This document shows, piece after piece, positions 1-64,000 of a stretch of 64,000 nucleotides of DNA. This stretch comes from Pseudobutyrivibrio sp. (GTDB taxonomy: Bacteria > Bacillota > Clostridia > Lachnospirales > Lachnospiraceae), in the NCBI GenBank assembly GCA_017557435.1, contig JAFYYR010000011.1:99575-163574 (forward strand). The letters are read 5' to 3'. The notes under the pieces were generated by a model that made no database searches, was not told the origin of the DNA, and saw nothing but the letters and a program-made list of their open reading frames with translations. The translations under genes and the position numbers were made by a program. Every line of letters begins with the position of its first letter. Positions within the stretch are counted from its first letter, which is position 1.

Positions 1-76
1 CAGCGTCCCATGTTTCTTTCACGCTGTTTGCCAAAGGATTGACTGTTCCCATGCCAGTAATTACTACTCTTCTCAT
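1..76 (-). CDS. fabF: FabF (beta-ketoacyl-ACP synthase II), N-terminal fragment
   Basis: The reverse strand reads MRRVVITGMGTVNPL from an ATG at 76, the usual opening of KAS II condensing enzymes; the rest lies outside the window. The ATG overlaps the fabG stop by one base (TAATG) and has a GGAGGTATGTA ribosome site inside the fabG end, so translation is probably coupled. Last visible gene of the fatty acid operon. Only about 25 codons are seen, so the family call rests on this short motif and on context. Confidence 0.85.
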   Translation of the reverse strand, partial: MRRVVITGMGTVNPLANSVKETWDA

Positions 77-801
77 TACATACCTCCAGTTACTTCGATG
101 ACTTGACCTGTGACGTAAGCTGCCTTTTCAGAAGCTAAGAATTCAACTACAGAAGCTACGTCCTCTGGTGTTCCAAATCTGCCAAGAGGAATCTGCTTAA
201 GATAAGCTTCCTTTACTTCCTCTGGAAGACTGTCTGTCATTGCTGTTTGAATAAATCCAGGTGCTACCGCATTTACGGTAATACCCTTTGAGCCATATTC
301 CTTAGCAACTGATTTTGTAAATCCAATCAAGCCTGCTTTGCTGGCTGAATAGTTTGCCTGGCCCGCATTTCCTGTTACTCCTACAATAGAAGTAATGTTG
401 ATGATACTTCCCTTTTTTGCTCTAAGCATATCTTTGATAGCTGCCTTTGTGCAAAGGAAAGCACCCTTTAAATTAATATCAACAACCTTTTCAAAATCCT
501 CTTCGGTCATTCGAAGAAGAAGGCCGTCTTTTGTTATTCCTGCATTGTTTACAAGTACATCCACAGGACCAAGTAGACTTTTTACCTCAGAAAACATATT
601 TGCAACATCCTCAGAGTTGCTAACATCAGCCTTAACATATATTGCCTGAACACCATACTTCTTACATAGAGAAATGGTCTCCTGAGCAGCTGATTCATTT
701 CCTGAATAACAAATCGCTATATCGTAACCTGCCTTTGCCATAGTCTCAGCAATCACTCTGCCGATTCCACGGCTTGCGCCAGTTATAAGTGCTACACTCA
801 T
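76..801 (-). CDS. fabG: 3-oxoacyl-ACP reductase
   Basis: NADPH-dependent ketoreductase of type II fatty acid synthesis, a cytosolic short-chain dehydrogenase. At 241 aa it has the family length. The cofactor loop GASRGIG is at residues 8-14, NNAG at 85-88, and the catalytic set N110, S138, Y151 and K155 (YSASK) is complete. The C-terminus ends in a hydrophobic TGGM, as is typical. The start overlaps the end of fabD by 4 bases, indicating coupling in the operon. Confidence 0.97.
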   Translation of the reverse strand: MSVALITGASRGIGRVIAETMAKAGYDIAICYSGNESAAQETISLCKKYGVQAIYVKADVSNSEDVANMFSEVKSLLGPVDVLVNNAGITKDGLLLRMTEEDFEKVVDINLKGAFLCTKAAIKDMLRAKKGSIINITSIVGVTGNAGQANYSASKAGLIGFTKSVAKEYGSKGITVNAVAPGFIQTAMTDSLPEEVKEAYLKQIPLGRFGTPEDVASVVEFLASEKAAYVTGQVIEVTGGM

Positions 802-1754
802 GCTCCAAGCTCCTTTACTGTTGCCTCAAAGTCCTCAACTGTATCAATTGAATAAACCTTTACATCATCTACTGTCTTTGCAATAAATTTACTTATTGCC
901 TTGCCTGGTCCAATCTCAATGATTGTGTCCACGCCTTCATCTACCATATATCTGATGGAATCCTCCAGATAAACTGAAGTCTGTACCTGCTTTTCGAGAA
1001 GTGCTGGAATTGTCTCATCCTGCTTTCTTTCACGACCAAGGCAATTGAAAATTACCTTTGATTTCTCTTCCTTAAAATCAACATTCTTAAACTCTTCCTT
1101 AAGCTTATCCCCGGCTGGCTTCATAAGCTTAGTATGGAAAGGACCGCTGACCTTAAGTGGAAGAATTCTCTTGGCTCCTGCTTCCTTTAAATAAGCGCTA
1201 GCCTTATCAACTGCCATTGCATCACCAGAAATAACAATCTGACCTGGGCAGTTAAAGTTTGCAGCCTGAACAGTAAGCTCACCTTTAAGCTCCTCATTCA
1301 CTCTCTCACATGCATCCAAAACAGTCTGCCTCTCAGCACCAAGTACAGCTGCCATCTTTACCTCAAGTCCTTCAGATGCCTCTGTCATGTAAAGTCCACG
1401 CTTTGCAATAAGATTTAAAACCTGCTCTTCATCAATTGCATTTGACTCATAAAGTGCTGAATATTCTCCAAGGCTAAGACCTAGTGTGTAGTCAGCCTTG
1501 ATGCCTCTCTCATGTAAAAGCTTTGTTACGCCAATGGCAAAAGCTACCATAGCAGGCTGAGTATATCTTGTCTGTGACAACTTCTCCTCAGGTCCGTTAA
1601 AAGAAAGATCTGCTACATCCATATCTGTTACAGTCTTCACTGTAGCTGTAGCATTATCAATTGTCTCCTTAAAAAGGTCGTACTTCTCGTAAAAATCCTG
1701 ACCCATTCCCACTTTCTGAGAACCCTGGCCAGCGTACACAATTCCTAGTTTCAT
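798..1754 (-). CDS. fabD: malonyl-CoA:ACP transacylase
   Basis: Loads malonyl groups onto ACP for chain elongation. The 318-aa protein opens with the GQGSQ motif (residues 9-13). The nucleophile elbow GLSLGE puts the catalytic serine at 94, and the partner histidine is H207 in GPFHTKLM. Both active-site residues and length fit FabD. It follows fabK with a 24-base gap and overlaps fabG by 4 bases. Confidence 0.97.
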   Translation of the reverse strand: MKLGIVYAGQGSQKVGMGQDFYEKYDLFKETIDNATATVKTVTDMDVADLSFNGPEEKLSQTRYTQPAMVAFAIGVTKLLHERGIKADYTLGLSLGEYSALYESNAIDEEQVLNLIAKRGLYMTEASEGLEVKMAAVLGAERQTVLDACERVNEELKGELTVQAANFNCPGQIVISGDAMAVDKASAYLKEAGAKRILPLKVSGPFHTKLMKPAGDKLKEEFKNVDFKEEKSKVIFNCLGRERKQDETIPALLEKQVQTSVYLEDSIRYMVDEGVDTIIEIGPGKAISKFIAKTVDDVKVYSIDTVEDFEATVKELGA

Positions 1755-1778
1755 CTCAACTCCATCCTCATCTAAATC

Positions 1779-2714
1779 TTATATTGCAATAGAATTTGCA
1801 TTTGCTAAGCAATCCTTTGCACCTACATATATATCATCCAAGATATCTGCCACTGGACGAATAGCCTTAAGCTGACCACATACCTGTCCTGCCATAACAG
1901 AACCTCTAATCATGTCGCCATCAATAACTGCACGTCTAAGACCGCCAAGTGTAATCTGCTCAAGCTTGTCTCTATCTGCACCCTCAGCCTCAAGCTTAAG
2001 ATACTCACGAGCCATCTCGTTTTTAATAATTCGAACTGGAGCTCCCTGGCTTCTTCCTGTAACAGTTGTTGCGTTGTCCTTTGACTTAATAAGTGTCTGC
2101 TTATAATTGTCATGGATTGGACACTCCTCAGAAACTAAAAGACATGTTCCAATCTGAACACCACATGCGCCAAGCATTAATGCTGCTGCCATCTGCTCGC
2201 CGCTTGCGATACCACCTGCTGCAATAACAGGTACATCAACTGCTGCTACCACCTGTGGAAGCAATGTCAATGTTGTCATATCACCTACATGACCGCCAGA
2301 CTCACCGCCCTCTGCGATTACAGCGTCAGCGCCTGAACGAACCATCACCTTTGCCAAGGCAACAGATGCAACTACTGGGAACACCTTTGCTCCCATTTCC
2401 TTCCAGCCCTTCATATACTTACCTGGGTTACCGGCACCAGTTGTAATAAACTGAACCTTTTCCTCAATAAGCATGTTAGCAATATTGTCCACATCAGGGT
2501 TCATAAGCATAAGATTTACACCAAATGGCTTGTCTGTCTTGCTCTTGCAAATTCTAATCTGCTCTCTGAGCTGCTCAGCATTCATGCCACCACTTGCAAC
2601 TAGACCAAGTCCACCTGCATTTGAAACTGCAGCTGCAAATTCTCCTGTTGCAATATTTGCCATGCCACCCTGAATTATTGGATACTTTGTACCTGTTAAA
2701 TCAACTAAATTCAT
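1779..2714 (-). CDS. fabK: FMN-dependent enoyl-ACP reductase FabK
   Basis: Catalyses the last reduction of the elongation cycle using FMN and NADH; it belongs to the nitronate monooxygenase/IMP dehydrogenase-like TIM barrels, not to the FabI short-chain dehydrogenases. The 311-aa sequence has the N-terminal PIIQGGMANI segment, GGESGGHVGD and the phosphate-binding AAGGIASG. Its place between fabH and fabD is the classical Firmicutes order and supports FabK over a nitronate monooxygenase. FabK-type reductases are known to be insensitive to FabI inhibitors such as triclosan. Confidence 0.95.
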   Translation of the reverse strand: MNLVDLTGTKYPIIQGGMANIATGEFAAAVSNAGGLGLVASGGMNAEQLREQIRICKSKTDKPFGVNLMLMNPDVDNIANMLIEEKVQFITTGAGNPGKYMKGWKEMGAKVFPVVASVALAKVMVRSGADAVIAEGGESGGHVGDMTTLTLLPQVVAAVDVPVIAAGGIASGEQMAAALMLGACGVQIGTCLLVSEECPIHDNYKQTLIKSKDNATTVTGRSQGAPVRIIKNEMAREYLKLEAEGADRDKLEQITLGGLRRAVIDGDMIRGSVMAGQVCGQLKAIRPVADILDDIYVGAKDCLANANSIAI

Positions 2715-2718
2715 AATT

Positions 2719-3648
2719 CTACATCTCCATTACTACGGCACCCCAAGTTCTTCCGGCACCGAAAGCGCATAAAAGAACCTTTTCGCCAGGCTTAATTTCA
2801 CCTCTTTGCATAGCCTCGTCAAATGCTAGTCCCACGCTGGCTGCTGAAGTATTTCCGTATTTCTCAATATTTACAACAAATTTCTCCATTGGCTGCTTTA
2901 CCTTTTTAGCAATGGACTCGATGATTCTAAGATTTGCCTGATGAAGGACAAAATGGTCGATTTCATCATAGGTAAGACCTGCTTTTTCAACAGCCTCTGC
3001 TATTACCTTTGGTACTGTGGCAACGGCAAATTTGTATGTACCCTGACCATCCATGTGGATGAGTCCGTTTGGCGACTTGATGTGAATCATTTCCTCATCA
3101 CCATCGACACCAATTACTGATGAATACATTCCATCTGTTGGAACAACAACGGCTGCTGCCGCTCCATCACCGAATAATACGCAAGTGCTTCTATCTGTCA
3201 TATCCATTTTCTTAGACAAAACTTCTGCACCAATCAAAAGGCCTGCCTTGCATCCTCTTGACATTAAAACCCCACGCATTGTTTCCAAACCAAATATAAA
3301 ACCTGAACAGCCTGCGCTTAAGTCGAATGCAATTATGTCATTTGGCAATCCAAGTCTTCCCTGAATAAGGCAAGCAGTAGAAGGAGAAAAATAATCCGAA
3401 GATACGGTACAGACAATTACCGCTCCAATATCTGAAGGCTTAAGGCCTGAACGCTCTAATGCGATTCGTGCTGCCTTTTCTGCAAGCCCTGTGTGATTCT
3501 CCTCTTCAGTAACATAATGTCTTAAAGACATACCAGTTCTTTGCTTTATCCATTCATCGCTAGTTTCCACGATCTGTGCCAAATCATCATTTGACACTAC
3601 CTTGCTTGGAGCTGTAGCTCCTGTGGATATAATCTTTATTCCTGTCAT
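2719..3648 (-). CDS. fabH: beta-ketoacyl-ACP synthase III
   Basis: Initiating condensing enzyme that joins acyl-CoA to malonyl-ACP. The 309-aa protein carries the thiolase-fold catalytic triad: C114 (SAGCSG), H236 (LHQAN) and N266 (YGNTSA). The start ATG follows the accA stop directly (TAAATG), so its ribosome site lies inside accA and expression is probably coupled. Length and motifs are standard. Confidence 0.97.
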   Translation of the reverse strand: MTGIKIISTGATAPSKVVSNDDLAQIVETSDEWIKQRTGMSLRHYVTEEENHTGLAEKAARIALERSGLKPSDIGAVIVCTVSSDYFSPSTACLIQGRLGLPNDIIAFDLSAGCSGFIFGLETMRGVLMSRGCKAGLLIGAEVLSKKMDMTDRSTCVLFGDGAAAAVVVPTDGMYSSVIGVDGDEEMIHIKSPNGLIHMDGQGTYKFAVATVPKVIAEAVEKAGLTYDEIDHFVLHQANLRIIESIAKKVKQPMEKFVVNIEKYGNTSAASVGLAFDEAMQRGEIKPGEKVLLCAFGAGRTWGAVVMEM

Positions 3649-4500
3649 TTATACGTTTCCCATTCTTGCCTTAGATTTTGTTTCAATAAATCTGGCATCT
3701 ATATTTCTGAATTTTTCAAAACGATCTGCTGCAATTTCCTCTTTTGAAAAGCCCTCAAGCTCCTTTAAGGCTGCAGTAATCTGCTTATCGATACGAGCGT
3801 AAAGTCTGCTGTGGGCATCTGAAATCTCCTGGCCCTCTACTACAGCAAGCTTGCTACCTCTCTCAGAAATAATTCCATCAATAACTCCAAATTCCAAAAG
3901 ATCATGTGCAGTGAGCTTCATCACCTCTGCTGCTTCGTCTCTTTTTTCGCTGTCATGCCATAGAATTGATGCAAATCCCTCTGGTGAAAGCACTGAGTAA
4001 ATTGCATTCTCAAGCATGTAAACTTTATTTGCTACTGCTATTCCTAGAGCGCCGCCGCTGCTGCCCTCTCCAGTAACAATGGAAATCACTGGCACCTTCA
4101 AAGTGCTCATCTCCGCTAAATTTGCGGCAATTGCCTGGGACTGACCATACATCTCAGCCTCAAGTCCAGGATATGCTCCCGGTGTATCTACAAAAGTAAT
4201 AATTGGACGATTGAATTTTTCCGCCTGACGCATAATTCTCATGGCCTTGCGATATCCTTCAGGACCTGGCATACCAAAATTGCATGCCACATTTTCTTCA
4301 ACCGTCTTTCCCTTACGGTGTCCTAAAACTGTTACAGGCTTTCCATGAAAAAGTGCGATGCCGCCGTAAATGCTACCATCTTCCTTTCCAAGGAAATCAC
4401 CTTTTTGCTCAAAGAAATCCGTAAATACGTTTTCAATATAATCTGTAATCTTAGGTCTATCCTTATCTCTAGCATTAAGAACTCTATCTATCGCTTTCAT
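3649..4500 (-). CDS. accA: acetyl-CoA carboxylase carboxyltransferase, alpha subunit
   Basis: Alpha half of the carboxyltransferase that makes malonyl-CoA, working with AccD. The 283-aa protein is somewhat shorter than the E. coli enzyme because part of the N-terminal helical extension is missing. The crotonase-fold core is intact: GHRKGK, FVDTPGAYPG, the oxyanion segment GEGSSGGALG and the ENAIYSVLSPEG loop. It lies 9 bases after accD and directly before fabH, and has a clear ribosome site (AGGAGGT). Confidence 0.96.
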   Translation of the reverse strand: MKAIDRVLNARDKDRPKITDYIENVFTDFFEQKGDFLGKEDGSIYGGIALFHGKPVTVLGHRKGKTVEENVACNFGMPGPEGYRKAMRIMRQAEKFNRPIITFVDTPGAYPGLEAEMYGQSQAIAANLAEMSTLKVPVISIVTGEGSSGGALGIAVANKVYMLENAIYSVLSPEGFASILWHDSEKRDEAAEVMKLTAHDLLEFGVIDGIISERGSKLAVVEGQEISDAHSRLYARIDKQITAALKELEGFSKEEIAADRFEKFRNIDARFIETKSKARMGNV

Positions 4501-4509
4501 AAAGACCTC

Positions 4510-5283
4510 CTATTTGCTATGAAGCATTAAAATTTGAGTCAAAACTTCTTTCATATTTTCTCTGTGAACTATCTTGTCCACAAATCCATGTTCCTCCAAA
4601 AATTCTGCTCTTTGGAATCCCTCAGGAAGCTTTTGACCAATTGTCTGCTCTATTACTCTAGGGCCTGCGAAGCCAATAAGGGCTCCCGGCTCAGCCAGTG
4701 TAATATCCCCTAACGTTGCAAAGCTGGCAGATACACCTCCAGTTGTTGGATGAGTAAGAACTGTAATGTAAAGTCCTCCTTCGTCCTTGAACTTTTGGAT
4801 AACTGCACTTGTTTTTGCCATCTGCATCAGACTTAAAATTCCCTCCTGCATTCTAGCACCGCCGCTGGCTGTGAATATCACAAGAGGAATATTTTTCCTA
4901 CCAGCATACTCCGCTGTCTGGCAGACAATCTCACCTAGCTCTACACCCATTGATGCCATCATGAATTTTTTATTCATAACAGCAAGAGCTACATCATATC
5001 CGCCAATTTTGCAGGCCCCTGCCACAATAGCATCGTGGGAACCAGTTTCTTGTCTAAGCTCCTCTTTCTTCTTAACATAACCCTCAAATTCAAGTGGATT
5101 AGTCTCATCGAAGTCAAAGCCAAATTCCTTGAAACTGTCCTTGTCTGTCACATCATTTATTCTGTCCCAGACACTGTACTCTGCCACAGGCTTGATTGCT
5201 GGCTCTAATAGTTCAGTAGGATTCTGACGCAAATCCTTGTATCTATTAAATTTGTCTTTTCTCTGATCAACTACACTATTCAT
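4510..5283 (-). CDS. accD: acetyl-CoA carboxylase carboxyltransferase, beta subunit (no zinc ribbon)
   Basis: Beta half of the carboxyltransferase. The core motifs ASGGARMQEG, THPTTGGVSASFA and GFAGPRVIEQT are present. The usual N-terminal four-cysteine zinc ribbon is absent: no CxxC pair occurs in the first 100 residues. I chose the ATG at 5283, which overlaps the accC stop (ATGAATAG); a GTG three codons upstream is also possible. The length, about 257 aa, fits loss of the roughly 40-residue ribbon. Confidence 0.93.
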   Translation of the reverse strand: MNSVVDQRKDKFNRYKDLRQNPTELLEPAIKPVAEYSVWDRINDVTDKDSFKEFGFDFDETNPLEFEGYVKKKEELRQETGSHDAIVAGACKIGGYDVALAVMNKKFMMASMGVELGEIVCQTAEYAGRKNIPLVIFTASGGARMQEGILSLMQMAKTSAVIQKFKDEGGLYITVLTHPTTGGVSASFATLGDITLAEPGALIGFAGPRVIEQTIGQKLPEGFQRAEFLEEHGFVDKIVHRENMKEVLTQILMLHSK

Positions 5284-6658
5284 CTGTTTCACTCACCGCT
5301 TTATCCCAAGATAATATTTCATCTGCATGATTCTCTATAAAGCTGACGTTATAATTACCCTTTACAAAATCGGGATGATGCAAAAGCAAATAATCAAAAT
5401 CTCCGTTTGTTGTAATACCCTCTGTAACAAGCTCTAGTAGAGCTCGTCTCATTCTCCTGATTGCCTCCAAACGTGTTGGTGCGTGGACAATGATTTTTGC
5501 CATCATAGAATCATAAAATGGACTTGTTTCATATCCGTTGTAGAGAAGAGTGTCCACTCTCACTCCAGGGCCTCCTGGAACATTTAAGAATGTAATCTTT
5601 CCTGTATTTGCCATGAATCCCTTTGAAGGGTCCTCTGCATTGATTCTGCATTCCATGGCATGTCCATTTAGCTTTACATCCTTTTGCTTAATCTTAAGAG
5701 GTTCATGGAAAGCTATCCTAATCTGTTGCTTTATAAGGTCAATTCCTGTAACAGCCTCTGTAACACCATGCTCTACCTGAATACGGGTGTTCATTTCGAT
5801 GAAATAATAATGGTCTTTTTCGTCAAGTACGAATTCAACTGTACCTGCATTAGTATAGCCTGCGGCCTTGGCTGCTGTAACAGCTGCCTTACCCATGGCC
5901 TTTCTAAGATCCTCATTAATATACATACATGGACTTTCCTCAATCAGCTTCTGGTTCTTACGCTGAATTGAGCAGTCGCGCTCCCCCAGATGAATCACAT
6001 TGCCATGTTCATCTGCTAAAATCTGAAACTCAATGTGTCTTGGATTTAAAATCAGCTTTTCCACATACATCTCGTCGTCGTTAAAGCAGGCTCTAGTTTC
6101 AGCTTTTGCCTCTTCGTAAAGCTTCTTTAGATCCTCTGGCTGATACACACGGCGCATTCCGCGTCCACCACCGCCAGCACTTGCTTTAATCAACACTGGA
6201 TAGCCAATCTTCTTTGCAATTTTCTCCAGCTTTTTGAAATCCTCAACCGGTCCATCTGAGCCTGGTACAACAGGAACTCCTGCCTTCATCATCATCTTTC
6301 TAGCAGTAGCTTTGTTGCCCAAAGCATCCATTGCATCAGCAGTTGGTCCAATAAAAGTGATTCCAGCTTCTTCACATTTTCTAACAAAATCAGAGTTCTC
6401 GGAAAGGAATCCGAATCCCGGATGAAGTGCATCACAGCCAGTTACCTGTGCTGCTGTGATAATTGCATCCATATTTAAATAGCTATCTGCCGCTCTGGCT
6501 GGTCCTATGCAAATGCTTTTTGTAGCCAGCTTCACATGAAGTGATTCCTTATCCGCTGTGGAATAAATAGCTACGGATTCAATATTCATTTCCATGCAGG
6601 CTCTGATTATACGTACTGCAATCTCTCCACGATTAGCAATTAAAATTCTCTTAAACAT
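5276..6658 (-). CDS. accC: biotin carboxylase subunit of acetyl-CoA carboxylase
   Basis: ATP-grasp enzyme that carboxylates biotin on AccB. The 460-aa protein starts FKRILIANRGEIAVR, has the glycine-rich ATP lid ASAGGGGRGMR, the EKLILNPRHIEFQ segment, and the catalytic EMNTRIQVEHGVTE region with the conserved Glu and Arg. It starts 2 bases after accB and overlaps accD. Neither pyruvate nor propionyl carboxylase partners are present, so acetyl-CoA is the expected substrate. Confidence 0.97.
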   Translation of the reverse strand: MFKRILIANRGEIAVRIIRACMEMNIESVAIYSTADKESLHVKLATKSICIGPARAADSYLNMDAIITAAQVTGCDALHPGFGFLSENSDFVRKCEEAGITFIGPTADAMDALGNKATARKMMMKAGVPVVPGSDGPVEDFKKLEKIAKKIGYPVLIKASAGGGGRGMRRVYQPEDLKKLYEEAKAETRACFNDDEMYVEKLILNPRHIEFQILADEHGNVIHLGERDCSIQRKNQKLIEESPCMYINEDLRKAMGKAAVTAAKAAGYTNAGTVEFVLDEKDHYYFIEMNTRIQVEHGVTEAVTGIDLIKQQIRIAFHEPLKIKQKDVKLNGHAMECRINAEDPSKGFMANTGKITFLNVPGGPGVRVDTLLYNGYETSPFYDSMMAKIIVHAPTRLEAIRRMRRALLELVTEGITTNGDFDYLLLHHPDFVKGNYNVSFIENHADEILSWDKAVSETDE

Positions 6659-6660
6659 AA

Positions 6661-7104
6661 CTAATCTCCTATGAGAAATAACTGTTCTTCAAAGCCAACA
6701 ACATCCTGATTTTTTACATATATTTCTTTTATGACGCCATCTTTTGGTGCTGTAATTTCACTCATCATCTTCATGGCCTCAATTAAGCAAAGGACTTGTC
6801 CTGCCTTTACCTTATCCCCAACCTGTACATAAGGCTTTTCCTCTGGGGATGGGGCAGAATAAAAAACTCCAACTAGTGGAGCTTTTACTACTTCTCCCTC
6901 TACTTTTTCTTCTTTTGAAACCTGAGGTGCCTCCACGGCTACCTGAACTGGCGACTGTTGAGCTACTGTAACTGGCGCCGCCTGAACTTTTACTTCTGAA
7001 GGCTTTTTAAGCTTAAGCTTGAATCCCTGGTCCTCAATCTCAAAAAAGGAACTGCCGCTTGCATCAAAAGCCTCCATTAGCTCCTTGATTTCTTTTAATT
7101 CCAT
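6661..7104 (-). CDS. accB: biotin carboxyl carrier protein
   Basis: Carrier subunit of acetyl-CoA carboxylase. The 147-aa protein has a helical N-terminus, a Pro/Ala/Val/Gln-rich linker (about 40-70) and a C-terminal biotinyl domain with the biotinylation motif EAMKMM, in which K112 is the modified lysine. It begins 2 bases after acpP. Confidence 0.97.
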   Translation of the reverse strand: MELKEIKELMEAFDASGSSFFEIEDQGFKLKLKKPSEVKVQAAPVTVAQQSPVQVAVEAPQVSKEEKVEGEVVKAPLVGVFYSAPSPEEKPYVQVGDKVKAGQVLCLIEAMKMMSEITAPKDGVIKEIYVKNQDVVGFEEQLFLIGD

Positions 7105-7106
7105 AA

Positions 7107-7331
7107 TTACTTGTGTGCCTCAAGATAGTTAACAATATCTGCTACAGTCTTAATCTCTGCCATAGCGTCCTCATCGATTGTGATACCTGTCTTCTCCTCA
7201 ACGGCAAGAGAAAGCTCTACAGCGTCAAGTGAATCAGCGCCAAGGTCCTCAAAAAGATTTGCCTCCATTGTTACCTTGTCAGCTGCACAGCTAAGAGTGT
7301 CAATGATTACTTCCTTTACTACTTCAAACAT
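7107..7331 (-). CDS. acpP: acyl carrier protein
   Basis: Small acidic carrier (74 aa) of growing acyl chains. The phosphopantetheine site is S34 in GADSLDAVEL. It is the first gene of the operon, just behind the promoter and dyads upstream, with the ribosome site AAGGAGAAAAGT before the ATG. As first gene it is placed to give the highest expression. Confidence 0.97.
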   Translation of the reverse strand: MFEVVKEVIIDTLSCAADKVTMEANLFEDLGADSLDAVELSLAVEEKTGITIDEDAMAEIKTVADIVNYLEAHK

Positions 7332-7383
7332 ACTTTTCTCCTTTTCTTGTGGAATACTTAATATTTTTTAGTTAAAAATAATT

Positions 7384-7404
7384 TAGTTAAAAATTCTTTA
7401 ACTA
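7384..7404. promoter_or_regulatory. operator-like dyad downstream of the acpP promoter
   Basis: An inverted repeat of TAGTTAAA and TTTAACTA with a 5-base spacer sits just downstream of the -10 box, where bound protein would block transcription. A further TAGTTAAA half-site lies at 7369-7376. Together with the dyad at 7444-7463 this suggests one regulator of the fatty acid operon. A FabT/FabR-like MarR-family repressor is my inference; none is encoded in the window. Confidence 0.6.
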
Positions 7405-7409
7405 TTGTT

Positions 7410-7437
7410 ATGATACCCAACTTTAAATTCATGTCAA
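7410..7437 (-). promoter_or_regulatory. promoter of the fatty acid operon
   Basis: On the minus strand a perfect -35 TTGACA (7432-7437) and a -10 TATCAT (7410-7415) are separated by 16 bases. This is the only strong promoter seen ahead of acpP and would drive the ten-gene operon. Confidence 0.75.
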
Positions 7438-7443
7438 GGTTTT

Positions 7444-7463
7444 TAGTTAAATTATTTTAACTA
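7444..7463. promoter_or_regulatory. operator-like dyad upstream of the acpP promoter
   Basis: Near-perfect palindrome TAGTTAAA-TTAT-TTTAACTA next to the -35 box. It shares its 8-base half-site with the dyad at 7384-7404, so the promoter is bracketed by two copies of the same site. Confidence 0.6.
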
Positions 7464-7478
7464 TTATTTCGTAAAAAA

Positions 7479-7506
7479 ATCGCTAGTGCCTTTAAACACT
7501 AGCGAT
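7479..7506 (-). terminator. intrinsic terminator after the chemoreceptor gene
   Basis: Ten-base perfect stem ATCGCTAGTG/CACTAGCGAT with an 8-base loop, followed on the minus strand by a run of T. It ends the 7528-9216 gene and insulates it from the fatty acid promoter. Confidence 0.85.
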
Positions 7507-7527
7507 TCAAAAAATATTAATTTTTAT

Positions 7528-9216
7528 TTATTTTTTAAGTTCAAATCTTTCAACAAGACCCTTAAGAGAATTAGCATGTTCATTCATCTCATAACTAAGA
7601 GCAAGTGACTCTTCAGATGTAGCTGCATTATTCTGTCCTACTGAAGAAATCTCACTAATATTAGATGACATTTCCCTAACTGATGTAGCCTGAGAATTTG
7701 AAGCATCGGCAATTGTCTTAACCTTCTCTGCGATTCCCTGAACCTGAGATACCATTCCATTAAGCTTTTCTGCAGTGTCATTAGCAATTGTGATACCCTC
7801 TTCTACGCTCTTAAGAGAAGCATTGATAAGTCCTGCTGTATTCTGAGCTGCCTCTACAGTCTGACCTGCAAGCTGTGATACTTCAGTAGCAACAACTGCA
7901 AATCCTTTACCTGCCTCACCAGCTCGAGCTGCCTCGATAGATGCATTAAGTGAAAGTAAGTTGGTCTGATCAGCAATAGCATTGATTGTATCGATAATCT
8001 TTGAGATTTCCTGAGAAGAAGCTGAAATTGCATCCATAGCATTTACAACGTCCTGCATCTTCTGGTTTCCTTCTACAATATTCTGTGCAACGACTTCCAC
8101 CTCCTGTGAAATAGCTGTTGCATCTGAAGAATTGTTAGAAATCTGATCTGTGATATCTTTAACTGTAACTGACAAATCATCAACGATATTTGCCTGTGAA
8201 GTAACTGTATCAGCAAGGTTCTGTCCTGCTCCTGCAATCTGGTTAGCACCATCGGAAACCATATCAGAAACTTCCATAATCTCTGTCATTGATTCAGAAA
8301 TTTCCTTTGAGAAGCTTTCTACAGCAGTCTGGATTTCCTTAAAGTCTCCATCAAAATCACGCTCGAAATTGATATTAAAATTACCACCTGCCATTGTAGA
8401 CATAACAGCTGCGATTTCATCTATATAATAAACAAGGGATTCTACGGCAATCTTTAATTGATTGGCAACTCGACCAATTTCATTGTCCTCTTCATAGTCA
8501 ATCTCTACATGCACATTACCCTGAGCAATCTCCTCTGATGCCTTCGCAAGAATATTAAGATCATGCTCAATGCCCTTAATCATTGCAGCGCTTCTCTTTT
8601 TGTTCATGATAACAATAATTACAAGGGCTACTATAAGAACGATTACTGCTGCAACAACAATTGCCATAATAGTCATGTATTTTCCTGCTGCAGCTGACTC
8701 TGCAAGTTCTCCTGTCTCGTCCAAAGCATCTGCAAGTGTTTCGGCAGCCTCATTTAATGTAGAATTGAAATACTCTACAGCTGTATCAGTATCACCTGCT
8801 TCAACTAAAGCAAGCATTTCAAATGATGCATCTTCAAAACCTTTCCAGTATTTGTCCAGGTTTGCCCCTAATTCTGCATTATTTAAGTTGGCAGAAATAG
8901 TTCCAAAATATCCTTCAATCTTTGGGAATCTCTTTTCCAAATCAGCCTTCTGGTCAGCCGTTACCTCTGGATCATTAGATGCCACTGCAAATAAAAGACG
9001 CTTGTTAATTGTCTGTACGTCTTTACGAATTTCCATCTGATATTTCTCTGTTACAAACTGCACATTATAAAAGTTGTACACATTTATAAAAATAATTATA
9101 AAGAATACAATCATTATAATTGCATTTGCTAGGAACATTTGAATAGTAAAGCCTGAAAAACTTTTAAGAGCTCCTGCTATTGTTCCTTTTCCTCTTGCGG
9201 TTCTGTTGTTCTTCAT
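7528..9216 (-). CDS. methyl-accepting chemotaxis protein
   Basis: Transmembrane chemoreceptor of 562 aa. TM1 is at about 29-48 and a roughly 125-residue helical extracytoplasmic domain (four-helix-bundle type by pattern) follows. TM2 is at about 178-202, followed by a HAMP linker and a long coiled-coil signalling domain. The hairpin tip [20 protein letters not shown] is intact. The ligand cannot be deduced. No chemotaxis kinase or flagellar genes are in the window. Monocistronic, with its own terminator. Confidence 0.93.
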
Positions 9217-9301
9217 AGAAAGTTACCTCCAAAGCCAAAATCCCATTGTGTAATAATACACGTTTTTATAGGGACTATTATAAGGGTAATTTTCTAACAA
9301 A

Positions 9302-9317
9302 CTGTGAACTTTCACAG
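9302..9317. promoter_or_regulatory. palindrome between the divergent chemoreceptor and flavodiiron genes
   Basis: CTGTGAA-CT-TTCACAG, with perfect 7-base arms, lies in the 217-base divergent region. Its position fits an operator for one or both genes. The regulator is unknown. Confidence 0.45.
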
Positions 9318-9433
9318 ATTGTTCAGACTATTTCGCTACTTTTTCTTTATTGAATATAATTCGTCACTTAGCTACTAGTGATTAGAATAGGAATTTGATA
9401 ATATATAGCTATAGCAAAAGGAGGAAATACATC

Positions 9434-10588
9434 ATGTCAGTAACAATTTCAGATTCTATAAAGTATATTGGCTGCGACGACAAAACTATCGACCTATTTG
9501 AGAGCCAATATCCTGTTTCCAATGGAGTTTCCTACAATTCCTACTTAATATTAGATGAATCAGTGGCTGTAATGGATACTGTAGATCCTAGATTTACAGA
9601 CCAGTGGCTTTCAAATCTTGAAAAAGAGTTAAATGGTAAAAAAGTTGATTACCTTGTAGTCTCTCACATGGAGCCAGACCATTCAGGCTCTATCAAGTCA
9701 TTTTTAGAGAAATACAAGGATACAACAGTTGTTGGTAATGCTAAGACATTTACAATGATGGCTCAGTTTATGGATGAGTCATTATTCGCTGATAGAAAGC
9801 ATGTAGTTGCAGAGGGAGACACACTTTCACTTGGCGAGCACGAGCTTACATTTGTAATGGCACCTATGGTTCACTGGCCAGAGGTAATGGTTGAATACGA
9901 ATCAAAGGAAAAGATTTTTTTCTCTGCTGATGGATTCGGCAAATTCGGTGCCCTTGATACTGATGAGCCATGGATTGATGAGGCTCGTAGATACTATCTC
10001 AATATAGTTGGCAAGTACGGCGCTTCTGTACAGGCTCTTCTTAAGAAGGCAGCAGGTCTTGATATTCAAAAGATTTGCCCACTTCACGGTCCAATTCTCA
10101 CAGAGAATCTTGGCTACTATATTAATTTGTACGATATCTGGAGCAGCTATAAGCCAGAGGAGGAGGGCGTACTTATTACATGTGCTTCCATCCACGGCAA
10201 CACTAAGGCAGCTGCACTTAAGCTTCAGCAGAAGCTTGAGGCTAAGGGGGTTAAGACAATGTTCATTGACCTTTGCCGCCAGCCACTTTCAGAGGCTGTT
10301 GCCAGAGCATTCTCCTATGACAAAATGATTTGTTGTGCAAGCACATACGACGGTGGCCTCTTCCCACCAATGGAAGACTTCCTTCACCATCTTCGTGCAA
10401 AGGCTTATCAGAACCGTAAGGTTGGCTTCGTAGAAAATGGCACATGGGCTCCACAGGCTGCAAAGTGTATGCAGGCAATCCTTGAGCCACTTAAAAATAT
10501 CGAATTCATGGAGCCAGTGGTATCTATCAAGTCGACACTCAACGACGCGTCGGAAGCAGCCATGGATGACCTTGTGGCTACGATATAA
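9434..10588 (+). CDS. flavodiiron protein (FprA-type O2/NO reductase)
   Basis: Cytosolic 384-aa A-type flavoprotein that reduces O2 to water or NO to N2O in anaerobes. The N-terminal metallo-beta-lactamase-like domain holds the di-iron ligands H78-x-E80-x-D82-H83, a later HWPEV histidine and CPLHGP. The C-terminal flavodoxin domain begins near residue 250 with TCASIHGNTK. The ATG at 9434 is chosen because AAAGGAGG precedes it; an in-frame upstream ATG has no such site. It is 17 bases from ldh, so the two are probably co-transcribed. Confidence 0.95.
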   Translation: MSVTISDSIKYIGCDDKTIDLFESQYPVSNGVSYNSYLILDESVAVMDTVDPRFTDQWLSNLEKELNGKKVDYLVVSHMEPDHSGSIKSFLEKYKDTTVVGNAKTFTMMAQFMDESLFADRKHVVAEGDTLSLGEHELTFVMAPMVHWPEVMVEYESKEKIFFSADGFGKFGALDTDEPWIDEARRYYLNIVGKYGASVQALLKKAAGLDIQKICPLHGPILTENLGYYINLYDIWSSYKPEEEGVLITCASIHGNTKAAALKLQQKLEAKGVKTMFIDLCRQPLSEAVARAFSYDKMICCASTYDGGLFPPMEDFLHHLRAKAYQNRKVGFVENGTWAPQAAKCMQAILEPLKNIEFMEPVVSIKSTLNDASEAAMDDLVATI

Positions 10589-10605
10589 ATTTAGGAGGTA
10601 AATAT

Positions 10606-11562
10606 ATGGCAGTAGAAGTAAATCACAGAAAAGTTGCGATAATTGGAGCGGGCTTTGTTGGCTCCGCTACAGCTTTTGCATTATCCCAGAGTGGTCTTTT
10701 CTCTGAGATGGTGCTTATTGATGCAGCCCATGACAAGGCAGAGGGCGAGGCTATGGATATTTCCCATGGTGCTCCATTTAACAAGCCTATGAAAATTTAT
10801 GCAGGTAATTATGATGATGTTGCAGATGCAGCTATTGTTGTAGTAACAGCTGGCGCTGGCCAAAAGCCTGGTGAGACCAGACTTGACCTGGTACATAAAA
10901 ACGTAGGCATTTTTAAATCTATTATTCCTGAGATTGCAAAGAGAGATTTCGGTGGAATTCTCCTTATAGTTGCAAATCCAGTTGACATACTTACACTTGC
11001 AGCTCTTAAGCTTTCTGGTCTTCCAGAGGAGCGTGTAATTGGCTCAGGTACAGTACTTGATTCAGCTAGACTTAAGACAGAGCTTGGCTTACATCTTGGA
11101 ATTGATAGCCGTTCTGTTCATGCATTTATTATTGGTGAGCATGGTGATAGTGAGATTGCCGCATTCTCAAGTGCCAATGTGTCAGGTATTCCACTTAATG
11201 ATTTCTGCGAGATGCGTGGTCATTTCGAGCATGAGAAATCAGAGAAGGCAATTGCTGAGCGTGTTAAAAATGCAGCTTATGAAATTATCAAAAGAAAGCA
11301 TGCAACATACTATGGTGTTGCAGTGGCTGTTAAGCGTATTTGCGAGGTTATCGTCAGAGATGAGAAATCTATTCTTCCTGTATCACACATGATGCACGGT
11401 GAATATGGCATCGATGGTGTATGCCTTTCAATGCCATCAGTTGTAGGTGCTGACGGACTTGAGACAAAGGTTCCTATTTCTCTTGATGAAGATGAAATTA
11501 AGGCACTTCAGGAATCAGCTAGAACTCTTAAAGAGGTTGTAGATACAATCGATTTTAACTAA
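10606..11562 (+). CDS. ldh: L-lactate dehydrogenase
   Basis: NAD-dependent fermentation enzyme reducing pyruvate to L-lactate. The 318-aa protein has the NAD motif GAGFVGSATA, the substrate loop AGAGQKPGETRLDLV (Gln at the specificity position favours lactate over malate), DSARLK with the substrate-binding arginine, and the catalytic GEHGDSE histidine. Ribosome site TTAGGAGGT. It pairs with the flavodiiron gene: both consume reducing power. Confidence 0.95.
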   Translation: MAVEVNHRKVAIIGAGFVGSATAFALSQSGLFSEMVLIDAAHDKAEGEAMDISHGAPFNKPMKIYAGNYDDVADAAIVVVTAGAGQKPGETRLDLVHKNVGIFKSIIPEIAKRDFGGILLIVANPVDILTLAALKLSGLPEERVIGSGTVLDSARLKTELGLHLGIDSRSVHAFIIGEHGDSEIAAFSSANVSGIPLNDFCEMRGHFEHEKSEKAIAERVKNAAYEIIKRKHATYYGVAVAVKRICEVIVRDEKSILPVSHMMHGEYGIDGVCLSMPSVVGADGLETKVPISLDEDEIKALQESARTLKEVVDTIDFN

Positions 11563-11576
11563 AAATGACATAAGTT

Positions 11577-11602
11577 AAGGCCTTGGCAATTGCCAAGGCC
11601 TT
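11577..11602. terminator. bidirectional intrinsic terminator
   Basis: A perfect 26-base palindrome (arm AAGGCCTTGGCAA) sits between ldh and the convergent 11611-11811 gene and is followed by T-rich sequence. Confidence 0.8.
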
Positions 11603-11610
11603 TATTTCGA

Positions 11611-11811
11611 TTATCTAGAAAGTCTCTCCACTATCTTATCTAATGTCTCGCGAGGCACTGTACCATCACGATACAATTGATTAATAGTACTGTCACTTCC
11701 AATGAGAGCTGTAGCATCCAACCATGTGCCCTTTTGAAACTCCTCATCAAAGACAGCATATATTTTTCGATTTTGTAATAACTCTGAAAGTGGAAATTCT
11801 CTGTAATCCAT
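11611..11811 (-). CDS. small conserved-looking protein downstream of efp
   Basis: I do not recognise this 66-aa protein. It begins MDYREFPLSELLQNRKIY, is acidic, and has no membrane segment or cysteine motif. The start at 11811 follows the efp stop by one base, with AAGGG as a weak ribosome site, so it is probably translated from the efp message. A longer upstream start would overlap efp and is less likely. Confidence 0.6.
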   Translation of the reverse strand: MDYREFPLSELLQNRKIYAVFDEEFQKGTWLDATALIGSDSTINQLYRDGTVPRETLDKIVERLSR

Positions 11812-11812
11812 A

Positions 11813-12370
11813 TTATACCCTTGAGAGATACTCTCCTGTTCTAGTATCGATCTTGATTGTCTCACCATTCTCTACGAAAAGTGGAACGTATACTGTAGCG
11901 CCTGTCTCAACTGTAGCTGGCTTTGTAGCACCTGTAGCTGTATCGCCCTTGAAACCTGGCTCTGTATCTGTAATCTGAAGCTCAACAAACATAGGTGGCT
12001 CAACTGAGAAGATTGAACCATTGTGTGAAAGCATCTTAACGATTTCATTTTCCTTAACGAACTTGAGAGCATCACCAATCTGGTCAGCTGTAAGAGCTAC
12101 CTGATCATATGTCTCAACATCCATGAAGTTGTAAAGCTCACCATCATTGTAAAGATACTGCATATCCTTACGATCGATACGTGCTGCTGGGAACTTCTCT
12201 GTAGGACGGAAAGATGTCTCTGTAACACCGCCACCCTTGATGTCCTTAAGCTTTGTACGAACGAATGCTGCACCCTTACCTGGCTTAACATGCTGGAACT
12301 CGATAACCTGATAAACTTTGTTGTCCATCTCGATTGTCATACCGTTTCTAAAATCACCGGCTGTAATCAT
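11813..12370 (-). CDS. efp: translation elongation factor P
   Basis: Relieves ribosome stalling at polyproline stretches. The 185-aa protein has the three-beta-barrel EF-P pattern; the loop that reaches the peptidyl-transferase centre is [12 protein letters not shown], with K32 at the tip. The start ATG at 12370 is preceded by AAGGAGGATT; a longer reading is not supported. No modification enzyme (EpmA/YmfI type) lies nearby. Confidence 0.96.
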
Positions 12371-12509
12371 TATAAAATCCTCCTTAACAGGTATAAGACT
12401 ACGCTGTCTCATACGTTTAATACAAATTCAATTGGCTTAAAGCCACACTCGTATACAATATATTACTTCAAAAATCAGATAATTTCAAGACAATTTTCTG
12501 CCACTATAT

Positions 12510-13238
12510 TTAAGTCCCATATAACTCAAATTCTTCTTTGCTACCATAAAATACATTCATATCTATAAAAGGTTCTTCCCCCTCATAGCCATCTATCCTA
12601 TGACGGTTAGAATATTGCCAAAAAGTCCATTCAACGTCCCCATGGATCTTGTCATATACACTTCTGTACCAAATATCACAGTCCGAAAACTCGCCTGCTA
12701 CAATGGTATTGTATGTTTCTTCACTGACATATAATACAGGATTAACACCATATTCTTCCTTTAAAATGTTAATCATATTTCGCAGTTCAGCTCTTATTTC
12801 AGATACGTCAATATCCTCTTCATTTTGATATTTTCCATAGTATTCTACATCAATTACCGGTGGCAGCATCTCAGGTATCGCATCCACTGAACCAATAAAA
12901 TTAGCCGCCTGCTTTTCTCCTGATGATTCAAAACTAAAGAAATGGTATGCCCCTATTCTTAAATCTGTCTCTGCAGCTTCCTTCCAATTGTATTCAAAGC
13001 AGGAATCCTTAAATGTGGAGCCCTCTGTTGCTTTAATATAAGCAAAATCAATATCCTGATTCGTTAATGTATCCCAGTCTACCTTCCCTTGATGAGCCGA
13101 CACATCTACTCCTGCCACTGGATATTTCGCCTTGCTGGGATTATTAATATGAACAATCCCCAAATATAAAAGCAATGCCAGAATGACAGCCAGGAAAATC
13201 AGTATTAATATGCCTCTAATCCAATATTTTTTACTCAA
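12510..13238 (-). CDS. membrane-anchored GH25 muramidase (lysozyme)
   Basis: Cell wall hydrolase of 242 aa with an N-terminal membrane anchor (about residues 8-27) and a GH25 domain from about 40. The catalytic acidic residues are visible: D45 in GVDVSAHQG and D130/E132 in VIDVEYY. The Trp/Tyr-rich C-terminal strands (WTFWQYSN) fit the family. It probably acts outside the membrane in wall remodelling. Monocistronic. Confidence 0.9.
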   Translation of the reverse strand: MSKKYWIRGILILIFLAVILALLLYLGIVHINNPSKAKYPVAGVDVSAHQGKVDWDTLTNQDIDFAYIKATEGSTFKDSCFEYNWKEAAETDLRIGAYHFFSFESSGEKQAANFIGSVDAIPEMLPPVIDVEYYGKYQNEEDIDVSEIRAELRNMINILKEEYGVNPVLYVSEETYNTIVAGEFSDCDIWYRSVYDKIHGDVEWTFWQYSNRHRIDGYEGEEPFIDMNVFYGSKEEFELYGT

Positions 13239-13377
13239 ATCCTTTTCCTCTCTTTGGACCTAGGGGACGGGGTTAGTGGTCCATTTTCCCATATTATCAA
13301 CATATAGCTTTAATTGTAGCATTTGGCACCTAGGATGTGCTACTATTTTATTATCAATTATTAATAGGGAGTTTAAA

Positions 13378-13827
13378 ATGGAAATCGAAAGAAAATTTTT
13401 AATTAAAGACCTTCCAGATTTATCAAAATATGAATATGTAGATATTGAGCAGGGATACCTTTCTACCGAGCCTGTTGTACGTATCAGAAAGAAAAATGAC
13501 AAGTACATTCTCACCTATAAGGGCAGCGGCAAGCTGGCTAGAGAAGAAATCGAAGCTGCTCTTACAGCTGAGGCTTATGCCCACTTATTGGAGAAAATTG
13601 ATGGCCATCCAATTACTAAGCGCCGCTACATGATTCCATTTGATCCTTACACCATCGAGCTTGATATTTTCGAAGGCCACATGAAGGGTCTTATTATGGC
13701 TGAGGTAGAGTTTCCATCAATAGATGCGGCTAACTCATTTAACCCACCTTCATGGTTTGGCGAGGATGTTACCGAAGACGCCCGCTATCACAACTCAAAT
13801 ATGATATGGGCTAATCCATTATCATAA
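13378..13827 (+). CDS. CYTH domain protein (probable inorganic triphosphatase)
   Basis: The 149-aa protein starts MEIERKFLI, the ExExK signature of the triphosphate tunnel fold. The basic and acidic strands expected for the tunnel follow (RIRKKNDKYILTYKG, ELDIFEG, EVEFPS). The family hydrolyses inorganic triphosphate or other polyphosphates; the exact substrate is not visible. The ATG at 13378 has the ribosome site TAGGGAG. Confidence 0.88.
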   Translation: MEIERKFLIKDLPDLSKYEYVDIEQGYLSTEPVVRIRKKNDKYILTYKGSGKLAREEIEAALTAEAYAHLLEKIDGHPITKRRYMIPFDPYTIELDIFEGHMKGLIMAEVEFPSIDAANSFNPPSWFGEDVTEDARYHNSNMIWANPLS

Positions 13828-13844
13828 CTTCATATCTAAATAGA

Positions 13845-13885
13845 AAGTGCCAAGGACCAATCTTTAAGATTAGCCCCCGGCACTT
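13845..13885. terminator. stem-loop between convergent genes
   Basis: Outer stem AAGTGCC/GGCACTT encloses an inner stem AATCTT/AAGATT, followed by a T-rich tract. It can serve both the CYTH gene and the convergent binding-protein gene. Confidence 0.6.
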
Positions 13886-13925
13886 ATATTTTATTTAAAG
13901 CAGAACGCTATAAATAAATTTCTTA

Positions 13926-14924
13926 TTACATATAGTCCTTAACATTTGACTTATCTACTGGCTCGTATGGAACCCATACATAGTAGCCATCTGCTGTGAC
14001 ACCTTCGATGTCCTTAGCTGTTCCCCTAGTTGCAAGTGCTATAGCTGTCTGAATAGCTGCTGCACCCTGACCAGTTGCTGACTGGTAAACTGTAAACTGC
14101 ATGCCGCCATCGAGAATTGACTGGCATCCCTCTGTTGTAGCATCTACACCTACTACAGGGATTTTACCAGGGTCAAGTCCTACTTCCTTCATAGCCTGAA
14201 CTACACCAACTGCCATAGAGTCATTGTTGCAGATTACTGCATCAAATGGCTGCTTTGTCTTAAGGAAGAGCTTGAACTCATCTGCTGCTTTTGCAGTATC
14301 CCAATAAGCTGTATCGTTAAATACAAATGTTACATCAATTCCATTTTTCTTGTAGTATTCCTTAACAGCTGTAGTTCTAAGGCCGGCAGCTGGATGTCCC
14401 GGCTCGCCCTGGAATAATACAATATTCATGCTAGATGGCTTGCCAAGTGTATTCCATACATATTCTGCCTGGAAATTACCTGCATCCTTATCGTAACTTC
14501 CTACATACATGTATTTGTCTGGCTCAAGATACTGCTCATCTGGCTGAGAGTTAACAAATAGAATAGGTGTATCACCAGCTGTAACCTCCAGCTGAAGAGC
14601 TGTTGTGGCATCTACTGGATTACAGATAATTGCATCATATCCAGCATCAACTGCCTGCTTAATCTGAGCAACCTGCTCATCAACAGAGCCGCACTCAGCG
14701 CCAACATCAACAGTTACACCTGCCTCCTTACCACCATCTACGACGGCATTTTGAAGCATTTCCTTAAAGGTATCAAGTGTAAGTGTTGAGAAGAATATCT
14801 TCATTCCCTTTCCTGAACCACCTGAACCTGAGCTTGCATTTCCGCAGCCTGTAAGGGTCATTCCGATAATCATTACCCCTGCAACAAGAAGGGCCGCTAT
14901 CTTTTTAAGTCTATTATTCATCAT
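13926..14924 (-). CDS. sugar-type periplasmic-binding lipoprotein (Peripla_BP_4)
   Basis: Extracellular solute-binding lipoprotein of 332 aa. The signal peptide ends in a lipobox with C27 (MTLTGC), then a Gly/Ser linker, then the ribose/galactose-binding type I fold ([29 protein letters not shown]). The start overlaps the end of the upstream chemoreceptor gene by about 11 bases, and the AAGGAGG site lies inside that gene. No permease or ATPase gene is adjacent. I infer a role as ligand receptor for the chemoreceptor rather than in transport. Confidence 0.9.
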
Positions 14925-16944
14925 ACTCGGTATCCTCCTTAACAATCTTAAACTGCTGAACATAACCTGTAAGTGTCTGGCTTGTATTTGCAAGCTGATG
15001 AGAATTATCAGCTACATCCTGGCTACTCTGAGTGATTGCCTGAGCCTGCTCAACCATGTTCTTAGATGTCTCAAGGATTTCGTCTGCTGAAGCTGCCTGC
15101 TCTTCAGAAATAGCAGCAACATTAGTAGATACCTCGTCAACCTTATTAATATCTGCAATCATTTCTTTGATTACATCACTGGTACTTTCAATATTTTCAA
15201 AAATCTTATCGAAGGTTGAAACTGCTGCGTCGATAAGTTCGCCGTTGGCCTCGATGCTCTTAGCACTGGCATCCGCCTGTGAAACAACCTTTTCAATCTG
15301 GTCACGAACCTGATTAATCAAGTCTGAAATGCTTTGAGCACTCTCTGCTGAATGCTTAGCAAGTCCTCCGATTTCTGATGCAACAACTGCAAATCCCTTA
15401 CCAGCTTCACCAGCACGGGCTGCCTCGATAGAAGCGTTAAGCGAAAGAAGATTGGTCTCTTCAGCGATTTCAGAAATCATACCTACAATATTAGTGATTT
15501 CCTCAGATGCCTGACCTACCTTTTCAACTGAAGCAACAAGCTCCTGGTTGGCTGCTTGGATTTCTCCCATAGCCACTGACAGCTTCTCCATGTCAGCTCT
15601 ACCGCTCTTAGAAATCTCAACTGTCTCAGCCATTCTCTCTGATGCTGTATCTGAATTAGCCTTTGTATCAGAAACAACCATTGCAAGAGTTGTGGCATTC
15701 TCAGCGATTTCATTAACAGCGATGGCAAGCTGATCAACTGTCTGATTCAAGTTAACCATTGCGCTCTCCTGAGACTGTGATGCATCAAACATCACTCGGC
15801 TAACCTGATCTGAGTTGTCGGATTCTTCTTTAAGCTTCTCAGACTCGTCATTAATACTTGAAAGCATATCTCGCATTAAGCCAACGAATTTGCCAACCTG
15901 CTGTCCCATCACACCGATTTCATCATTAGATGTATTCTTGACCTCGATTGTAAAGTCACCAGAAGACATTGCGTGAATATTCTCTGTGATGTATGAAAGT
16001 GGCTTAATAACTCGACCGATAATAGCACTAACAAGAATAACAATAATTATTGTTGCAACAACACCTATGATAAGTAGGATTGTAATAAGCTGTGTAACAT
16101 TGGCAAGAATAACACTATTTTCAATATATGAAACAAGGAGCCAATCAGTGCCCTTAATTTCCTTAAATGATACAGTATACTGGCCTAAGTTGGTTGTACT
16201 GTAATCGCCTGCCAATATAGCGTTATATGTTCCATCCATTACAGGTCTGCCCAAACTTCCTGTTAAAGTGGTAGAAACCAGGCTACTGTCACGATGAGCA
16301 AGAACCATCATGTCATTTCTATCTACAAGGAAGGAGTTGGCATTTTTCATTTTTACACCAGAGTTTACAATGATAGAAATCTTACCAAGTGTAACATCTG
16401 CTGCTACAACCTTAATCTCATCGCTTCCATCATTTAAAATACCTGACGCAGAAATAACATACTCACCCTCATCATTCATATATGGCTCACCATAGGCCAT
16501 GTTTATACGTGATAGCCCCTCTTTGTACCACTGCTGGTCTGTTGGATTTGTAATGGATAGATCTGTACCACGGCCTGTGTAGACCTTTCCTGACTGTGTG
16601 GCAATATAAACACCATTTGGCGCATTGCTATTAGAACCTACAAAAGTAGTAAGTACTTCTTCATAGTAGGTCTCATCCAAATCCATGCCCTCCAGCGAGG
16701 CCTTGATTGTACTGAAATTCTCTAGATTTTGCTGAAGCCAAGCATAGATATTGTCTGCCTGGTTGGTAATAGAACTTTCAAGCTCGTTACGAGCCATTTC
16801 TTCCAATCTGCTTTTAGAAAGAAATGAAGATATTGCTACCAAAATAATAATCGTAACAACAACTGCTGGCACGATAAACAAAAGCAGTTTATCTTTTATC
16901 TTTTTAGTCTTAGTGCCTCTAGGACTTTTTTCCATTTTCGCCAT
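14914..16944 (-). CDS. methyl-accepting chemotaxis protein with dCache-type sensor
   Basis: A 676-aa chemoreceptor. TM1 is at about 20-42, then a long extracytoplasmic domain to about 285 with Cache-like features ([28 protein letters not shown]). TM2, HAMP and the signalling coiled coil follow; the tip sequence [20 protein letters not shown] is conserved. It is translationally coupled to the binding protein downstream. Start at 16944 behind AGGAGGGG; a Met three codons later is an alternative. Confidence 0.93.
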
Positions 16945-17060
16945 TTCCCCTCCTAATGTCTGTAATATAACCCAAGTCTAAACTTATGGGAAAATTTTAA
17001 CACCTAATTATGTAGCAATTGTTATCAAAACAAGCATTTTCGCATAATTGATGAATATTT

Positions 17061-17309
17061 TTATCTTCTCAGGCGCAGTGTTTCATATTTTGCTCTAGTC
17101 TTAACACAGACTTTCAGCTCCTGAACCCTACTTTCAATATCACCATCCTCAATTACACAGTCAATTGATGAAGCCATATTATCGATTAACAGATTGTCAA
17201 AATCCATTATAGGTGTGGCAACCAATATCTTGTATTTTTCCTCAAAGTCGTCTGTATCCAAGAATTCTAACAGAATTGGATTAACCTGCTCTTCTTCTAA
17301 ATTACTCAT
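17061..17309 (-). CDS. small acidic hypothetical protein
   Basis: I do not recognise this 82-aa protein. It is acidic in its first 60 residues with a basic tail (ETLRLRR), predicted helical, with no signal or membrane segment. A strong TAAAGGAGG site before the ATG supports it as real. It lies 27 bases after the PI-PLC gene, so the two are likely co-transcribed. Confidence 0.6.
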   Translation of the reverse strand: MSNLEEEQVNPILLEFLDTDDFEEKYKILVATPIMDFDNLLIDNMASSIDCVIEDGDIESRVQELKVCVKTRAKYETLRLRR

Positions 17310-17336
17310 ACTATGTCCTCCTTTAATCCTCTTTTA

Positions 17337-18353
17337 TTAGAATGAATTTGTGTAATATATTTTCTTAGCTAAATTGGCATTGCCAAAATCAACTATAATA
17401 ACACCGTAGCTTGTATCATCCTTGAATGAATATTCCATAAGCAAATCATTGAGATTTGTAGCGTAACCTCTAGGATGTCCTATTTTGCCATCGCCACTTG
17501 TGCTGACAAAATTCAAAAACCAAGTATTCTCATCGGCTTCGCAATTTTCAAGTCCATCTACTACAGCCTCGTATTTGTTCTCAACTGAGTATTTATATCT
17601 ATCCTGAACCCAATATCTAAAATCATCAGATACGTATAGTTCATAAGGAATATCAACTGGGGTCTTATTGTCCTGTTCAGACCAACTCATATTTAGGCCC
17701 ATGATGCCATTTCCCAGCTTATCTTCAAATCTTGTGGCAAGCACTGCCCTACCTCTTACCTCTCCCAAAGTAGGAATATATTCATCAGTGTACCAGTAAT
17801 CCTCATTGTCCTTAAGTTCATTATTAAGAAGCTTTTGAATCTCTTTTACATTAGCCTCATCATCTTCTATTTTAAAATTAACGATTACCGTCTCATCTCT
17901 ATGTGCCTCTAGGAATCTATAAATTTCTCCTGTAACATCACTTAGGCTAAGGTAATCAGAAAAAAGTCTGCCTGACTCATGACAATTGGCAAAGTTATGG
18001 ACTAGCTTAATCCTGTGATCCTTTTGCCCCTTATCAAGAGCAATCCTAAGATCTAAGTATCTATAACCATTCTCTAACTGCTCAGAAATGTCAGTGTCCT
18101 GACACCTCATTACATAGCCAAGCATTACATATCTAGCAGCACTGTCGTGGGTACCAGGTATTGTGATTTCTGACAAATACACATCATCCGGCAGGAACCC
18201 CATCCAATTACTAGAATCTGCATATTCGGCAGTCAAATCTAAATCAACATCCACGACCGTATCATCATCGCTGACAAATACCTGTATTAGAATCACAGAT
18301 ATTATAAGTATCATTACGCCGCAAACTATTCTAAAAAAACGCCCCTTACTCAT
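17337..18353 (-). CDS. phosphatidylinositol phospholipase C-like enzyme
   Basis: Membrane-anchored, extracytoplasmic 338-aa protein. TM is at about 7-27 and the PI-PLC X domain begins near 57. The catalytic pair is visible: H69 in IPGTHDS and H119 in KLVHNF, 50 residues apart as in Bacillus PI-PLC. RYLDLRIA and the ETVIVNFK strand also fit. Known members cleave phosphatidylinositol or related lipids or GPI anchors; the substrate here is unknown. Confidence 0.85.
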   Translation of the reverse strand: MSKGRFFRIVCGVMILIISVILIQVFVSDDDTVVDVDLDLTAEYADSSNWMGFLPDDVYLSEITIPGTHDSAARYVMLGYVMRCQDTDISEQLENGYRYLDLRIALDKGQKDHRIKLVHNFANCHESGRLFSDYLSLSDVTGEIYRFLEAHRDETVIVNFKIEDDEANVKEIQKLLNNELKDNEDYWYTDEYIPTLGEVRGRAVLATRFEDKLGNGIMGLNMSWSEQDNKTPVDIPYELYVSDDFRYWVQDRYKYSVENKYEAVVDGLENCEADENTWFLNFVSTSGDGKIGHPRGYATNLNDLLMEYSFKDDTSYGVIIVDFGNANLAKKIYYTNSF

Positions 18354-18536
18354 ATTTCACCCCTTTTCACTTTATAAAAATATTTTAACATTCTTCACAG
18401 GCAATGTCTTATAGTTTATCCATTAATTAAAAACTTAACTGGTTCAAAAAATCTATTCTCTCTTTCATTTTATTTATGATAAAATCTTATCTGGAATTAT
18501 TAGGGGATATAATTAGAAATTTATTAGAGGATTATA

Positions 18537-18797
18537 ATGATAGAACGTAAAAGACTATTATCACTTGGATACTATAAAAAAGCTCCCTCTTTTACAGGGA
18601 GCGACAAAAACAAATGTTATAAAATAGAAAAGATTCATCCAGAGGAATCTGAAGAGGACTTGTTTCAGGCTACAATTTGGCCTGGTCCCTACAGCTCTGA
18701 GAACACTCCTGATGAGATGAAGCAAAAGAACACTGCTCCATTCACCGAGGAGGGTCTACAGGAATTAGTTGACTGGATGAATCAATTAGATATCTAG
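18537..18797 (+). CDS. small hypothetical protein
   Basis: The 86-aa protein starts MIERKRLLSLGYYKK and ends with a helical QELVDWMNQL. I see no family. It has a modest upstream site (AGAGGAT) and is flanked by a divergent and a convergent gene. Composition is like the host genes. Confidence 0.55.
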   Translation: MIERKRLLSLGYYKKAPSFTGSDKNKCYKIEKIHPEESEEDLFQATIWPGPYSSENTPDEMKQKNTAPFTEEGLQELVDWMNQLDI

Positions 18798-18800
18798 TAT

Positions 18801-20408
18801 TTATGAGCTGGCTTTTTTGCTAGCTCTTTTATTTGCGTACATAGCGCTATCAGCCCGCTTTACAACTGAACGCAAGTTACTGTCGATATTAGGTGCGTAA
18901 GAAGCAAATCCAATAGCCACACCTATATCAAATTTATAATCACCTTCTGCATTTTCAGTGTAAACCTTTGCAAGGAATAGCTTTTTAAGTCTCTCTAAAT
19001 TAATGTCCTTACCGGATGGGATGATACAACAGAACTCATCACCACCTGTACGGTAACAATCACCATATTTTCCAAATGTACTACTGAAAATATCTGCAAC
19101 AACAGTGATATACTCATCTCCCACATCATGACCGTGGGTGTCATTACATGCCTTAAGTCCATTGGCATCTGCAACTATCGCCACTAAATCTTCCAAATCA
19201 TCATTAGCATTTGCGTATGTTTCAAATGCATTTCTATTTAAAAGGCCTGTCATGCTATCTGTAAGTGCAAAAAGCTCAAGCTGCTTTGCACGACGGCCCT
19301 TTTCAATGACCTCATATGTACCCTTTAACAAATCCCAGGCTAATAATACAAGGAATACCAGGAAAAGATATCTGCCCAACTGGTCAGAATCTCCTATGCG
19401 CTTGTAATATGAGACAATATCAAATATTACACCAAATGCAAATAGTGTAAGTCCAACTACGCAGACTCTCACTCGCCTTGTGTAATTTTTGTTAATCATC
19501 TTAATAACCACTCCCGCAACCACATATACTGTGGCTAATAACATCATTAAATGAATAAATGGTAAGGTCTCTCTGTATTCTGCTATCTTTGAAAAATGTA
19601 AAAATGAAAGGACAATTAATTCCAAACTTGATAGGGTGATAATTGTATTCTTAACCCATTCATTTTTAAACTTAAGATAGGAATGGAAAAACAGTACAAA
19701 TGGTGGTATTACAAACATCAGACATAAGTAAGGTGCCACCACTTCAACAATCTTGTTTCTGAAAATCAAAGTGATAACATCTGTCTCCATAAATGTCCAT
19801 AGACCTATGAACAACGCAAAGTATCCTAAGTATATAAGCTCCTCCCCTATTACCATCTTCTTTTTCATGAAATGGTAATAGACAATAAGTGAAATACTTA
19901 TAACCAAAATCAACATACTGGCAACAAATCGTGGCATAGACTTAACCATGATGTCATTGTACATATTATAGGAAGAACCTACGTAAAATTCAGGAACATA
20001 CCCTGCCACCACATCATAAATAGGTGTGACAACAACAGCAATATTAGTCATCTTCTCATTAATATCAACAAAATGATATGCTGAGCCAGTAGATGAGGAC
20101 CAAATACCGCCTGTCTGGGTAAATGAATAAATCAACTTACCACTGTTATAAACTTCTACCCTATGATGGGATGTATAGAACATAAAGCCGGAATAACGAT
20201 AGTCCAGCTTCCTAAGATCAAAAAGATATTCCTTACCACCATCTTCTAAATTAACAACAGTGTAAGGCTCCACAATCTCTGTGAATGTATCTGATTTGTA
20301 CTGTGAAATGGTAAATATATAGCACAAAATAAGGGCTGCTAAGCAGATACCAATTAATGCTTTATTCAGTTTGTCGCAATAACCGTGCCTCTTAGCATCC
20401 TTTGCCAT
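18801..20408 (-). CDS. diguanylate cyclase with a multi-TM sensor
   Basis: Makes the second messenger c-di-GMP. The 535-aa protein has TM1 at about 16-34, an extracytoplasmic beta-rich domain to about 155, and a multi-TM block to about 375. A GGDEF domain follows, with an intact TGGDEF at 454-459. A standard RxxD inhibitory site is not seen at the usual distance, so product inhibition may be lost. The overall plan resembles 7TMR-DISM type sensors. Confidence 0.9.
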   Translation of the reverse strand: MAKDAKRHGYCDKLNKALIGICLAALILCYIFTISQYKSDTFTEIVEPYTVVNLEDGGKEYLFDLRKLDYRYSGFMFYTSHHRVEVYNSGKLIYSFTQTGGIWSSSTGSAYHFVDINEKMTNIAVVVTPIYDVVAGYVPEFYVGSSYNMYNDIMVKSMPRFVASMLILVISISLIVYYHFMKKKMVIGEELIYLGYFALFIGLWTFMETDVITLIFRNKIVEVVAPYLCLMFVIPPFVLFFHSYLKFKNEWVKNTIITLSSLELIVLSFLHFSKIAEYRETLPFIHLMMLLATVYVVAGVVIKMINKNYTRRVRVCVVGLTLFAFGVIFDIVSYYKRIGDSDQLGRYLFLVFLVLLAWDLLKGTYEVIEKGRRAKQLELFALTDSMTGLLNRNAFETYANANDDLEDLVAIVADANGLKACNDTHGHDVGDEYITVVADIFSSTFGKYGDCYRTGGDEFCCIIPSGKDINLERLKKLFLAKVYTENAEGDYKFDIGVAIGFASYAPNIDSNLRSVVKRADSAMYANKRASKKASS

Positions 20409-20541
20409 ACTAAAACTCCAACCTACCGTTAATCGTTACAATAAAAATGTTATTTTAAATATTTTCACAGATTTATAACATTTATATAGATATTAACATG
20501 CATTTTGGAATATAGCAATATATTTCGTTAACTTTTTAACA

Positions 20542-21201
20542 TCATTTGCAAATAAACGCTTTTATATAACTATACAGCTTATCTGTACCAACTATATAAC
20601 TAAAATGATTTTCATCAGGTAATATCTGAAGCTGGGCATCAGGAATAGATTTTGCAATTTTAACAGTCTCTTTTTCCTTAATGCAGTCCTTCTCACCAGC
20701 GAAAATCATAGCAGGAACTGAGATACGGCCTAGCTCAGATGTTAAAATATCAGGCTCAGTAATCATCATAAGAGTCTTTAAATCACCAGTCTTTTTGTAT
20801 TCTTTTTTCATTTCCTTGAAATCTCTGTGATGAATTCCATCTGGTGTAAGATTAGCACCACAACAAACTATGCCGGAAAGCAAAGAGCTTGCCTTTATAG
20901 CTACTAAAAGGGCAATTATTCCTCCATCTGAAAAACCAATAAGATAAGGCTTTTCTATATCAAGCGCATTAATAAGATTAATAACATCCTCTGCCATATC
21001 CTTGTAGTGGTATTCCTTAGGAGTAGCACTTTCTCCATAGCCTCTTGAGTCCATAGCATAAACTGTATGATAGTTGCTCATAGTCTCTGCTAAAGCATCA
21101 AATGTATGGTGATCTCCCTTATTTCCATGTATAAGAATAACCGGCGAGCCCTCGCCGGTCTTTTCATAGCATATTACTTGTGAGTTAAGCTGAATATACA
21201 T
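20542..21201 (-). CDS. alpha/beta hydrolase
   Basis: A 219-aa single-domain hydrolase. It has the oxyanion segment HGNKGDHHTF, the nucleophile elbow GFSDGG (S91), an acid in FAGEKDC and the catalytic histidine in DENHFSY. The substrate is unknown; the size suits a small esterase or lactonase. It follows dapB by 14 bases with a good site (GAGGGGAC), so they are likely one transcript. Confidence 0.88.
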   Translation of the reverse strand: MYIQLNSQVICYEKTGEGSPVILIHGNKGDHHTFDALAETMSNYHTVYAMDSRGYGESATPKEYHYKDMAEDVINLINALDIEKPYLIGFSDGGIIALLVAIKASSLLSGIVCCGANLTPDGIHHRDFKEMKKEYKKTGDLKTLMMITEPDILTSELGRISVPAMIFAGEKDCIKEKETVKIAKSIPDAQLQILPDENHFSYIVGTDKLYSYIKAFICK

Positions 21202-21215
21202 ATTGTCCCCTCGAA

Positions 21216-21977
21216 TTATTTATTGCTGATAACCTTCTTCATATCATAGAGTCCAGCTGGCTGACCAACGATGAACTTAGCAGCCTCTACAGCACCCTTA
21301 GCAAATACGCTCTTTGAGTAAGCAGTGTGCTTGATAGTGATAACCTCATCAAGTCCTGCAAAAATAACCTCATGCTCCCCTACAATATTACCACCGCGAA
21401 CAGCTGAGATACCGATTTCCTTAACTGGTCTCTTCTCACGTCTGTCAGCTCTGCCGTAGCAATACTCATATTCATTATTAAGAGCCTCATTACATGCATC
21501 AGCAAGTGCAAGAGCTGTACCACTTGGAGCATCAAGCTTCTGATTGTGATGCTTCTCTACTATTTCAATATCAAATCCTGCATCAGCAAATACCTGAGTT
21601 GCCTTTTTGCATAAATCAAATAATGTATTAATACCAAGAGACATGTTAGCGGAACGAAGAACTGGAACTGATTTGCAAGCCTCATCTACATGCTTAAGCA
21701 TGTCATCTGTCAATCCAGTAGTGCAAAGAATTACTGGCTTTTTATTTGCTACACAGTAATCAAGTAATCCATCGATTGCTGCAACATTAGAGAAATCAAT
21801 AATTGCATCAAAATCCTCTTTAACCTCAGCAATAGAGTCATAAACAGGATAGCTGTTATCTATTCCCTTGAATTTATCTACACCTGCTACAATCTGAATA
21901 TCTGCATCAGCAGCACAAATGTCAGTAATAACTCGTCCCATATGGCCATTGCAACCATGCATAACTACTCTTGTCAT
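21216..21977 (-). CDS. dapB: 4-hydroxy-tetrahydrodipicolinate reductase
   Basis: Lysine/diaminopimelate pathway enzyme. The 253-aa protein has the nucleotide motif GCNGHMGR at 8-15, the hinge EKHHNQKLDAPSGTA with H143/H144 and K147, and the substrate-binding GTA. No other lysine gene is beside it; it sits 8 bases after a GGDEF gene, an unusual pairing. Confidence 0.96.
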   Translation of the reverse strand: MTRVVMHGCNGHMGRVITDICAADADIQIVAGVDKFKGIDNSYPVYDSIAEVKEDFDAIIDFSNVAAIDGLLDYCVANKKPVILCTTGLTDDMLKHVDEACKSVPVLRSANMSLGINTLFDLCKKATQVFADAGFDIEIVEKHHNQKLDAPSGTALALADACNEALNNEYEYCYGRADRREKRPVKEIGISAVRGGNIVGEHEVIFAGLDEVITIKHTAYSKSVFAKGAVEAAKFIVGQPAGLYDMKKVISNK

Positions 21978-21985
21978 TGTTCACC

Positions 21986-23134
21986 TCAACCTAAAAAGCT
22001 AATATTGTTAGTAAATGTCTCTAGCCTGCTTTCAAACTCATCACTTCTAGAATGACTTCGCTTGCTCTTGCTAGCTTTATAAGCACTTTTATCCTGGTAC
22101 ATTGCCTTGTCTGCCCTGACAACTGCTGCATCGAAATCATCTCCAGGCTTATATGGAAAGATTCCAAATGAACAAGTATAAGGAGTCTCAGTAAGCTTTT
22201 CTCTAACAAGCTCAACAAGTTCCTTAGCCTCATCCTCTGTAGCTTTAATTCCAAGAATCATAAACTCATCTCCACCAGTACGGTAAAGGATGAATTTGTT
22301 AGTCTTAACACTTCTGACTACCTCTGCAAAAGTAAGGAGGGCAATATCTCCTGCCTTATGACCATAGTTATCATTGATAAGCTTTAAGTCATTTAAATCC
22401 ATAGAGATAATCATCATATCCAACTTAGAATATCTGTTGGCATCAGAATAAAAGCATCTTCTCTTGTAACATCTAGATACTGAATCTACATTGTATCTCT
22501 CTGCATAGATATAAATGTATAGGAATACACAGCCAACAATGCTTGATTCCATGGTGCAGTTAGGGAATATTTTTTCTTCCTCAAGAACAACTCCCACGCA
22601 AACTGCAAACATCATAAACAGAATCACTGTTGCATCGTTCTGATATCCGTCAAACCATTTGTGTATACATGCCAAAAGTGTAACCACTATATAAGCAGCG
22701 GCCTGTATGAAAATAATATTTCCAATTGGCCCTCTTACAAAATGATTGTCTGCGGTAAAGTAATAAATCTTGCTGCTGAAAGGCGCAAGACATACCACTA
22801 CACTTGCTATAACAAATGGTATTAATAACAATTTTTTATTAATATTTGTGTGATCTCTAATAATAATTAGAAGCACAAAATACTCTGACAGCCCCTGGGT
22901 AATGTATTTTGCATTCTTAACCACATAGCGTATAGCAAGTGGTTCAGATAATGTAGCAAGATACATATCAGCAGCAGCGGCTGCAAGAGAAACCATTACC
23001 GCTACGACCAGCTTAATAAATTGTGTCCTTAACTTTGGGTCAAATGATCGCATTGCGACAATAAATAGTAGCATACCGACACATGTTAGAAATCCGATGT
23101 ATGTGCCAGCATCAATCCCCAATACATTTTCCAT
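21986..23134 (-). CDS. diguanylate cyclase with N-terminal TM helices
   Basis: A 382-aa protein: about six TM helices in residues 10-220, then a GGDEF domain with intact YRTGGDEF (GGDEF at 287-291). After the domain comes a Ser/Lys-rich tail. An RxxD inhibitory motif is not seen. It lies between typA and dapB on the same strand with short gaps. Confidence 0.88.
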   Translation of the reverse strand: MENVLGIDAGTYIGFLTCVGMLLFIVAMRSFDPKLRTQFIKLVVAVMVSLAAAAADMYLATLSEPLAIRYVVKNAKYITQGLSEYFVLLIIIRDHTNINKKLLLIPFVIASVVVCLAPFSSKIYYFTADNHFVRGPIGNIIFIQAAAYIVVTLLACIHKWFDGYQNDATVILFMMFAVCVGVVLEEEKIFPNCTMESSIVGCVFLYIYIYAERYNVDSVSRCYKRRCFYSDANRYSKLDMMIISMDLNDLKLINDNYGHKAGDIALLTFAEVVRSVKTNKFILYRTGGDEFMILGIKATEDEAKELVELVREKLTETPYTCSFGIFPYKPGDDFDAAVVRADKAMYQDKSAYKASKSKRSHSRSDEFESRLETFTNNISFLG

Positions 23135-23152
23135 GCAATTCCCCCTGGATTA

Positions 23153-24985
23153 CTACTTGCGAATACCTGCTCTCTTTCTCATAAGAGGATCAAGGATTCG
23201 TTTTCTGATTCTAAGTGACTCCGGTGTAACCTCCAAAAGCTCATCTACATCAATGAAGTCAAGTGCCTGCTCCAAGCTAAGAATTCTAGGTGGAACAAGT
23301 GTAAGTGCTTCATCAGCTGATGATGAACGTGTATTTGTAAGGTGCTTCTTCTTGCATACATTAAGCTCGATGTCCTCTGCACGTGAACTCTGGCCAATAA
23401 CCATTCCTGAGTAAACCTTCTCGCCTGGTCCGATGAAAAGTGTACCACGCTCCTGAGCTGAGAAAAGTCCGTAAGTTACTGACTCACCAGTCTCAAATGC
23501 AATAAGAGAACCCTGCTTACGATAAGCAATATCGCCCTTATAAATCTCATATCCGTCGAAAATTGTATTGATTATACCATTTCCTTTTGTATCTGTCATG
23601 AATTCTCCACGATATCCAATAAGACCACGTGAAGGAATCTTGAACTCAACTCTTGTAAAACCACCTGTAATAGGTGTCATATTCTGAAGCTCGCCCTTTC
23701 TCTGAGAAAGCTTTTCGATAACTGCTCCTGTAAACTCATCTGGAACATCTACATAAGCACGCTCCATTGGCTCAAGCTTGTGGCCCTTCTCATCTGTCTT
23801 GTAAAGAACCTCAGCCTTTGAAACTGCAAACTCGAATCCTTCACGACGCATGTTCTCAATAAGAACTGAAAGATGAAGCTCACCACGACCTGAAACCTTA
23901 AGTGAATCAGGAGAATCTGTATCCTCAACTCTAAGTGAAACGTCTGTATTTAACTCCTTCATAAGACGCTCTCTAATGTGACGTGATGTAACGTACTTAC
24001 CTTCCTGACCAGCAAGTGGGCTATCATTTACAATGAAATTCATTGAAATAGTAGGCTCTGAAATCTTCTGGAATGGGATAGGATTTGGAGCATCTACTGC
24101 GCAAATTGTATCACCGATATGAATATCAGCAATACCAGAAATAGCTACGATTGAACCAATCTGTGCCTCATTAACATCTACTTTTTCAAGTCCATCATAC
24201 TCAAAAAGCTTTGAGATACGAACCTTATTATTCTTAGTCTCATCATGAGCATTAACAACTACTGCATCCTGGTTTACCTTAATAGAACCATTCTCTACCT
24301 TACCGATACCAATACGTCCAACGTACTCATTGTAATCGATTGTAGAGATAAGCACCTGTGTAGGAGCCTCTGGATCACCAGTTGGAGCTGGAATGTAATC
24401 AATGATAGTCTCAAATAAAGCTGTCATATCCTTGTGCTCATCGCTTAAGTTTTTGATTGCAAAACCTTCCTTAGCGCTGGCATAAATAAATGGACAATCA
24501 AGCTGCTCATCAGAAGCATCAAGATCCATGAAAAGCTCTAATACTTCATCGATAACCTCATCAGGTCTAGCCTCTGGTCTATCGATTTTGTTAATACATA
24601 CAATAACTGGTAAATCAAGATCAAGAGCCTTCATAAGAACGAACTTTGTCTGTGGCATTGCACCTTCAAATGCATCTACTACAAGAACAACACCGTTTAC
24701 CATCTTAAGTACACGCTCTACCTCGCCACCGAAATCTGCATGTCCTGGTGTATCAATAATGTTAATTTTTGTATCCTTATAATATACAGCTGTATTCTTT
24801 GAAAGAATTGTAATTCCACGCTCACGCTCAATATCATTTGAGTCCATGACACGCTCTGCAACTTCCTGATTTTCTCTAAATACACCTGACTGCTTTAAAA
24901 GCTCGTCAACAAGTGTGGTTTTACCATGATCTACATGGGCGATAATCGCAATATTTCTAATATCTTCTCTACTCTGTACAGACAT
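23153..24985 (-). CDS. typA: translational GTPase TypA/BipA
   Basis: Ribosome-associated GTPase involved in subunit assembly and stress growth. The 610-aa protein has G1 AHVDHGKTT (17-25), the switch RERGITI, DTPGHADF and NKIDRPEAR, then EF-G-like domains and the TypA C-terminal domain. Length is typical. It has an unusual G+C-rich structured leader (see 25025-25160). Confidence 0.97.
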   Translation of the reverse strand: MSVQSREDIRNIAIIAHVDHGKTTLVDELLKQSGVFRENQEVAERVMDSNDIERERGITILSKNTAVYYKDTKINIIDTPGHADFGGEVERVLKMVNGVVLVVDAFEGAMPQTKFVLMKALDLDLPVIVCINKIDRPEARPDEVIDEVLELFMDLDASDEQLDCPFIYASAKEGFAIKNLSDEHKDMTALFETIIDYIPAPTGDPEAPTQVLISTIDYNEYVGRIGIGKVENGSIKVNQDAVVVNAHDETKNNKVRISKLFEYDGLEKVDVNEAQIGSIVAISGIADIHIGDTICAVDAPNPIPFQKISEPTISMNFIVNDSPLAGQEGKYVTSRHIRERLMKELNTDVSLRVEDTDSPDSLKVSGRGELHLSVLIENMRREGFEFAVSKAEVLYKTDEKGHKLEPMERAYVDVPDEFTGAVIEKLSQRKGELQNMTPITGGFTRVEFKIPSRGLIGYRGEFMTDTKGNGIINTIFDGYEIYKGDIAYRKQGSLIAFETGESVTYGLFSAQERGTLFIGPGEKVYSGMVIGQSSRAEDIELNVCKKKHLTNTRSSSADEALTLVPPRILSLEQALDFIDVDELLEVTPESLRIRKRILDPLMRKRAGIRK

Positions 24986-25024
24986 AAATTTCTCTTTTCT
25001 ATAAAATCTTTACAATATGTGACA

Positions 25025-25160
25025 TTGTAAAAACCCCAAAACAAGCGGCATCCTAGCATTTCATGCTCCCGCAGGGCACCCTCCATACCTTCGCATGGGG
25101 CCTCCCCGCCGGCGTGGGTCCCCTCCATGCTCGGCATAGCACTCCCCTGCTCGCGCTTGC
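25025..25160 (-). ncRNA. G+C-rich structured leader or small RNA upstream of typA
   Basis: A block far richer in G+C than its flanks, full of potential stems on the minus strand: GCATGG/CCCCATGC, GCAGGG/CCCTGC and GCAT-GAA-ATGC. An outer pair, CAAGCG (25154-25159) with CGCTTG (25042-25047), is followed by TTTTGGGGTTTTT, which resembles a terminator. It starts just after a promoter at 25165-25194 and ends about 40 bases before the typA start. No open reading frame with a credible start spans it. I do not recognise the RNA family. Confidence 0.55.
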
Positions 25161-25164
25161 CAAG

Positions 25165-25194
25165 ATTTTAAGCCGCTTGAATATATTTTGTCAA
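25165..25194 (-). promoter_or_regulatory. promoter ahead of the structured leader and typA
   Basis: Minus-strand TTGACA (25189-25194) and TAAAAT (25165-25170) with an 18-base spacer, downstream of serS. Confidence 0.65.
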
Positions 25195-25241
25195 TTTAAA
25201 ATTTCTAATTATTTAGTGTTTCGATATACGAAATTTACCAC

Positions 25242-26531
25242 CTATTTAACAGGCACAAGTGCTTCCTTGCCACCCATGTAAGGGCGAAGAGCCTCTGGGA
25301 TAGCAACAGAACCATCTGCGCGTAAGTTGTTCTCAAGGAATGCGATGAGCATACGTGGTGGAGCAACAACTGTGTTGTTAAGTGTGTGTGCGAAGTACTT
25401 GCTTCCATCAGCGCCCTTAACACGAATCTTAAGACGACGAGCCTGTGCATCACCAAGATTTGAACAGCTACCAACCTCGAAGTACTTCTTCTGACGTGGT
25501 GACCATGCCTCTACGTCGCATGACTTAACCTTGAGATCTGCAAGGTCTCCTGAGCAGCACTCAAGAGTACGTACAGGAATATCAAGACTTCTAAATAAAT
25601 CAACTGTGTTCTTCCAGAGAACATCATAGTATTTCTTTGACTCTTCTGGCTTACATACTACGATCATCTCCTGTTTCTCGAACTGGTGGATACGGTAAAC
25701 ACCACGCTCTTCGATACCGTGAGCGCCCTTTTCCTTACGGAAGCATGGGCTGTAGCTTGTAAGTGTATAAGGTAAGTTAGCCTCATCATTAAGTGTATCG
25801 ATGAACTTACCAATCATAGAGTGCTCTGATGTACCGATAAGGTAAAGGTCCTCTCCCTCGATTTTGTACATCATGGCATCCATCTCTTCAAATGACATAA
25901 CACCAGTTACTACGTTTGAACGAATCATGAAAGGTGGGATGCAATATGTAAATCCTCTATCAATCATGAAGTCACGTGCGTAAGAGATAACTGCTGAGTG
26001 AAGACGAGCAATATCTCCCATAAGGTAATAGAAACCATTACCTGCAACCTTTCCAGCTGCATCCATATCGATACCGTTGAATCGCTCCATGATATCTGTA
26101 TGGTAAGGAATCTCAAATTCAGGAACTACAGGCTCACCAAACTTCTCGATTTCAACATTGCAAGAGTCGTCTGGACCAATTGGAACTGATGGGTCGATAA
26201 TGTTAGGAATCTTCATCATGATTTCCTCAACCTTATCAGCAAGCTCCTTCTCAACTGGCTCTAAGTCCTTAATCTTCTGCTTAAGGTCAGCCACCTCAGC
26301 CTTAACAGCCTCGGCCTCGTCCTTCTTGCCCTGTCCCATAAGAGCACCAATCTGCTTAGAAGCCTGGTTCATCTTAGCTCTCATTTCATCAGCTTCCTGC
26401 TGAGCTGCACGTCTCTTATCATCAAGCTCAATAACCTCGTCTACAAGGCCAAGCTTGTGCTCCTGAAATTTCTTTTTGATGTTTTCCTTTACTGCGTCTG
26501 GATTCTCACGCAAAAACTTAATGTCTATCAT
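25242..26531 (-). CDS. serS: seryl-tRNA synthetase
   Basis: Class II synthetase of 429 aa. The N-terminal antiparallel coiled coil spans about 25-105 and the catalytic core carries motif 2 (PCFRKEKGAHG...GVYRIHQFEK) and motif 3 near the end (AHTLNNTVVAPPRMLIAFLE). It lies 24 bases after secDF. No T-box leader fits in that gap. Confidence 0.97.
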   Translation of the reverse strand: MIDIKFLRENPDAVKENIKKKFQEHKLGLVDEVIELDDKRRAAQQEADEMRAKMNQASKQIGALMGQGKKDEAEAVKAEVADLKQKIKDLEPVEKELADKVEEIMMKIPNIIDPSVPIGPDDSCNVEIEKFGEPVVPEFEIPYHTDIMERFNGIDMDAAGKVAGNGFYYLMGDIARLHSAVISYARDFMIDRGFTYCIPPFMIRSNVVTGVMSFEEMDAMMYKIEGEDLYLIGTSEHSMIGKFIDTLNDEANLPYTLTSYSPCFRKEKGAHGIEERGVYRIHQFEKQEMIVVCKPEESKKYYDVLWKNTVDLFRSLDIPVRTLECCSGDLADLKVKSCDVEAWSPRQKKYFEVGSCSNLGDAQARRLKIRVKGADGSKYFAHTLNNTVVAPPRMLIAFLENNLRADGSVAIPEALRPYMGGKEALVPVK

Positions 26532-26555
26532 CTTATTTCTCCTAGTTCTATAAAC

Positions 26556-28904
26556 TTAGTTCTTCTTTCCAATCTTAACCTTGAATATGTACCAAAGCTG
26601 TGTAGCGATGAAGATTGAAGAATATGTACCTGCAATTACACCAGCAAGAAGTGGTAATGCGAACTCTCTGATTGATGAAACACCAAGGATGAGAAGCATA
26701 AGTACCATGATTGCTGTTGTAATAGATGTAGAAATTGAACGTGAAAGTGTCTGTGACAATGAATCATTACATAACTCCTTGAGAGTCTCTGGAGTCTCTG
26801 TTCTGATTGCCTTGTGGTTTTCACGAATTCTATCAAATACAACGATTGTATCGTTGACAGAGTAACCGATAACTGTAAGCATACATGCGATAAATGCAGC
26901 ACCTACTGAAATACGTGCAAATGCGTAAAGCGAAAGTACGATAAGTACATCGTGTACAAGTGCAATAATTGCAGATGATGCAAATCTAAGATCCTTAAAT
27001 CTGAACCAGATGTAAAGAAGCATAAAGAATACAGCTACAATAACTGCGATCATTGACTGTGAACGCATCTCGCCTGAGATTGTAGAACCAATATTCTGAG
27101 AAGTGATTGATTCTTCTGTTACACCGTAGTTAGTCTCAAGCATTGTATTAAGTGCTGTTCTCTCGTCAATTGAAAGTGTACGAGTCTTGAAGATTACCTG
27201 ATTTGTACCATCAACTGTACTCTTCTGAACTGTTCCCTCACCGATTACCTTCTGGATATCAGGGATAATCTGATTGTTAATTACATCATCAGTCTGTGGA
27301 GCAGCAAAATCAACTGTTGTAGAAGCACCACCCATAAACTCAAGTGAGTAGTTAAGTCCTGAGCCGCTCTTAGCCTTAAATACGCCGATTGAAATAAAGC
27401 CTGCTGCAATTATAAGTACTGAAATACCAATGAAGATTGCCTTCTTACCAACGAAGTCAAACTTTGTAGGCTCCTTAGCCTTGCCGTATGCCTTAGCATT
27501 TCTGACACCAATAGCATAGAAAGCATTGATAAGAATTCTTGTAATAACAAGTGCTGTAAACATTGATAAAACAACACCAAGTGCAAGAGTGATAGCAAAT
27601 CCCTTAACAGAACCTGAACCAAGGAAACCAAGAACTGCTGCCGCAATAAGTGTTGTGATATTTCCATCAAGGATAGCTGAAAGTGCCTTAGAGAAACCTG
27701 TCTCAATAGCTGAAATTACAGGACGACCTGCTTTAATCTCCTCGCGAACACGAGCGAAGCAAATAACATTGGCATCAACAGCCATACCAATTGAAAGAAT
27801 CATACCAGCGATACCTGGAAGTGTAAGTGTAATATCAAATGCCTTAAGAATGCTTACAAGCATTACTGTATAAAGTGCAAGTGCAAGTGAAGCAACCACA
27901 CCTGGAACCAAATACATAACGATTAAGAAAAGCATTACAACTAAAAGACCAATACCGCCGGCAATAAGTGATGTCTTAAGAGCGTCAGAACCAAGCTGAG
28001 CACCAACAACCTGTGACTCTAACTCCTGAAGCTCGATATCAAGTCCACCGATACGAATATATGAAGCAAGCTTCTCAGACTCAGCGTAATCATCCATACC
28101 ATTGATTACACAGTTACCATCTGTGATAGCTGCCTGTACTGTAGGAACTGAAACAAACTTACCATCGTAGTAAATGGCAATTGACCAACCATTTGCATAT
28201 GCCTTTGTAGTTGCATCAGCAAATGCCTTTGTACCCTCGTCATCAAACTTAAGCTCAACAACATATCCTGTAGCGCCTGTTGTCTTGTCCTGCTCAGTAG
28301 CAGCCTGAGCACTTCTAACATTCTTACCTGTAGCAATAACAGAACCATTATCAACAAGTGTCTGGATATCATAGTTTAATGTACCCTGGATATCACCATT
28401 TTCATCTCTACCTGTTGTAGTGTAGTTTGGATTACCCTGGTCATCATACTGCATAATGAAGTAAAGAGTACCTGGTGTACCAAGCTCCTTAAGAAGAGCA
28501 TTAGCATCTGTAACACCTGGAATCTCAACAGTGATTCTCTTGTCGCCTACGCGATATACATTAGCCTCTGTAGTAGAGCTCTCCTCGCCCAAGTCGTTTT
28601 CAATACGCTGCTGGAGCTTAAGAATAGTATCATTCATCTGCTCATCAGTAGGCTTATCACCAATTGCCTCGTATGTAATACTAACGCCACCATCTAAATC
28701 AAGCCCCAACTTTAAGCTGTCAGCATTATACTTAGCCATCTTAGCCTTCTGTGCATCTGTGGCATCTGCTCCCAACTTAAGACTTGTGTCATTAGCCTTA
28801 ATAGTTCCCTGAACTACAGTCATTGCATAATATCCCAGTAAACCGAGACATAAAACAAATACTATAAGCCAGGCAATCCCCTGTCCTTTTTTTAATCGTT
28901 TCAT
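26556..28904 (-). CDS. secDF: SecDF fused protein-export membrane protein
   Basis: RND-type membrane factor that uses proton motive force to aid Sec export. SecD and SecF are fused: the SecD half (about 1-470) has an N-terminal TM, a large extracytoplasmic domain and five TMs (GMAVDANVI); the SecF half (about 490-782) repeats the plan (ALVHDVL, GYSVNDTIVVFDRIRENH). The start at 28904 is chosen because AATAGGAGAA precedes it. The scfB stop lies about 48 bases upstream. Confidence 0.96.
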   Translation of the reverse strand: MKRLKKGQGIAWLIVFVLCLGLLGYYAMTVVQGTIKANDTSLKLGADATDAQKAKMAKYNADSLKLGLDLDGGVSITYEAIGDKPTDEQMNDTILKLQQRIENDLGEESSTTEANVYRVGDKRITVEIPGVTDANALLKELGTPGTLYFIMQYDDQGNPNYTTTGRDENGDIQGTLNYDIQTLVDNGSVIATGKNVRSAQAATEQDKTTGATGYVVELKFDDEGTKAFADATTKAYANGWSIAIYYDGKFVSVPTVQAAITDGNCVINGMDDYAESEKLASYIRIGGLDIELQELESQVVGAQLGSDALKTSLIAGGIGLLVVMLFLIVMYLVPGVVASLALALYTVMLVSILKAFDITLTLPGIAGMILSIGMAVDANVICFARVREEIKAGRPVISAIETGFSKALSAILDGNITTLIAAAVLGFLGSGSVKGFAITLALGVVLSMFTALVITRILINAFYAIGVRNAKAYGKAKEPTKFDFVGKKAIFIGISVLIIAAGFISIGVFKAKSGSGLNYSLEFMGGASTTVDFAAPQTDDVINNQIIPDIQKVIGEGTVQKSTVDGTNQVIFKTRTLSIDERTALNTMLETNYGVTEESITSQNIGSTISGEMRSQSMIAVIVAVFFMLLYIWFRFKDLRFASSAIIALVHDVLIVLSLYAFARISVGAAFIACMLTVIGYSVNDTIVVFDRIRENHKAIRTETPETLKELCNDSLSQTLSRSISTSITTAIMVLMLLILGVSSIREFALPLLAGVIAGTYSSIFIATQLWYIFKVKIGKKN

Positions 28905-28952
28905 GTTTATTCTCCTATTTCCTTTTATTTGCCAGCAAAGCTGACCCAAGGG

Positions 28953-30329
28953 TTATTCTCCCTTTATTTCTGCTTCCTTAACTTTAAGTGCGATAGCACA
29001 TTCAACACGCTTCTTCTGAAGCTGGCAACCTACGTGATAGTTGCCAAGGATGCTTCCTGTGAAGTTGAATGCATTAGCTGCACAACCACCACTACAATAG
29101 AATCTTGCAAAGCACTCTCTACACTCTGGCTTAGCATATACATTGCAGTGCTTGAACTCATTGACAACGTCCTTTTTCTGAACGCCATGCCATACATCAC
29201 CTAAACAGAAATCTGTGTTACCAACAAACTGGTGACATGGATAAAGCTCTCCCGTAGGTGTAACTGCCATGTACTCTGTACCTGAACCGCAGCCTGAAAG
29301 TCTCTTGTATACACATGGGCCTCCCTCCAAATCAATCATGAAGTGGAAGAAATTGAAATCCTCATCTGTACCCTTGCGACGCATCATCTCTGCTGCAAGC
29401 TTGTCATATTCCTCAAAGAGCTTTGGCAAATCCTCCTCACGGATAGCGTAGTCATCAGTCTCCTGAGCAACTACAGGCTCAACTGAAATCTGCTTAAAGC
29501 CCTCATTAGCTAAATGAATTACATCCTCTGAGAAATCTAGATTATTTCTGGTAAATGTACCGCGGATGTAGTATTTATCCTGATTTCTAGACTCTGCTAA
29601 CTTTTTAAACTTTGGCATTATAAGCTCATAGCTTGGTGCTCCCTTTTTAAATGGGCGCATGAGATTGTGAATCTCTGGACGACCATCGCAGCTAAGTACT
29701 ACATTGGCCATCTCCTTGTTAGCAAATTCCTGAATCTCGTCATTTAAAAGAACTCCATTTGTAGTAAGTGTAAAGCGGAAGTTCTTGTCGTGTTCCTTCT
29801 CGATGGAACGACCATAAGCCACAAGGTCCTTAACAACCTGCCAGTTCATAAGTGGCTCACCGCCAAAGAAATCGACCTCAAGATTTCTTCTGCTGCCTGA
29901 GTTGGCAACAAGGAAATCAAGTGCCTGCTTACCAACTTCAAAAGTCATAAGCTCGCGCTTACCTGTGTGGTACTCGCCTTCCTCAGCAAAACAGTATTTA
30001 CATGCCAAATTGCAATCATGTGTAATATGTAAGCAAAGAGCCTTAACTACTGTAGGTCTTGCAGTGAAATCTGCAATACGTGGCTCATAATTATCCTCTG
30101 TGAATAGGGACTTATCCTCAATCAGGCTCTCAATCTCTGACTTGATCTGTAAAAGCTCAGCCTCGGAAACCTCACTGTGAGACTCCTTCATGGAAGCTAA
30201 AGCTGCATCCCCGCCCTGCTTTTGCCAGAAAGCAAGAAAATCGTATGTTACTTCGTCAACAACATGAATAGCTCCGCTGTTAACATCTATGACAACGTTG
30301 TAACCGTTGTTTTTAAACTGGTGTATCAC
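28953..30329 (-). CDS. scfB: SCIFF thioether maturase, radical SAM/SPASM enzyme
   Basis: Installs thioether cross-links in the SCIFF peptide encoded just upstream. The 458-aa protein has an N-terminal peptide-binding region and the radical SAM motif C106-x3-C110-x2-C113. The C-terminal SPASM domain has cysteines (CSGGCAAN) for two more iron-sulfur clusters. The pairing with scfA is diagnostic and is conserved across Clostridia. The biological role of mature SCIFF is unknown. Confidence 0.95.
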   Translation of the reverse strand: MIHQFKNNGYNVVIDVNSGAIHVVDEVTYDFLAFWQKQGGDAALASMKESHSEVSEAELLQIKSEIESLIEDKSLFTEDNYEPRIADFTARPTVVKALCLHITHDCNLACKYCFAEEGEYHTGKRELMTFEVGKQALDFLVANSGSRRNLEVDFFGGEPLMNWQVVKDLVAYGRSIEKEHDKNFRFTLTTNGVLLNDEIQEFANKEMANVVLSCDGRPEIHNLMRPFKKGAPSYELIMPKFKKLAESRNQDKYYIRGTFTRNNLDFSEDVIHLANEGFKQISVEPVVAQETDDYAIREEDLPKLFEEYDKLAAEMMRRKGTDEDFNFFHFMIDLEGGPCVYKRLSGCGSGTEYMAVTPTGELYPCHQFVGNTDFCLGDVWHGVQKKDVVNEFKHCNVYAKPECRECFARFYCSGGCAANAFNFTGSILGNYHVGCQLQKKRVECAIALKVKEAEIKGE

Positions 30330-30360
30330 TAAAAAAATGTCCTTTCATAAACGCACAATA

Positions 30361-30397
30361 GACCGTTCCCTAATAATAGAATTAATAAGGACCGGTC
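30361..30397 (-). promoter_or_regulatory. stem-loop between scfA and scfB
   Basis: GACCG...CGGTC closes a long imperfect hairpin that continues with TCCTTATTA-type pairs. There is no T-run after it on the minus strand, so it looks like a message-stabilising or processing hairpin that could set a high scfA to scfB ratio. Confidence 0.5.
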
Positions 30398-30431
30398 TGA
30401 GCGTTAAATATAGCTAAATTTAAGTCTGTGA

Positions 30432-30575
30432 TTAGTTCTTGTGCTCACAGCTCTGATTTCCAACTGTGCAAGATGTCTTGCAAGCTGACTGGCATGATGT
30501 CTGGCACTCGCCACATCCGCCTTCCTTTACTGTATTCTGTAATCTCTTTGTGTTGAGAGTCTTAATGTGTTCCAT
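30432..30575 (-). CDS. scfA: SCIFF peptide (six cysteines in forty-five) precursor
   Basis: A 47-aa precursor beginning MEHIKTLNTKR, with six cysteines at 21, 24, 28, 32, 36 and 43 in the family core CGECQTSCQSACKTSC. The ATG at 30575 is chosen because AAGGAG is 8 bases away; an ATG two codons upstream is too close to it. It is the substrate of ScfB. A -10 TATAAT lies at 30629-30634 upstream. Confidence 0.95.
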   Translation of the reverse strand: MEHIKTLNTKRLQNTVKEGGCGECQTSCQSACKTSCTVGNQSCEHKN

Positions 30576-30628
30576 ATTCATATCTCCTTTATTTTTAAAA
30601 TCGGGCTTAGGCCCAAAAACTAGCATAA

Positions 30629-30634
30629 ATTATA
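30629..30634 (-). promoter_or_regulatory. -10 box of scfA
   Basis: Perfect TATAAT on the minus strand with a weak -35. A small GGGC-CTAA-GCCC hairpin follows in the leader before the ribosome site. Confidence 0.55.
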
Positions 30635-30663
30635 CTACAGCTTAGGTAAAATATAAAGTATTT

Positions 30664-31839
30664 CTATTCAGCAGATTCTTCAGAAGCCTCAGCTGCTGCA
30701 GCCTCGTCATCTGTTATCTCCACATCCTCAACTACCTCTGGCTCCTCAAATGAAACAACGCAATTTTCTGCAAGCCATTTTACAACCTTTTCTGTTCTAT
30801 AAGCTAACTGGAAATAGCGTTCTCCATCATAGCCCTCTACCGAAAGGTCATCATAGAAACTCTCAGCATCTGAATAACCCATCTGAGTGTAAATATTCTG
30901 AACGAAAGCATCATAGTCATCATCCAACTGAATATCCTCAGCATCAGCTATCGCCTCTAATATAAGCTCAGTCTCAGTAGATTTCTTAACATTTGATTTT
31001 AAATCAGCTAATACGTCCTCGTAATCATATCCTATAGAAGTAACATACTCTTCCATAGTGGTACCATAAGCTTCATACTGCTTATTCTGAAGCAAAAGAA
31101 TCATATCCACTCTGGCTTGAAGTAAATCATCTGGTACTTTCTCAACTTTACCAATATTGCCATTTTCAATTGCATTTAAAATAGCTGTTTCTTTATCGTT
31201 TGCCAATGAAGTCTCAAGATTAGACTTGTACTGCTCCTCAAGGGCTGCTAGATACTCATCTACTGTGCTATAACCCTGAATTTTCTCAGCAACTATATCA
31301 TCTGTAAGCTTATCCTTAGAATCGATGGCATTAGCAATGTAATTAATCTGGAATGTAAAGATAACTGTCTGTCCTGCCAAATCTGCATTGCCATAATCCT
31401 CAGGGAAAGTAACCTCGTAAGCTACCTCCTCGCCAACCTCATGGCCCACAAGTCCTGATGTAAATCCAGGAATATATCCATTCTGGCCACCGGCAGCTGA
31501 GTTATTAGCAATATCAAGCATCTGATCCTCAGCTGAGCCACCATCAAAAGCAACTCCATCCTGAGAGCCCACATAGTCTACATTAACAATAGAGTCCTCC
31601 TCAACAGTAGTGAGGGAATCGTCTTGAATAAAGATGCCCTGCTGCTGAATTGAATTCTCTACAAACGAATTAAACCCCTCTTCTGTAAATTCGTAATTAT
31701 CGTATAGAGTAATCTCCATACCCTTATACTGACCAAGCTTAACTATGTCACTGGCAGTGTATTTTATTTCCTTTTTGCATGCCACAGCTGTAACCGCAAG
31801 AGCTGTGCAAAGTAATACTGTAAAAAGCTTTTTTTTCAT
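30664..31839 (-). CDS. secreted trigger-factor-like FKBP peptidyl-prolyl isomerase lipoprotein
   Basis: Extracellular folding factor of 391 aa. The signal peptide ends at C21 (TAVAC), giving a lipoprotein. An FKBP-type domain spans about 85-180 (VNVDYVGSQDGVAFDGGSA, PGFTSGLVGHEVGEE) and a trigger-factor-like helical C-domain runs to about 365. An acidic tail follows. The plan is that of cytosolic trigger factor without the ribosome-binding N-domain, moved outside the membrane. Neighbouring secDF fits an export role. Confidence 0.88.
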   Translation of the reverse strand: MKKKLFTVLLCTALAVTAVACKKEIKYTASDIVKLGQYKGMEITLYDNYEFTEEGFNSFVENSIQQQGIFIQDDSLTTVEEDSIVNVDYVGSQDGVAFDGGSAEDQMLDIANNSAAGGQNGYIPGFTSGLVGHEVGEEVAYEVTFPEDYGNADLAGQTVIFTFQINYIANAIDSKDKLTDDIVAEKIQGYSTVDEYLAALEEQYKSNLETSLANDKETAILNAIENGNIGKVEKVPDDLLQARVDMILLLQNKQYEAYGTTMEEYVTSIGYDYEDVLADLKSNVKKSTETELILEAIADAEDIQLDDDYDAFVQNIYTQMGYSDAESFYDDLSVEGYDGERYFQLAYRTEKVVKWLAENCVVSFEEPEVVEDVEITDDEAAAAEASEESAE

Positions 31840-31933
31840 AGCTTATCCTCCTAAAGCGCTTTTTGTAGTTTACCATAAGAAAAAAGGCCCTGCAAGTTTA
31901 GTAGTAATTTACTTAACTTAAATAGAATATCTA

Positions 31934-31962
31934 TTGACCAACCCTATTTATGGTTGTATTAT
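31934..31962 (+). promoter_or_regulatory. promoter of the LacI-malQ unit
   Basis: TTGACC (31934-31939) and TATTAT (31957-31962), spacer 17 bases. Confidence 0.7.
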
Positions 31963-31970
31963 AAATATAT

Positions 31971-32006
31971 GTTTCTGGAATCGTTTCCAGTAACGTTTCC
32001 AGAAAC
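31971..32006. promoter_or_regulatory. LacI-family operator (autoregulatory)
   Basis: An inverted repeat of arm GTTTCTGGAATCGTT with its partner AACGTTTCCAGAAAC (one mismatch) begins just after the predicted transcription start. A shorter nested dyad CTGGAA-TCGT-TTCCAG lies within it. The size and place fit binding by the LacI protein encoded 20 bases downstream. Confidence 0.75.
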
Positions 32007-32025
32007 ATACTTGAAAGGAATGATT

Positions 32026-33030
32026 ATGACAATAAAAGATATTGCAAGGCTTGCAGGAGTAAGTGTAAGCACTGTATCCAGAGTGCTTAACAATCACCCT
32101 GATGTCAGTGAGGACGCCATCAAAAAGGTTATGGCTGTAGTTCAAAAATACAATTACATACCAAATACCAGCGCGCGAAATCTAGGCATGAGCTCCTCAG
32201 ACAATATTGGCCTAGTTGTAAGAGGTATTTCCAATCCCTTTTACACCAAAATCATCACTGCCATAGGGGATAAAATCGAAAAATCCGGTTACACTATGGT
32301 AATGCAGCAAATCACCACAGACGAGGATGAACTTAGAATTGCCGCTATGATGGAAAAAGATAAGCGCCTTCAAGGCCTTATTCTACTAGGTGGACACCTG
32401 AATCATACCAAGGAGCAGGTAGCCTCGATAAATGTTCCATTTGTGTGTTGCACTTTCAGCAATGTATACGGCAATCTAGATAATGAACAATATTCCAGCG
32501 TTTGTATTGATGACGAAGAAAATGCCTTCAATGCTGTTAAGGAATTATATAAGAAGGGCCACAAAAAAATAGCCGTTCTTCTGTCTGATGTAGATGACGG
32601 CACCGTCAGCCAGGTTCGATATGCTGGTTACAGACGCGCCCTAAGGGAATTTGGGATTTCTGAAGATGAGAATCTTATCATCCCAATTCACAGTTTTAAC
32701 ATTGCTGACGCTTATCATGAAATGGGCAACTGGTTAAAAAAGGGTATCGATTTTTCCGCCCTATTTTGTATATCAGATAACATGGCCATGGGGGCTATGA
32801 AAGCTCTCAGAGAAGCAGGAAAAAAAGTTCCCGATGATGTGGCGGTTATTGCAATCGATGGTATCGAAGCATCTGAATATACCAATCCAGTATTAAGTAC
32901 CTTCTGTCAACCAATGGAACAAATAGGCATCAAAGCCGTGAATGTTCTGGTTGATATTATTGATAATGAAGGAACACATAAGCATTTGACACTTCCTACT
33001 ACCCTCAGAGAGGGAGAGACACTTAAATAG
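32026..33030 (+). CDS. LacI-family transcriptional regulator
   Basis: A 334-aa repressor. The helix-turn-helix and hinge helix open the protein (MTIKDIARLAGVSVSTVSRV), followed by a periplasmic-binding-like effector domain. The ATG at 32026 has the AAAGGAATG site. It is followed 24 bases later by malQ, so it likely controls malto-oligosaccharide use; the effector sugar is not visible. Confidence 0.93.
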   Translation: MTIKDIARLAGVSVSTVSRVLNNHPDVSEDAIKKVMAVVQKYNYIPNTSARNLGMSSSDNIGLVVRGISNPFYTKIITAIGDKIEKSGYTMVMQQITTDEDELRIAAMMEKDKRLQGLILLGGHLNHTKEQVASINVPFVCCTFSNVYGNLDNEQYSSVCIDDEENAFNAVKELYKKGHKKIAVLLSDVDDGTVSQVRYAGYRRALREFGISEDENLIIPIHSFNIADAYHEMGNWLKKGIDFSALFCISDNMAMGAMKALREAGKKVPDDVAVIAIDGIEASEYTNPVLSTFCQPMEQIGIKAVNVLVDIIDNEGTHKHLTLPTTLREGETLK

Positions 33031-33054
33031 TTTTAGAGAATGGAGATTATTAAT

Positions 33055-34530
33055 ATGAAGAGAAGCAGTGGAATCTTATTTCCAATTTCATCTTTGCCAT
33101 CACCTTATGGTATAGGTACATTTGGCAAAGCAGCTTATGAATTTGCAGACTTTTTGAAAGCTGCAGGACAAAAATATTGGCAGGTTCTTCCACTAGGACC
33201 TACCAGCTATGGTGACAGCCCTTATCAGAGCTTTTCCACCAATGCAGGCAATCCATATTTTATCGATTTGGATATGCTCATAGAGGACGGCCTCCTTACA
33301 AAGGAAGAAGTTGCCAAGGAAAAGTGGGGAACCAATCCTAGATATGTTGACTATGGTCAAATTTATATCAGCCGATTCAGAGTTCTTGAAAAGGCTAAGG
33401 AGCGCGGCTACAAAAGCTTAATCAATGAAATTGGCGCCTTTATTGATGATAATCCTTGGGTGGAAAACTATGCCCTATTTATGGCCCTAAAAAAACATTT
33501 CAATATGATTAGTTGGCAGGAATGGCCAGAAGAAGATATTCGTCTACATGACAAGGACGCAGTTTTAAAATACAAAATGGAACTGGCTGATGATATGGAA
33601 TTCTACATATTTATTCAGTACCTTTTCTTTAAACAGTGGGACAAGCTAAAAAAGTATATTAACGACTTAGGTATCGAAATAATTGGAGACCTTCCTATAT
33701 ATGTAGCTTTAGACTCATGTGATGTATGGGCTGAGCCTGAGTTTTTCAGTTTAGATGACGAGAATTATCCTGTTGAGGTGGCTGGAGTTCCACCAGATTA
33801 CTTCAGTGCCGACGGACAGCTTTGGGGCAATCCTTGTTACGACTGGGATGCTATGAAAAAAGATGGCTATCGCTGGTGGCTTCGTCGTATCGAGGGAGCT
33901 GTAAAGCTATATGATGTACTTAGAATCGACCATTTCAGAGGATTTGATGAATACTGGGCTGTACCAGCTGGTGAAGAGACAGCTCGAAATGGACAGTGGA
34001 AGCCAGGTCCTGGCATGGATTTAGTAGGACTATTATCTTCTACTTTCCCTAACACACAGTTTATCGCAGAGGATTTAGGTCAGCCTTCTCCTACAGTTGT
34101 GAAGCTTTTAAATGATAGCAAATGGCCTGGAATGAAGGTTCTGGAATTTGCATTTGACTCTGGTGAGGCCAACAACTATCAGCCTCACACCTACGATAAG
34201 AATTGTATCTGTTATACAGGCACCCATGATAACGCTACAGTTATGGAATGGTACCAGACAGCCAAAAAGGCTGACAGAAAATATGCCAGAGAATATCTTG
34301 GTATTTCTCGATTTGAAAAGTTTAACTGGGGAATGATCAGGGGCGGTATGAGCTCTGTGGCAGTACTTTTTGTTGCTCAGATGCAGGATTATCTTGGCCT
34401 TGGCAAGTTCAATCGAATCAATATTCCAGGAACTAAAAGCGGTAACTGGCAGTGGCGACTTCTAAAAAATGAGTTGTCTGACGAGCTGGCCGAGAAAATT
34501 TTACAGTTAGTACACATGTATGAACGCTAA
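33055..34530 (+). CDS. malQ: 4-alpha-glucanotransferase (amylomaltase)
   Basis: GH77 disproportionating enzyme of 491 aa. Catalytic regions are seen: LRIDHFRGF (nucleophile Asp), AEDLGQPSP (acid/base Glu) and YTGTHDNATV (stabilising Asp). The start MKRSSGILFP is the normal N-terminus and has GGAG 9 bases before it; an upstream ATG is less likely. It is co-transcribed with the LacI gene. Confidence 0.96.
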   Translation: MKRSSGILFPISSLPSPYGIGTFGKAAYEFADFLKAAGQKYWQVLPLGPTSYGDSPYQSFSTNAGNPYFIDLDMLIEDGLLTKEEVAKEKWGTNPRYVDYGQIYISRFRVLEKAKERGYKSLINEIGAFIDDNPWVENYALFMALKKHFNMISWQEWPEEDIRLHDKDAVLKYKMELADDMEFYIFIQYLFFKQWDKLKKYINDLGIEIIGDLPIYVALDSCDVWAEPEFFSLDDENYPVEVAGVPPDYFSADGQLWGNPCYDWDAMKKDGYRWWLRRIEGAVKLYDVLRIDHFRGFDEYWAVPAGEETARNGQWKPGPGMDLVGLLSSTFPNTQFIAEDLGQPSPTVVKLLNDSKWPGMKVLEFAFDSGEANNYQPHTYDKNCICYTGTHDNATVMEWYQTAKKADRKYAREYLGISRFEKFNWGMIRGGMSSVAVLFVAQMQDYLGLGKFNRINIPGTKSGNWQWRLLKNELSDELAEKILQLVHMYER

Positions 34531-34649
34531 TCACATTTTGTTACAATTATTTTCACAATTATTTTGCAGCGTTTTTTATAACTATATGATATAATGTCCC
34601 TGTTGCTTACAAAAGAGAGCATAATGCAATACAGAAAGGACACAATCAT

Positions 34650-36215
34650 ATGAAAGTTTTAAAGACACTTGCAAGCTTAGCACTTTCGCTTGCCCTTGTA
34701 ATCACTACTTTTGCTATCACTCCAGCAACCGAAGCAAAAGCCGCTGGTTCAGTTGCAATCGGTAGTGTACTCATCCAGGGTTCTGATGTTGTTATTGCTA
34801 CAACAGGTTCCACTGGTTCAGAAGATGGACTTTTCCATCTAGTTGCTTCCGATGTTAACGAAAGCGCTCCTGTAGGAATAGATGTTGCTCAGGCACCTGC
34901 CGCTTCTGGCACTACATTTTCAGTACCTCTCAACAAGGGAGCTGCTGAATCAGTTCTCTTCAAGAAATTCACTGTATGTGTAATGTCTGGCGGAGCTTTA
35001 AAGCCTGTTTCAAACAGTATGTTTATATTAAATCCAGAGGCTGCTGCACAGGCTGGTGCTCGCCGTATGGATAGATCAAAAAAGGGTATTCTTCCAGCTC
35101 TCGAGGGATATCAGCTTGGCAAATGTCAGCCAAAGGATTTAGGTTGTACACAGGTCAACCTTACTCTTCCACTTTCTTGGATTACTGGTGGTTCAGGTAT
35201 TCCTTGGAACTATAATGGAAAGACATATAATTTCGAGACAGCTAGACTTTCAGCTTATGATATTTCACTTAAGAAGTTCAATGAGCAGGGCTGTCAGGTT
35301 TCAGTTATTATCGTTGTAGATGCAGCTGCTGATGGCAGATTCATTAGCCCTTATTCAATGGATCAGCTTGGCTTACACAACTACTACGGATTAAATGCTA
35401 CAACAACAGATGGCGTAGAGCTTCTTGCTGCTGCATCATCATATCTTGCTAACCGCTGGTGTGGTAGAGGCTACGGTCAGGTAGATAACTTCATCATCGG
35501 TAATGAGGTTAATGCTTACACTATGTGGAACTACATGAACTGCGGTTCTCACGAGGCTTTTGTTAGAGAATATGCTAATGCATTCCGTGTAATCTATAAC
35601 GGTATTAAGTCAGAGAATTCAACAGCCAATGTATACACATGTATCGACCATCAGTGGGCTAGACCAGAGGCTGGTTACTACATGAGTGGAAAGGGCTTCC
35701 TTTCATCATTCAACTCATACATCAAGAGTCAGGGTAATATCGACTGGAGAGTTGCTCATCACCCATACAACTCACAGCTTTCTGACCCATGTGCTTGGTT
35801 AGGCGCTGGTGCACCACATAGCCAGAGTGCTCCTTATGTAACTGTTTACAATTTCGATGTACTTACAGATTACTTATCAACACCTGATTTACTTTCTCCA
35901 ACAGGAGCAGTTAGAAGTGTTAAGATTTCTGAGGTAGGCTACACAAGTGCTTACGGTCAGGAACAGCAGGCAGCTTCAATTGTTTATGCTTACCTTGTTG
36001 CTATGAATAATAGATTTGTAGATGGTATCGTTCTCTCAAGAGAGACAGACCACGCAGACGAAATCGCACAGGGTCTTGCTTATGGTATTTGTAATGTAGA
36101 TGCATCTAGAAAGATGGCATACTCATGGTATCAGAGTGCTGATAATCCAAATACAATTGCTCAGGCAAGTGCCATTGCAGGCGTAGATTTAATGTCACGT
36201 ATAACACCTAGATAA
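34650..36215 (+). CDS. secreted DUF5722-type protein, glycoside hydrolase-like fold
   Basis: A 521-aa secreted protein. The signal peptide ends near residue 31 (ATEAKA). A beta-rich domain (33-130) precedes a domain I assign to DUF5722. That domain resembles clan A (beta/alpha)8 glycosidases: E286 in IIGNEVN and E428 in KISEVGY fall where the acid/base and nucleophile should lie, about 140 residues apart. There is no cell wall anchor. Function and substrate are unknown. A TATAAT at 34590-34595 precedes it. Confidence 0.8.
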   Translation: MKVLKTLASLALSLALVITTFAITPATEAKAAGSVAIGSVLIQGSDVVIATTGSTGSEDGLFHLVASDVNESAPVGIDVAQAPAASGTTFSVPLNKGAAESVLFKKFTVCVMSGGALKPVSNSMFILNPEAAAQAGARRMDRSKKGILPALEGYQLGKCQPKDLGCTQVNLTLPLSWITGGSGIPWNYNGKTYNFETARLSAYDISLKKFNEQGCQVSVIIVVDAAADGRFISPYSMDQLGLHNYYGLNATTTDGVELLAAASSYLANRWCGRGYGQVDNFIIGNEVNAYTMWNYMNCGSHEAFVREYANAFRVIYNGIKSENSTANVYTCIDHQWARPEAGYYMSGKGFLSSFNSYIKSQGNIDWRVAHHPYNSQLSDPCAWLGAGAPHSQSAPYVTVYNFDVLTDYLSTPDLLSPTGAVRSVKISEVGYTSAYGQEQQAASIVYAYLVAMNNRFVDGIVLSRETDHADEIAQGLAYGICNVDASRKMAYSWYQSADNPNTIAQASAIAGVDLMSRITPR

Positions 36216-36222
36216 TATAGAT

Positions 36223-36251
36223 AAAACCAGTGCTTTAACAGCACTGGTTTT
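36223..36251. terminator. bidirectional intrinsic terminator
   Basis: AAAACCAGTGCT/AGCACTGGTTTT, perfect 12-base arms, between the convergent DUF5722 and adenine deaminase genes; A and T runs on the two sides serve both directions. Confidence 0.85.
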
Positions 36252-36254
36252 CTT

Positions 36255-37970
36255 TTACTTAAATATCTTTCCTGATGCAACATCTACAACACCCTTGGTT
36301 GTAATTCTAAGTTCTGGAATCACAGGAAGTGCAGTAAAGCTTAGCGTCATAAATGGATCAATATCTTTATTAGCTCCAAGCTCATAAGCCGCTTCGTGAA
36401 CTTTCTCTAGATGATTCTTTGCTTCAAGGGCTCCCTCTTCACTCATTAATCCTGCAACAGGAAGAGGATATGATGCCTTTATTTTCCCATCAGCATAAAC
36501 AACCATTCCACCACCTATATTTTTAAGTTCATTTATAGCAATGGCTATTTCCTGCTCGCTTGTACCGATGGCTATAATATTGTGAGCATCATGAGCCACA
36601 GATGTGACAATAGCCCCCTTTTTCATACCATAGCCCGTAACAAATCCCAGTCCAATGTGACCGGTATTTTTATGCCTTTCTACCACTGCAACTTTAAGTA
36701 TGTCCTGTTCTATATCAATCCTATCTGCTAGTCCTTCTCTTGTGGTATATAGCTGCCCTGGCACAAGTCCAATTATTGGAAGCTTCCCCTTATTTTTAAG
36801 CATCTCTTCTGTGACATGAGGCAGGTGAAAAGTATTATGTGATTTTTCAACCAAGTCATCAGAAATATGGCTCTTACATTTTAGCTCAAGGGCCTCTTTT
36901 GTTATTTGGATTCCACTTTTATATACAGCCCCTACTGTCACATCATTTATATCATCAATCACTATAAAATCAGCTAAAAATCCTGGGGAAATAGCACCTC
37001 TATCCCTCAAATCAAAATATGCTGCTGCGTTATAGGAAGCCATCTTATAGGCTATGGCAGGGTCCACCCCCAGCCTAATTGCCTTTCTAATAATGGCATC
37101 AATATGTCCCTCATCAATTATGTGATTTATATGCCTGTCATCTGTACAAAACATACTTCTTGAAGCATATGGCTCCTGACACAATCCAATTAAATCCGCC
37201 AAATTCTGGGCAGCTGTACCCTCACGAATCATTATCCATACTCCAAGGCCCATTTTTTCTAGAGCCTCTTCTAAGGTGGCACATTCATGGTCAGATAAAA
37301 CGCCTGCCGCTGCGTAGCTTACCAGCTGCTGGCCGGTGACCATAGGTGCATGGCCATCTATTAACATTTCATTTTTAATGGCAGAAAATGACTTATCTAA
37401 AACTTCTGGGACCCGCTCTACAACTCCAAGTACATCCATAAGCTCAGCCATGCCCTTAACTCTATCTCTGCCATAAAACTGCTCCATATCCTTTGCAGAA
37501 ATAACCGCGCCAGACTCATCATATTTACAAGATGGCACGCATGATGGAATCATAAAGAATATATCCATAGGCAGTCCTTCAGTGGCCTCAAGCATGTAGT
37601 TTATTCCATCTACTCCCATAACATTTGCTATCTCATGAGGGTCTGTTATAACTGCTGTGGTGCCATGTTTTATAGATTCTTTTACAAATATTTCTGGCAC
37701 AACCGTAGTGCTTTCAATATGAATATGGGCATCGATAAATCCAGGCACTATTGTCCTTCCTGTCATGTCTATTTCCTCAATGCCTGAGTACTTGCCAATA
37801 CCTGCAAATGTGCCATTTGAAATGGCAATATCCCCTGTCTTAAAGTGATTAGTAAAGACATCTAGAAATGTGGCATTCTTCAGTACAAGCTCCGCCTTTT
37901 CATCCCCGGAAGCCACCTTCAAGAAACGCTCATACTCATCTCTTGTCATACTCTTCTGTTGATATCTCAT
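36255..37970 (-). CDS. ade: adenine deaminase
   Basis: Amidohydrolase converting adenine to hypoxanthine. The 571-aa protein has the metal motif DAHIHIEST, the SCVPSC segment, HGPDH-type DGHAP, the DDRHINHI region and the C-terminal family domain. Length is typical. Start at 37970 behind TAGGAGAGG. I looked for a purine riboswitch in the short upstream gap and saw none. Confidence 0.95.
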   Translation of the reverse strand: MRYQQKSMTRDEYERFLKVASGDEKAELVLKNATFLDVFTNHFKTGDIAISNGTFAGIGKYSGIEEIDMTGRTIVPGFIDAHIHIESTTVVPEIFVKESIKHGTTAVITDPHEIANVMGVDGINYMLEATEGLPMDIFFMIPSCVPSCKYDESGAVISAKDMEQFYGRDRVKGMAELMDVLGVVERVPEVLDKSFSAIKNEMLIDGHAPMVTGQQLVSYAAAGVLSDHECATLEEALEKMGLGVWIMIREGTAAQNLADLIGLCQEPYASRSMFCTDDRHINHIIDEGHIDAIIRKAIRLGVDPAIAYKMASYNAAAYFDLRDRGAISPGFLADFIVIDDINDVTVGAVYKSGIQITKEALELKCKSHISDDLVEKSHNTFHLPHVTEEMLKNKGKLPIIGLVPGQLYTTREGLADRIDIEQDILKVAVVERHKNTGHIGLGFVTGYGMKKGAIVTSVAHDAHNIIAIGTSEQEIAIAINELKNIGGGMVVYADGKIKASYPLPVAGLMSEEGALEAKNHLEKVHEAAYELGANKDIDPFMTLSFTALPVIPELRITTKGVVDVASGKIFK

Positions 37971-38028
37971 GAACCTCTCCTATTAATTATTTCCCCTGAT
38001 ATAAATCCCTATTTTATTTATATAAAAA

Positions 38029-38056
38029 AGCTCAAGGGCAAACTGCTCTTGAGCTT
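38029..38056 (-). terminator. intrinsic terminator after the 85-aa gene
   Basis: Stem AAGCTCAAG/CTTGAGCTT followed by TTTTTT on the minus strand; ends the hypB-containing unit. Confidence 0.85.
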
Positions 38057-38059
38057 AAA

Positions 38060-38317
38060 TTATTTCGTGAAGGCAGAAAAAATATCGATGCCTGCTGCCA
38101 TCTTCTTTAGATCAGAAAGATGCTCGCGCATGTATTTTTCCAGTTCATTAACTTCTATTGCTGCAAATCCATTGTTGTTTAGAATCTTGCATTCTGGGAT
38201 ACGTCCCTCAGCATCTCTAACACCATCAGAAAAGGTCACAAAGGCATACTTTTGCCCCTTGTCGTTCTGGCAAACAGCTGAAACTGACATGTTAATTTCA
38301 CCATGGTTTTCCTTCAT
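38060..38317 (-). CDS. small protein downstream of hypB
   Basis: An 85-aa protein (MKENHGEINMSVSAVCQ...) with a beta-rich N-terminal half and a helical C-terminus. I do not recognise it. A strong TTGGAGGGG site and a 16-base gap after hypB suggest co-expression. Only one cysteine pair-like feature (C16, C43), so no clear metal site. Confidence 0.65.
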   Translation of the reverse strand: MKENHGEINMSVSAVCQNDKGQKYAFVTFSDGVRDAEGRIPECKILNNNGFAAIEVNELEKYMREHLSDLKKMAAGIDIFSAFTK

Positions 38318-38333
38318 AACCCCTCCAATTAAA

Positions 38334-39008
38334 CTAGCCTTGCTTTACTGCTGCTATCTCACTCTCCAACCAATCAACTACTTCATCTAAGCCCTCACCT
38401 GTCTTACCGCTGACAAAGAAAATCTTAGCATTGGGGTTGAGCTTAAGGATTCTCTCAGTAACCTTTTCCTTGCTGAAATCAAAGTAATCCAAGGTGTCGA
38501 TTTTGTTAATCAAAACCACATCACTTACCTCAAACATAAGTGGATACTTAAGTGGCTTATCATCTCCCTCTGGAACTGAAAGAAGCATAAGATTTTTATT
38601 AGCTCCCACATCAAACTCAGCAGGGCATACTAGATTACCAATATTCTCTAATATAAGTAAATCTAAGCCTGTTGTGTCATACTCTGTGAGGGCACGGCTA
38701 GTCATATCAGCATCAATATGACAAAGCCCCATGTTGTGAATCTGAATAGACTCAACACCTGTGGCATCTGCTACGCGCTGGGCATCTATACTAGTCTCGA
38801 TATCCACATCCATCTCGCCTATTTTGTATTTATCCTTCATGCGATTAATAATCGCAGAAAGTGTAGTTGTCTTTCCTGAACCAGGCCCTGACATTACATT
38901 TACAAAAAATGTCCCCTGCTTTTTCATCTGCTCTCTAATTGATGCTGCTGCAGCTTCATTTTCAGCAAATACGCTTTCTCCAATCTCAATAACCTTTACT
39001 TCAGACAT
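38334..39008 (-). CDS. hypB: HypB-type nickel incorporation GTPase
   Basis: GTPase that helps insert nickel into [NiFe] hydrogenase or other nickel enzymes. The 224-aa protein has the P-loop GPGSGKTTT at 41-49, the metal-linked IHNMGLCHIDADM region, ENIGNLVCPAEFD and NKIDTLDYF. The N-terminal His-rich nickel storage stretch is missing. No other hyp or hydrogenase gene is in the window. A nickel-type importer lies 2 kb upstream. Confidence 0.92.
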   Translation of the reverse strand: MSEVKVIEIGESVFAENEAAAASIREQMKKQGTFFVNVMSGPGSGKTTTLSAIINRMKDKYKIGEMDVDIETSIDAQRVADATGVESIQIHNMGLCHIDADMTSRALTEYDTTGLDLLILENIGNLVCPAEFDVGANKNLMLLSVPEGDDKPLKYPLMFEVSDVVLINKIDTLDYFDFSKEKVTERILKLNPNAKIFFVSGKTGEGLDEVVDWLESEIAAVKQG

Positions 39009-39080
39009 TATTTATACTCCTAAAAAATAAAGTTAGAATCCCTAATTAGATTCTAACTTATATTATAGACTATATTATGG

Positions 39081-39476
39081 TTAAAAGACCACCTTAAATT
39101 CTGAGCCGTCACCTATGCCATTGTCACTGATTAGCTTGGCCTGATGAAGTGCCACTATCTCCTTGACATTAGTGATAATAGGGTCCGCATAAGGAGTGCC
39201 CTTGCCGTCATCCTTAATGGAAATTGTTGGGGCATCACTGGTGTATACCCTTACCCAAATGTGTCCACCCTCATCATTATATTTGATAGAGTTTTCCACA
39301 AGATCAAATACAGCCTCCCTCAGGTTCTCTTTGCTCCCAAAAACACTACATCTCTCTCCTGAAAAAGACAATGAAATATTAGCTTTCTTAGCTTCGCTAT
39401 CTAATTGTGAAATACAATCCCCAACAAGATTAGATAACTCTAAAGCCTCGAAAACTGGTTCGTCCGCTTTTTTCAT
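39081..39476 (-). CDS. orphan histidine-kinase-type ATPase domain
   Basis: A 131-aa protein made only of a HATPase-like domain: the N-box (DLVENSIKYN) and G1 box (IKDDGKGTP) are present and GIGDGSEFKVVF forms the end. The dimerisation/phosphoacceptor helices are absent and the G2 lid is degenerate. The ATG at 39476 has GGAG 9 bases away; an ATG 5 codons upstream has a poor site. It could be a decayed kinase or a stand-alone ATP-binding regulator. Confidence 0.6.
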   Translation of the reverse strand: MKKADEPVFEALELSNLVGDCISQLDSEAKKANISLSFSGERCSVFGSKENLREAVFDLVENSIKYNDEGGHIWVRVYTSDAPTISIKDDGKGTPYADPIITNVKEIVALHQAKLISDNGIGDGSEFKVVF

Positions 39477-39632
39477 AACATATCTCTCCATGTCTAACAA
39501 GTTATATGATGTAACATAATAGTAACATTTCTGTAACAATTGGAATTATAACACAGTAAGCTACTTATGGCAAATATGGAGATAAATAGGGGAAAGCCTT
39601 AGAAAATAACCCCAAAAAAGATATTAGAAATA

Positions 39633-39738
39633 TAAAAAGCCGACACCAATGTGTCGGCATAATATTCGGGGAGTGCGACCAAAGTTGCCCCTGGTCGCTG
39701 AGTTATGAAAAATTTGGTATTAGCTTTTCGCTAGTACG
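39633..39738 (-). ncRNA. candidate small RNA with H-type pseudoknot and terminator
   Basis: A promoter (TTGCGA 39768-39773, 17-base spacer, TATATT 39745-39750) starts a transcript of about 105 bases. It holds a hairpin TAGC-GAAAA-GCTA and a stem GCGACCA/TGGTCGC (39675-39681 with 39692-39698). The GGGG loop (39688-39691) can pair with CCCC (39668-39671), making an H-type pseudoknot. It ends in a perfect terminator, GCCGACAC/GTGTCGGC (39639-39658) plus a T-run. No ORF. It may be free-standing or an attenuator of the kinase-domain gene 160 bases downstream. Confidence 0.6.
39639..39658 (-). terminator. intrinsic terminator of the candidate small RNA
   Basis: Eight-base perfect stem GCCGACAC/GTGTCGGC followed by TTTTTA on the minus strand. 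Confidence 0.85.
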
Positions 39739-39744
39739 TTGTAT

Positions 39745-39773
39745 AATATACCACGACCTAAACGTTTTCGCAA
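39745..39773 (-). promoter_or_regulatory. promoter of the candidate small RNA
   Basis: TTGCGA and TATATT, 17 bases apart, minus strand, in a gene-free stretch. Confidence 0.55.
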
Positions 39774-39923
39774 GAACAATTTTCAAAAAAAATTGTATTT
39801 TTTTGTATTCGCCTGATGGGAAACTTTGTTGATTATTTGGGCTTTGCGCCACTTTTATACACACCTATAGTCTAGCAATCACTTTTAATCAATAGTTATC
39901 ATAAATAATCATTATTCATAGGT

Positions 39924-40685
39924 TTATTTGATTGCTTTTATGCAAAACATTTTATCTGGAATATAAAATTCATCATGCTCTATAAAAATTCTATCTCCAA
40001 ATTCTTTATCAATTACTATTTCTTTAAATCCTAAATGGGAAAGAACTTCCTGATCCCACTCAGGTCTATCAAGCATACTGATAGTTAGCATATGGTAAAT
40101 ATCATGGCATTCGTCCTTAAGGGCATCATCTATATCCTTGTGGGCTAAGTTCTCTGGGCTCTTTAAATTGTGAGCTCCCTTAGCATACTCAGCATCAAAG
40201 TTGATAAGTACTCCGCCCTTTTTAAGCACACGCATCCACTCCTGATATGCATCAATAGGATGTGGAAGTGTCCATGTAAGATTGCGGCTTATTACCACAT
40301 CAAAGGTCTCATCTTCAAAATCAAGCTTCTCCGCATCGCCAGTTATAGCCTTAACAGTAGATTTATCCAAATTGTACATGCCAATCATTTCATTGGCCTT
40401 ATCAACCATCTCCCGTGTTAGATCAATTCCCGTAACCCTGTGGCCACATCTACCTAAAATAACTTCAAAATATCCTGTGCCGCATCCCACATCAAGAATG
40501 TTAAGATTGCTCTTATTTAAAATTAGCTTTTCTATTTCCCCTAGCCATCTGGCAGCCTTAGGGCTTTCTATCTCATCATGTCTTAGATCAAAAAAACTAT
40601 CGGCTCTTTTGGTCCAGTAGCTTTCCACCTTTTCTTTTATATTGTCTGCCTCATCTTCAAAGGCTATATAGTGTAATTTTCCCAT
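39924..40685 (-). CDS. class I SAM-dependent methyltransferase (first of two)
   Basis: A 253-aa Rossmann methyltransferase with motif I NILDVGCGTGYFE, post-I GIDLTREMVDKA and the segment FDVVISRNLTWTLPHP. It shares that last block and the overall length with the neighbour at 40714-41490, so they are paralogues. It is the last gene of the importer operon. Substrate unknown; the linkage suggests modification of the imported ligand or of a metallophore. Confidence 0.88.
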   Translation of the reverse strand: MGKLHYIAFEDEADNIKEKVESYWTKRADSFFDLRHDEIESPKAARWLGEIEKLILNKSNLNILDVGCGTGYFEVILGRCGHRVTGIDLTREMVDKANEMIGMYNLDKSTVKAITGDAEKLDFEDETFDVVISRNLTWTLPHPIDAYQEWMRVLKKGGVLINFDAEYAKGAHNLKSPENLAHKDIDDALKDECHDIYHMLTISMLDRPEWDQEVLSHLGFKEIVIDKEFGDRIFIEHDEFYIPDKMFCIKAIK

Positions 40686-40713
40686 TATTAATTATTCCAA
40701 TCTACCGTTCCAA

Positions 40714-41490
40714 TCAATCCTTAATAAGCTTCACCATAAACAGAGGTGTGGACCTATAATTTATCTTTTCTTTTGTCGAATATAGGATCTGACCTATATC
40801 TTCTTTTATGCTCACCTGTCCAACAGCAATAGACTGTAGGTATTCCTCATCCCATGCCGGCCTAACTCTCTCAGTGAGAGGCATCTGCATTGCAATTTCC
40901 TCCATCTGATCAAAATTAGCTCCTATATTGTAATCACCTATGCCCTGTTCGGCAACATTCATTCTGTCCTGATTGTACTCGCCTCTCTTTTTATCATCCA
41001 CCAGATAGGTATACCAGTTTGCATCAAATACAAGCATCAGGCCATTTTTCCTCAATACTCTAACCCACTGATTATAAGCAGTCTTGGGCTCAGGCAGATT
41101 CCATGTGAGATTTCTAGAAAATACCACATCAAATGTCTCAGGCTCAAATGGCAATTCCATGGCATTTCCCTGAATAAAAGTAATATTATCTGCCAAGTCA
41201 CCTGCATTGGCCCTAGCCTCTTGCAACATAGATTCTGAAAAATCAAATGCTGTTACATTAAATCCTGCCTCAGCCAAAATTATAGATATAAATCCAGGTC
41301 CAGCTCCCACATCAAGAATTTTTATATCCCTTCTTTTCCTTTCAGGAAAATGAGAAGTAATTTCAGAAGTTAAAAAAGACGTCCAATTTTCTCTTTGGAC
41401 GCCTGCAAGTTCTTCTTTATTCACCTCAGAATACCCCAAGGCTCTGTTCTGCCAATAGACGTGATTTTGTTTGATTAATTCTCTATTCAT
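40714..41490 (-). CDS. class I SAM-dependent methyltransferase (second of two)
   Basis: A 258-aa methyltransferase with motif I KILDVGAGPGFIS, AFDFSESMLQEA and FDVVFSRNLTWNLPEP. Clearly related to, but well diverged from, the downstream copy. It lies 80 bases after the importer ATPase gene. No promoter is obvious in that gap. Confidence 0.88.
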   Translation of the reverse strand: MNRELIKQNHVYWQNRALGYSEVNKEELAGVQRENWTSFLTSEITSHFPERKRRDIKILDVGAGPGFISIILAEAGFNVTAFDFSESMLQEARANAGDLADNITFIQGNAMELPFEPETFDVVFSRNLTWNLPEPKTAYNQWVRVLRKNGLMLVFDANWYTYLVDDKKRGEYNQDRMNVAEQGIGDYNIGANFDQMEEIAMQMPLTERVRPAWDEEYLQSIAVGQVSIKEDIGQILYSTKEKINYRSTPLFMVKLIKD

Positions 41491-41570
41491 AACTTACCAA
41501 AGTATATCACAAAAATATTAATATATGCTTCAAGCTCACGATTTAGAACAAAACATTCTATGTAGTTGGC

Positions 41571-42329
41571 CTACAGTATTGAATCCACAAGCAACTTTGT
41601 ATATTCGGCTTGTGGGTTGTTTATTATCTCGTCTGGTGTGCCCTGCTCCACTATCTGGCCATCATAAAGTACCACTACTCTATTACAAAACTGCTGCACT
41701 AATGCCAAATTATGGCATATAAAAATAATAGATAAATTCTTAGATTTTCTAAGCTTATCCAAAAGCTCAATTATCTGCTTTTGAACAGTTACATCAAGCG
41801 AGCTGGTTGCCTCATCACAGATAAGTATCTTAGGCTCCACTGCAAGTGCTCTGGCAATAGCGGCTCTCTGACACTGTCCACCGCTGACCTGATGTGGATA
41901 CTTAAATGCAAGCTCCGCTGGCAGCCCACACATTTCCAGAAGCTCTGCCACCTTGTTAGCTATGGCTGCACTATTGTATCCTCTATTTCTAAGTGGCTCT
42001 CCAATTCCATAGCCTAGAGTCTTTCTAGGATTAAATGACTCTGCAGGATTTTGAAAAACCATCTGTATCTGTCCATAAAGCTCTAAGGCTTTATTTCTTT
42101 TCATTTTACAAATATCTTTATCGTATATACGAATATTTCCATCAGTGGCTTTTATAAGTCCGGTAAGAAGTCTGGCTATTGTACTTTTTCCGCTTCCTGA
42201 TTCTCCTACAAGAGCAAGAGTCTCCCCCTCATGCAATGTAAAAGAAACATTGTTGACAGCTGCAGTGTCAGCCTTTCCGTAGGCTTTGAAATATTTAGTT
42301 AGATTATTTACTGTAATTATATCTTTCAC
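41571..42329 (-). CDS. nickel/oligopeptide-type ABC importer, ATPase (NikE/DppF-like)
   Basis: A 252-aa ATPase with Walker A GESGSGKST, signature VSGGQCQR and Walker B ILICDEATSSLD. It forms the second ATPase of the importer and starts 5 bases after the first. Confidence 0.92.
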   Translation of the reverse strand: MKDIITVNNLTKYFKAYGKADTAAVNNVSFTLHEGETLALVGESGSGKSTIARLLTGLIKATDGNIRIYDKDICKMKRNKALELYGQIQMVFQNPAESFNPRKTLGYGIGEPLRNRGYNSAAIANKVAELLEMCGLPAELAFKYPHQVSGGQCQRAAIARALAVEPKILICDEATSSLDVTVQKQIIELLDKLRKSKNLSIIFICHNLALVQQFCNRVVVLYDGQIVEQGTPDEIINNPQAEYTKLLVDSIL

Positions 42330-42334
42330 TTAAT

Positions 42335-43120
42335 CTAAGCCCTCTTAAGTCTCGGAACTGCCTCCATCAAATGCTTTGTATACTCATCTTCTGGATTGTT
42401 AATAACCCTATTTGCCTGACCATATTCCATCATATTTCCATCTTTTAAAACAAGTACTGTATCTGCCATGGCCGCTGCAACGCTAATGTCATGGGTAACA
42501 ATTATGATTGCTGTACCAAATAATTCTCTGAGGTTAAGCATCTCCTCAATAACCTGCTTTTGAACAGCCACATCTAAAGCGCTGGTAGGCTCATCTGCCA
42601 GTAAAATAGATGGATTCATAAGCATTGAAATAGCAATACCAACTCTTTGATTCATTCCTCCGGACAATTCAAATGGATAACTTTTCCATAGCTTTTCGCC
42701 GTCTCTAAATCCAATTTTTGCAAATAAATCTAGCGCCTTCTCCTTGGCTACAGCCTTTGGAATCTTTTGGTGAGCATTCATACTCTCTACAATCTGACTA
42801 CCAATTGTTCTGATAGGACAAAGTGAACTCTTGGCATCCTGGAAAATCATTCCTATTTCTGCTCCGCGAATTTTCCTCATTTCCTTTTCAGGTAGTTCAA
42901 GTAGATTGGTAGCTTTGTAATAAATGTCACCCCTGGTAACTAGTCCATTGTCATTTAAAAGCCCCATTGCTGATTTAATGAGAGTACTTTTTCCGCTTCC
43001 CGACTCTCCAACTAAGGCAAGAATTTCCCCCGAATGCAAAGAGAAGCTTACGTCATGAACAACAGGGCCCTCTTCAAATGATATTTCTACCGAATCAAAT
43101 TTTAAGATTTCCTCGCTCAT
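42335..43120 (-). CDS. nickel/oligopeptide-type ABC importer, ATPase (NikD/DppD-like)
   Basis: A 261-aa ATPase: Walker A GESGSGKST, Q-loop MIFQDAKSSL, signature LSGGMNQR, Walker B ILLADEPTSALD. It pairs with the ATPase at 41571-42329. The ligand cannot be read from the ATPase. Confidence 0.92.
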   Translation of the reverse strand: MSEEILKFDSVEISFEEGPVVHDVSFSLHSGEILALVGESGSGKSTLIKSAMGLLNDNGLVTRGDIYYKATNLLELPEKEMRKIRGAEIGMIFQDAKSSLCPIRTIGSQIVESMNAHQKIPKAVAKEKALDLFAKIGFRDGEKLWKSYPFELSGGMNQRVGIAISMLMNPSILLADEPTSALDVAVQKQVIEEMLNLRELFGTAIIIVTHDISVAAAMADTVLVLKDGNMMEYGQANRVINNPEDEYTKHLMEAVPRLKRA

Positions 43121-43146
43121 AACATAAGCCTCTCTAGTTATACTTT

Positions 43147-44712
43147 CTACTGAATATCCAAGTCAGCTGTGAATTCGTAGTAATCACTTGGATGTGCTTT
43201 AAGTCCAGTTACATTTGATTTTGTAATAATGCTCATGCGTAAGAATGAGCAGAAGATAAATGCATTGTCATCTAAAATCTGCTGCTGCATCTTAATTGCA
43301 ATGTCGCTTCTCTCTTCAGGATCAAATGTATTATTCATCTCCTCTGCAAGAGTCTGCATCTCATCGCTGTGATAACCACCACGGTTCTTAGATGAATCAT
43401 CTAAACAATGTGTTGTGAAGAAATACATAGGATCTCCAATACCGCAAGTAACGAATGCAGCTGCGTATACATCCCATCCATCCTTCTCAGATACTATTGT
43501 ACCATGGTCCGCAGTAACATTTAACTGAATATCAAAACCAATGTCCTTAAGTGTTGCCTGTGCAGACTCAGCAAGAAGTGGAAGCTCCTGACGGCTTGAA
43601 TAGCTAATCCATCTGATTGTAAGCTTCTGTCCACCCTTCTCTCTTATGCCATCGCCGTCTGTATCCTTCCAGCCAGCATCCTCAAGAACCTTTTTAGCAT
43701 TTTCAGGATCGTATGTCTCTGTAGTAACAACATCTCCACCAAATGAGAAATTGTCTGGGAATGCTCCCACGCCCACATAGCCATTACCATTTAATAAGGT
43801 ATTTACAAAGCCTTCCTTATCGATACCCATTGCAAGTGCTTTTCTTACAGCATCATCCTTAATAACTGGTGAGTTGTAATTCATCTGGCAGTAAAAAGCA
43901 CGGCTTGTAGGTGTGCCTGTAAACACATAGTCATCATTTTCGAATACTGGGTAGTTAGCGTAAGCCATACCGTATGCTGCATCTATATCACCATTCTGAA
44001 GTGCAAGTGCAAGTGTATCACCATCTGTGATAGTGATAACTGAGATTTCATCAATCTTTGGCTCACCATTCCAGTAGTTATCATTTTTTACAAGATTCAA
44101 ATGGTCAGATGTAACAAGCTCTGTTGCCACATAAGGGCCTGTACCTACTACGATGCCGCCTTCATTGCCTGCCTCAACATCGATGATACATCCGTAAGGA
44201 TCTGATAAGTAATTCATAAGTGTAGGCTTTGGAGTCTGAGTCTTGATTGTAAGAGTCTGACCATCAGCCTCAATTGTATCAATTGCAAGGTCTCCTGCTG
44301 CTCTCTCGTGAACTGCTACTAAGTCCTCGATACAAGCCTTAACAGCTGCTGCATCAACAGCCTTACCATTTGAGAATGTAACCCCCTCCTTAATTACAAC
44401 TTTCCATGTTAATTCATCTACATTTTCAAAGCTCTCAGCCACCCATGGCTCAAGCTCCATGTTATCATTAAGCTTAAATAGTGTCTCACCAACACCATAA
44501 CGGATGCAAGCCCATCCACAGTATGCTTCGTGTGGATCAATAGTTGCCTCCTCATTTTCAGCGTTAAATGTTGTGTCACCAAAAGTGAAAGTCTTCTTTC
44601 CGTCAGCCGCAGCCTCATTTGCCTTCTCTTTTGAGCCACCACAAGCTGTAAGTGTTGCCATAGTAAGAACCATAGCAAGTGCAAAAGCTACCGCTTTTTT
44701 CATTCTAGTCAT
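43147..44712 (-). CDS. NikA/DppA-type solute-binding lipoprotein
   Basis: SBP family 5 lipoprotein of 521 aa; lipobox TLTAC with Cys at about 24, then an acidic linker. The segment DPHEAYCGWACIRYGVGETLF resembles the nickel/metallophore (NikA, CntA) branch more than classic peptide binders; this is from pattern memory and should be tested. Start behind AAAGGAGT. Confidence 0.87.
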   Translation of the reverse strand: MTRMKKAVAFALAMVLTMATLTACGGSKEKANEAAADGKKTFTFGDTTFNAENEEATIDPHEAYCGWACIRYGVGETLFKLNDNMELEPWVAESFENVDELTWKVVIKEGVTFSNGKAVDAAAVKACIEDLVAVHERAAGDLAIDTIEADGQTLTIKTQTPKPTLMNYLSDPYGCIIDVEAGNEGGIVVGTGPYVATELVTSDHLNLVKNDNYWNGEPKIDEISVITITDGDTLALALQNGDIDAAYGMAYANYPVFENDDYVFTGTPTSRAFYCQMNYNSPVIKDDAVRKALAMGIDKEGFVNTLLNGNGYVGVGAFPDNFSFGGDVVTTETYDPENAKKVLEDAGWKDTDGDGIREKGGQKLTIRWISYSSRQELPLLAESAQATLKDIGFDIQLNVTADHGTIVSEKDGWDVYAAAFVTCGIGDPMYFFTTHCLDDSSKNRGGYHSDEMQTLAEEMNNTFDPEERSDIAIKMQQQILDDNAFIFCSFLRMSIITKSNVTGLKAHPSDYYEFTADLDIQ

Positions 44713-44742
44713 ATACTACTCCTTTCTATATATGGCAAAGTG

Positions 44743-45594
44743 CTATTTAGGATCAAAATAATCTCGCACTGTGTCACCAAGTAAATTAAATATCACTACA
44801 GAGATAAATATGGCCAGTCCCGGTGATAAAACCACCCAAGGATATGTCTGCAACATGCTTCTTCCATTTGACATCATGCTGCCCCACTCTGCAATCGGAG
44901 GCTGTGCTCCAAGTCCTAAAAATGATAAGCCCGCCAGCTCCATTGTCATGGTGCCAATATCAAGCATGGCTGTTACAAGTATAGGACCAAAAATATTAGG
45001 CAAAATATGGCGAAAGATAATCTGAGGGGGATTGTCTCCCGCCAACACTGCCGCCTGAACGAAGGAGGAAACCTTCAACGATAACGTCTGACTCCTAGCA
45101 ACTCTTGCATACTTTGGCCAGCTAATAACTGCCAAGGCTATGATGGCATTTAATACGCCTCCACCTAAGAGGGCTGCCACCGCAAGAGCAAATACAAGTC
45201 CCGGAAAGGCAAGGAAAAAATCTGAAATGCGCATTACCACCGCATCAACTTTTCCACCGATATATCCAGAGACTGTTCCAACTGCTGTACCTACAAGTGC
45301 AATGATAAAAACCAATGCTAGCGTAGATAAAATACTGGCTCTTGCACCTACTATTACTCTAGAAAACATATCCCTACCATAGGCATCTGTTCCCATAATG
45401 TGTGCTGCAGATAATCCCTGATAGCTCTGGGATAAATCCTGAGCGTATGGATCATAAGGACATAAACTATCTGCAAAAAGCGCTACAGCAATTAATCCAA
45501 TAGCAAATATAGAAAATACAATAAGACGAATTTTCGTATTGCATTTTTTTATTTTTAAATTTCTGACGGACACCTGTCTATTCTCACTAGTCAT
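44743..45594 (-). CDS. ABC importer permease (NikC/DppC-like)
   Basis: A 283-aa inner-membrane permease with an N-terminal TM, the extracytoplasmic linker typical of DppC (DPYAQDLSQSYQG) and the EAA loop (VRSQTLSLKV...AALAGDNPPQIIFRHILPN). It overlaps the upstream permease gene by 8 bases. Confidence 0.93.
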   Translation of the reverse strand: MTSENRQVSVRNLKIKKCNTKIRLIVFSIFAIGLIAVALFADSLCPYDPYAQDLSQSYQGLSAAHIMGTDAYGRDMFSRVIVGARASILSTLALVFIIALVGTAVGTVSGYIGGKVDAVVMRISDFFLAFPGLVFALAVAALLGGGVLNAIIALAVISWPKYARVARSQTLSLKVSSFVQAAVLAGDNPPQIIFRHILPNIFGPILVTAMLDIGTMTMELAGLSFLGLGAQPPIAEWGSMMSNGRSMLQTYPWVVLSPGLAIFISVVIFNLLGDTVRDYFDPK

Positions 45595-46531
45595 TTCCAG
45601 TGCCCTCCAATCTGATTCTTGGGTCTAATAATCTGTACGATAAATCAGTAACCAGATTAACTGTCACATAGATAATTGCCATCCACATAACATAGGCCTG
45701 AATGATAGGATAATCTCTCATATTGATGGCATCTACCGCCATCTTGCCTACACCATCCCACATGAAAATAGACTCCACAATGGCAGTACCTCCAAGAAGG
45801 CTACCAATGGAAAGTGCAAGAAGAGTGATTATTGTAACCAAAGATTCTCGAAGTACGCTCTTCCATAGAGTGGTAGAGAACTTAACTCCTCTAGCCTTAG
45901 CTCCCATAATATAGTCCTTGCCAAGCTCGTCTAACACTGTAGTTCTAACCTGGCGCAAATATTTGGCACTCATTGCAATTGCAAGAGTAATTGTTGGCAT
46001 AGCCACTCCCTCAAAACACATTTCTCGTGAAATAATAGGAAAAAGTCTAAGCTTAATTCCCAATAAATACATGAGAACAAGGGATACGAAAAAGTTTGGC
46101 ATACTATTTCCTATAAAGCTGAAAAATCTGATGAAATAGTCCCAAAATCTATTTTTATAAACTGCTGAAATGATTCCAAGAGGAATCGAAATAATTATTG
46201 TAAGAATAATGGATGTAGCTGTAAGGAAAAGTGTGGCTGGAAGCTTTGATGTAAATGTATCAAAAACGTCCATGCCAGATACAAAGCTTACACCCATATC
46301 TCCATGTAATAAGTCATTAAGCCAGGTAACATACTGAACTAAAAAAGGCTTATCAAGACCTAGTTCAGCTTTTGCCGCCTCAAGCTGCGCATCTGAGACT
46401 ACCTGTCCTGTGTTAAGCATTTTCTGCTCAACAACATCTGAACCAGCCAGTCGCATCATTGCAAATGACAAAAATGTAATTGCAAATAATATAGGGATTA
46501 ATTGTAGAATTCGTTTGATTGTATATTTCAA
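45587..46531 (-). CDS. ABC importer permease (NikB/DppB-like), TTG start
   Basis: A 314-aa permease opening KYTIKRILQLIPILFAI, with the EAA loop (LGKDYIMGAKARGVKFSTTLWKSVLRE). The first codon is TTG, preceded by TTTAAGGGG. That ribosome site lies inside a 15-base inverted-repeat arm (46537-46551), so initiation may be regulated. First gene of the operon. Confidence 0.92.
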   Translation of the reverse strand: MKYTIKRILQLIPILFAITFLSFAMMRLAGSDVVEQKMLNTGQVVSDAQLEAAKAELGLDKPFLVQYVTWLNDLLHGDMGVSFVSGMDVFDTFTSKLPATLFLTATSIILTIIISIPLGIISAVYKNRFWDYFIRFFSFIGNSMPNFFVSLVLMYLLGIKLRLFPIISREMCFEGVAMPTITLAIAMSAKYLRQVRTTVLDELGKDYIMGAKARGVKFSTTLWKSVLRESLVTIITLLALSIGSLLGGTAIVESIFMWDGVGKMAVDAINMRDYPIIQAYVMWMAIIYVTVNLVTDLSYRLLDPRIRLEGTGND

Positions 46532-46536
46532 AACAG

Positions 46537-46611
46537 AATACCCCTTAAATAATCTTCAACTAGAATAGTTTACTATGAAACCAGAAATCTAGCAAATATT
46601 TAAGGGGTATT
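46537..46611 (-). promoter_or_regulatory. leader with 15-base inverted repeat covering the ribosome site
   Basis: Perfect 15-base arms AATACCCCTTAAATA (46537-46551) and TATTTAAGGGGTATT (46597-46611) lie 45 bases apart ahead of the permease gene. In a transcript that includes both, the arms pair and bury the AAGGGG ribosome site. The loop can also fold (CTAGA/TCTAG, TAGTAAACTA). A possible promoter inside the loop (TTGCTA, 17 bases, TAAACT) would make a message without the first arm. Alternatively the arms are twin protein sites. Confidence 0.6.
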
Positions 46612-46634
46612 AATTATTCTTATTGACTTGACCG

Positions 46635-46653
46635 ATATTCCATTTCGGAATAT
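46635..46653. promoter_or_regulatory. dyad after the HAD gene
   Basis: ATATTCC-ATTTC-GGAATAT, perfect 7-base arms, directly downstream of the HAD stop and upstream of the importer leader. It has no T-run, so it is more likely an operator than a terminator. Confidence 0.4.
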
Positions 46654-46656
46654 ATG

Positions 46657-47157
46657 CTACATAAATCTCTCCATAACTTCAGTGGTGTGCATAGAAAGTA
46701 TTCCTGCTCCGAAAGCTTCCATTATTTCTGTATAGCTATCATCAATGAACATAATTTCATCCATGTTATATCCATCGCGCTCTGCAATCATTTTCATGAT
46801 AAGCACCTTTTTATGACGTGACTCTGTAGAAATCAAATCACCGTGGTGCTCAAATATACCAGGATAGCATTCCTTTAATCTGTTGAACTTAGAATTATAT
46901 TCAAATGAATTGCTGCATTCTGTAAGTCCGTATATTTTCACGCCATTATTAAAATGCAAATCATCTATAAGATTCTTAACTCCTCTAGGAGCCTGGCACT
47001 TAATGTAGGCGTTGTGATTAATATTGTATTTCAGCCAATCATTGGCATCCTCAAAACCTACGATTCGCTTGCCCTCTTCATTGTACATTTTCAGGCAAAG
47101 AAGTGTGTTGTCCACATCTCCAAATAATACCTTAATTTTCTCAAGCTTTCCCTTCAT
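46657..47157 (-). CDS. HAD-superfamily hydrolase
   Basis: A 166-aa protein with motif I DVDNTLL (D14, D16, T18), a lysine region (HKKVLIMKM) and motif IV FIDDS. A small cap-less HAD phosphatase; substrate unknown. The ATG at 47157 follows TAGGAGAT. It lies 19 bases after the DUF523 gene. Confidence 0.85.
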   Translation of the reverse strand: MKGKLEKIKVLFGDVDNTLLCLKMYNEEGKRIVGFEDANDWLKYNINHNAYIKCQAPRGVKNLIDDLHFNNGVKIYGLTECSNSFEYNSKFNRLKECYPGIFEHHGDLISTESRHKKVLIMKMIAERDGYNMDEIMFIDDSYTEIMEAFGAGILSMHTTEVMERFM

Positions 47158-47176
47158 ATCTCCTACCCCTTCATTA

Positions 47177-47593
47177 TTAAATATCTGCTGCATCAATAAC
47201 TTTAATACCATTTTCTATAAGCAACTTAGCAAATACTCCCTGTCCATCTATTAGCTGTCCAGAAAAGCTGCCATCATATATCTGATTAACTCCACAGGAT
47301 GGGCTTCTTGACTGAAGTATTGCCAAATCAACTTTTTCTTCTATTGCTTTTTTAAGTCCGAGCCTTGCTCCTGCTCGAAATTCTATATCCTTAGACTGAC
47401 CCTCTTTGTTGGTAACAATTCCATCTACAATCTCGCAGGGAATTCTAGGTGTCGGTAGTCCTCCATCCACTTCCGGGCACACTGAAATCACCTGATGGCC
47501 CTTTACATACTCCATGACCTTTTCGCTGTAATTGTTGCCACCATTGTATTTGCAATTCTCGCCTAAAAGACAGGCACTAACCATTATTTTCAT
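47177..47593 (-). CDS. DUF523 family protein
   Basis: A 138-aa protein with the family's cysteine motifs SACLLGENCKYNG, PEVDGGLPTPR and SRSPSCG. The function of DUF523 is not established; the conserved cysteines suggest a cluster or metal site. It is 36 bases from the thioesterase gene. Confidence 0.9.
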   Translation of the reverse strand: MKIMVSACLLGENCKYNGGNNYSEKVMEYVKGHQVISVCPEVDGGLPTPRIPCEIVDGIVTNKEGQSKDIEFRAGARLGLKKAIEEKVDLAILQSRSPSCGVNQIYDGSFSGQLIDGQGVFAKLLIENGIKVIDAADI

Positions 47594-47629
47594 CTATAAA
47601 ACTCGTCTTTCTCTACGGCCAAAACTTAA

Positions 47630-48040
47630 TTATAATTCCTTAGCCTTTGTAAGAATATCAAATAGCTGAGGATAGTCCTGCTTCATTCTAATTGGCTTGC
47701 CCTCACTATTTAAAAAGGCGTGTCCAGTAGTTCCAATGCAGACAGTTTTGCCATCTTTATTTTTCATCTCATATTCTAAAAATAGCTTCACACCCTTGAA
47801 TTCTTTTATTTTAACATTTATTGATATTTTCTCAGGAAATGTTGTGGTTAACTTGTAGTCGCAATTTACACTCAAAACAGGTGATACAATTCCCAGTGCC
47901 TCAAGCTTGTCAAATGGCCATCCCATCTGATCAAGAAAATCAACTCTGGCCTCCTCCATCCATCTGATGTAGTTGGAGTGGTGAGTAATCTGCATTTTGT
48001 CTGTCTCATAGTACTGAACAGTGTGGATATATTCTCTCAT
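47630..48040 (-). CDS. YbgC/FadM-type acyl-CoA thioesterase
   Basis: A 136-aa hot-dog fold protein. VQYYETDKMQITHHSNYIRW carries the catalytic Asp and the conserved YxRWMEEAR helix. It hydrolyses acyl-CoA thioesters; chain length is not readable. Confidence 0.9.
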   Translation of the reverse strand: MREYIHTVQYYETDKMQITHHSNYIRWMEEARVDFLDQMGWPFDKLEALGIVSPVLSVNCDYKLTTTFPEKISINVKIKEFKGVKLFLEYEMKNKDGKTVCIGTTGHAFLNSEGKPIRMKQDYPQLFDILTKAKEL

Positions 48041-48105
48041 TGGTATATGTCCTTTCGCTTATTCTCCCTAATTATACAATTGTCTTTTATCAATGCCAAT
48101 AAAAA

Positions 48106-48135
48106 AACTGCCCCAGTTAAATAACCAGGGCAGTT
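48106..48135 (-). terminator. intrinsic terminator after the third chemoreceptor gene
   Basis: AACTGCCC/GGGCAGTT stem with a T-run on the minus strand. Confidence 0.85.
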
Positions 48136-48148
48136 CATAAATTTATTT

Positions 48149-50206
48149 TTAAAGTTTAAATCTGCTAAGTGATTCATTCAGCTCATCTGAAATATCTGTT
48201 AAGTTAAATGCCATCTCCTTTATAGATTTAACTGTATTGTTAACCTGCTCCATAGAAGCTGATGTCTCCTGTGAAGATGCAGCATTTTCTTCTGATATTG
48301 CAGAAAGTCCTGACATTGTATCTTCAATTACGGCTGACTTATTCTTCATATCTAGGCAGGCATCCTTAGCTAGAGTAAAGCTATTTCTAACTTCATCTAT
48401 CATTGAAATAACTTCTGTAACTGCCTTTCTTGTATCTGCACTAATCTGTTGCTGCTTTTCTACTACGCTTCCAAGGTCATCAACCGTAGCTACGGCTTCC
48501 TTTGAGCGATTAGATAACTGCTGCATAATCTCTCCGATTGAATGAGCTGCCTGTCCTGACTGCTCTGAAAGATTACCAATCTCCTCTGCAACAACTGCGA
48601 ATCCACGACCCGCCTCACCTGCTCTAGCAGCCTCGATTGACGCGTTAAGTGAAAGCAAGTTGGTCTGATTTGCAATAGAGTCAATTGCATCTGCCGCTTC
48701 CTGAACCTGGCTAACAAAATCATCCACCGCTGCCATTGATTCAGAAACCTGTACAAGGCTGGCCTGTGTTTCTTCCATAGCCTTGCCAAGATTTTCGAAG
48801 TTGTAAAGCATATCCTTAGATGATTTAGACATTTCCTCAGCCTGCTGATCTGCACCAGAAAGGTTATCATTAAGATTCTGAACTGAATCTACAATATCAG
48901 CCACAGCCTGAACACCATCCTGAATTGTCTCAGCTTGAGATGATGCGCCCTCTGCAATCTCTGCTACAGATTCTGTAATATTAAGGGCTGTCTGCTCTGT
49001 AGAACTAGCTGAATTATCAAGTTCATTGGCCGATGTCCTAAGTCCATTTGCATTGGTTTTAAGTGCGCTAGCAATATCAGTAATGGCCTTAATCAATCCA
49101 AGTGTTGCATTAGAAACCATACCAACTTCATCGTGACGATGTGCATATTTCTCAAGGCCTGCGGTCTGAGTTAAATCAAGTGAAGATGAAACATCATTAA
49201 TATTATTGCTAAGTCTTGTTAAATCCTTAAGTAATACGTTAATTACTACAAATGTAATTGCTGTAACAAAAACAATAACTATAATAGCCAGAATTATTAC
49301 CATTTGGGTCATACTCTTCATAGAAGCATATACTTCATCGGCAGTATCCTGAACTAATACTGTAATTCCATAACTTGGAATATTTGAATAAGCAAGAAGA
49401 ATGCCCTTGCTGCCTAAGTTATCACTATTAACGCCGCTTTCGCCGCTGGCATATGACATAATTGGGTAAATATAGCTTGATTCTTCAATAGTAGTTCCAA
49501 TTAAGCTCTGGTCATCAGAGTATGTATAATTTAGATTATTTACATCCACAAGTGATACAGTAGCTTTGTCCCATCCATCAAATGAAAGTGTACTAAGCTG
49601 ATTAATAAGACCTGTTGCATTAACAGAAATACCTGCAACTGCAACCATCTTATTTCCACTCATTACTGGATAAGAAAAAATTATACCTAAGTCACCTGTA
49701 GGAGACGCCATAACACCTGAAAACATTGGTGTTCCAGCCTGGCCCATGGCCTCATACATTGGTGTCAATGTATCAAGCAGTGCCTGATCAGTTACAGACT
49801 GCTTGCCAATTGTCTCATCTACATGGCCGCAAAGTACGTAAGTATTTGTACGGCTCATATAAATATTTTCAAGGTTCGGAATTCGTTTAGCATATTCATC
49901 TGTAAATTTTTTAGCTTCTGCATAGGCTTCTGGATCGTCCTGATTTTCTGCCAATCTTACCATCGATGGGCTTACCGCGTATGCTGCTAAAAATGTCTCG
50001 ATATCGCTAAAATAATTATTGATCAAAGCTGCTCTAGCCTCAGCCGCTTCTTTCATTCTAGCTTCTGCTGATTGCTCCATAGCATTTCTTGCAGTAAATG
50101 TAACAAGCACAACAAGAACTGCCATACTAATAATCAGCACCCCAATTACAACAGCTGCAATTCGTGTAGCTAGCTTTCCCTGTTTAACCCCTTTAGTCTT
50201 AGCCAT
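48149..50206 (-). CDS. methyl-accepting chemotaxis protein with dCache-type sensor
   Basis: A 685-aa chemoreceptor. TM1 at about 16-37, an extracytoplasmic Cache-like sensor to about 295, TM2, HAMP and a long coiled-coil signalling domain with [20 protein letters not shown]. Monocistronic. The ligand is unknown. Confidence 0.93.
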
Positions 50207-50387
50207 ATAATACCCTCCTCGAACTAAATTCGAATTACATTACATATATACATATAAAAGTTAATTTCCCCAATCTTGTATTCTTTTAAACTAACAAAAA
50301 AGAATGTACTTAATGTGAATAAAGTCTAAATAAAGTGGGGATAGAGGCATTATTCACAGTAAAGTTGCACTAATTTTCTACATTCTG

Positions 50388-50416
50388 TTGCTTTGTGTAG
50401 CGTATATGGCTATAAT
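50388..50416 (+). promoter_or_regulatory. promoter of folT
   Basis: TTGCTT (50388-50393), 17 bases, TATAAT (50411-50416). The riboswitch begins about 15 bases later. Confidence 0.8.
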
Positions 50417-50429
50417 ACGAAAAAAAGAA

Positions 50430-50527
50430 ATGCAGAGTAGACTGTAAAGCGTTAAGTGCCAGGTGAACAGGGAGTTGTCACTTGGACGAAGGCTTAGCCG
50501 CGGTTTTATGGTCGCATCCCGCTGCTA
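50430..50527 (+). promoter_or_regulatory. tetrahydrofolate (THF) riboswitch
   Basis: The aptamer hallmarks occur in order: AGAGTAGA, GCGTTAAGTG, AGGGAGTTGTCAC, ACGAAGGC, GCCGCGG and GCATCCCGCTGC, closed by a GCAG/CTGC P1 stem. It sits directly upstream of a folate transporter gene, the known context of this class. Expression platform: ACGCCTCC (50547-50554) can pair with the ribosome site GGAGGTGT (50579-50586), so control appears translational. Confidence 0.93.
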
Positions 50528-50592
50528 CATAGTGAAGTGTATTTTTACGCCTCCAGTGTAGATTAACGGAACTGCAAAGGAGGTGTATTTTT

Positions 50593-51114
50593 ATGACTAA
50601 ATTACGTAACACGAAAACACTGGCTCTTGCTGCAATGCTTACAGCTATCGGTATCATCCTTAGCTTTTTCAAGATACCAGTGAATCAGCTTATCACTATT
50701 GGCTTTGGTTCATTGCCACTTAGTGTCTCAGGCATGCTACTAGGCCCAGCAGTATCAGGCATTGTAGGCGCCCTTATGGATGTAGGTGGATATCTTGTAA
50801 AACCTACCGGTCCATTCTTCCCTGGCTTTACCATCAGTGGCATCGTCAGCGGCATCATCTATGGACTTTTCTTTTACAAGAAAAAAATCACATTAAAGCG
50901 CGTCATCGTAGCACAGGTTATATTGACAATAGTTGTAAATATTATAATGAATAGCTATTGGCTAAATATCCTATACTTGAAGGACGGCTACATTCCTGTA
51001 ATAATTTCACGACTCCCTAAGGAATTTATTATGCTGCCAATTATGACTGCTATGAAGTACATAGTTCTAAAGGCAGTCCAGGAGATTAGAGTATTTAATT
51101 TGCAAGTAGAATAA
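50593..51114 (+). CDS. folT: folate ECF transporter S component FolT
   Basis: Membrane substrate-binding subunit of the energy-coupling factor transporter for folate. The 173-aa protein has about six TM helices and motifs of the FolT group (LSFFKIPVNQ, LPLSVSGMLLGP, VGGYLVKPTGPFFPGFT). The shared ECF ATPases are not in the window. The THF riboswitch upstream confirms the ligand class. Confidence 0.93.
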   Translation: MTKLRNTKTLALAAMLTAIGIILSFFKIPVNQLITIGFGSLPLSVSGMLLGPAVSGIVGALMDVGGYLVKPTGPFFPGFTISGIVSGIIYGLFFYKKKITLKRVIVAQVILTIVVNIIMNSYWLNILYLKDGYIPVIISRLPKEFIMLPIMTAMKYIVLKAVQEIRVFNLQVE

Positions 51115-51120
51115 AAAAAG

Positions 51121-51160
51121 AGCTTGATTGACCTAGCAAATTGTTAGTGTCAATCAAGCT
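51121..51160 (+). terminator. intrinsic terminator after folT
   Basis: Twelve-base perfect stem AGCTTGATTGAC/GTCAATCAAGCT and a T-rich tail; it also faces the convergent GGDEF gene. Confidence 0.85.
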
Positions 51161-51165
51161 TATTT

Positions 51166-51264
51166 TTATGCCTTTAATCTCTGCTTGTCCTCATACATTT
51201 CTTTGTCAGCTCTCTCAAATACATCTGATACGAAGCAATCACTCTCTGGTTTGTATTCAGACAT
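51166..51264 (-). pseudogene. C-terminal tail of the GGDEF protein, cut off by a stop codon
   Basis: Directly after the TGA at 51265-51267 the same frame continues for 32 codons as MSEYKPESD...FERADKEMYEDKQ, the normal last helix of a GGDEF domain (ADKAMY-like), and then stops at TAA. There is no ribosome site, so it is the detached end of the gene upstream. A GGA to TGA change would explain it. Confidence 0.8.
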
Positions 51265-53172
51265 TCATGCGGCTAGGATAACTCCAGCACCCTCCTTTTT
51301 ATTTTCAAGGACCTGATCATGAAGCTTCTTCATAAGCTCATATCTTTGAGTATAATCATTTCCTCTAAGGAATACTACGAACTCATCTCCACCAATTCTA
51401 AATACTGGACTGTGTACAAATGTATCACACAAAAGTCTAGCTGATGCTCTAATATACTCATCTCCTGCAGCATGACCTAAAGTGTCGTTTATTTGCTTTA
51501 GATTATTGGTATCGCACACAACAAGACCAAAATTCAAATAATCCATGCCATTATCTATATTTCCTTGGGCTGATTCCTCTAATTCTTTGTAGGCAGTTTT
51601 ATTCTTAATTCCTGTAAGCTCGTCGCGTCTAGCTAGTTCTTTTTCATTCTTCAGTGCCCTAAGTTGCTGCATCTGTCTTTGAACCTCAGCATCGATGTCT
51701 TCCACTCCAATAATGTAATGTATTCCATCGCTGCTTTTCCTAACCACCATTCTAGTATATCGGTATTTTCCGTTTACCTTTATCCTGTAATCAATGGTGT
51801 AATCTTTGCTGTGATCAAGGCTTGAAATCATGTTATCTTTATTTACAAACTCATTTACACGATCCAAATCTCTATGATGAACTATCAGCGGTGATTTCTC
51901 ATATGAATCTGCGAAAAAATCATCTCCAGAATCACTAACTTCCAATTGACCATATATATTATTTACCTCATATCTAACGTAAGAGGAATCTGTTATATCC
52001 ACATAGTAAATTACGTCATAATTGGAAGCAAGGCTCTCTGCAATCTGACCAAAGGTAATAGTCTTTTTCTGATTTTCTCTCTGCTTCTTCTCCGCATTTA
52101 ATTCATCTTCAATATCTTTCTCATAGAAAATAAGATACTGGCTGTTACTATCGCGCATAACTGTGAATAGGAAAAATCTTGGTTCTTCATCTATCATAAC
52201 CCTATATTTAAAGGAAAATGAACGCTTGCCTTCTATATTTTTAAGCATTGTATCTTTGTCATAGAAAGTTTTAGCATAGGCCTTATCTTCAGGATATACG
52301 CATAAATCAATACTCTCCAAAACTTCTTTATAAAAATCTTTTCCTAATTCTACAGCCTGTAACTTTTTATACTTCTCGCTTTGGGCAAATGTTAAATATT
52401 CCCCTGTTGCTATTTCAATATAGAAAATGGCCTCATAATCCCTTGCCATAGTTCTAGCAATATGATCATGAATTTCCTTTTCTTTCTTTTCATCAGAAAG
52501 GACAAATGAATGAACAAGACATATACCTATCATAAGACCCATTGCATAGTTAGGTAGCAGGGCAAATAATATTTGACCCATAAGCGATACACCTATAACC
52601 ACACTAGTTATTGCAACAGCTTTGTATCGATATTTTTGACGTCCACTACTCTTATGGGCTATATAAAACATGTAAGTTGAAACAACTGTATAGAATATAA
52701 GCTGAAAATATAAATAAATATTTCTACCTGTTTCACCAACATATTCATGAGCCTCATTATACGAAAACATGAAATGATGATATCTGTTAATCATTAGGCA
52801 AACTACGCCTATTACAAACATAGTCCATACGCCATACAGAAGTACATCACTTCGAAGATTACGCTTATCAAGATATGCAACTATATACATGGTCCAAGCC
52901 AGCATAGTTAGAATCATAAAAAGAAAATAAAAGACCGTTAAATAATATATGAATGGAAATAGAGCATCTATATCTCTGTGCTCATACAAAAGTCCCCAGT
53001 TCATATCTACAATAAAGTATCCGCATGCAGAAATAATAAAATAGTTGTAGTAAACATGTACTGATTTTTTCTTATCCTGCCTACAAATGCGGAATCCATA
53101 TTTCTTAAATAATTCCCAGTTTAAAATTATATTTATTACAAGCACTACTGCCGGAACTAGTGAATAAATCAT
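51265..53172 (-). CDS. PAS-PAS-GGDEF diguanylate cyclase, prematurely stopped
   Basis: A 635-aa reading frame: seven or so TM helices (5-225), two tandem PAS-like domains (about 235-355 and 370-500) and a GGDEF domain with intact RIGGDEF (594-598). An in-frame TGA ends it before the last strands and helix of the GGDEF domain, whose coding sequence follows at once. Activity is doubtful unless the stop is read through or is a sequencing error. Confidence 0.85.
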   Translation of the reverse strand: MIYSLVPAVVLVINIILNWELFKKYGFRICRQDKKKSVHVYYNYFIISACGYFIVDMNWGLLYEHRDIDALFPFIYYLTVFYFLFMILTMLAWTMYIVAYLDKRNLRSDVLLYGVWTMFVIGVVCLMINRYHHFMFSYNEAHEYVGETGRNIYLYFQLIFYTVVSTYMFYIAHKSSGRQKYRYKAVAITSVVIGVSLMGQILFALLPNYAMGLMIGICLVHSFVLSDEKKEKEIHDHIARTMARDYEAIFYIEIATGEYLTFAQSEKYKKLQAVELGKDFYKEVLESIDLCVYPEDKAYAKTFYDKDTMLKNIEGKRSFSFKYRVMIDEEPRFFLFTVMRDSNSQYLIFYEKDIEDELNAEKKQRENQKKTITFGQIAESLASNYDVIYYVDITDSSYVRYEVNNIYGQLEVSDSGDDFFADSYEKSPLIVHHRDLDRVNEFVNKDNMISSLDHSKDYTIDYRIKVNGKYRYTRMVVRKSSDGIHYIIGVEDIDAEVQRQMQQLRALKNEKELARRDELTGIKNKTAYKELEESAQGNIDNGMDYLNFGLVVCDTNNLKQINDTLGHAAGDEYIRASARLLCDTFVHSPVFRIGGDEFVVFLRGNDYTQRYELMKKLHDQVLENKKEGAGVILAA

Positions 53173-53437
53173 ATAGTTTTTTGCCTCTCCAAGAACTCCC
53201 CTAATTAATACATATTTTTTTGGTTCTTTTAATTATAAATCACAATTGTTAACATTCTTTTAACGTCAAAAAACTTTCACAATTACAAGAGTAACTGAGA
53301 AGGCGCTGACGTCCTGTGGACAACCTTTAGCGCCGACCGACTTATTCAAACCCGCTTGAATTCGATTTGCCGGTAAGCACAGCTCCGCTGTGGACAACAA
53401 AAAAACGATGAGTTTATCTCATCGTTTTTTTATCATA
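53173..53437. other. gene-free stretch outside the left att site
   Basis: No gene. Two copies of CTGTGGACAAC (53314-53324, 53388-53398), close to a DnaA box, and two hairpins (GGCGCT/AGCGCC and CACAGC/GCTGTG) lie ahead of the terminator at 53399. The GGDEF gene promoter should be near 53190-53250 but I see no clear one. Confidence 0.5.
53399..53431. terminator. terminator beside the left att site (former tRNA-Arg terminator)
   Basis: Fourteen-base perfect stem with A and T runs on both sides. On the minus strand it follows the displaced tRNA 3' end by a few bases, the expected place of the original tRNA operon terminator before integration. Confidence 0.8.
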
Positions 53438-53460
53438 TAGCGTGCGTGAGAGGATTCGAA
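53438..53460. repeat. left attachment site (displaced tRNA 3' end)
   Basis: 23 bp, starting TAGCGTGCG and ending GATTCGAA, identical to 62828-62850. On the minus strand it is the T-loop to 3' end of tRNA-Arg without the rest of the gene. Confidence 0.9.
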
Positions 53461-53624
53461 GTAATTCCTCAAAAAAAATGACGAAAAATCAAGGGTTTCA
53501 AGCCTTCAATATTCCAAGTGAACAAAAAAATGAACAACTAAGTGAACAAGCACCCAGAACTGCCCAGAATTCAACCCGAAATGCATATTCAGTTTTCTCT
53601 ATTTTACCAAAAGGAGAAAACACA

Positions 53625-54593
53625 ATGGAGAATAATTTTACAATCCAAACTGGCAACAAAATTGTTGACCAAATGGCAAAAATCAATTTCAGCGGAAATG
53701 TGATTCCAGAAATCTGGTATCAAACTATCATCAATGAAAATGGCAAAGTAAATCTTCTTGCCATCAATATCTTAGCAGATGTTGTCTACTGGTATCGTCC
53801 TACGGAAAATAGGGATGAGCAGACAGGCACTGTATCTTATTCAAAAAAATTCCATGATGATGAACTACTTCAGCGAAGCTACGAACAGCTTTGTCAGAAA
53901 TTCAATGTAAGCAACAAGCAGGCAAGAGAAGCTCTTATTGTTCTCGAACAGCTTGGTGTTGTTAAGCGTGTCTTCAGAACTATCATGACTGTTGGTGGAG
54001 CATGTCCTAATGTAATGTTCCTTGAGCTCTTTCCACTTGCACTTTTAAAATTAACCTATCCAGATGATTACCAGGATATTTCCGAAAATGGAGGTACTTC
54101 CGAAATTGAAAACACATCTTTACAAAATTGTAAGGAGGTATTTACAAAAAAGGAAACACGTCTTTCCCAAAAAGGAAATACAAATACAGAGAATACAACA
54201 GAGATTACTACAGAGATTTCTACAACAACAATGGTGCCTGCGGAAACACCTTCTACAGCTGCGCCTTCTACTGCTACTGAAGATAAAAATGTTGTTGTTC
54301 AACAAACAAAAGAACTCTTTGCTGAATACAATTTCTCTGACGATGAAATCAACTCATTGGCTAAGACTGCATATTATCACTTTGAAAAACTCTATGATGC
54401 CTATCTCTGCCTAAAGCAACAGCCTGGCACCATCAACAACAGAATGGGCTGGCTTATCGGTGCCATCCGTGGCGGCTACAAACCAAAGTACCGCCCTGAT
54501 CAGGAGGCGAAGTCTGTCAAAAACAGCTTCCACAACTTCAGCCAGAGGGATTATGATATGGGCGCTTTGGAGAGGGCATTGTTGGGATTCTAG
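53625..54593 (+). CDS. winged-helix replication-initiator-like protein
   Basis: A 322-aa protein. The N-terminal part (MENNFTIQTGNKIVDQMAKI, about 1-125) holds a winged helix (SYEQLCQKFNVSNKQAREALIVLEQLG). A Thr/Glu/Pro-rich linker follows (about 165-220), then a helical C-domain ending GWLIGAIRGGYKP. The plan resembles RepA/DnaD-like initiators of mobile elements; I cannot prove the family. The ATG at 53625 has AAAAGGAGAA; the open frame extends back into the att site but without a ribosome site. Confidence 0.65.
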   Translation: MENNFTIQTGNKIVDQMAKINFSGNVIPEIWYQTIINENGKVNLLAINILADVVYWYRPTENRDEQTGTVSYSKKFHDDELLQRSYEQLCQKFNVSNKQAREALIVLEQLGVVKRVFRTIMTVGGACPNVMFLELFPLALLKLTYPDDYQDISENGGTSEIENTSLQNCKEVFTKKETRLSQKGNTNTENTTEITTEISTTTMVPAETPSTAAPSTATEDKNVVVQQTKELFAEYNFSDDEINSLAKTAYYHFEKLYDAYLCLKQQPGTINNRMGWLIGAIRGGYKPKYRPDQEAKSVKNSFHNFSQRDYDMGALERALLGF

Positions 54594-54598
54594 CATTC

Positions 54599-54672
54599 AA
54601 AAAACACCGCCGACCGAATTAACGGCCTTGGGCGGCTCAGCTAAGAGTATCGCCCTGCAAGCGGTGTTTTAA
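54599..54672 (+). terminator. branched stem-loop after the Rep-like gene
   Basis: AAAACACCGC/GCGGTGTTTT, perfect 10-base outer stem with a T-run, enclosing about 50 bases with a second stem (GGGCG/CGCCC). Confidence 0.7.
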
Positions 54673-55132
54673 ATAAATGCTCCTTCGAAACTATGGCTCT
54701 AAACCACAGCTTTGTTCAAGAAAAAATGATTAATAAATGTGGGCCAAACGATTCCAATAACCCATTCATGTCCACACCCATCATCTTTTATTTGAAATAC
54801 TTTAAATCAGAATACTAGGCTGCACTTGCCATTCAACTTCATTAAAGAATTTCTTTAGCAATAATAGTTTACTCTGTTTAATTCATGCACTGGTCGTTTT
54901 AAAAACGACAATTATATAAACCGAAAAAAGGTTGACCGAGAGAAAAATGGGCCCACTACCAAAGGTAAGAGTCCGCTACTCAATGTCAACCTTTGCTCAT
55001 TCATGGTCTACTCTACTATGGGTTGCTATGTTCTAATCGATATCGTAGTGTCACTTTCTATCGGAGTAATGTGGAATAAAGAAAATCCGTCTTAGGGTAC
55101 AATTACCGCAAGCATCACTTTTCCTTACACAA
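54673..55132. other. gene-free stretch in the island
   Basis: No credible ORF. It holds a small perfect hairpin GTCGTTTT/AAAACGAC (54893-54909) and a large stem-loop at 54927-54994. Nothing else is recognised. Confidence 0.5.
54927..54994 (-). terminator. large-loop terminator downstream of the ankyrin-like genes
   Basis: AAAGGTTGAC/GTCAACCTTT perfect 10-base stem with a 48-base loop, followed on the minus strand by TTTTTT. The loop itself contains stems. It ends the leftward transcript of the 55133-57540 genes. Confidence 0.65.
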
Positions 55133-56011
55133 TCACATATTATCAGGTTCTTCTAATACAATATTTCCTCTTTGGTTTTCCCATTTGAAAACAATTTTGT
55201 ACCCATTATCAATGCTTAATCGTGCAGTTACAGAATCCAGATATCTTAAACTTTTGATTTTAGCTCCAATAATTGGTTTATACCCTTCAGTTACATCCTT
55301 TATGCTAATAGCATTTTCTTTTATATATGGATTAACTATAAACTCCACGCAGTCTCTTGCTTCTAGCAGCATATCATCAACATGAAAAACTAGACTTCTT
55401 CGAGTGGTACCATCTTTTTTATTTGTATCATGAACAATCACTTCTTCCACTTTATATACTGTACCTCCAACCGTTCTTCTAAAAGCTCTAATACCATGAT
55501 AATCCAAATGTGCCTGTACTCGTTTTATCATAAGATAATATGCTTCGTATATATTGGCTATATCAAAATACTCAGCAGCATATTCTAGATCATGTTCGCC
55601 TATATTCCAATAACCAAGTCTCCAATCAATACTATCAAGTACTCCATATTCATCGTGCTCATCTTCATAATGATCAAGTGTACTGTCAGCACCTGCATCT
55701 AAAAGAAGTTCCGCAGCATCTAACACATACTGGTCATACACATGCCAACATAATTGATGTAAGCAACTTGAGCCATTTTTACCTCCATTTGCAGAAACAT
55801 CAAACCCATTTTCTAAAAATATTTGAATTAATTTAACTAAGTACTTCCCTCTATTGTTGAAGTAATAAAAGCAATCAGATAAAGCACTGTCGTCATCACC
55901 AAATTCGTTAATGTAATCTTTATTTTCTTCGATAATTCTGCTGACCTCAGCCCAATCAATTATGTACTTTTCTATTTCTTTTGAAAGTAATCGTTCCAAT
56001 TTAAACCACAT
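55133..56011 (-). CDS. ankyrin-like repeat protein, copy B
   Basis: A 292-aa cytosolic protein. Residues about 15-165 show ankyrin-like helices (LVKLIQIFLENGFDVSANGG, AAELLLDAGADSTL). A beta-rich C-domain (about 175-285) follows, ending in FKWENQRGNIVLEEP. It shares this plan and many positions with the gene at 56563-57540, so the two are divergent paralogues. Function unknown; such proteins occur as immunity or defence accessories. Ribosome site GAGGTAATT. Confidence 0.7.
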   Translation of the reverse strand: MWFKLERLLSKEIEKYIIDWAEVSRIIEENKDYINEFGDDDSALSDCFYYFNNRGKYLVKLIQIFLENGFDVSANGGKNGSSCLHQLCWHVYDQYVLDAAELLLDAGADSTLDHYEDEHDEYGVLDSIDWRLGYWNIGEHDLEYAAEYFDIANIYEAYYLMIKRVQAHLDYHGIRAFRRTVGGTVYKVEEVIVHDTNKKDGTTRRSLVFHVDDMLLEARDCVEFIVNPYIKENAISIKDVTEGYKPIIGAKIKSLRYLDSVTARLSIDNGYKIVFKWENQRGNIVLEEPDNM

Positions 56012-56032
56012 AATTACCTCATATCTTACTTA

Positions 56033-56581
56033 CTAAAAAAATGCCCTATTGGGACAAAAGTGCTCTTCGTTCTTATCTATCAACTCTTTTAAAACATCTA
56101 ATTTTTCCTGTATAAGTCCTTTTCTCCAGTCAAACAGCGGATTAATAAAGTCCTCTTCATCCATAATGCAATGAATGCCATTATCACAATTATCTATGTT
56201 ACATTCCATAGAACAATATGAGTCATCCAAACTAGAAACATCCCATCTTACCCACGCATCTATATCTTTTGATATATCTTGATAAAGGGCTTTACAGAAA
56301 TCAATCATATTTAATTTCACACCGTGAAATTCGTATACACCTTCTCCATCCTCATCTTCCATCATGATATAGCAATCCCAATAACTAACTGTACAAAGCA
56401 TTCTTCCTGGTTCACAAAATCCATGTACTGTAAAAGGCGCTATTTCTGTTAATCCATGAATCGCTTGATCTAACCAATCTAAGGCCACATCTGTTAAATA
56501 TCCCAAGCCATAGGTATGCTCTTCATCAATCTTAAAGTCTGTCCATCCACACTCTGGTTTAGTTAACATTTTTGCCACCAT
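56033..56581 (-). CDS. unknown acidic protein between the ankyrin-like paralogues
   Basis: A 182-aa acidic protein rich in Asp, Glu, Trp and Cys, with no membrane segment. A conserved-looking core is GYLTDVALDWLDQAIHG and a Cys cluster sits at about 133-148 (CSMECNIDNCDNGIHC). I do not recognise it. The start overlaps the upstream gene's end by 19 bases, so the three genes form a coupled unit. A Met four codons later is an alternative start. Confidence 0.65.
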   Translation of the reverse strand: MVAKMLTKPECGWTDFKIDEEHTYGLGYLTDVALDWLDQAIHGLTEIAPFTVHGFCEPGRMLCTVSYWDCYIMMEDEDGEGVYEFHGVKLNMIDFCKALYQDISKDIDAWVRWDVSSLDDSYCSMECNIDNCDNGIHCIMDEEDFINPLFDWRKGLIQEKLDVLKELIDKNEEHFCPNRAFF

Positions 56582-57540
56582 ATCCTTCCTACTCGTTCAT
56601 TATTCGAATCTTTAGCTGAGCCGATTGATACTATCCACCCTGAATCTATTTCGATTTCAAGCCTTAATGCTTTTTCTAAATCTATCCTTATATCAGATAT
56701 TTTTCTTTCTATAAACTCTTTTGCATATTCTGAAATATCAAGTATATGGTCAAACCCTATACGGTCACTTGTCCATGCATATGCGTAATTATCGATAATC
56801 AAATATCCATCCTCATACTCGATAATAATCTTGTCCGTAAAATCAATAATCTCGTTCTCATATACTTGGATTACAGGTGTTCTAACTGTCTTTCCTGATG
56901 TATAAATTTTCTTTATTGTCTTCCCAAAAGACTTTTCATATAAATCAATACCTTCGTACGGCAAACCTTTTTCTCTTGCTTCAACTATCTGACAAAGTGT
57001 TTCATATATGAGGCTCATATACCAGTTTTCGCAACCAAACCACATGATATAACTCTCGTCTGTAAGATATCCCAATAAAGTTTCATCATCATCTGTAGTT
57101 CTAGCATCATTATCTATTCCAGCTAAAAGCAATTCTTTTGCTGTATAAAACTCCTGTCTATCATAGCTTGTATATAGTACCCGCTCTAACAGAACTATAC
57201 CTGCCTTTCCGTCATCAAGCGATAAATCATACCCGTTGCTCAAAAATAAATGTATTATTTTTCTTATCTCTATCCCAGCATTAATATTGTCTCTCAGGTC
57301 GCCTCGTCTTTTACACTCCTCATAATCTTTGCACGCACAGCAACCAGCTATTGGTTTGTGAATACATCCCCCATGATATCTAAAATTATCAATTATCTTA
57401 GATAAGACATTCTCATATTCCTCATCACTCTCTACACGCTCATTTAGATTAACACCTTCTCTAATTATCTCTTCTGCCTTATTAAAGTCATAATGTTCAA
57501 TATTTAATGCTTCAATCAACGCCTTTTCTTTAGTACCCAT
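56563..57540 (-). CDS. ankyrin-like repeat protein, copy A
   Basis: A 325-aa protein. N-terminal ankyrin-like helices (KALIEALNIEHYDFNKAEEI, IIHLFLSNGYDLSLDDGKA, AKELLLAGIDNDAR) carry a cysteine-rich insert (CIHKPIAGCCACKDYEEC, about 57-74). A beta-rich C-domain with the motif YEDGYLIIDNYAY follows. Paralogue of the 55133-56011 protein, which lacks the Cys insert. The ATG at 57540 follows CAGGAGGATT; a longer frame is not supported. Confidence 0.7.
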   Translation of the reverse strand: MGTKEKALIEALNIEHYDFNKAEEIIREGVNLNERVESDEEYENVLSKIIDNFRYHGGCIHKPIAGCCACKDYEECKRRGDLRDNINAGIEIRKIIHLFLSNGYDLSLDDGKAGIVLLERVLYTSYDRQEFYTAKELLLAGIDNDARTTDDDETLLGYLTDESYIMWFGCENWYMSLIYETLCQIVEAREKGLPYEGIDLYEKSFGKTIKKIYTSGKTVRTPVIQVYENEIIDFTDKIIIEYEDGYLIIDNYAYAWTSDRIGFDHILDISEYAKEFIERKISDIRIDLEKALRLEIEIDSGWIVSIGSAKDSNNERVGRIWWQKC

Positions 57541-57589
57541 ATACAATCCTCCTGACATTATTATTTTACAACCTAAAACTGTTCCTTCG

Positions 57590-57634
57590 GTCTTTTCAGA
57601 AAAGACAAATGCCAAGGATTTCTCCCTGGCATTT
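57590..57634 (-). terminator. two back-to-back hairpins after the membrane/XRE-like gene
   Basis: AAATGCCA/TGGCATTT (57607-57634) and GTCTTTTC-A-GAAAAGAC (57590-57606) in tandem, T-rich on the minus strand. They separate the 57642 gene from the ankyrin unit. Confidence 0.65.
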
Positions 57635-57641
57635 GATAATC

Positions 57642-58352
57642 TTAATATCCTATACATTTTTCGTCTTTAGCAAATAATATCTGATTTACTTTTTCTATAT
57701 CGTAAATCTCATGTCCTATACAATAAGCTATAATCCTATCCCACTGTATAGAGTTTGAAAGCGCGTATCCAGCTGACTCTAGCAATTCATTTGTAGTTTT
57801 ACTATCAAGCTTTAATCCCAAGCAACACGCAACAACGGTTTCTTTCTTCGGTTTATAATGTAATTCATTCTTAATTGCTGAAAACAATCGTCTATCAATC
57901 CATGCTGCTTTATAAAATTCTGTATTAGTTATTTGACGTTCATCAATCAGCTTCATTAACAATCTACTAAATGTTGGCCCTTTTGGTTCCAGATCATCTT
58001 CTTCAATATACACGCCCCCAACACTTAAACTATATCTCACATTTGATGATTTCTCATACGCAGCTTCTATATCTCTTATTATTAGTTCTATCTCATCTTT
58101 TTCAAATAGAACTAAACCACTATCCAAAATGGGAGTTAAACTTTCATCTTCATCTGTTAGCTCTATATTAGGATAATTTGAAAAGAGATAAAGATCTCTA
58201 TCTATTTTTTCTTGTGCTTTTTTCAATTCTTCAGGTGATAGCCGTTCTTTACCAAGATCTACAACTGGAATTTTCTTTTTGCTTCCAATTATATAAATCA
58301 ATAAAACAATACCAACAAAAACAGCTAAAACAATTATAAGAACCCCGTCCAT
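57642..58352 (-). CDS. membrane-anchored protein with XRE-like C-terminal domain
   Basis: A 236-aa protein: TM helix at about 4-23, then a charged segment (about 30-120). The helical C-domain (about 128-236) runs FSRLLMKLIDERQITNTEFYKAAWIDRRLFSAIKN... in pieces and contains a YKPKKETVVACCLGLKL helix. I know this C-domain as a helix-turn-helix-like module found at the end of many uncharacterised signalling proteins. DNA binding is doubtful for a membrane protein. Ribosome site GGAGGATATCA. Confidence 0.65.
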   Translation of the reverse strand: MDGVLIIVLAVFVGIVLLIYIIGSKKKIPVVDLGKERLSPEELKKAQEKIDRDLYLFSNYPNIELTDEDESLTPILDSGLVLFEKDEIELIIRDIEAAYEKSSNVRYSLSVGGVYIEEDDLEPKGPTFSRLLMKLIDERQITNTEFYKAAWIDRRLFSAIKNELHYKPKKETVVACCLGLKLDSKTTNELLESAGYALSNSIQWDRIIAYCIGHEIYDIEKVNQILFAKDEKCIGY

Positions 58353-58405
58353 TGATATCCTCCATATCTTAACTACCTTTTTACTAATTTATTGCCCCTT
58401 TAGAT

Positions 58406-58453
58406 TGCGTGGCAAACTGCGTGGCAAACTGCGTGGTTAATTGCGTGGTTGAT
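58406..58453. repeat. four 12-bp iteron-like tandem repeats
   Basis: TGCGTGGCAAAC twice, then TGCGTGGTTAAT and TGCGTGGTTGAT, with exact 12-bp spacing and constant TGCGTGG. Three GGTAG direct repeats with 9-bp spacing follow at 58476-58498. The region is non-coding and lies between the AlbA_2 and membrane protein genes. It could be a replication or regulator binding array. Confidence 0.75.
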
Positions 58454-58559
58454 TGCACTGCATTATTTCCATTTGGGTAGTTTTGGTAGTTATGGTAGCT
58501 TTTACAAACTCTTTTCCGAGCCTTTCCCGATATATCAAATTTTTAATACACCATCTTAG

Positions 58560-58593
58560 CTTTTAAAGTGCCAAATTTCTGGCGCTTTAAAAG
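58560..58593. promoter_or_regulatory. stem-loop downstream of the AlbA_2 gene
   Basis: CTTTTAAAGTGCC/GGCGCTTTAAAAG, one wobble, 8-base loop. It may act as a weak terminator for the AlbA_2 gene. Confidence 0.5.
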
Positions 58594-58614
58594 TTTCAAT
58601 TTACACAATAGCTA

Positions 58615-60135
58615 TCACTTATTAGGTAATATATAGTGACGTGAACGGCCTTCTCCAACAGCATCCAATAGACCTTCATCCACCATCTCTGTTATTAATT
58701 CCCTGGTGCGAGCCTCAGCTAATCCCAAAAGTTCACTTATATCCGCTCTCTTAGCTTTACCATTAGAAGATATGTAAGCAATTATTTTCTGCTTATTTTC
58801 AGCTGTTTTTGCAGTCTTTATCTTTCCGATGGTTTTTTCCGACGGTTTTTTCCGATGGTTTTTTCCGATGGTTTTTTCCGATGGTTCTTCAAAAGAAAGC
58901 ACTAGTGTCACCTGATTCAATACAGTATTTTCTATAAGTTCAGGCTCAACCCATCCATTACTCTTCCATGTTTCAAGAATAGCTGGAAATCCAGAACCAG
59001 CATTGTCGCCAAACCCTACCATTCGAAGCATAGTCTGCATCTTTGGATTTCTAGCTTTAGAAAGACCTCCATGGTAAATTTCTTCTTTTGGTAATTTTAA
59101 AACTCCTGGATTTGTAAATTCAAAACCATTAGCTTTCTTAATTACCTTAAGAACGCCTGCATCCATCAAATAATCCGAATGAATTATAAGATTTACAAAA
59201 GCCTCTCGAACAGCTTTATGAACAGGAGTGTCATCCACTCTTTCAATATTTTCAAGTTTGAATGGTTTCTTTAAATCTTCAGTGAGCTTTCTTGTTACTT
59301 TTGTAAAAAAGTTAAACAGGTTATTTTCCCAAGTTCCATCATATGTAATTCTGTCATTCCATCTGACATCAGTTGATACATTACTTTCATCTCGATAATC
59401 CATGAAAATATTATCAAAGACATCTCTGATAGGAAGCCCTTTTCCAAACATAAGAAGTCCTGCAACTGTGAGTCCTTCAACACCTGCTTTTCTGTCATTT
59501 CTATAACCGCCTAGCATCGTCAAAAACTCTTTATCGTCACATGAATTCCAAACATGTTCTGGATTCATCACTCTAAACATCTGTCGATATGCTCTAAAAG
59601 TTTCAGGATCAATATCATCCATTGTGTAATATTCGATAATAGTACTATCGTTACCATTTGGATTTTGATCACGAATCATAGCTCTGACTTCATGCTCAGT
59701 TGCATGATAATCACCTTCATTATTTCTCTTGAAAGTACCCTTGTAAGGATTCTCACCAACGTAGATTGGTTTAAGATTATATTCTGCCCTTGGAACATGA
59801 ATCACTAATAATTCTACTTCTCCATCTGCAACAACATAAACATCATCATCTACTAAAATATTAGTATTGACCTTGCTGCCATTTATTGTATTCCAGAAAT
59901 CTTCTTTCTGCTTGATGGCATTCTTAATTCCCTGGATTTCAAAACGTTTTTCAGGATTTTTCTCTTTTTTATTTTCTTTAATACCAAAAATAATATCTCC
60001 GCCATTTGTGTTAGCAAACGCGGAATATGATTCATAGACAGACTTAGGAACTGTAGACTCAGCTTCTTTGCATTCTAAATCTACACCTTCACCTGATAAT
60101 AGTTTTTTCTTTAATTCATCAAACGTGAATTTCAT
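58615..60135 (-). CDS. AlbA_2/ATPase-domain regulator (RNA helicase-like DUF family)
   Basis: A 506-aa protein. AlbA_2 (Schlafen-like) domain at about 15-135 (VDLECKEAES, FANTNGGDIIFGI), a middle region, and a HATPase_c_4 domain at about 300-415 (AVREAFVNLIIHSDY). A repeat linker at about 415-437 and a C-terminal winged helix (about 445-500, KRADISELLGLAEARTRELI) follow. Members are often labelled putative transcriptional regulators and occur on mobile and defence islands. The linker is encoded by five 13-bp repeats. Confidence 0.82.
   Translation of the reverse strand: MKFTFDELKKKLLSGEGVDLECKEAESTVPKSVYESYSAFANTNGGDIIFGIKENKKEKNPEKRFEIQGIKNAIKQKEDFWNTINGSKVNTNILVDDDVYVVADGEVELLVIHVPRAEYNLKPIYVGENPYKGTFKRNNEGDYHATEHEVRAMIRDQNPNGNDSTIIEYYTMDDIDPETFRAYRQMFRVMNPEHVWNSCDDKEFLTMLGGYRNDRKAGVEGLTVAGLLMFGKGLPIRDVFDNIFMDYRDESNVSTDVRWNDRITYDGTWENNLFNFFTKVTRKLTEDLKKPFKLENIERVDDTPVHKAVREAFVNLIIHSDYLMDAGVLKVIKKANGFEFTNPGVLKLPKEEIYHGGLSKARNPKMQTMLRMVGFGDNAGSGFPAILETWKSNGWVEPELIENTVLNQVTLVLSFEEPSEKTIGKNHRKKPSEKTIGKIKTAKTAENKQKIIAYISSNGKAKRADISELLGLAEARTRELITEMVDEGLLDAVGEGRSRHYILPNK
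58826..58890 (-). repeat. five 13-bp tandem repeats inside the AlbA_2 gene
   Basis: On the plus strand the unit is CCGATGGTTTTTT, five copies (second with one change, last diverged), 13 bp apart. Since 13 is not a multiple of 3, each gain or loss shifts the frame and removes or restores the C-terminal winged helix. In the present frame it encodes PSEKTIGK twice. Confidence 0.9.
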
Positions 60136-60320
60136 AAAATATCGTCTCCCGATTTTCTAAAAATGATTGTTTGAAACTGTTCTTCTTAGGCAGTACAGTT
60201 CCTCGCAAGCAATGTTTTTGTCCGACAAAAACAAAAAATCAGCTTTGCTGATTAGCATCGAATCTTTAAGATTCGAACTTTATATTGTCTCAAATTCTTC
60301 AAAAAACAAACAATCCCAAA
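60136..60320. other. hairpin cluster between the AlbA_2 and XRE genes
   Basis: Three consecutive perfect hairpins: GTTTTTGT/ACAAAAAC (60215-60233), AATCAGC-TTT-GCTGATT (60238-60254) and CGAATCTT/AAGATTCG (60260-60276). The second, followed by TTTT on the minus strand, is a good terminator for the XRE gene. Confidence 0.7.
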
Positions 60321-61004
60321 TTACTTTTCCTTTGATTTATTCTTTTTATCAGATTGCTTTTTTGCCTTTTGTGCGTTATTAAAATCATGCACATACTGTT
60401 TAAATTGTTCTTCGTTCTTCGAATAATAATTGGAACTCATATGATGTTCTGTAACATATTTCATACGCTTTATTACGTTCTCATCAGCTTGTTTTTCTTC
60501 AGGAATACATCTTTTGATAACTTGAAGATAATCAAAAAGTGGCCATGATTCAAGCCAATAATCCAAAAAATTTTCTTTATTGCTCTCTGGGAACATATCG
60601 ATTTGAAATGAAATGTCATCAACAAAAGCATTATATGTATCAATTTTAAAATCAAATAACTGTTTATACATCTCCTGTAAATTAGCATACTCTTCAGGTA
60701 GTACAACACTGATGGTTCCATCATTGTTCTTTACAATATCCTTTGAATATTTTATTAATAGCTTATTAAAAATTCTTCTTTCGTCATCTTCTGTTAATTC
60801 TAATCCAGATAAATCCAATGGATCAGCCATAAGCACACGCGCAATCTGTTCTCTAAGTTCTATCTTAGGAATTCTTTTTCCAGTTTCATATGCAGCTACT
60901 GCAGATGAAGCAATCCCCAATTCTTCAGCAAGCTTAGCCTGTGAAATGCCTCTCATATTCCGAGCTTTTTTTATCTTTTCTGCAATGACATTATTTTTGA
61001 GCAT
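60321..61004 (-). CDS. XRE-family repressor of the island
   Basis: A 227-aa protein with an N-terminal Cro/CI helix-turn-helix (SQAKLAEELGIASSAVAAYETGKRIP in pieces, about 20-45), a helical middle and a Lys-rich tail. No LexA-type peptidase motif, so relief of repression would need another signal or a protein antagonist. It is divergent from the integrase with operator-like palindromes upstream. Ribosome site AAGGAGGAATT. Confidence 0.88.
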   Translation of the reverse strand: MLKNNVIAEKIKKARNMRGISQAKLAEELGIASSAVAAYETGKRIPKIELREQIARVLMADPLDLSGLELTEDDERRIFNKLLIKYSKDIVKNNDGTISVVLPEEYANLQEMYKQLFDFKIDTYNAFVDDISFQIDMFPESNKENFLDYWLESWPLFDYLQVIKRCIPEEKQADENVIKRMKYVTEHHMSSNYYSKNEEQFKQYVHDFNNAQKAKKQSDKKNKSKEK

Positions 61005-61033
61005 AATTCCTCCTTAATAAATGTTGACTTTTA

Positions 61034-61063
61034 AACTATACTTTTGTATAGTTGCTATATAGC
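61034..61063. promoter_or_regulatory. operator-like palindromes ahead of the XRE gene
   Basis: AACTATAC-TTTT-GTATAGTT, perfect 8-base arms (61034-61053), next to GCTATATAGC (61054-61063). They lie over the likely XRE promoter, fitting autoregulation. Confidence 0.65.
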
Positions 61064-61357
61064 ATTTATAGATTATTGTATTCATATTTAGTTAATTGTT
61101 TAGTTCTATATTTGTTTCCCAAAAGATAATCATTAGTTTCTTGGTTAATTATAACACACCAACTGATGATTTCTACAGTTATTATTTTTGCAACTTGAAA
61201 ACTGAATATGTATTTTGGATTGAATTCTGGTAGCTCGGAAAGGATTTCATTTATGGCTATTCCTTTTATATTTCAGAATCTTCTTTTTACATCGACCGCA
61301 GGGTCAGTTTACATAGTTTCCTAAGTTCAGAAAACTATTAATACCTCACGAAAGGGC
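61064..61357. other. upstream region of the integrase
   Basis: A+T-rich. A short frame at 61253-61324 (23 codons, GGAAAGG before its ATG) ends 33 bases before the integrase and in its frame. It could be a leader peptide or a remnant of a longer N-terminus. No excisionase is recognised. Confidence 0.35.
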
Positions 61358-62734
61358 GTGATTGTTATTAATACTATTAAAAAGGTCCCAACCTTTAGTT
61401 CTGAATCTTGTGAAATAGTGAATCTAAAGGTTGGGCTTGACTCTGCAAAAAATGAATGTCCTGATTTGTTATCTTTACTTAATTATGATAATCTCAGTTC
61501 GATTGAAGAGCTTGAGACCCTTGTAGAAGGGATTAAACAGGACATGAAACGAAAGGAGATTCTGAATAAACACAAACCTGCTATAAAGCAGCTTCCAAGT
61601 GGAAAATGGTACACTCGAATAAATGGAAAAAAGTACGAACGAGTTAAAAAACGAGATTTAGAAGATTTAGTCATAGACTCATACAGCAATCTCAATCATA
61701 TTACAATAAATTCTATTATTAATTCGTACTTTATCTATAGAAAACGAATTGTAACAAGCAGAACTTGGAAGAAAGACATCCAGTATTACGAGAGCTATAT
61801 AAAAAATTCAACCCTGGCAGAAAAAGATTTAACTGATTTGACATTGGATGATGGCTATGACTTCATAGATTATTGCATAGAAATAAAGCCTGACATGAAA
61901 CGTAAATATTGGGATAACATAAGAGCTTGTTTAAACCAGATATTCCAGTATGCACTAGACAGAAATCTAATTACTAGAAATCCAATAGAGAATCTAAAGC
62001 CTCATAAAGATACTTTTGCAGCTCCAACAAGAACAAGAGATGGTGATACAGTTTTTTCAAAATCTGAACAAACAAGAGTTGTTAATCTTGCAGAAACTGA
62101 TGCAGCTAAAAAGAATATTTCACAGCCATTAGGAATTGTTTTGCTATTTAATCTTGGTCTGCGTGATGGAGAACTATGTGCTTTAAAGTGGAAAGATATT
62201 GAAACCAATTTTAGAGGAGACTACATTCATGTACAACGTGAGATGGTAGCTAAAATAGATAATGATGGAAAATATGATGGATTCGAAATCTTACCCCACT
62301 GTAAAACACCAGCAGGCAATAGAAGACTTCAGTTAAATCAAAAAGCCAAAGAAACACTAAAACTTATTAAACAGCTTAATGAACAGAATAATCTTCCTAC
62401 AGATTATGATGATTTTATCTTTTTAAGATGGGATAAAGAAAAAATTAAAAATTGTACACCAAGAAGCTTTGATCCTCGTCTTAGAAGATATTGTAAACAC
62501 GCTGGAATGGATGTAATCAAATCACCACATGATGTACGCCGAACCGTTCTAACGAACCTTTACATGGCGCATATGCCTCTTAAAAAGATTCAAGAGTTTG
62601 CTGGTCATTCATCTTTAAAACAAACAATGGATTATATAAAAATCACAGATGATGATATAGATATGATTCAGTATCTTGATACTCTTTCCAAGGAAGTATA
62701 TGAAACAGTAATTCCATTCAAGCGAGAAGCTTAG
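61358..62734 (+). CDS. int: tyrosine recombinase/integrase
   Basis: Catalyses site-specific integration of the island. The 458-aa protein has an N-terminal arm-binding part (about 75-110, GKWYTRINGKKYERV), a core-binding helical domain (about 115-215) and a catalytic domain with R269, K316, H391, R394, H417 and nucleophile Y426. The set is complete, so the enzyme looks active. The start is a GTG at 61358 with AAAGGG very close to it, so the true start is uncertain. It lies beside the tRNA-Arg att site. Confidence 0.92.
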   Translation: MIVINTIKKVPTFSSESCEIVNLKVGLDSAKNECPDLLSLLNYDNLSSIEELETLVEGIKQDMKRKEILNKHKPAIKQLPSGKWYTRINGKKYERVKKRDLEDLVIDSYSNLNHITINSIINSYFIYRKRIVTSRTWKKDIQYYESYIKNSTLAEKDLTDLTLDDGYDFIDYCIEIKPDMKRKYWDNIRACLNQIFQYALDRNLITRNPIENLKPHKDTFAAPTRTRDGDTVFSKSEQTRVVNLAETDAAKKNISQPLGIVLLFNLGLRDGELCALKWKDIETNFRGDYIHVQREMVAKIDNDGKYDGFEILPHCKTPAGNRRLQLNQKAKETLKLIKQLNEQNNLPTDYDDFIFLRWDKEKIKNCTPRSFDPRLRRYCKHAGMDVIKSPHDVRRTVLTNLYMAHMPLKKIQEFAGHSSLKQTMDYIKITDDDIDMIQYLDTLSKEVYETVIPFKREA

Positions 62735-62788
62735 AACTCTTACAAGAAGTGAACACGAGTGAACATTAATTGTACAAAATGAAAAAAA

Positions 62789-62817
62789 CCTGAGTCCTTA
62801 ATTTATAAGGATTCAGG
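62789..62817. terminator. bidirectional terminator between int and tRNA-Arg
   Basis: CCTGAGTCCTTA/TAAGGATTCAGG stem flanked by A and T runs. It ends int on the plus strand and the tRNA operon on the minus strand, replacing the tRNA terminator carried off to 53399. Confidence 0.8.
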
Positions 62818-62827
62818 CCTAAAAATT

Positions 62828-62850
62828 TAGCGTGCGTGAGAGGATTCGAA
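62828..62850. repeat. right attachment site within tRNA-Arg
   Basis: Same 23 bp as 53438-53460; it supplies the tRNA T-loop and 3' end, so the tRNA gene stays whole after integration. Confidence 0.9.
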
Positions 62851-62904
62851 CCCCCGACACCTTGGTCCGTAGCCAAGTGCTCTATCCAGCTGAGCTACAC
62901 ACAC
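62831..62904 (-). tRNA. tRNA-Arg(ACG)
   Basis: Cloverleaf with acceptor GTGTGTG/CACGCAC, anticodon loop CTACGGA and D and T arms. The T stem has two G-U pairs. Last gene of the tRNA cluster and the integration site of the island. Confidence 0.93.
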
Positions 62905-62934
62905 ATAATATTAAATTGTACTCCTAAGAGTAAA

Positions 62935-63018
62935 TGCCGTAGACCGGAATCGAACCGGTACGATGTCGCCACCACGGGATTTTAAGTCCCGCGCGTCTGC
63001 CAGTTCCGCCACTACGGC
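62935..63018 (-). tRNA. tRNA-Leu(TAA)
   Basis: Acceptor GCCGTAG/CTACGGC, anticodon loop CTTAAAA, long variable arm as expected for Leu. Confidence 0.93.
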
Positions 63019-63082
63019 AAACGCATACTTTTTTCCAAAAGGAAAAAGTGTGCTAGTAAATTGCAAGCAATTTACATAAAAA

Positions 63083-63155
63083 TGGGACCTACAGGGCTCG
63101 AACCTGTGACCCTCTGCTTGTAAGGCAGATGCTCTCCCAGCTGAGCTAAGATCCC
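63083..63155 (-). tRNA. tRNA-Val(TAC)
   Basis: Starts GGGATCTTAGCTCAG; anticodon loop TTACAAG. Confidence 0.93.
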
Positions 63156-63172
63156 AAAACGTAAACTGGAAA

Positions 63173-63246
63173 CGACCCCAGAGGGACTTGAACCCTCGAC
63201 CTCCGCCGTGACAGGGCGGCGCTCTAACCAACTGAGCCATGAGGCC
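63173..63246 (-). tRNA. tRNA-Asp(GTC)
   Basis: Starts GGCCTCATGGCTCAG; anticodon loop CTGTCAC; discriminator G, as expected for Asp. Confidence 0.93.
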
Positions 63247-63268
63247 ATATTAAAATTTAAATAGAAAG

Positions 63269-63342
63269 TGGACCCTCAGGGACTCGAACCCTGGACCGAC
63301 CGGTTATGAGCCGGTTGCTCTAACCAACTGAGCTAAAGGTCC
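63269..63342 (-). tRNA. tRNA-Met(CAT), elongator type
   Basis: Starts GGACCTTTAGCTCAG; anticodon loop CTCATAA; acceptor pairs normally at position 1, so not the initiator. A lysidine-modified Ile tRNA also reads CAT, but the sequence looks like elongator Met. Confidence 0.85.
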
Positions 63343-63407
63343 ATATTGTGTGAATACAAGCAAGACCTTTATAAAAAAAATTGGCCTCTTTCTACTCAAT
63401 AGAAAAA

Positions 63408-63480
63408 AGCCGATGATCGGACTCGAACCGATAACCTGCTGATTACAAATCAGCTGCTCTGCCAATTGAGCCACATCGGC
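63408..63480 (-). tRNA. tRNA-Thr(TGT)
   Basis: Starts GCCGATGTGGCTCAA; anticodon loop TTTGTAA. Confidence 0.93.
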
Positions 63481-63506
63481 TTATTGATAAGATGCCACTT
63501 GGCAAG

Positions 63507-63578
63507 TGACTCCGACGGGAATCGAACCCGTGTTACCGCCGTGAAAGGGCGATGTCTTAACCGCTTGACCACGGAGCC
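63507..63578 (-). tRNA. tRNA-Glu(TTC)
   Basis: Starts GGCTCCGTGGTCAAG; anticodon loop CTTTCAC. Confidence 0.93.
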
Positions 63579-63661
63579 AAACAGACTGAATTCACAACGC
63601 CTGTGTTCAGCGACTGCATTATCATAACATATAGATTTCTAAAAATCAATATCTATATGAG

Positions 63662-63733
63662 CTCCCCGAGTAGGGCTCGAACCTACAACAACTCGGTTAA
63701 CAGCCGAGTGCTCTACCATTGAGCTATCGAGGA
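63662..63733 (-). tRNA. tRNA-Asn(GTT)
   Basis: Starts TCCTCGATAGCTCAA; anticodon loop CTGTTAA. First complete tRNA after the 23S gene. Confidence 0.93.
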
Positions 63734-63778
63734 ATATTACTCTCAATCAATCCAACAGTAAAACAGGGAACTCGCCGC

Positions 63779-63809
63779 AGTGCTCTACCATTGAGCTATC
63801 GAGGAATAT
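63779..63809 (-). pseudogene. truncated tRNA-Asn copy
   Basis: 31 bases identical to 63707-63737, that is, the 5' acceptor strand, D arm and start of the anticodon stem of tRNA-Asn, then unrelated sequence. No anticodon or T arm, so it cannot be a tRNA. Confidence 0.85.
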
Positions 63810-63880
63810 CACTTTAGGTTACTAACAACCTCAAAACTTCATACAGTGTTTCGAGAACACGCTAAACATCTTTTAGAATA

Positions 63881-64000
63881 AACCTTCGATCTATTAGTAT
63901 TCATCAGCTGAATGTGTTACCACACTTACACCTTGAACCTATCTACCTTATCGTCTTTAAGGGATCTTATCTCCTTGAAGGAGGGGATATCTCATCTTGA
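63881..64000 (-). rRNA. 23S rRNA, 3' end
   Basis: The minus strand ends with the conserved TGATGAATACTAATAGATCG segment found at the 3' terminus of bacterial 23S rRNA; the rest is outside the window. The exact end is approximate. A small stem (63846-63860) follows and may be a processing site. Confidence 0.9.

Follow-up and report, generated by a model that had tools for sequence, protein, structure and literature searches.

Phage satellites of the PICI type are defined by a divergent pair of repressor and activator genes of the stl/str type, and the integrative and mobilizable elements of Firmicutes carry an integrase, use a chromosomal attachment site and may have a replication gene of their own. 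In Bacteroidales, the orphan-immunity islands, which belong to acquired interbacterial defence, join a tyrosine recombinase to small unrelated genes. For the polyimmunity loci of Firmicutes, the part of Zhang et al. 2012 (PMC3482391) available to us tabulates ankyrin-repeat immunity proteins (Imm-ank), and the PICMIs are presented, in the accessible portion of PMC10803314, as satellites without recognisable packaging genes. Here we analyzed a 64-kb stretch (the window) of a genome of the Lachnospiraceae genus Pseudobutyrivibrio, in which an island of 9,413 bp is inserted at the 3' end of a tRNA-Arg(ACG) gene. This island is probably a modular integrative element whose attachment site is tRNA-Arg(ACG) and whose cargo consists of independent immunity-like or protective genes.

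The island is bounded by two exact copies of the 23-bp repeat TAGCGTGCGTGAGAGGATTCGAA. The right copy, attR (62828-62850, plus strand), was recognised by repeat and tRNA searches and makes up the 3' end of the tRNA-Arg(ACG) gene (62830-62904, minus strand); the distal copy, attL (53438-53460, plus strand), came from the repeat search, its junction being placed from the empty sites of relatives. The 22-base core has two sites in the 64 kb, the same two are recovered with up to three mismatches, and none was seen in 100 shuffles; this confirms the first-pass annotation, which had read direct repeats at both ends with one of them in the tRNA gene. The GC content of the island is 0.344 versus 0.396 in positions 1-53437. 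An Rfam search of positions 53000-62830 with E values up to 1 returned no RNA, and promoter-like matches (38, the shuffle mean being 41) were set aside.

Next to attR, a tyrosine integrase gene (61358-62734, plus strand; Pfam Phage_integrase, 6e-21; phrog_1, 6.5e-41) shows the motifs GLRDGEL, HDVRRT, GHSS and Y426, which we take to be its catalytic motifs, in agreement with the earlier call of a recombinase with its catalytic residues, a role predicted from the sequence. Candidate arm-type sites for this integrase are present in both arms: on the left, AGTGAACA twice and AATGAACA once with a spacing of about 12 bp (53516-53548, plus strand), and on the right, AGTGAACA twice with a spacing of 10 bp (62748-62765, plus strand). 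AGTGAACA is found four times in the 64 kb, two per arm and none elsewhere, and the shuffle test of the arm repeats is modest, with 60 of 5000 shuffles equally good. Further inside, a 34-bp inverted repeat has one copy upstream of rep (53564-53597, plus strand) and the other upstream of int (61197-61230, minus strand); the copies are complementary at 31 of 34 positions, beyond the chance level of at most 23 in 25 shuffles. A search for this repeat as an exact pattern gave 6 of 107 loci, each of them belonging to the own genome. When viral contigs were scanned with the integrase, one 57-residue match was obtained in a frame that is not integrase-like, and it was taken as chance.

Empty and occupied tRNA-Arg sites were compared in 13 fetched loci of the same genus. 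Six are strictly empty, the distal block directly adjoining the tRNA gene, and one (L034 in genome G001) is occupied by a sister element. The joined flanks align over the junction in 12 of the 13 loci to a varying distal extent: in L028, L029, L030, L032 and L033 the alignment takes in 142 bases of the distal flank with 73-84% identity, in L031 the distal block aligns separately but collinearly, and for the remaining six the alignment ends 3 to 46 bases past the core, with unrelated sequence beyond. These last six show only that no such Rep lies beside the core. The attachment repeats, the intact integrase and the relatives with an uninterrupted tRNA site together identify an integrative element.

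The sister element in G001 occupies the same tRNA-Arg site. Its attachment core agrees at 22 of 23 bases, its Rep lies at the same place and is 67% (BLAST) to 70% (alignment) identical, and it shares the arm repeats, two AGTGAACA recurring in its left arm; the rep-side copy of the 34-bp inverted repeat is partly conserved as well. In contrast, the cargo behind its Rep is different, namely a radical SAM/SPASM protein and a 252-aa protein. The G001 contig spans 3.5 kb and covers only one end of the element, the integrase end lying outside it, and a search of this genome, which is 81% complete, gave no comparable integrase. Because empty sites exist, and a sister shares the attachment site, arms and Rep but has other cargo, the element is modular, and both observations support its earlier description as an integrative cargo island.

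At the end opposite to the integrase, rep (53625-54593, plus strand) encodes a phage-type replication initiator with a winged helix and O/DnaD-like relatives (phrog_270, 5e-10; phrog_186, 1e-6), which is up to 50% identical to phage proteins across its N-terminal two fifths; the Rep-like gene proposed for this end is thus borne out by a PHROG replication-initiation match. The XRE/CI-type regulator (60321-61004, minus strand; Pfam HTH_3, 2e-11) faces away from the integrase, as had been stated for a divergent repressor. Its divergent partner is the integrase itself, short frames alone lying between them. A perfect palindrome, AACTATAC-N4-GTATAGTT (61034-61053), is a candidate XRE operator; it is single-copy in the window at up to three mismatches, and since 26 of 100 shuffles contain one at this tolerance it is numerically weak. 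Neither Rep nor XRE had a relative in the viral contigs, in scans that reach close relatives only. The remaining gene of this group (58615-60135, minus strand) encodes a 506-aa Schlafen/AlbA_2, HATPase_c_4 and winged-helix protein (Pfam, 2e-11 and 2e-7; phrog_12156, 1.5e-54). It had been counted as one of five cargo genes; four of these stand as cargo, and the AlbA_2/HATPase gene is probably part of the backbone.

Nine named satellite phages of Streptococcus carry relatives of the AlbA_2/HATPase gene, and in the three that were opened (Javan416, Javan301 and Javan96) this "RecG-like" gene is adjacent to the integrase with a repressor-like gene nearby. These satellites are likewise compact, with the integrase at one end. 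Together with the size of 9.4 kb, the integrase, the XRE regulator, the phage-type Rep and the absence of structural genes, which match the loose description given in the consulted part of PMC13376191, this likeness raises the idea of a satellite that is induced by a helper phage, replicated by Rep and carried in the capsids of the helper although it encodes no packaging functions itself, as in the PICMIs. We regard this as quite improbable. Family scans (Pfam, PHROG and PADLOC) covered the eight island proteins, and among these proteins there is no primase, AlpA/Xis or terminase family; a Rep-like initiator is present where a PICI replication module would also have a primase, and neither packaging nor interference families (terS, ppi, cpm) are represented. 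Capsid genes of its own are also absent among the eight, as in PICI-type satellites. The divergent regulator pair of the PICIs was not found, the partner of XRE being the integrase. In the three Javan satellites the gene order is different, many small genes diverging from the repressor, whereas in the island it is the integrase that diverges and Rep lies at the far end; Javan416 and Javan96 have primase genes and Javan301 helicase-loader genes, in contrast to the island, which has no recognised primase. The AlbA_2 gene also has a relative with 48% identity in the IMG/VR contig L087, where no integrase or repressor was recognised by eye alongside, and therefore it is no satellite marker. The lack of close viral relatives of Rep and XRE points the same way, and phrog_2, presumably the terminase large subunit, had no match in the own genome (0/1). 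With primase, packaging, capsid and excisionase families absent from the eight proteins and XRE diverging from the integrase, the satellite label given at first pass is not supported.

The backbone of integrase and Rep, the tRNA site and the absence of phage structural genes would also suit a mobilizable element with a hidden oriT, which would borrow another element's conjugation machinery to move and in which Rep would serve the excised circle. The island is like the integrative and mobilizable elements of Firmicutes in its integrase, its chromosomal attachment site and its possible replication gene but differs from them in having no recognised relaxase: such a family is absent from the eight island proteins, in agreement with the earlier remark that no mobilisation gene is visible, and the PF03432 relaxase was not detected in the own genome (0/1), the control being positive in 1 of 14 genomes. 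We hold this explanation to be unlikely.

For the modular integrative element that we favor, the following cycle is proposed. XRE would keep the element silent; the integrase may bind the AGTGAACA arm sites that flank the core and excise a circle, which would make int, attP and rep neighbours; the phage-type Rep would then open the replication of the circle, with host enzymes supplying the rest. No gene for a relaxase or for packaging was recognised, and movement from cell to cell would need a helper, that is, a conjugative element, a phage or transformation.

The four cargo genes are on the minus strand. Gene 2 (55133-56011) encodes a 292-aa protein with ankyrin-like repeats and an uncharacterised C-terminal part; its profile matched ankyrin proteins of the PDB with a best whole-sequence E of 1.5e-4, single stretches being weak. 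Gene 4 (56563-57657), 364 aa as listed, likely starts at the ATG at 57540 behind an AGGAGG, which gives 325 aa. Genes 2 and 4 are diverged paralogs (27% identity; E 2e-12 when the two were compared directly), and the ankyrin profile matches among PDB sequences hold for the pair. Gene 3 (56033-56581; 182 aa), whose homologs start at the ATG at 56569, belongs to a small family without a Pfam or PHROG model, and its profile gave chance-level matches only against PDB sequences. The family libraries named a function for none of genes 2, 3 and 4. Gene 5 (57642-58352; 236 aa) has an N-terminal membrane helix, as judged by eye, and an HTH-like C-terminal domain (phrog_4031, 1.5e-7) that occurs in two phage records. 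A terminator-like hairpin with a 13-pair stem lies between gene 5 and gene 4 (57606-57635, minus strand) and a second one at the end of gene 3; because of them the cargo is placed in at least two transcription units, and it is probably not one operon.

Macro domains bind ADP-ribose, and the C-terminal part of gene 5, which has matches in 151 of 397 genomes of the family, is often fused to a macro domain. This fusion, the mobile setting at a tRNA site, the gene 3 homologs of IMG/VR contigs, possible inhibitors or phage-borne versions, and the match of the AlbA_2 protein to a PADLOC model named pAgo (3e-11) would be in line with a dedicated anti-phage system in which genes 2-5, and perhaps the AlbA_2/Schlafen gene as well, jointly stop phage growth. 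Against such joint action, terminator-like hairpins lie within the gene set, and the genes do not travel together in the family samples: gene 2 and 4 relatives were found in G189 and G344, and those of gene 3 in other genomes, G068, G138 and G390, the gene 5 domain being too common for judging. Gene 2 was present in 3 of 397 family genomes, gene 4 in 3 of 299, and gene 3 in 4 of 397 family and 3 of 196 class genomes, the own genome being included for genes 2 and 3; in G052 of the class sample, a gene 3 homolog coexists with a weak ankyrin-profile match on another contig. None of the four cargo proteins matched a PADLOC model at E 1e-3, the best E being 0.0018, so that signatures of known anti-phage systems were not found in the cargo. 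A single system of this type seems rather unlikely to us; the cargo resembles a loose collection of protective genes more than a single new defence system.

Our best guess is that the cargo consists of independent immunity-like or other protective genes and not of one operon-encoded machine. In favor of this reading are the paralogy and ankyrin matches of genes 2 and 4, the rarity of these two genes, the terminator-like hairpins, and the Imm-ank proteins listed for Firmicutes polyimmunity loci. The combination of a tyrosine recombinase with small unrelated genes resembles the orphan-immunity islands of Bacteroidales; the island differs from them in that its four cargo proteins matched no Imm family, even with E values up to 1, ankyrin appearing only through the profile against PDB sequences, and that no toxin was recognised beside the homologs read. 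Next to homologs of genes 2-4, no toxin gene was seen by eye in the bacterial neighbourhoods L053, L054, L079-L081 and L103-L106, of which L054 and L080 are cut off at contig starts, and for this reason the immunity reading is without direct support. A phage-related role fits at least as well, with gene 3 present in IMG/VR contigs and the gene 5 domain in phage records.

In Clostridia gene 3 is found singly, and eight IMG/VR contigs contain it as well. These contigs and the lack of a family model in the searched libraries leave room for a phage-related role, and the undescribed defence or conflict function suggested at first pass may yet apply. In the seven viral records considered (L097, a near copy of L096, being excluded), phrog_2 was matched in one, and the viral status of the other six is based on IMG/VR and on gene content read by eye. 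Gene 3 had no match among phage records, and gene 2 had none in the plasmid search or the viral scan. An anti-CRISPR assignment for gene 3 was dropped once a profile of eleven sequences, searched to E 5, no longer listed the AcrIIC1 match that four sequences had given at E 0.3. There is a slim chance that gene 3 represents an undescribed family of phages and Clostridia which forms, with the ankyrin-like paralogs, a new conflict module, the island having the host-side version of a protein that is also borne by phages.

As an element, the island is ordinary. Being small and cleanly bounded, with empty sites in relatives, candidate arm sites and a cargo-swapped sister, it makes movement directly testable, and the function of the gene 3 family, which none of the searched libraries names and which is present in viral contigs and, singly, in chromosomes, could bear on the conflict between phages and their hosts.

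The 9,413-bp island (53438-62850) is bounded by exact 23-bp repeats at 53438-53460 (attL) and 62828-62850 (attR); the right copy is the 3' end of tRNA-Arg(ACG), which stands outermost in a group of eight tRNA genes beside an apparent rRNA operon (rRNA assigned by eye). Relatives in the genus were sought with the left flank; 29 of 61 genomes matched at an E-value of 0.001, its own included, many of the matches being merely short or paralogous pieces, and 13 same-genus sites were fetched for comparison. After removal of the island in silico, the joined flanks aligned across the junction in 12 of these 13 loci. In five of them (L028, L029, L030, L032 and L033) a single alignment with 73-84% identity included 142 bases of the distal flank, and in L031 the distal block was present as a separate collinear piece; in L035-L040 (six loci) the alignment extended only 3 to 46 bases past the core, i.e. 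the att repeat sequence, and was followed by different sequence, with no Rep of the island's kind adjoining the core. Six of the 13 loci (L028-L033) are empty sites, and in one of them, L032 from genome G013, the window's neighbouring gene, which reads as a diguanylate cyclase gene, is in place about 0.9 kb from the core and encodes a 74% identical protein. The insertion is real, and the exact repeats together with the empty sites bear out the first-pass annotation of an island integrated in tRNA-Arg between 23-bp direct repeats; the survey of related tRNA-Arg loci that it had proposed also revealed a site occupied by a sister element, in genome G001. From the sequence, the hairpin adjoining attR was brought by the element, and the native one is now on the outer side of attL. 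A second, truncated att core of 12-16 bases is found about 140-160 bp beyond the tRNA-Arg or the core in L028-L034, perhaps the scar of an earlier integration at the same site.

The G001 locus (L034, a 3.5-kb contig) carries a chromosomal block shared with the window, a 22-bp core, and an arm in which AGTGAACA occurs twice with a 12-bp spacing. Beyond this arm there is a Rep whose identity along its length to that of the island (53625-54593, plus strand) is 67% by BLAST and 70% by alignment, and behind it genes other than those of the island: one encodes a radical SAM/SPASM protein, whose best NCBIfam match (E 7e-37, 127 bits) is under the family cut-off of 400, and the other a 252-aa protein for which no Pfam family was found. 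No integrase is reached before the contig ends, and none was detected in G001 by the genus search at E 1e-20. We read the two elements as a common backbone with exchanged cargo. The 252-aa protein is Ser/Asn-rich with the C-terminal end GGCITWR, and both genes (L034 76-1936) are a possible modified-peptide pair.

The integrase of the island (61358-62734, plus strand) belongs to the Pfam family Phage_integrase and showed no close relative; at E 1e-20, 6 of 29 genus genomes matched, its own included, and the five foreign matches have 27-29% identity. The candidate integrase sites in the left (53516-53548) and right (62748-62765) arms contain two copies each of AGTGAACA, the four copies of the window; 2.3 are expected in window shuffles, so that what matters is where the copies lie and not how many there are. 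In 60 of 5000 shuffled arm pairs, some 8-mer was present twice in each arm; the candidate repeats are better supported by their conservation in G001. A 34-bp inverted repeat (31/34) lies upstream of both int and rep, and is kept in part before the G001 Rep; in the excised circle int and attP would lie between its two copies. The anatomy gives good grounds for the prediction that the element would excise and move as a replicating circle. The XRE gene (60321-61004, minus strand) is preceded by a palindrome that is a candidate operator, and a 38-codon frame upstream of int (61208-61324) may encode a leader peptide.

Rep resembles phage initiators, with matches in 40 phage records, none covering more than 80% of the query, and in 16 plasmid records; the GC content of its gene (0.397) is close to that of the rest of the window (0.396), and that of the other island genes is 0.31-0.35. 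The AlbA_2/HATPase protein (58615-60135, minus strand) matched 20 phage records, including nine from Streptococcus satellites, and one IMG/VR contig with 48% identity. Within its gene, the linker before the winged helix contains a 13-bp unit repeated about five times (58823-58886); given that 13 is not a multiple of three, slippage would change the reading frame and cost the protein its winged-helix end, making this a possible phase-variation site. In the gap separating the AlbA_2 gene from gene 5, a 12-bp unit is repeated about four times (58404-58456); it reads as TTQ-like repeats on the minus strand (by eye) and is perhaps the remnant of another such linker. The proposal of a PICI-type satellite was not supported: the eight proteins scanned include no capsid protein, in agreement with a PICI, but neither do they include PICI packaging proteins, and the repressor/activator pair of PICIs is missing. 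Since minimal satellites without packaging genes exist (PMC10803314), the island may work like a phage satellite.

All cargo genes are on the minus strand. Genes 2 (55133-56011) and 4 (56563-57657) encode paralogs of 292 and, as listed, 364 aa (probably 325 aa in truth) with 27% identity. With a four-sequence profile of this family, 46 PDB sequences were listed up to an E-value of 1, and almost all of these are ankyrin proteins; the best E-value was 1.5e-4, the single stretches of the two best matches were weak, and the non-ankyrin matches include a keratin and a designed protein. Pfam ankyrin was found in one of the four members only (E 0.14), and a reasonable but weak reading of these sequences is that both proteins are ankyrin-like. 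Relatives of gene 2 occur in 3 of 397 family genomes, its own included, those of gene 4 in 3 of 299, and the genome-contig scan gave two loci.

Homologs of gene 3 (56033-56581) are about 134-165 aa long, begin opposite residue 5 of its product, and are present in 4/397 family and 3/196 class genomes (own included in both) and in eight IMG/VR contigs, two of these near copies. Their chromosomal neighbours, named by eye, include rpoB-, aspS- and dnaA-region genes, so that the homologs stand alone in dissimilar locations. Several viral neighbourhoods read like large phages, and one of seven viral records with a homolog matched phrog_2 (terminase large subunit). In locus L080 (607-1520) the homolog is adjoined by a DUF6194 protein and a 156-aa protein, for which no Pfam family was found; these genes could be a small polyimmunity-like cluster.

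The C-terminal part of gene 5 (57642-58352), an HTH-like domain of about 118 aa, matched 151/397 family genomes, and also phrog_4031 and two phage records; for the proteins scanned Pfam gave it no name above the cut-off. Among the 19 best-scoring foreign loci inspected (L060-L078), at least 11 have a macro domain in front of it (by eye), as confirmed by Pfam in both loci tested; the N-terminus of gene 5 itself combines a membrane helix with an acidic linker (by eye).

There is an overlap between genes 4 and 3. Genes 5 and 4 are set apart by a terminator-like hairpin whose stem has 13 pairs, and another of 5 pairs is at the end of gene 3; the region has 11 terminator-like sites, versus 4.2 in shuffles. 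Apart from the island's own genome, no genome of the family samples has relatives of both gene 2/4 and gene 3. Counting against this separation, a gene 3 homolog and, on a separate contig, an ankyrin-profile match (E 6.5e-6) both occur in G052 of the class sample; the latter could be an ankyrin protein of any kind. Overall, the hairpins and the separate genomes favour a collection over a single machine as the nature of the cargo. No toxin gene was recognised by eye in the bacterial neighbourhoods read for homologs of genes 2-4. Given that ankyrin immunity proteins are on record in Firmicutes polyimmunity loci (PMC3482391), we favour by analogy the reading that the cargo would consist of immunity-like genes.
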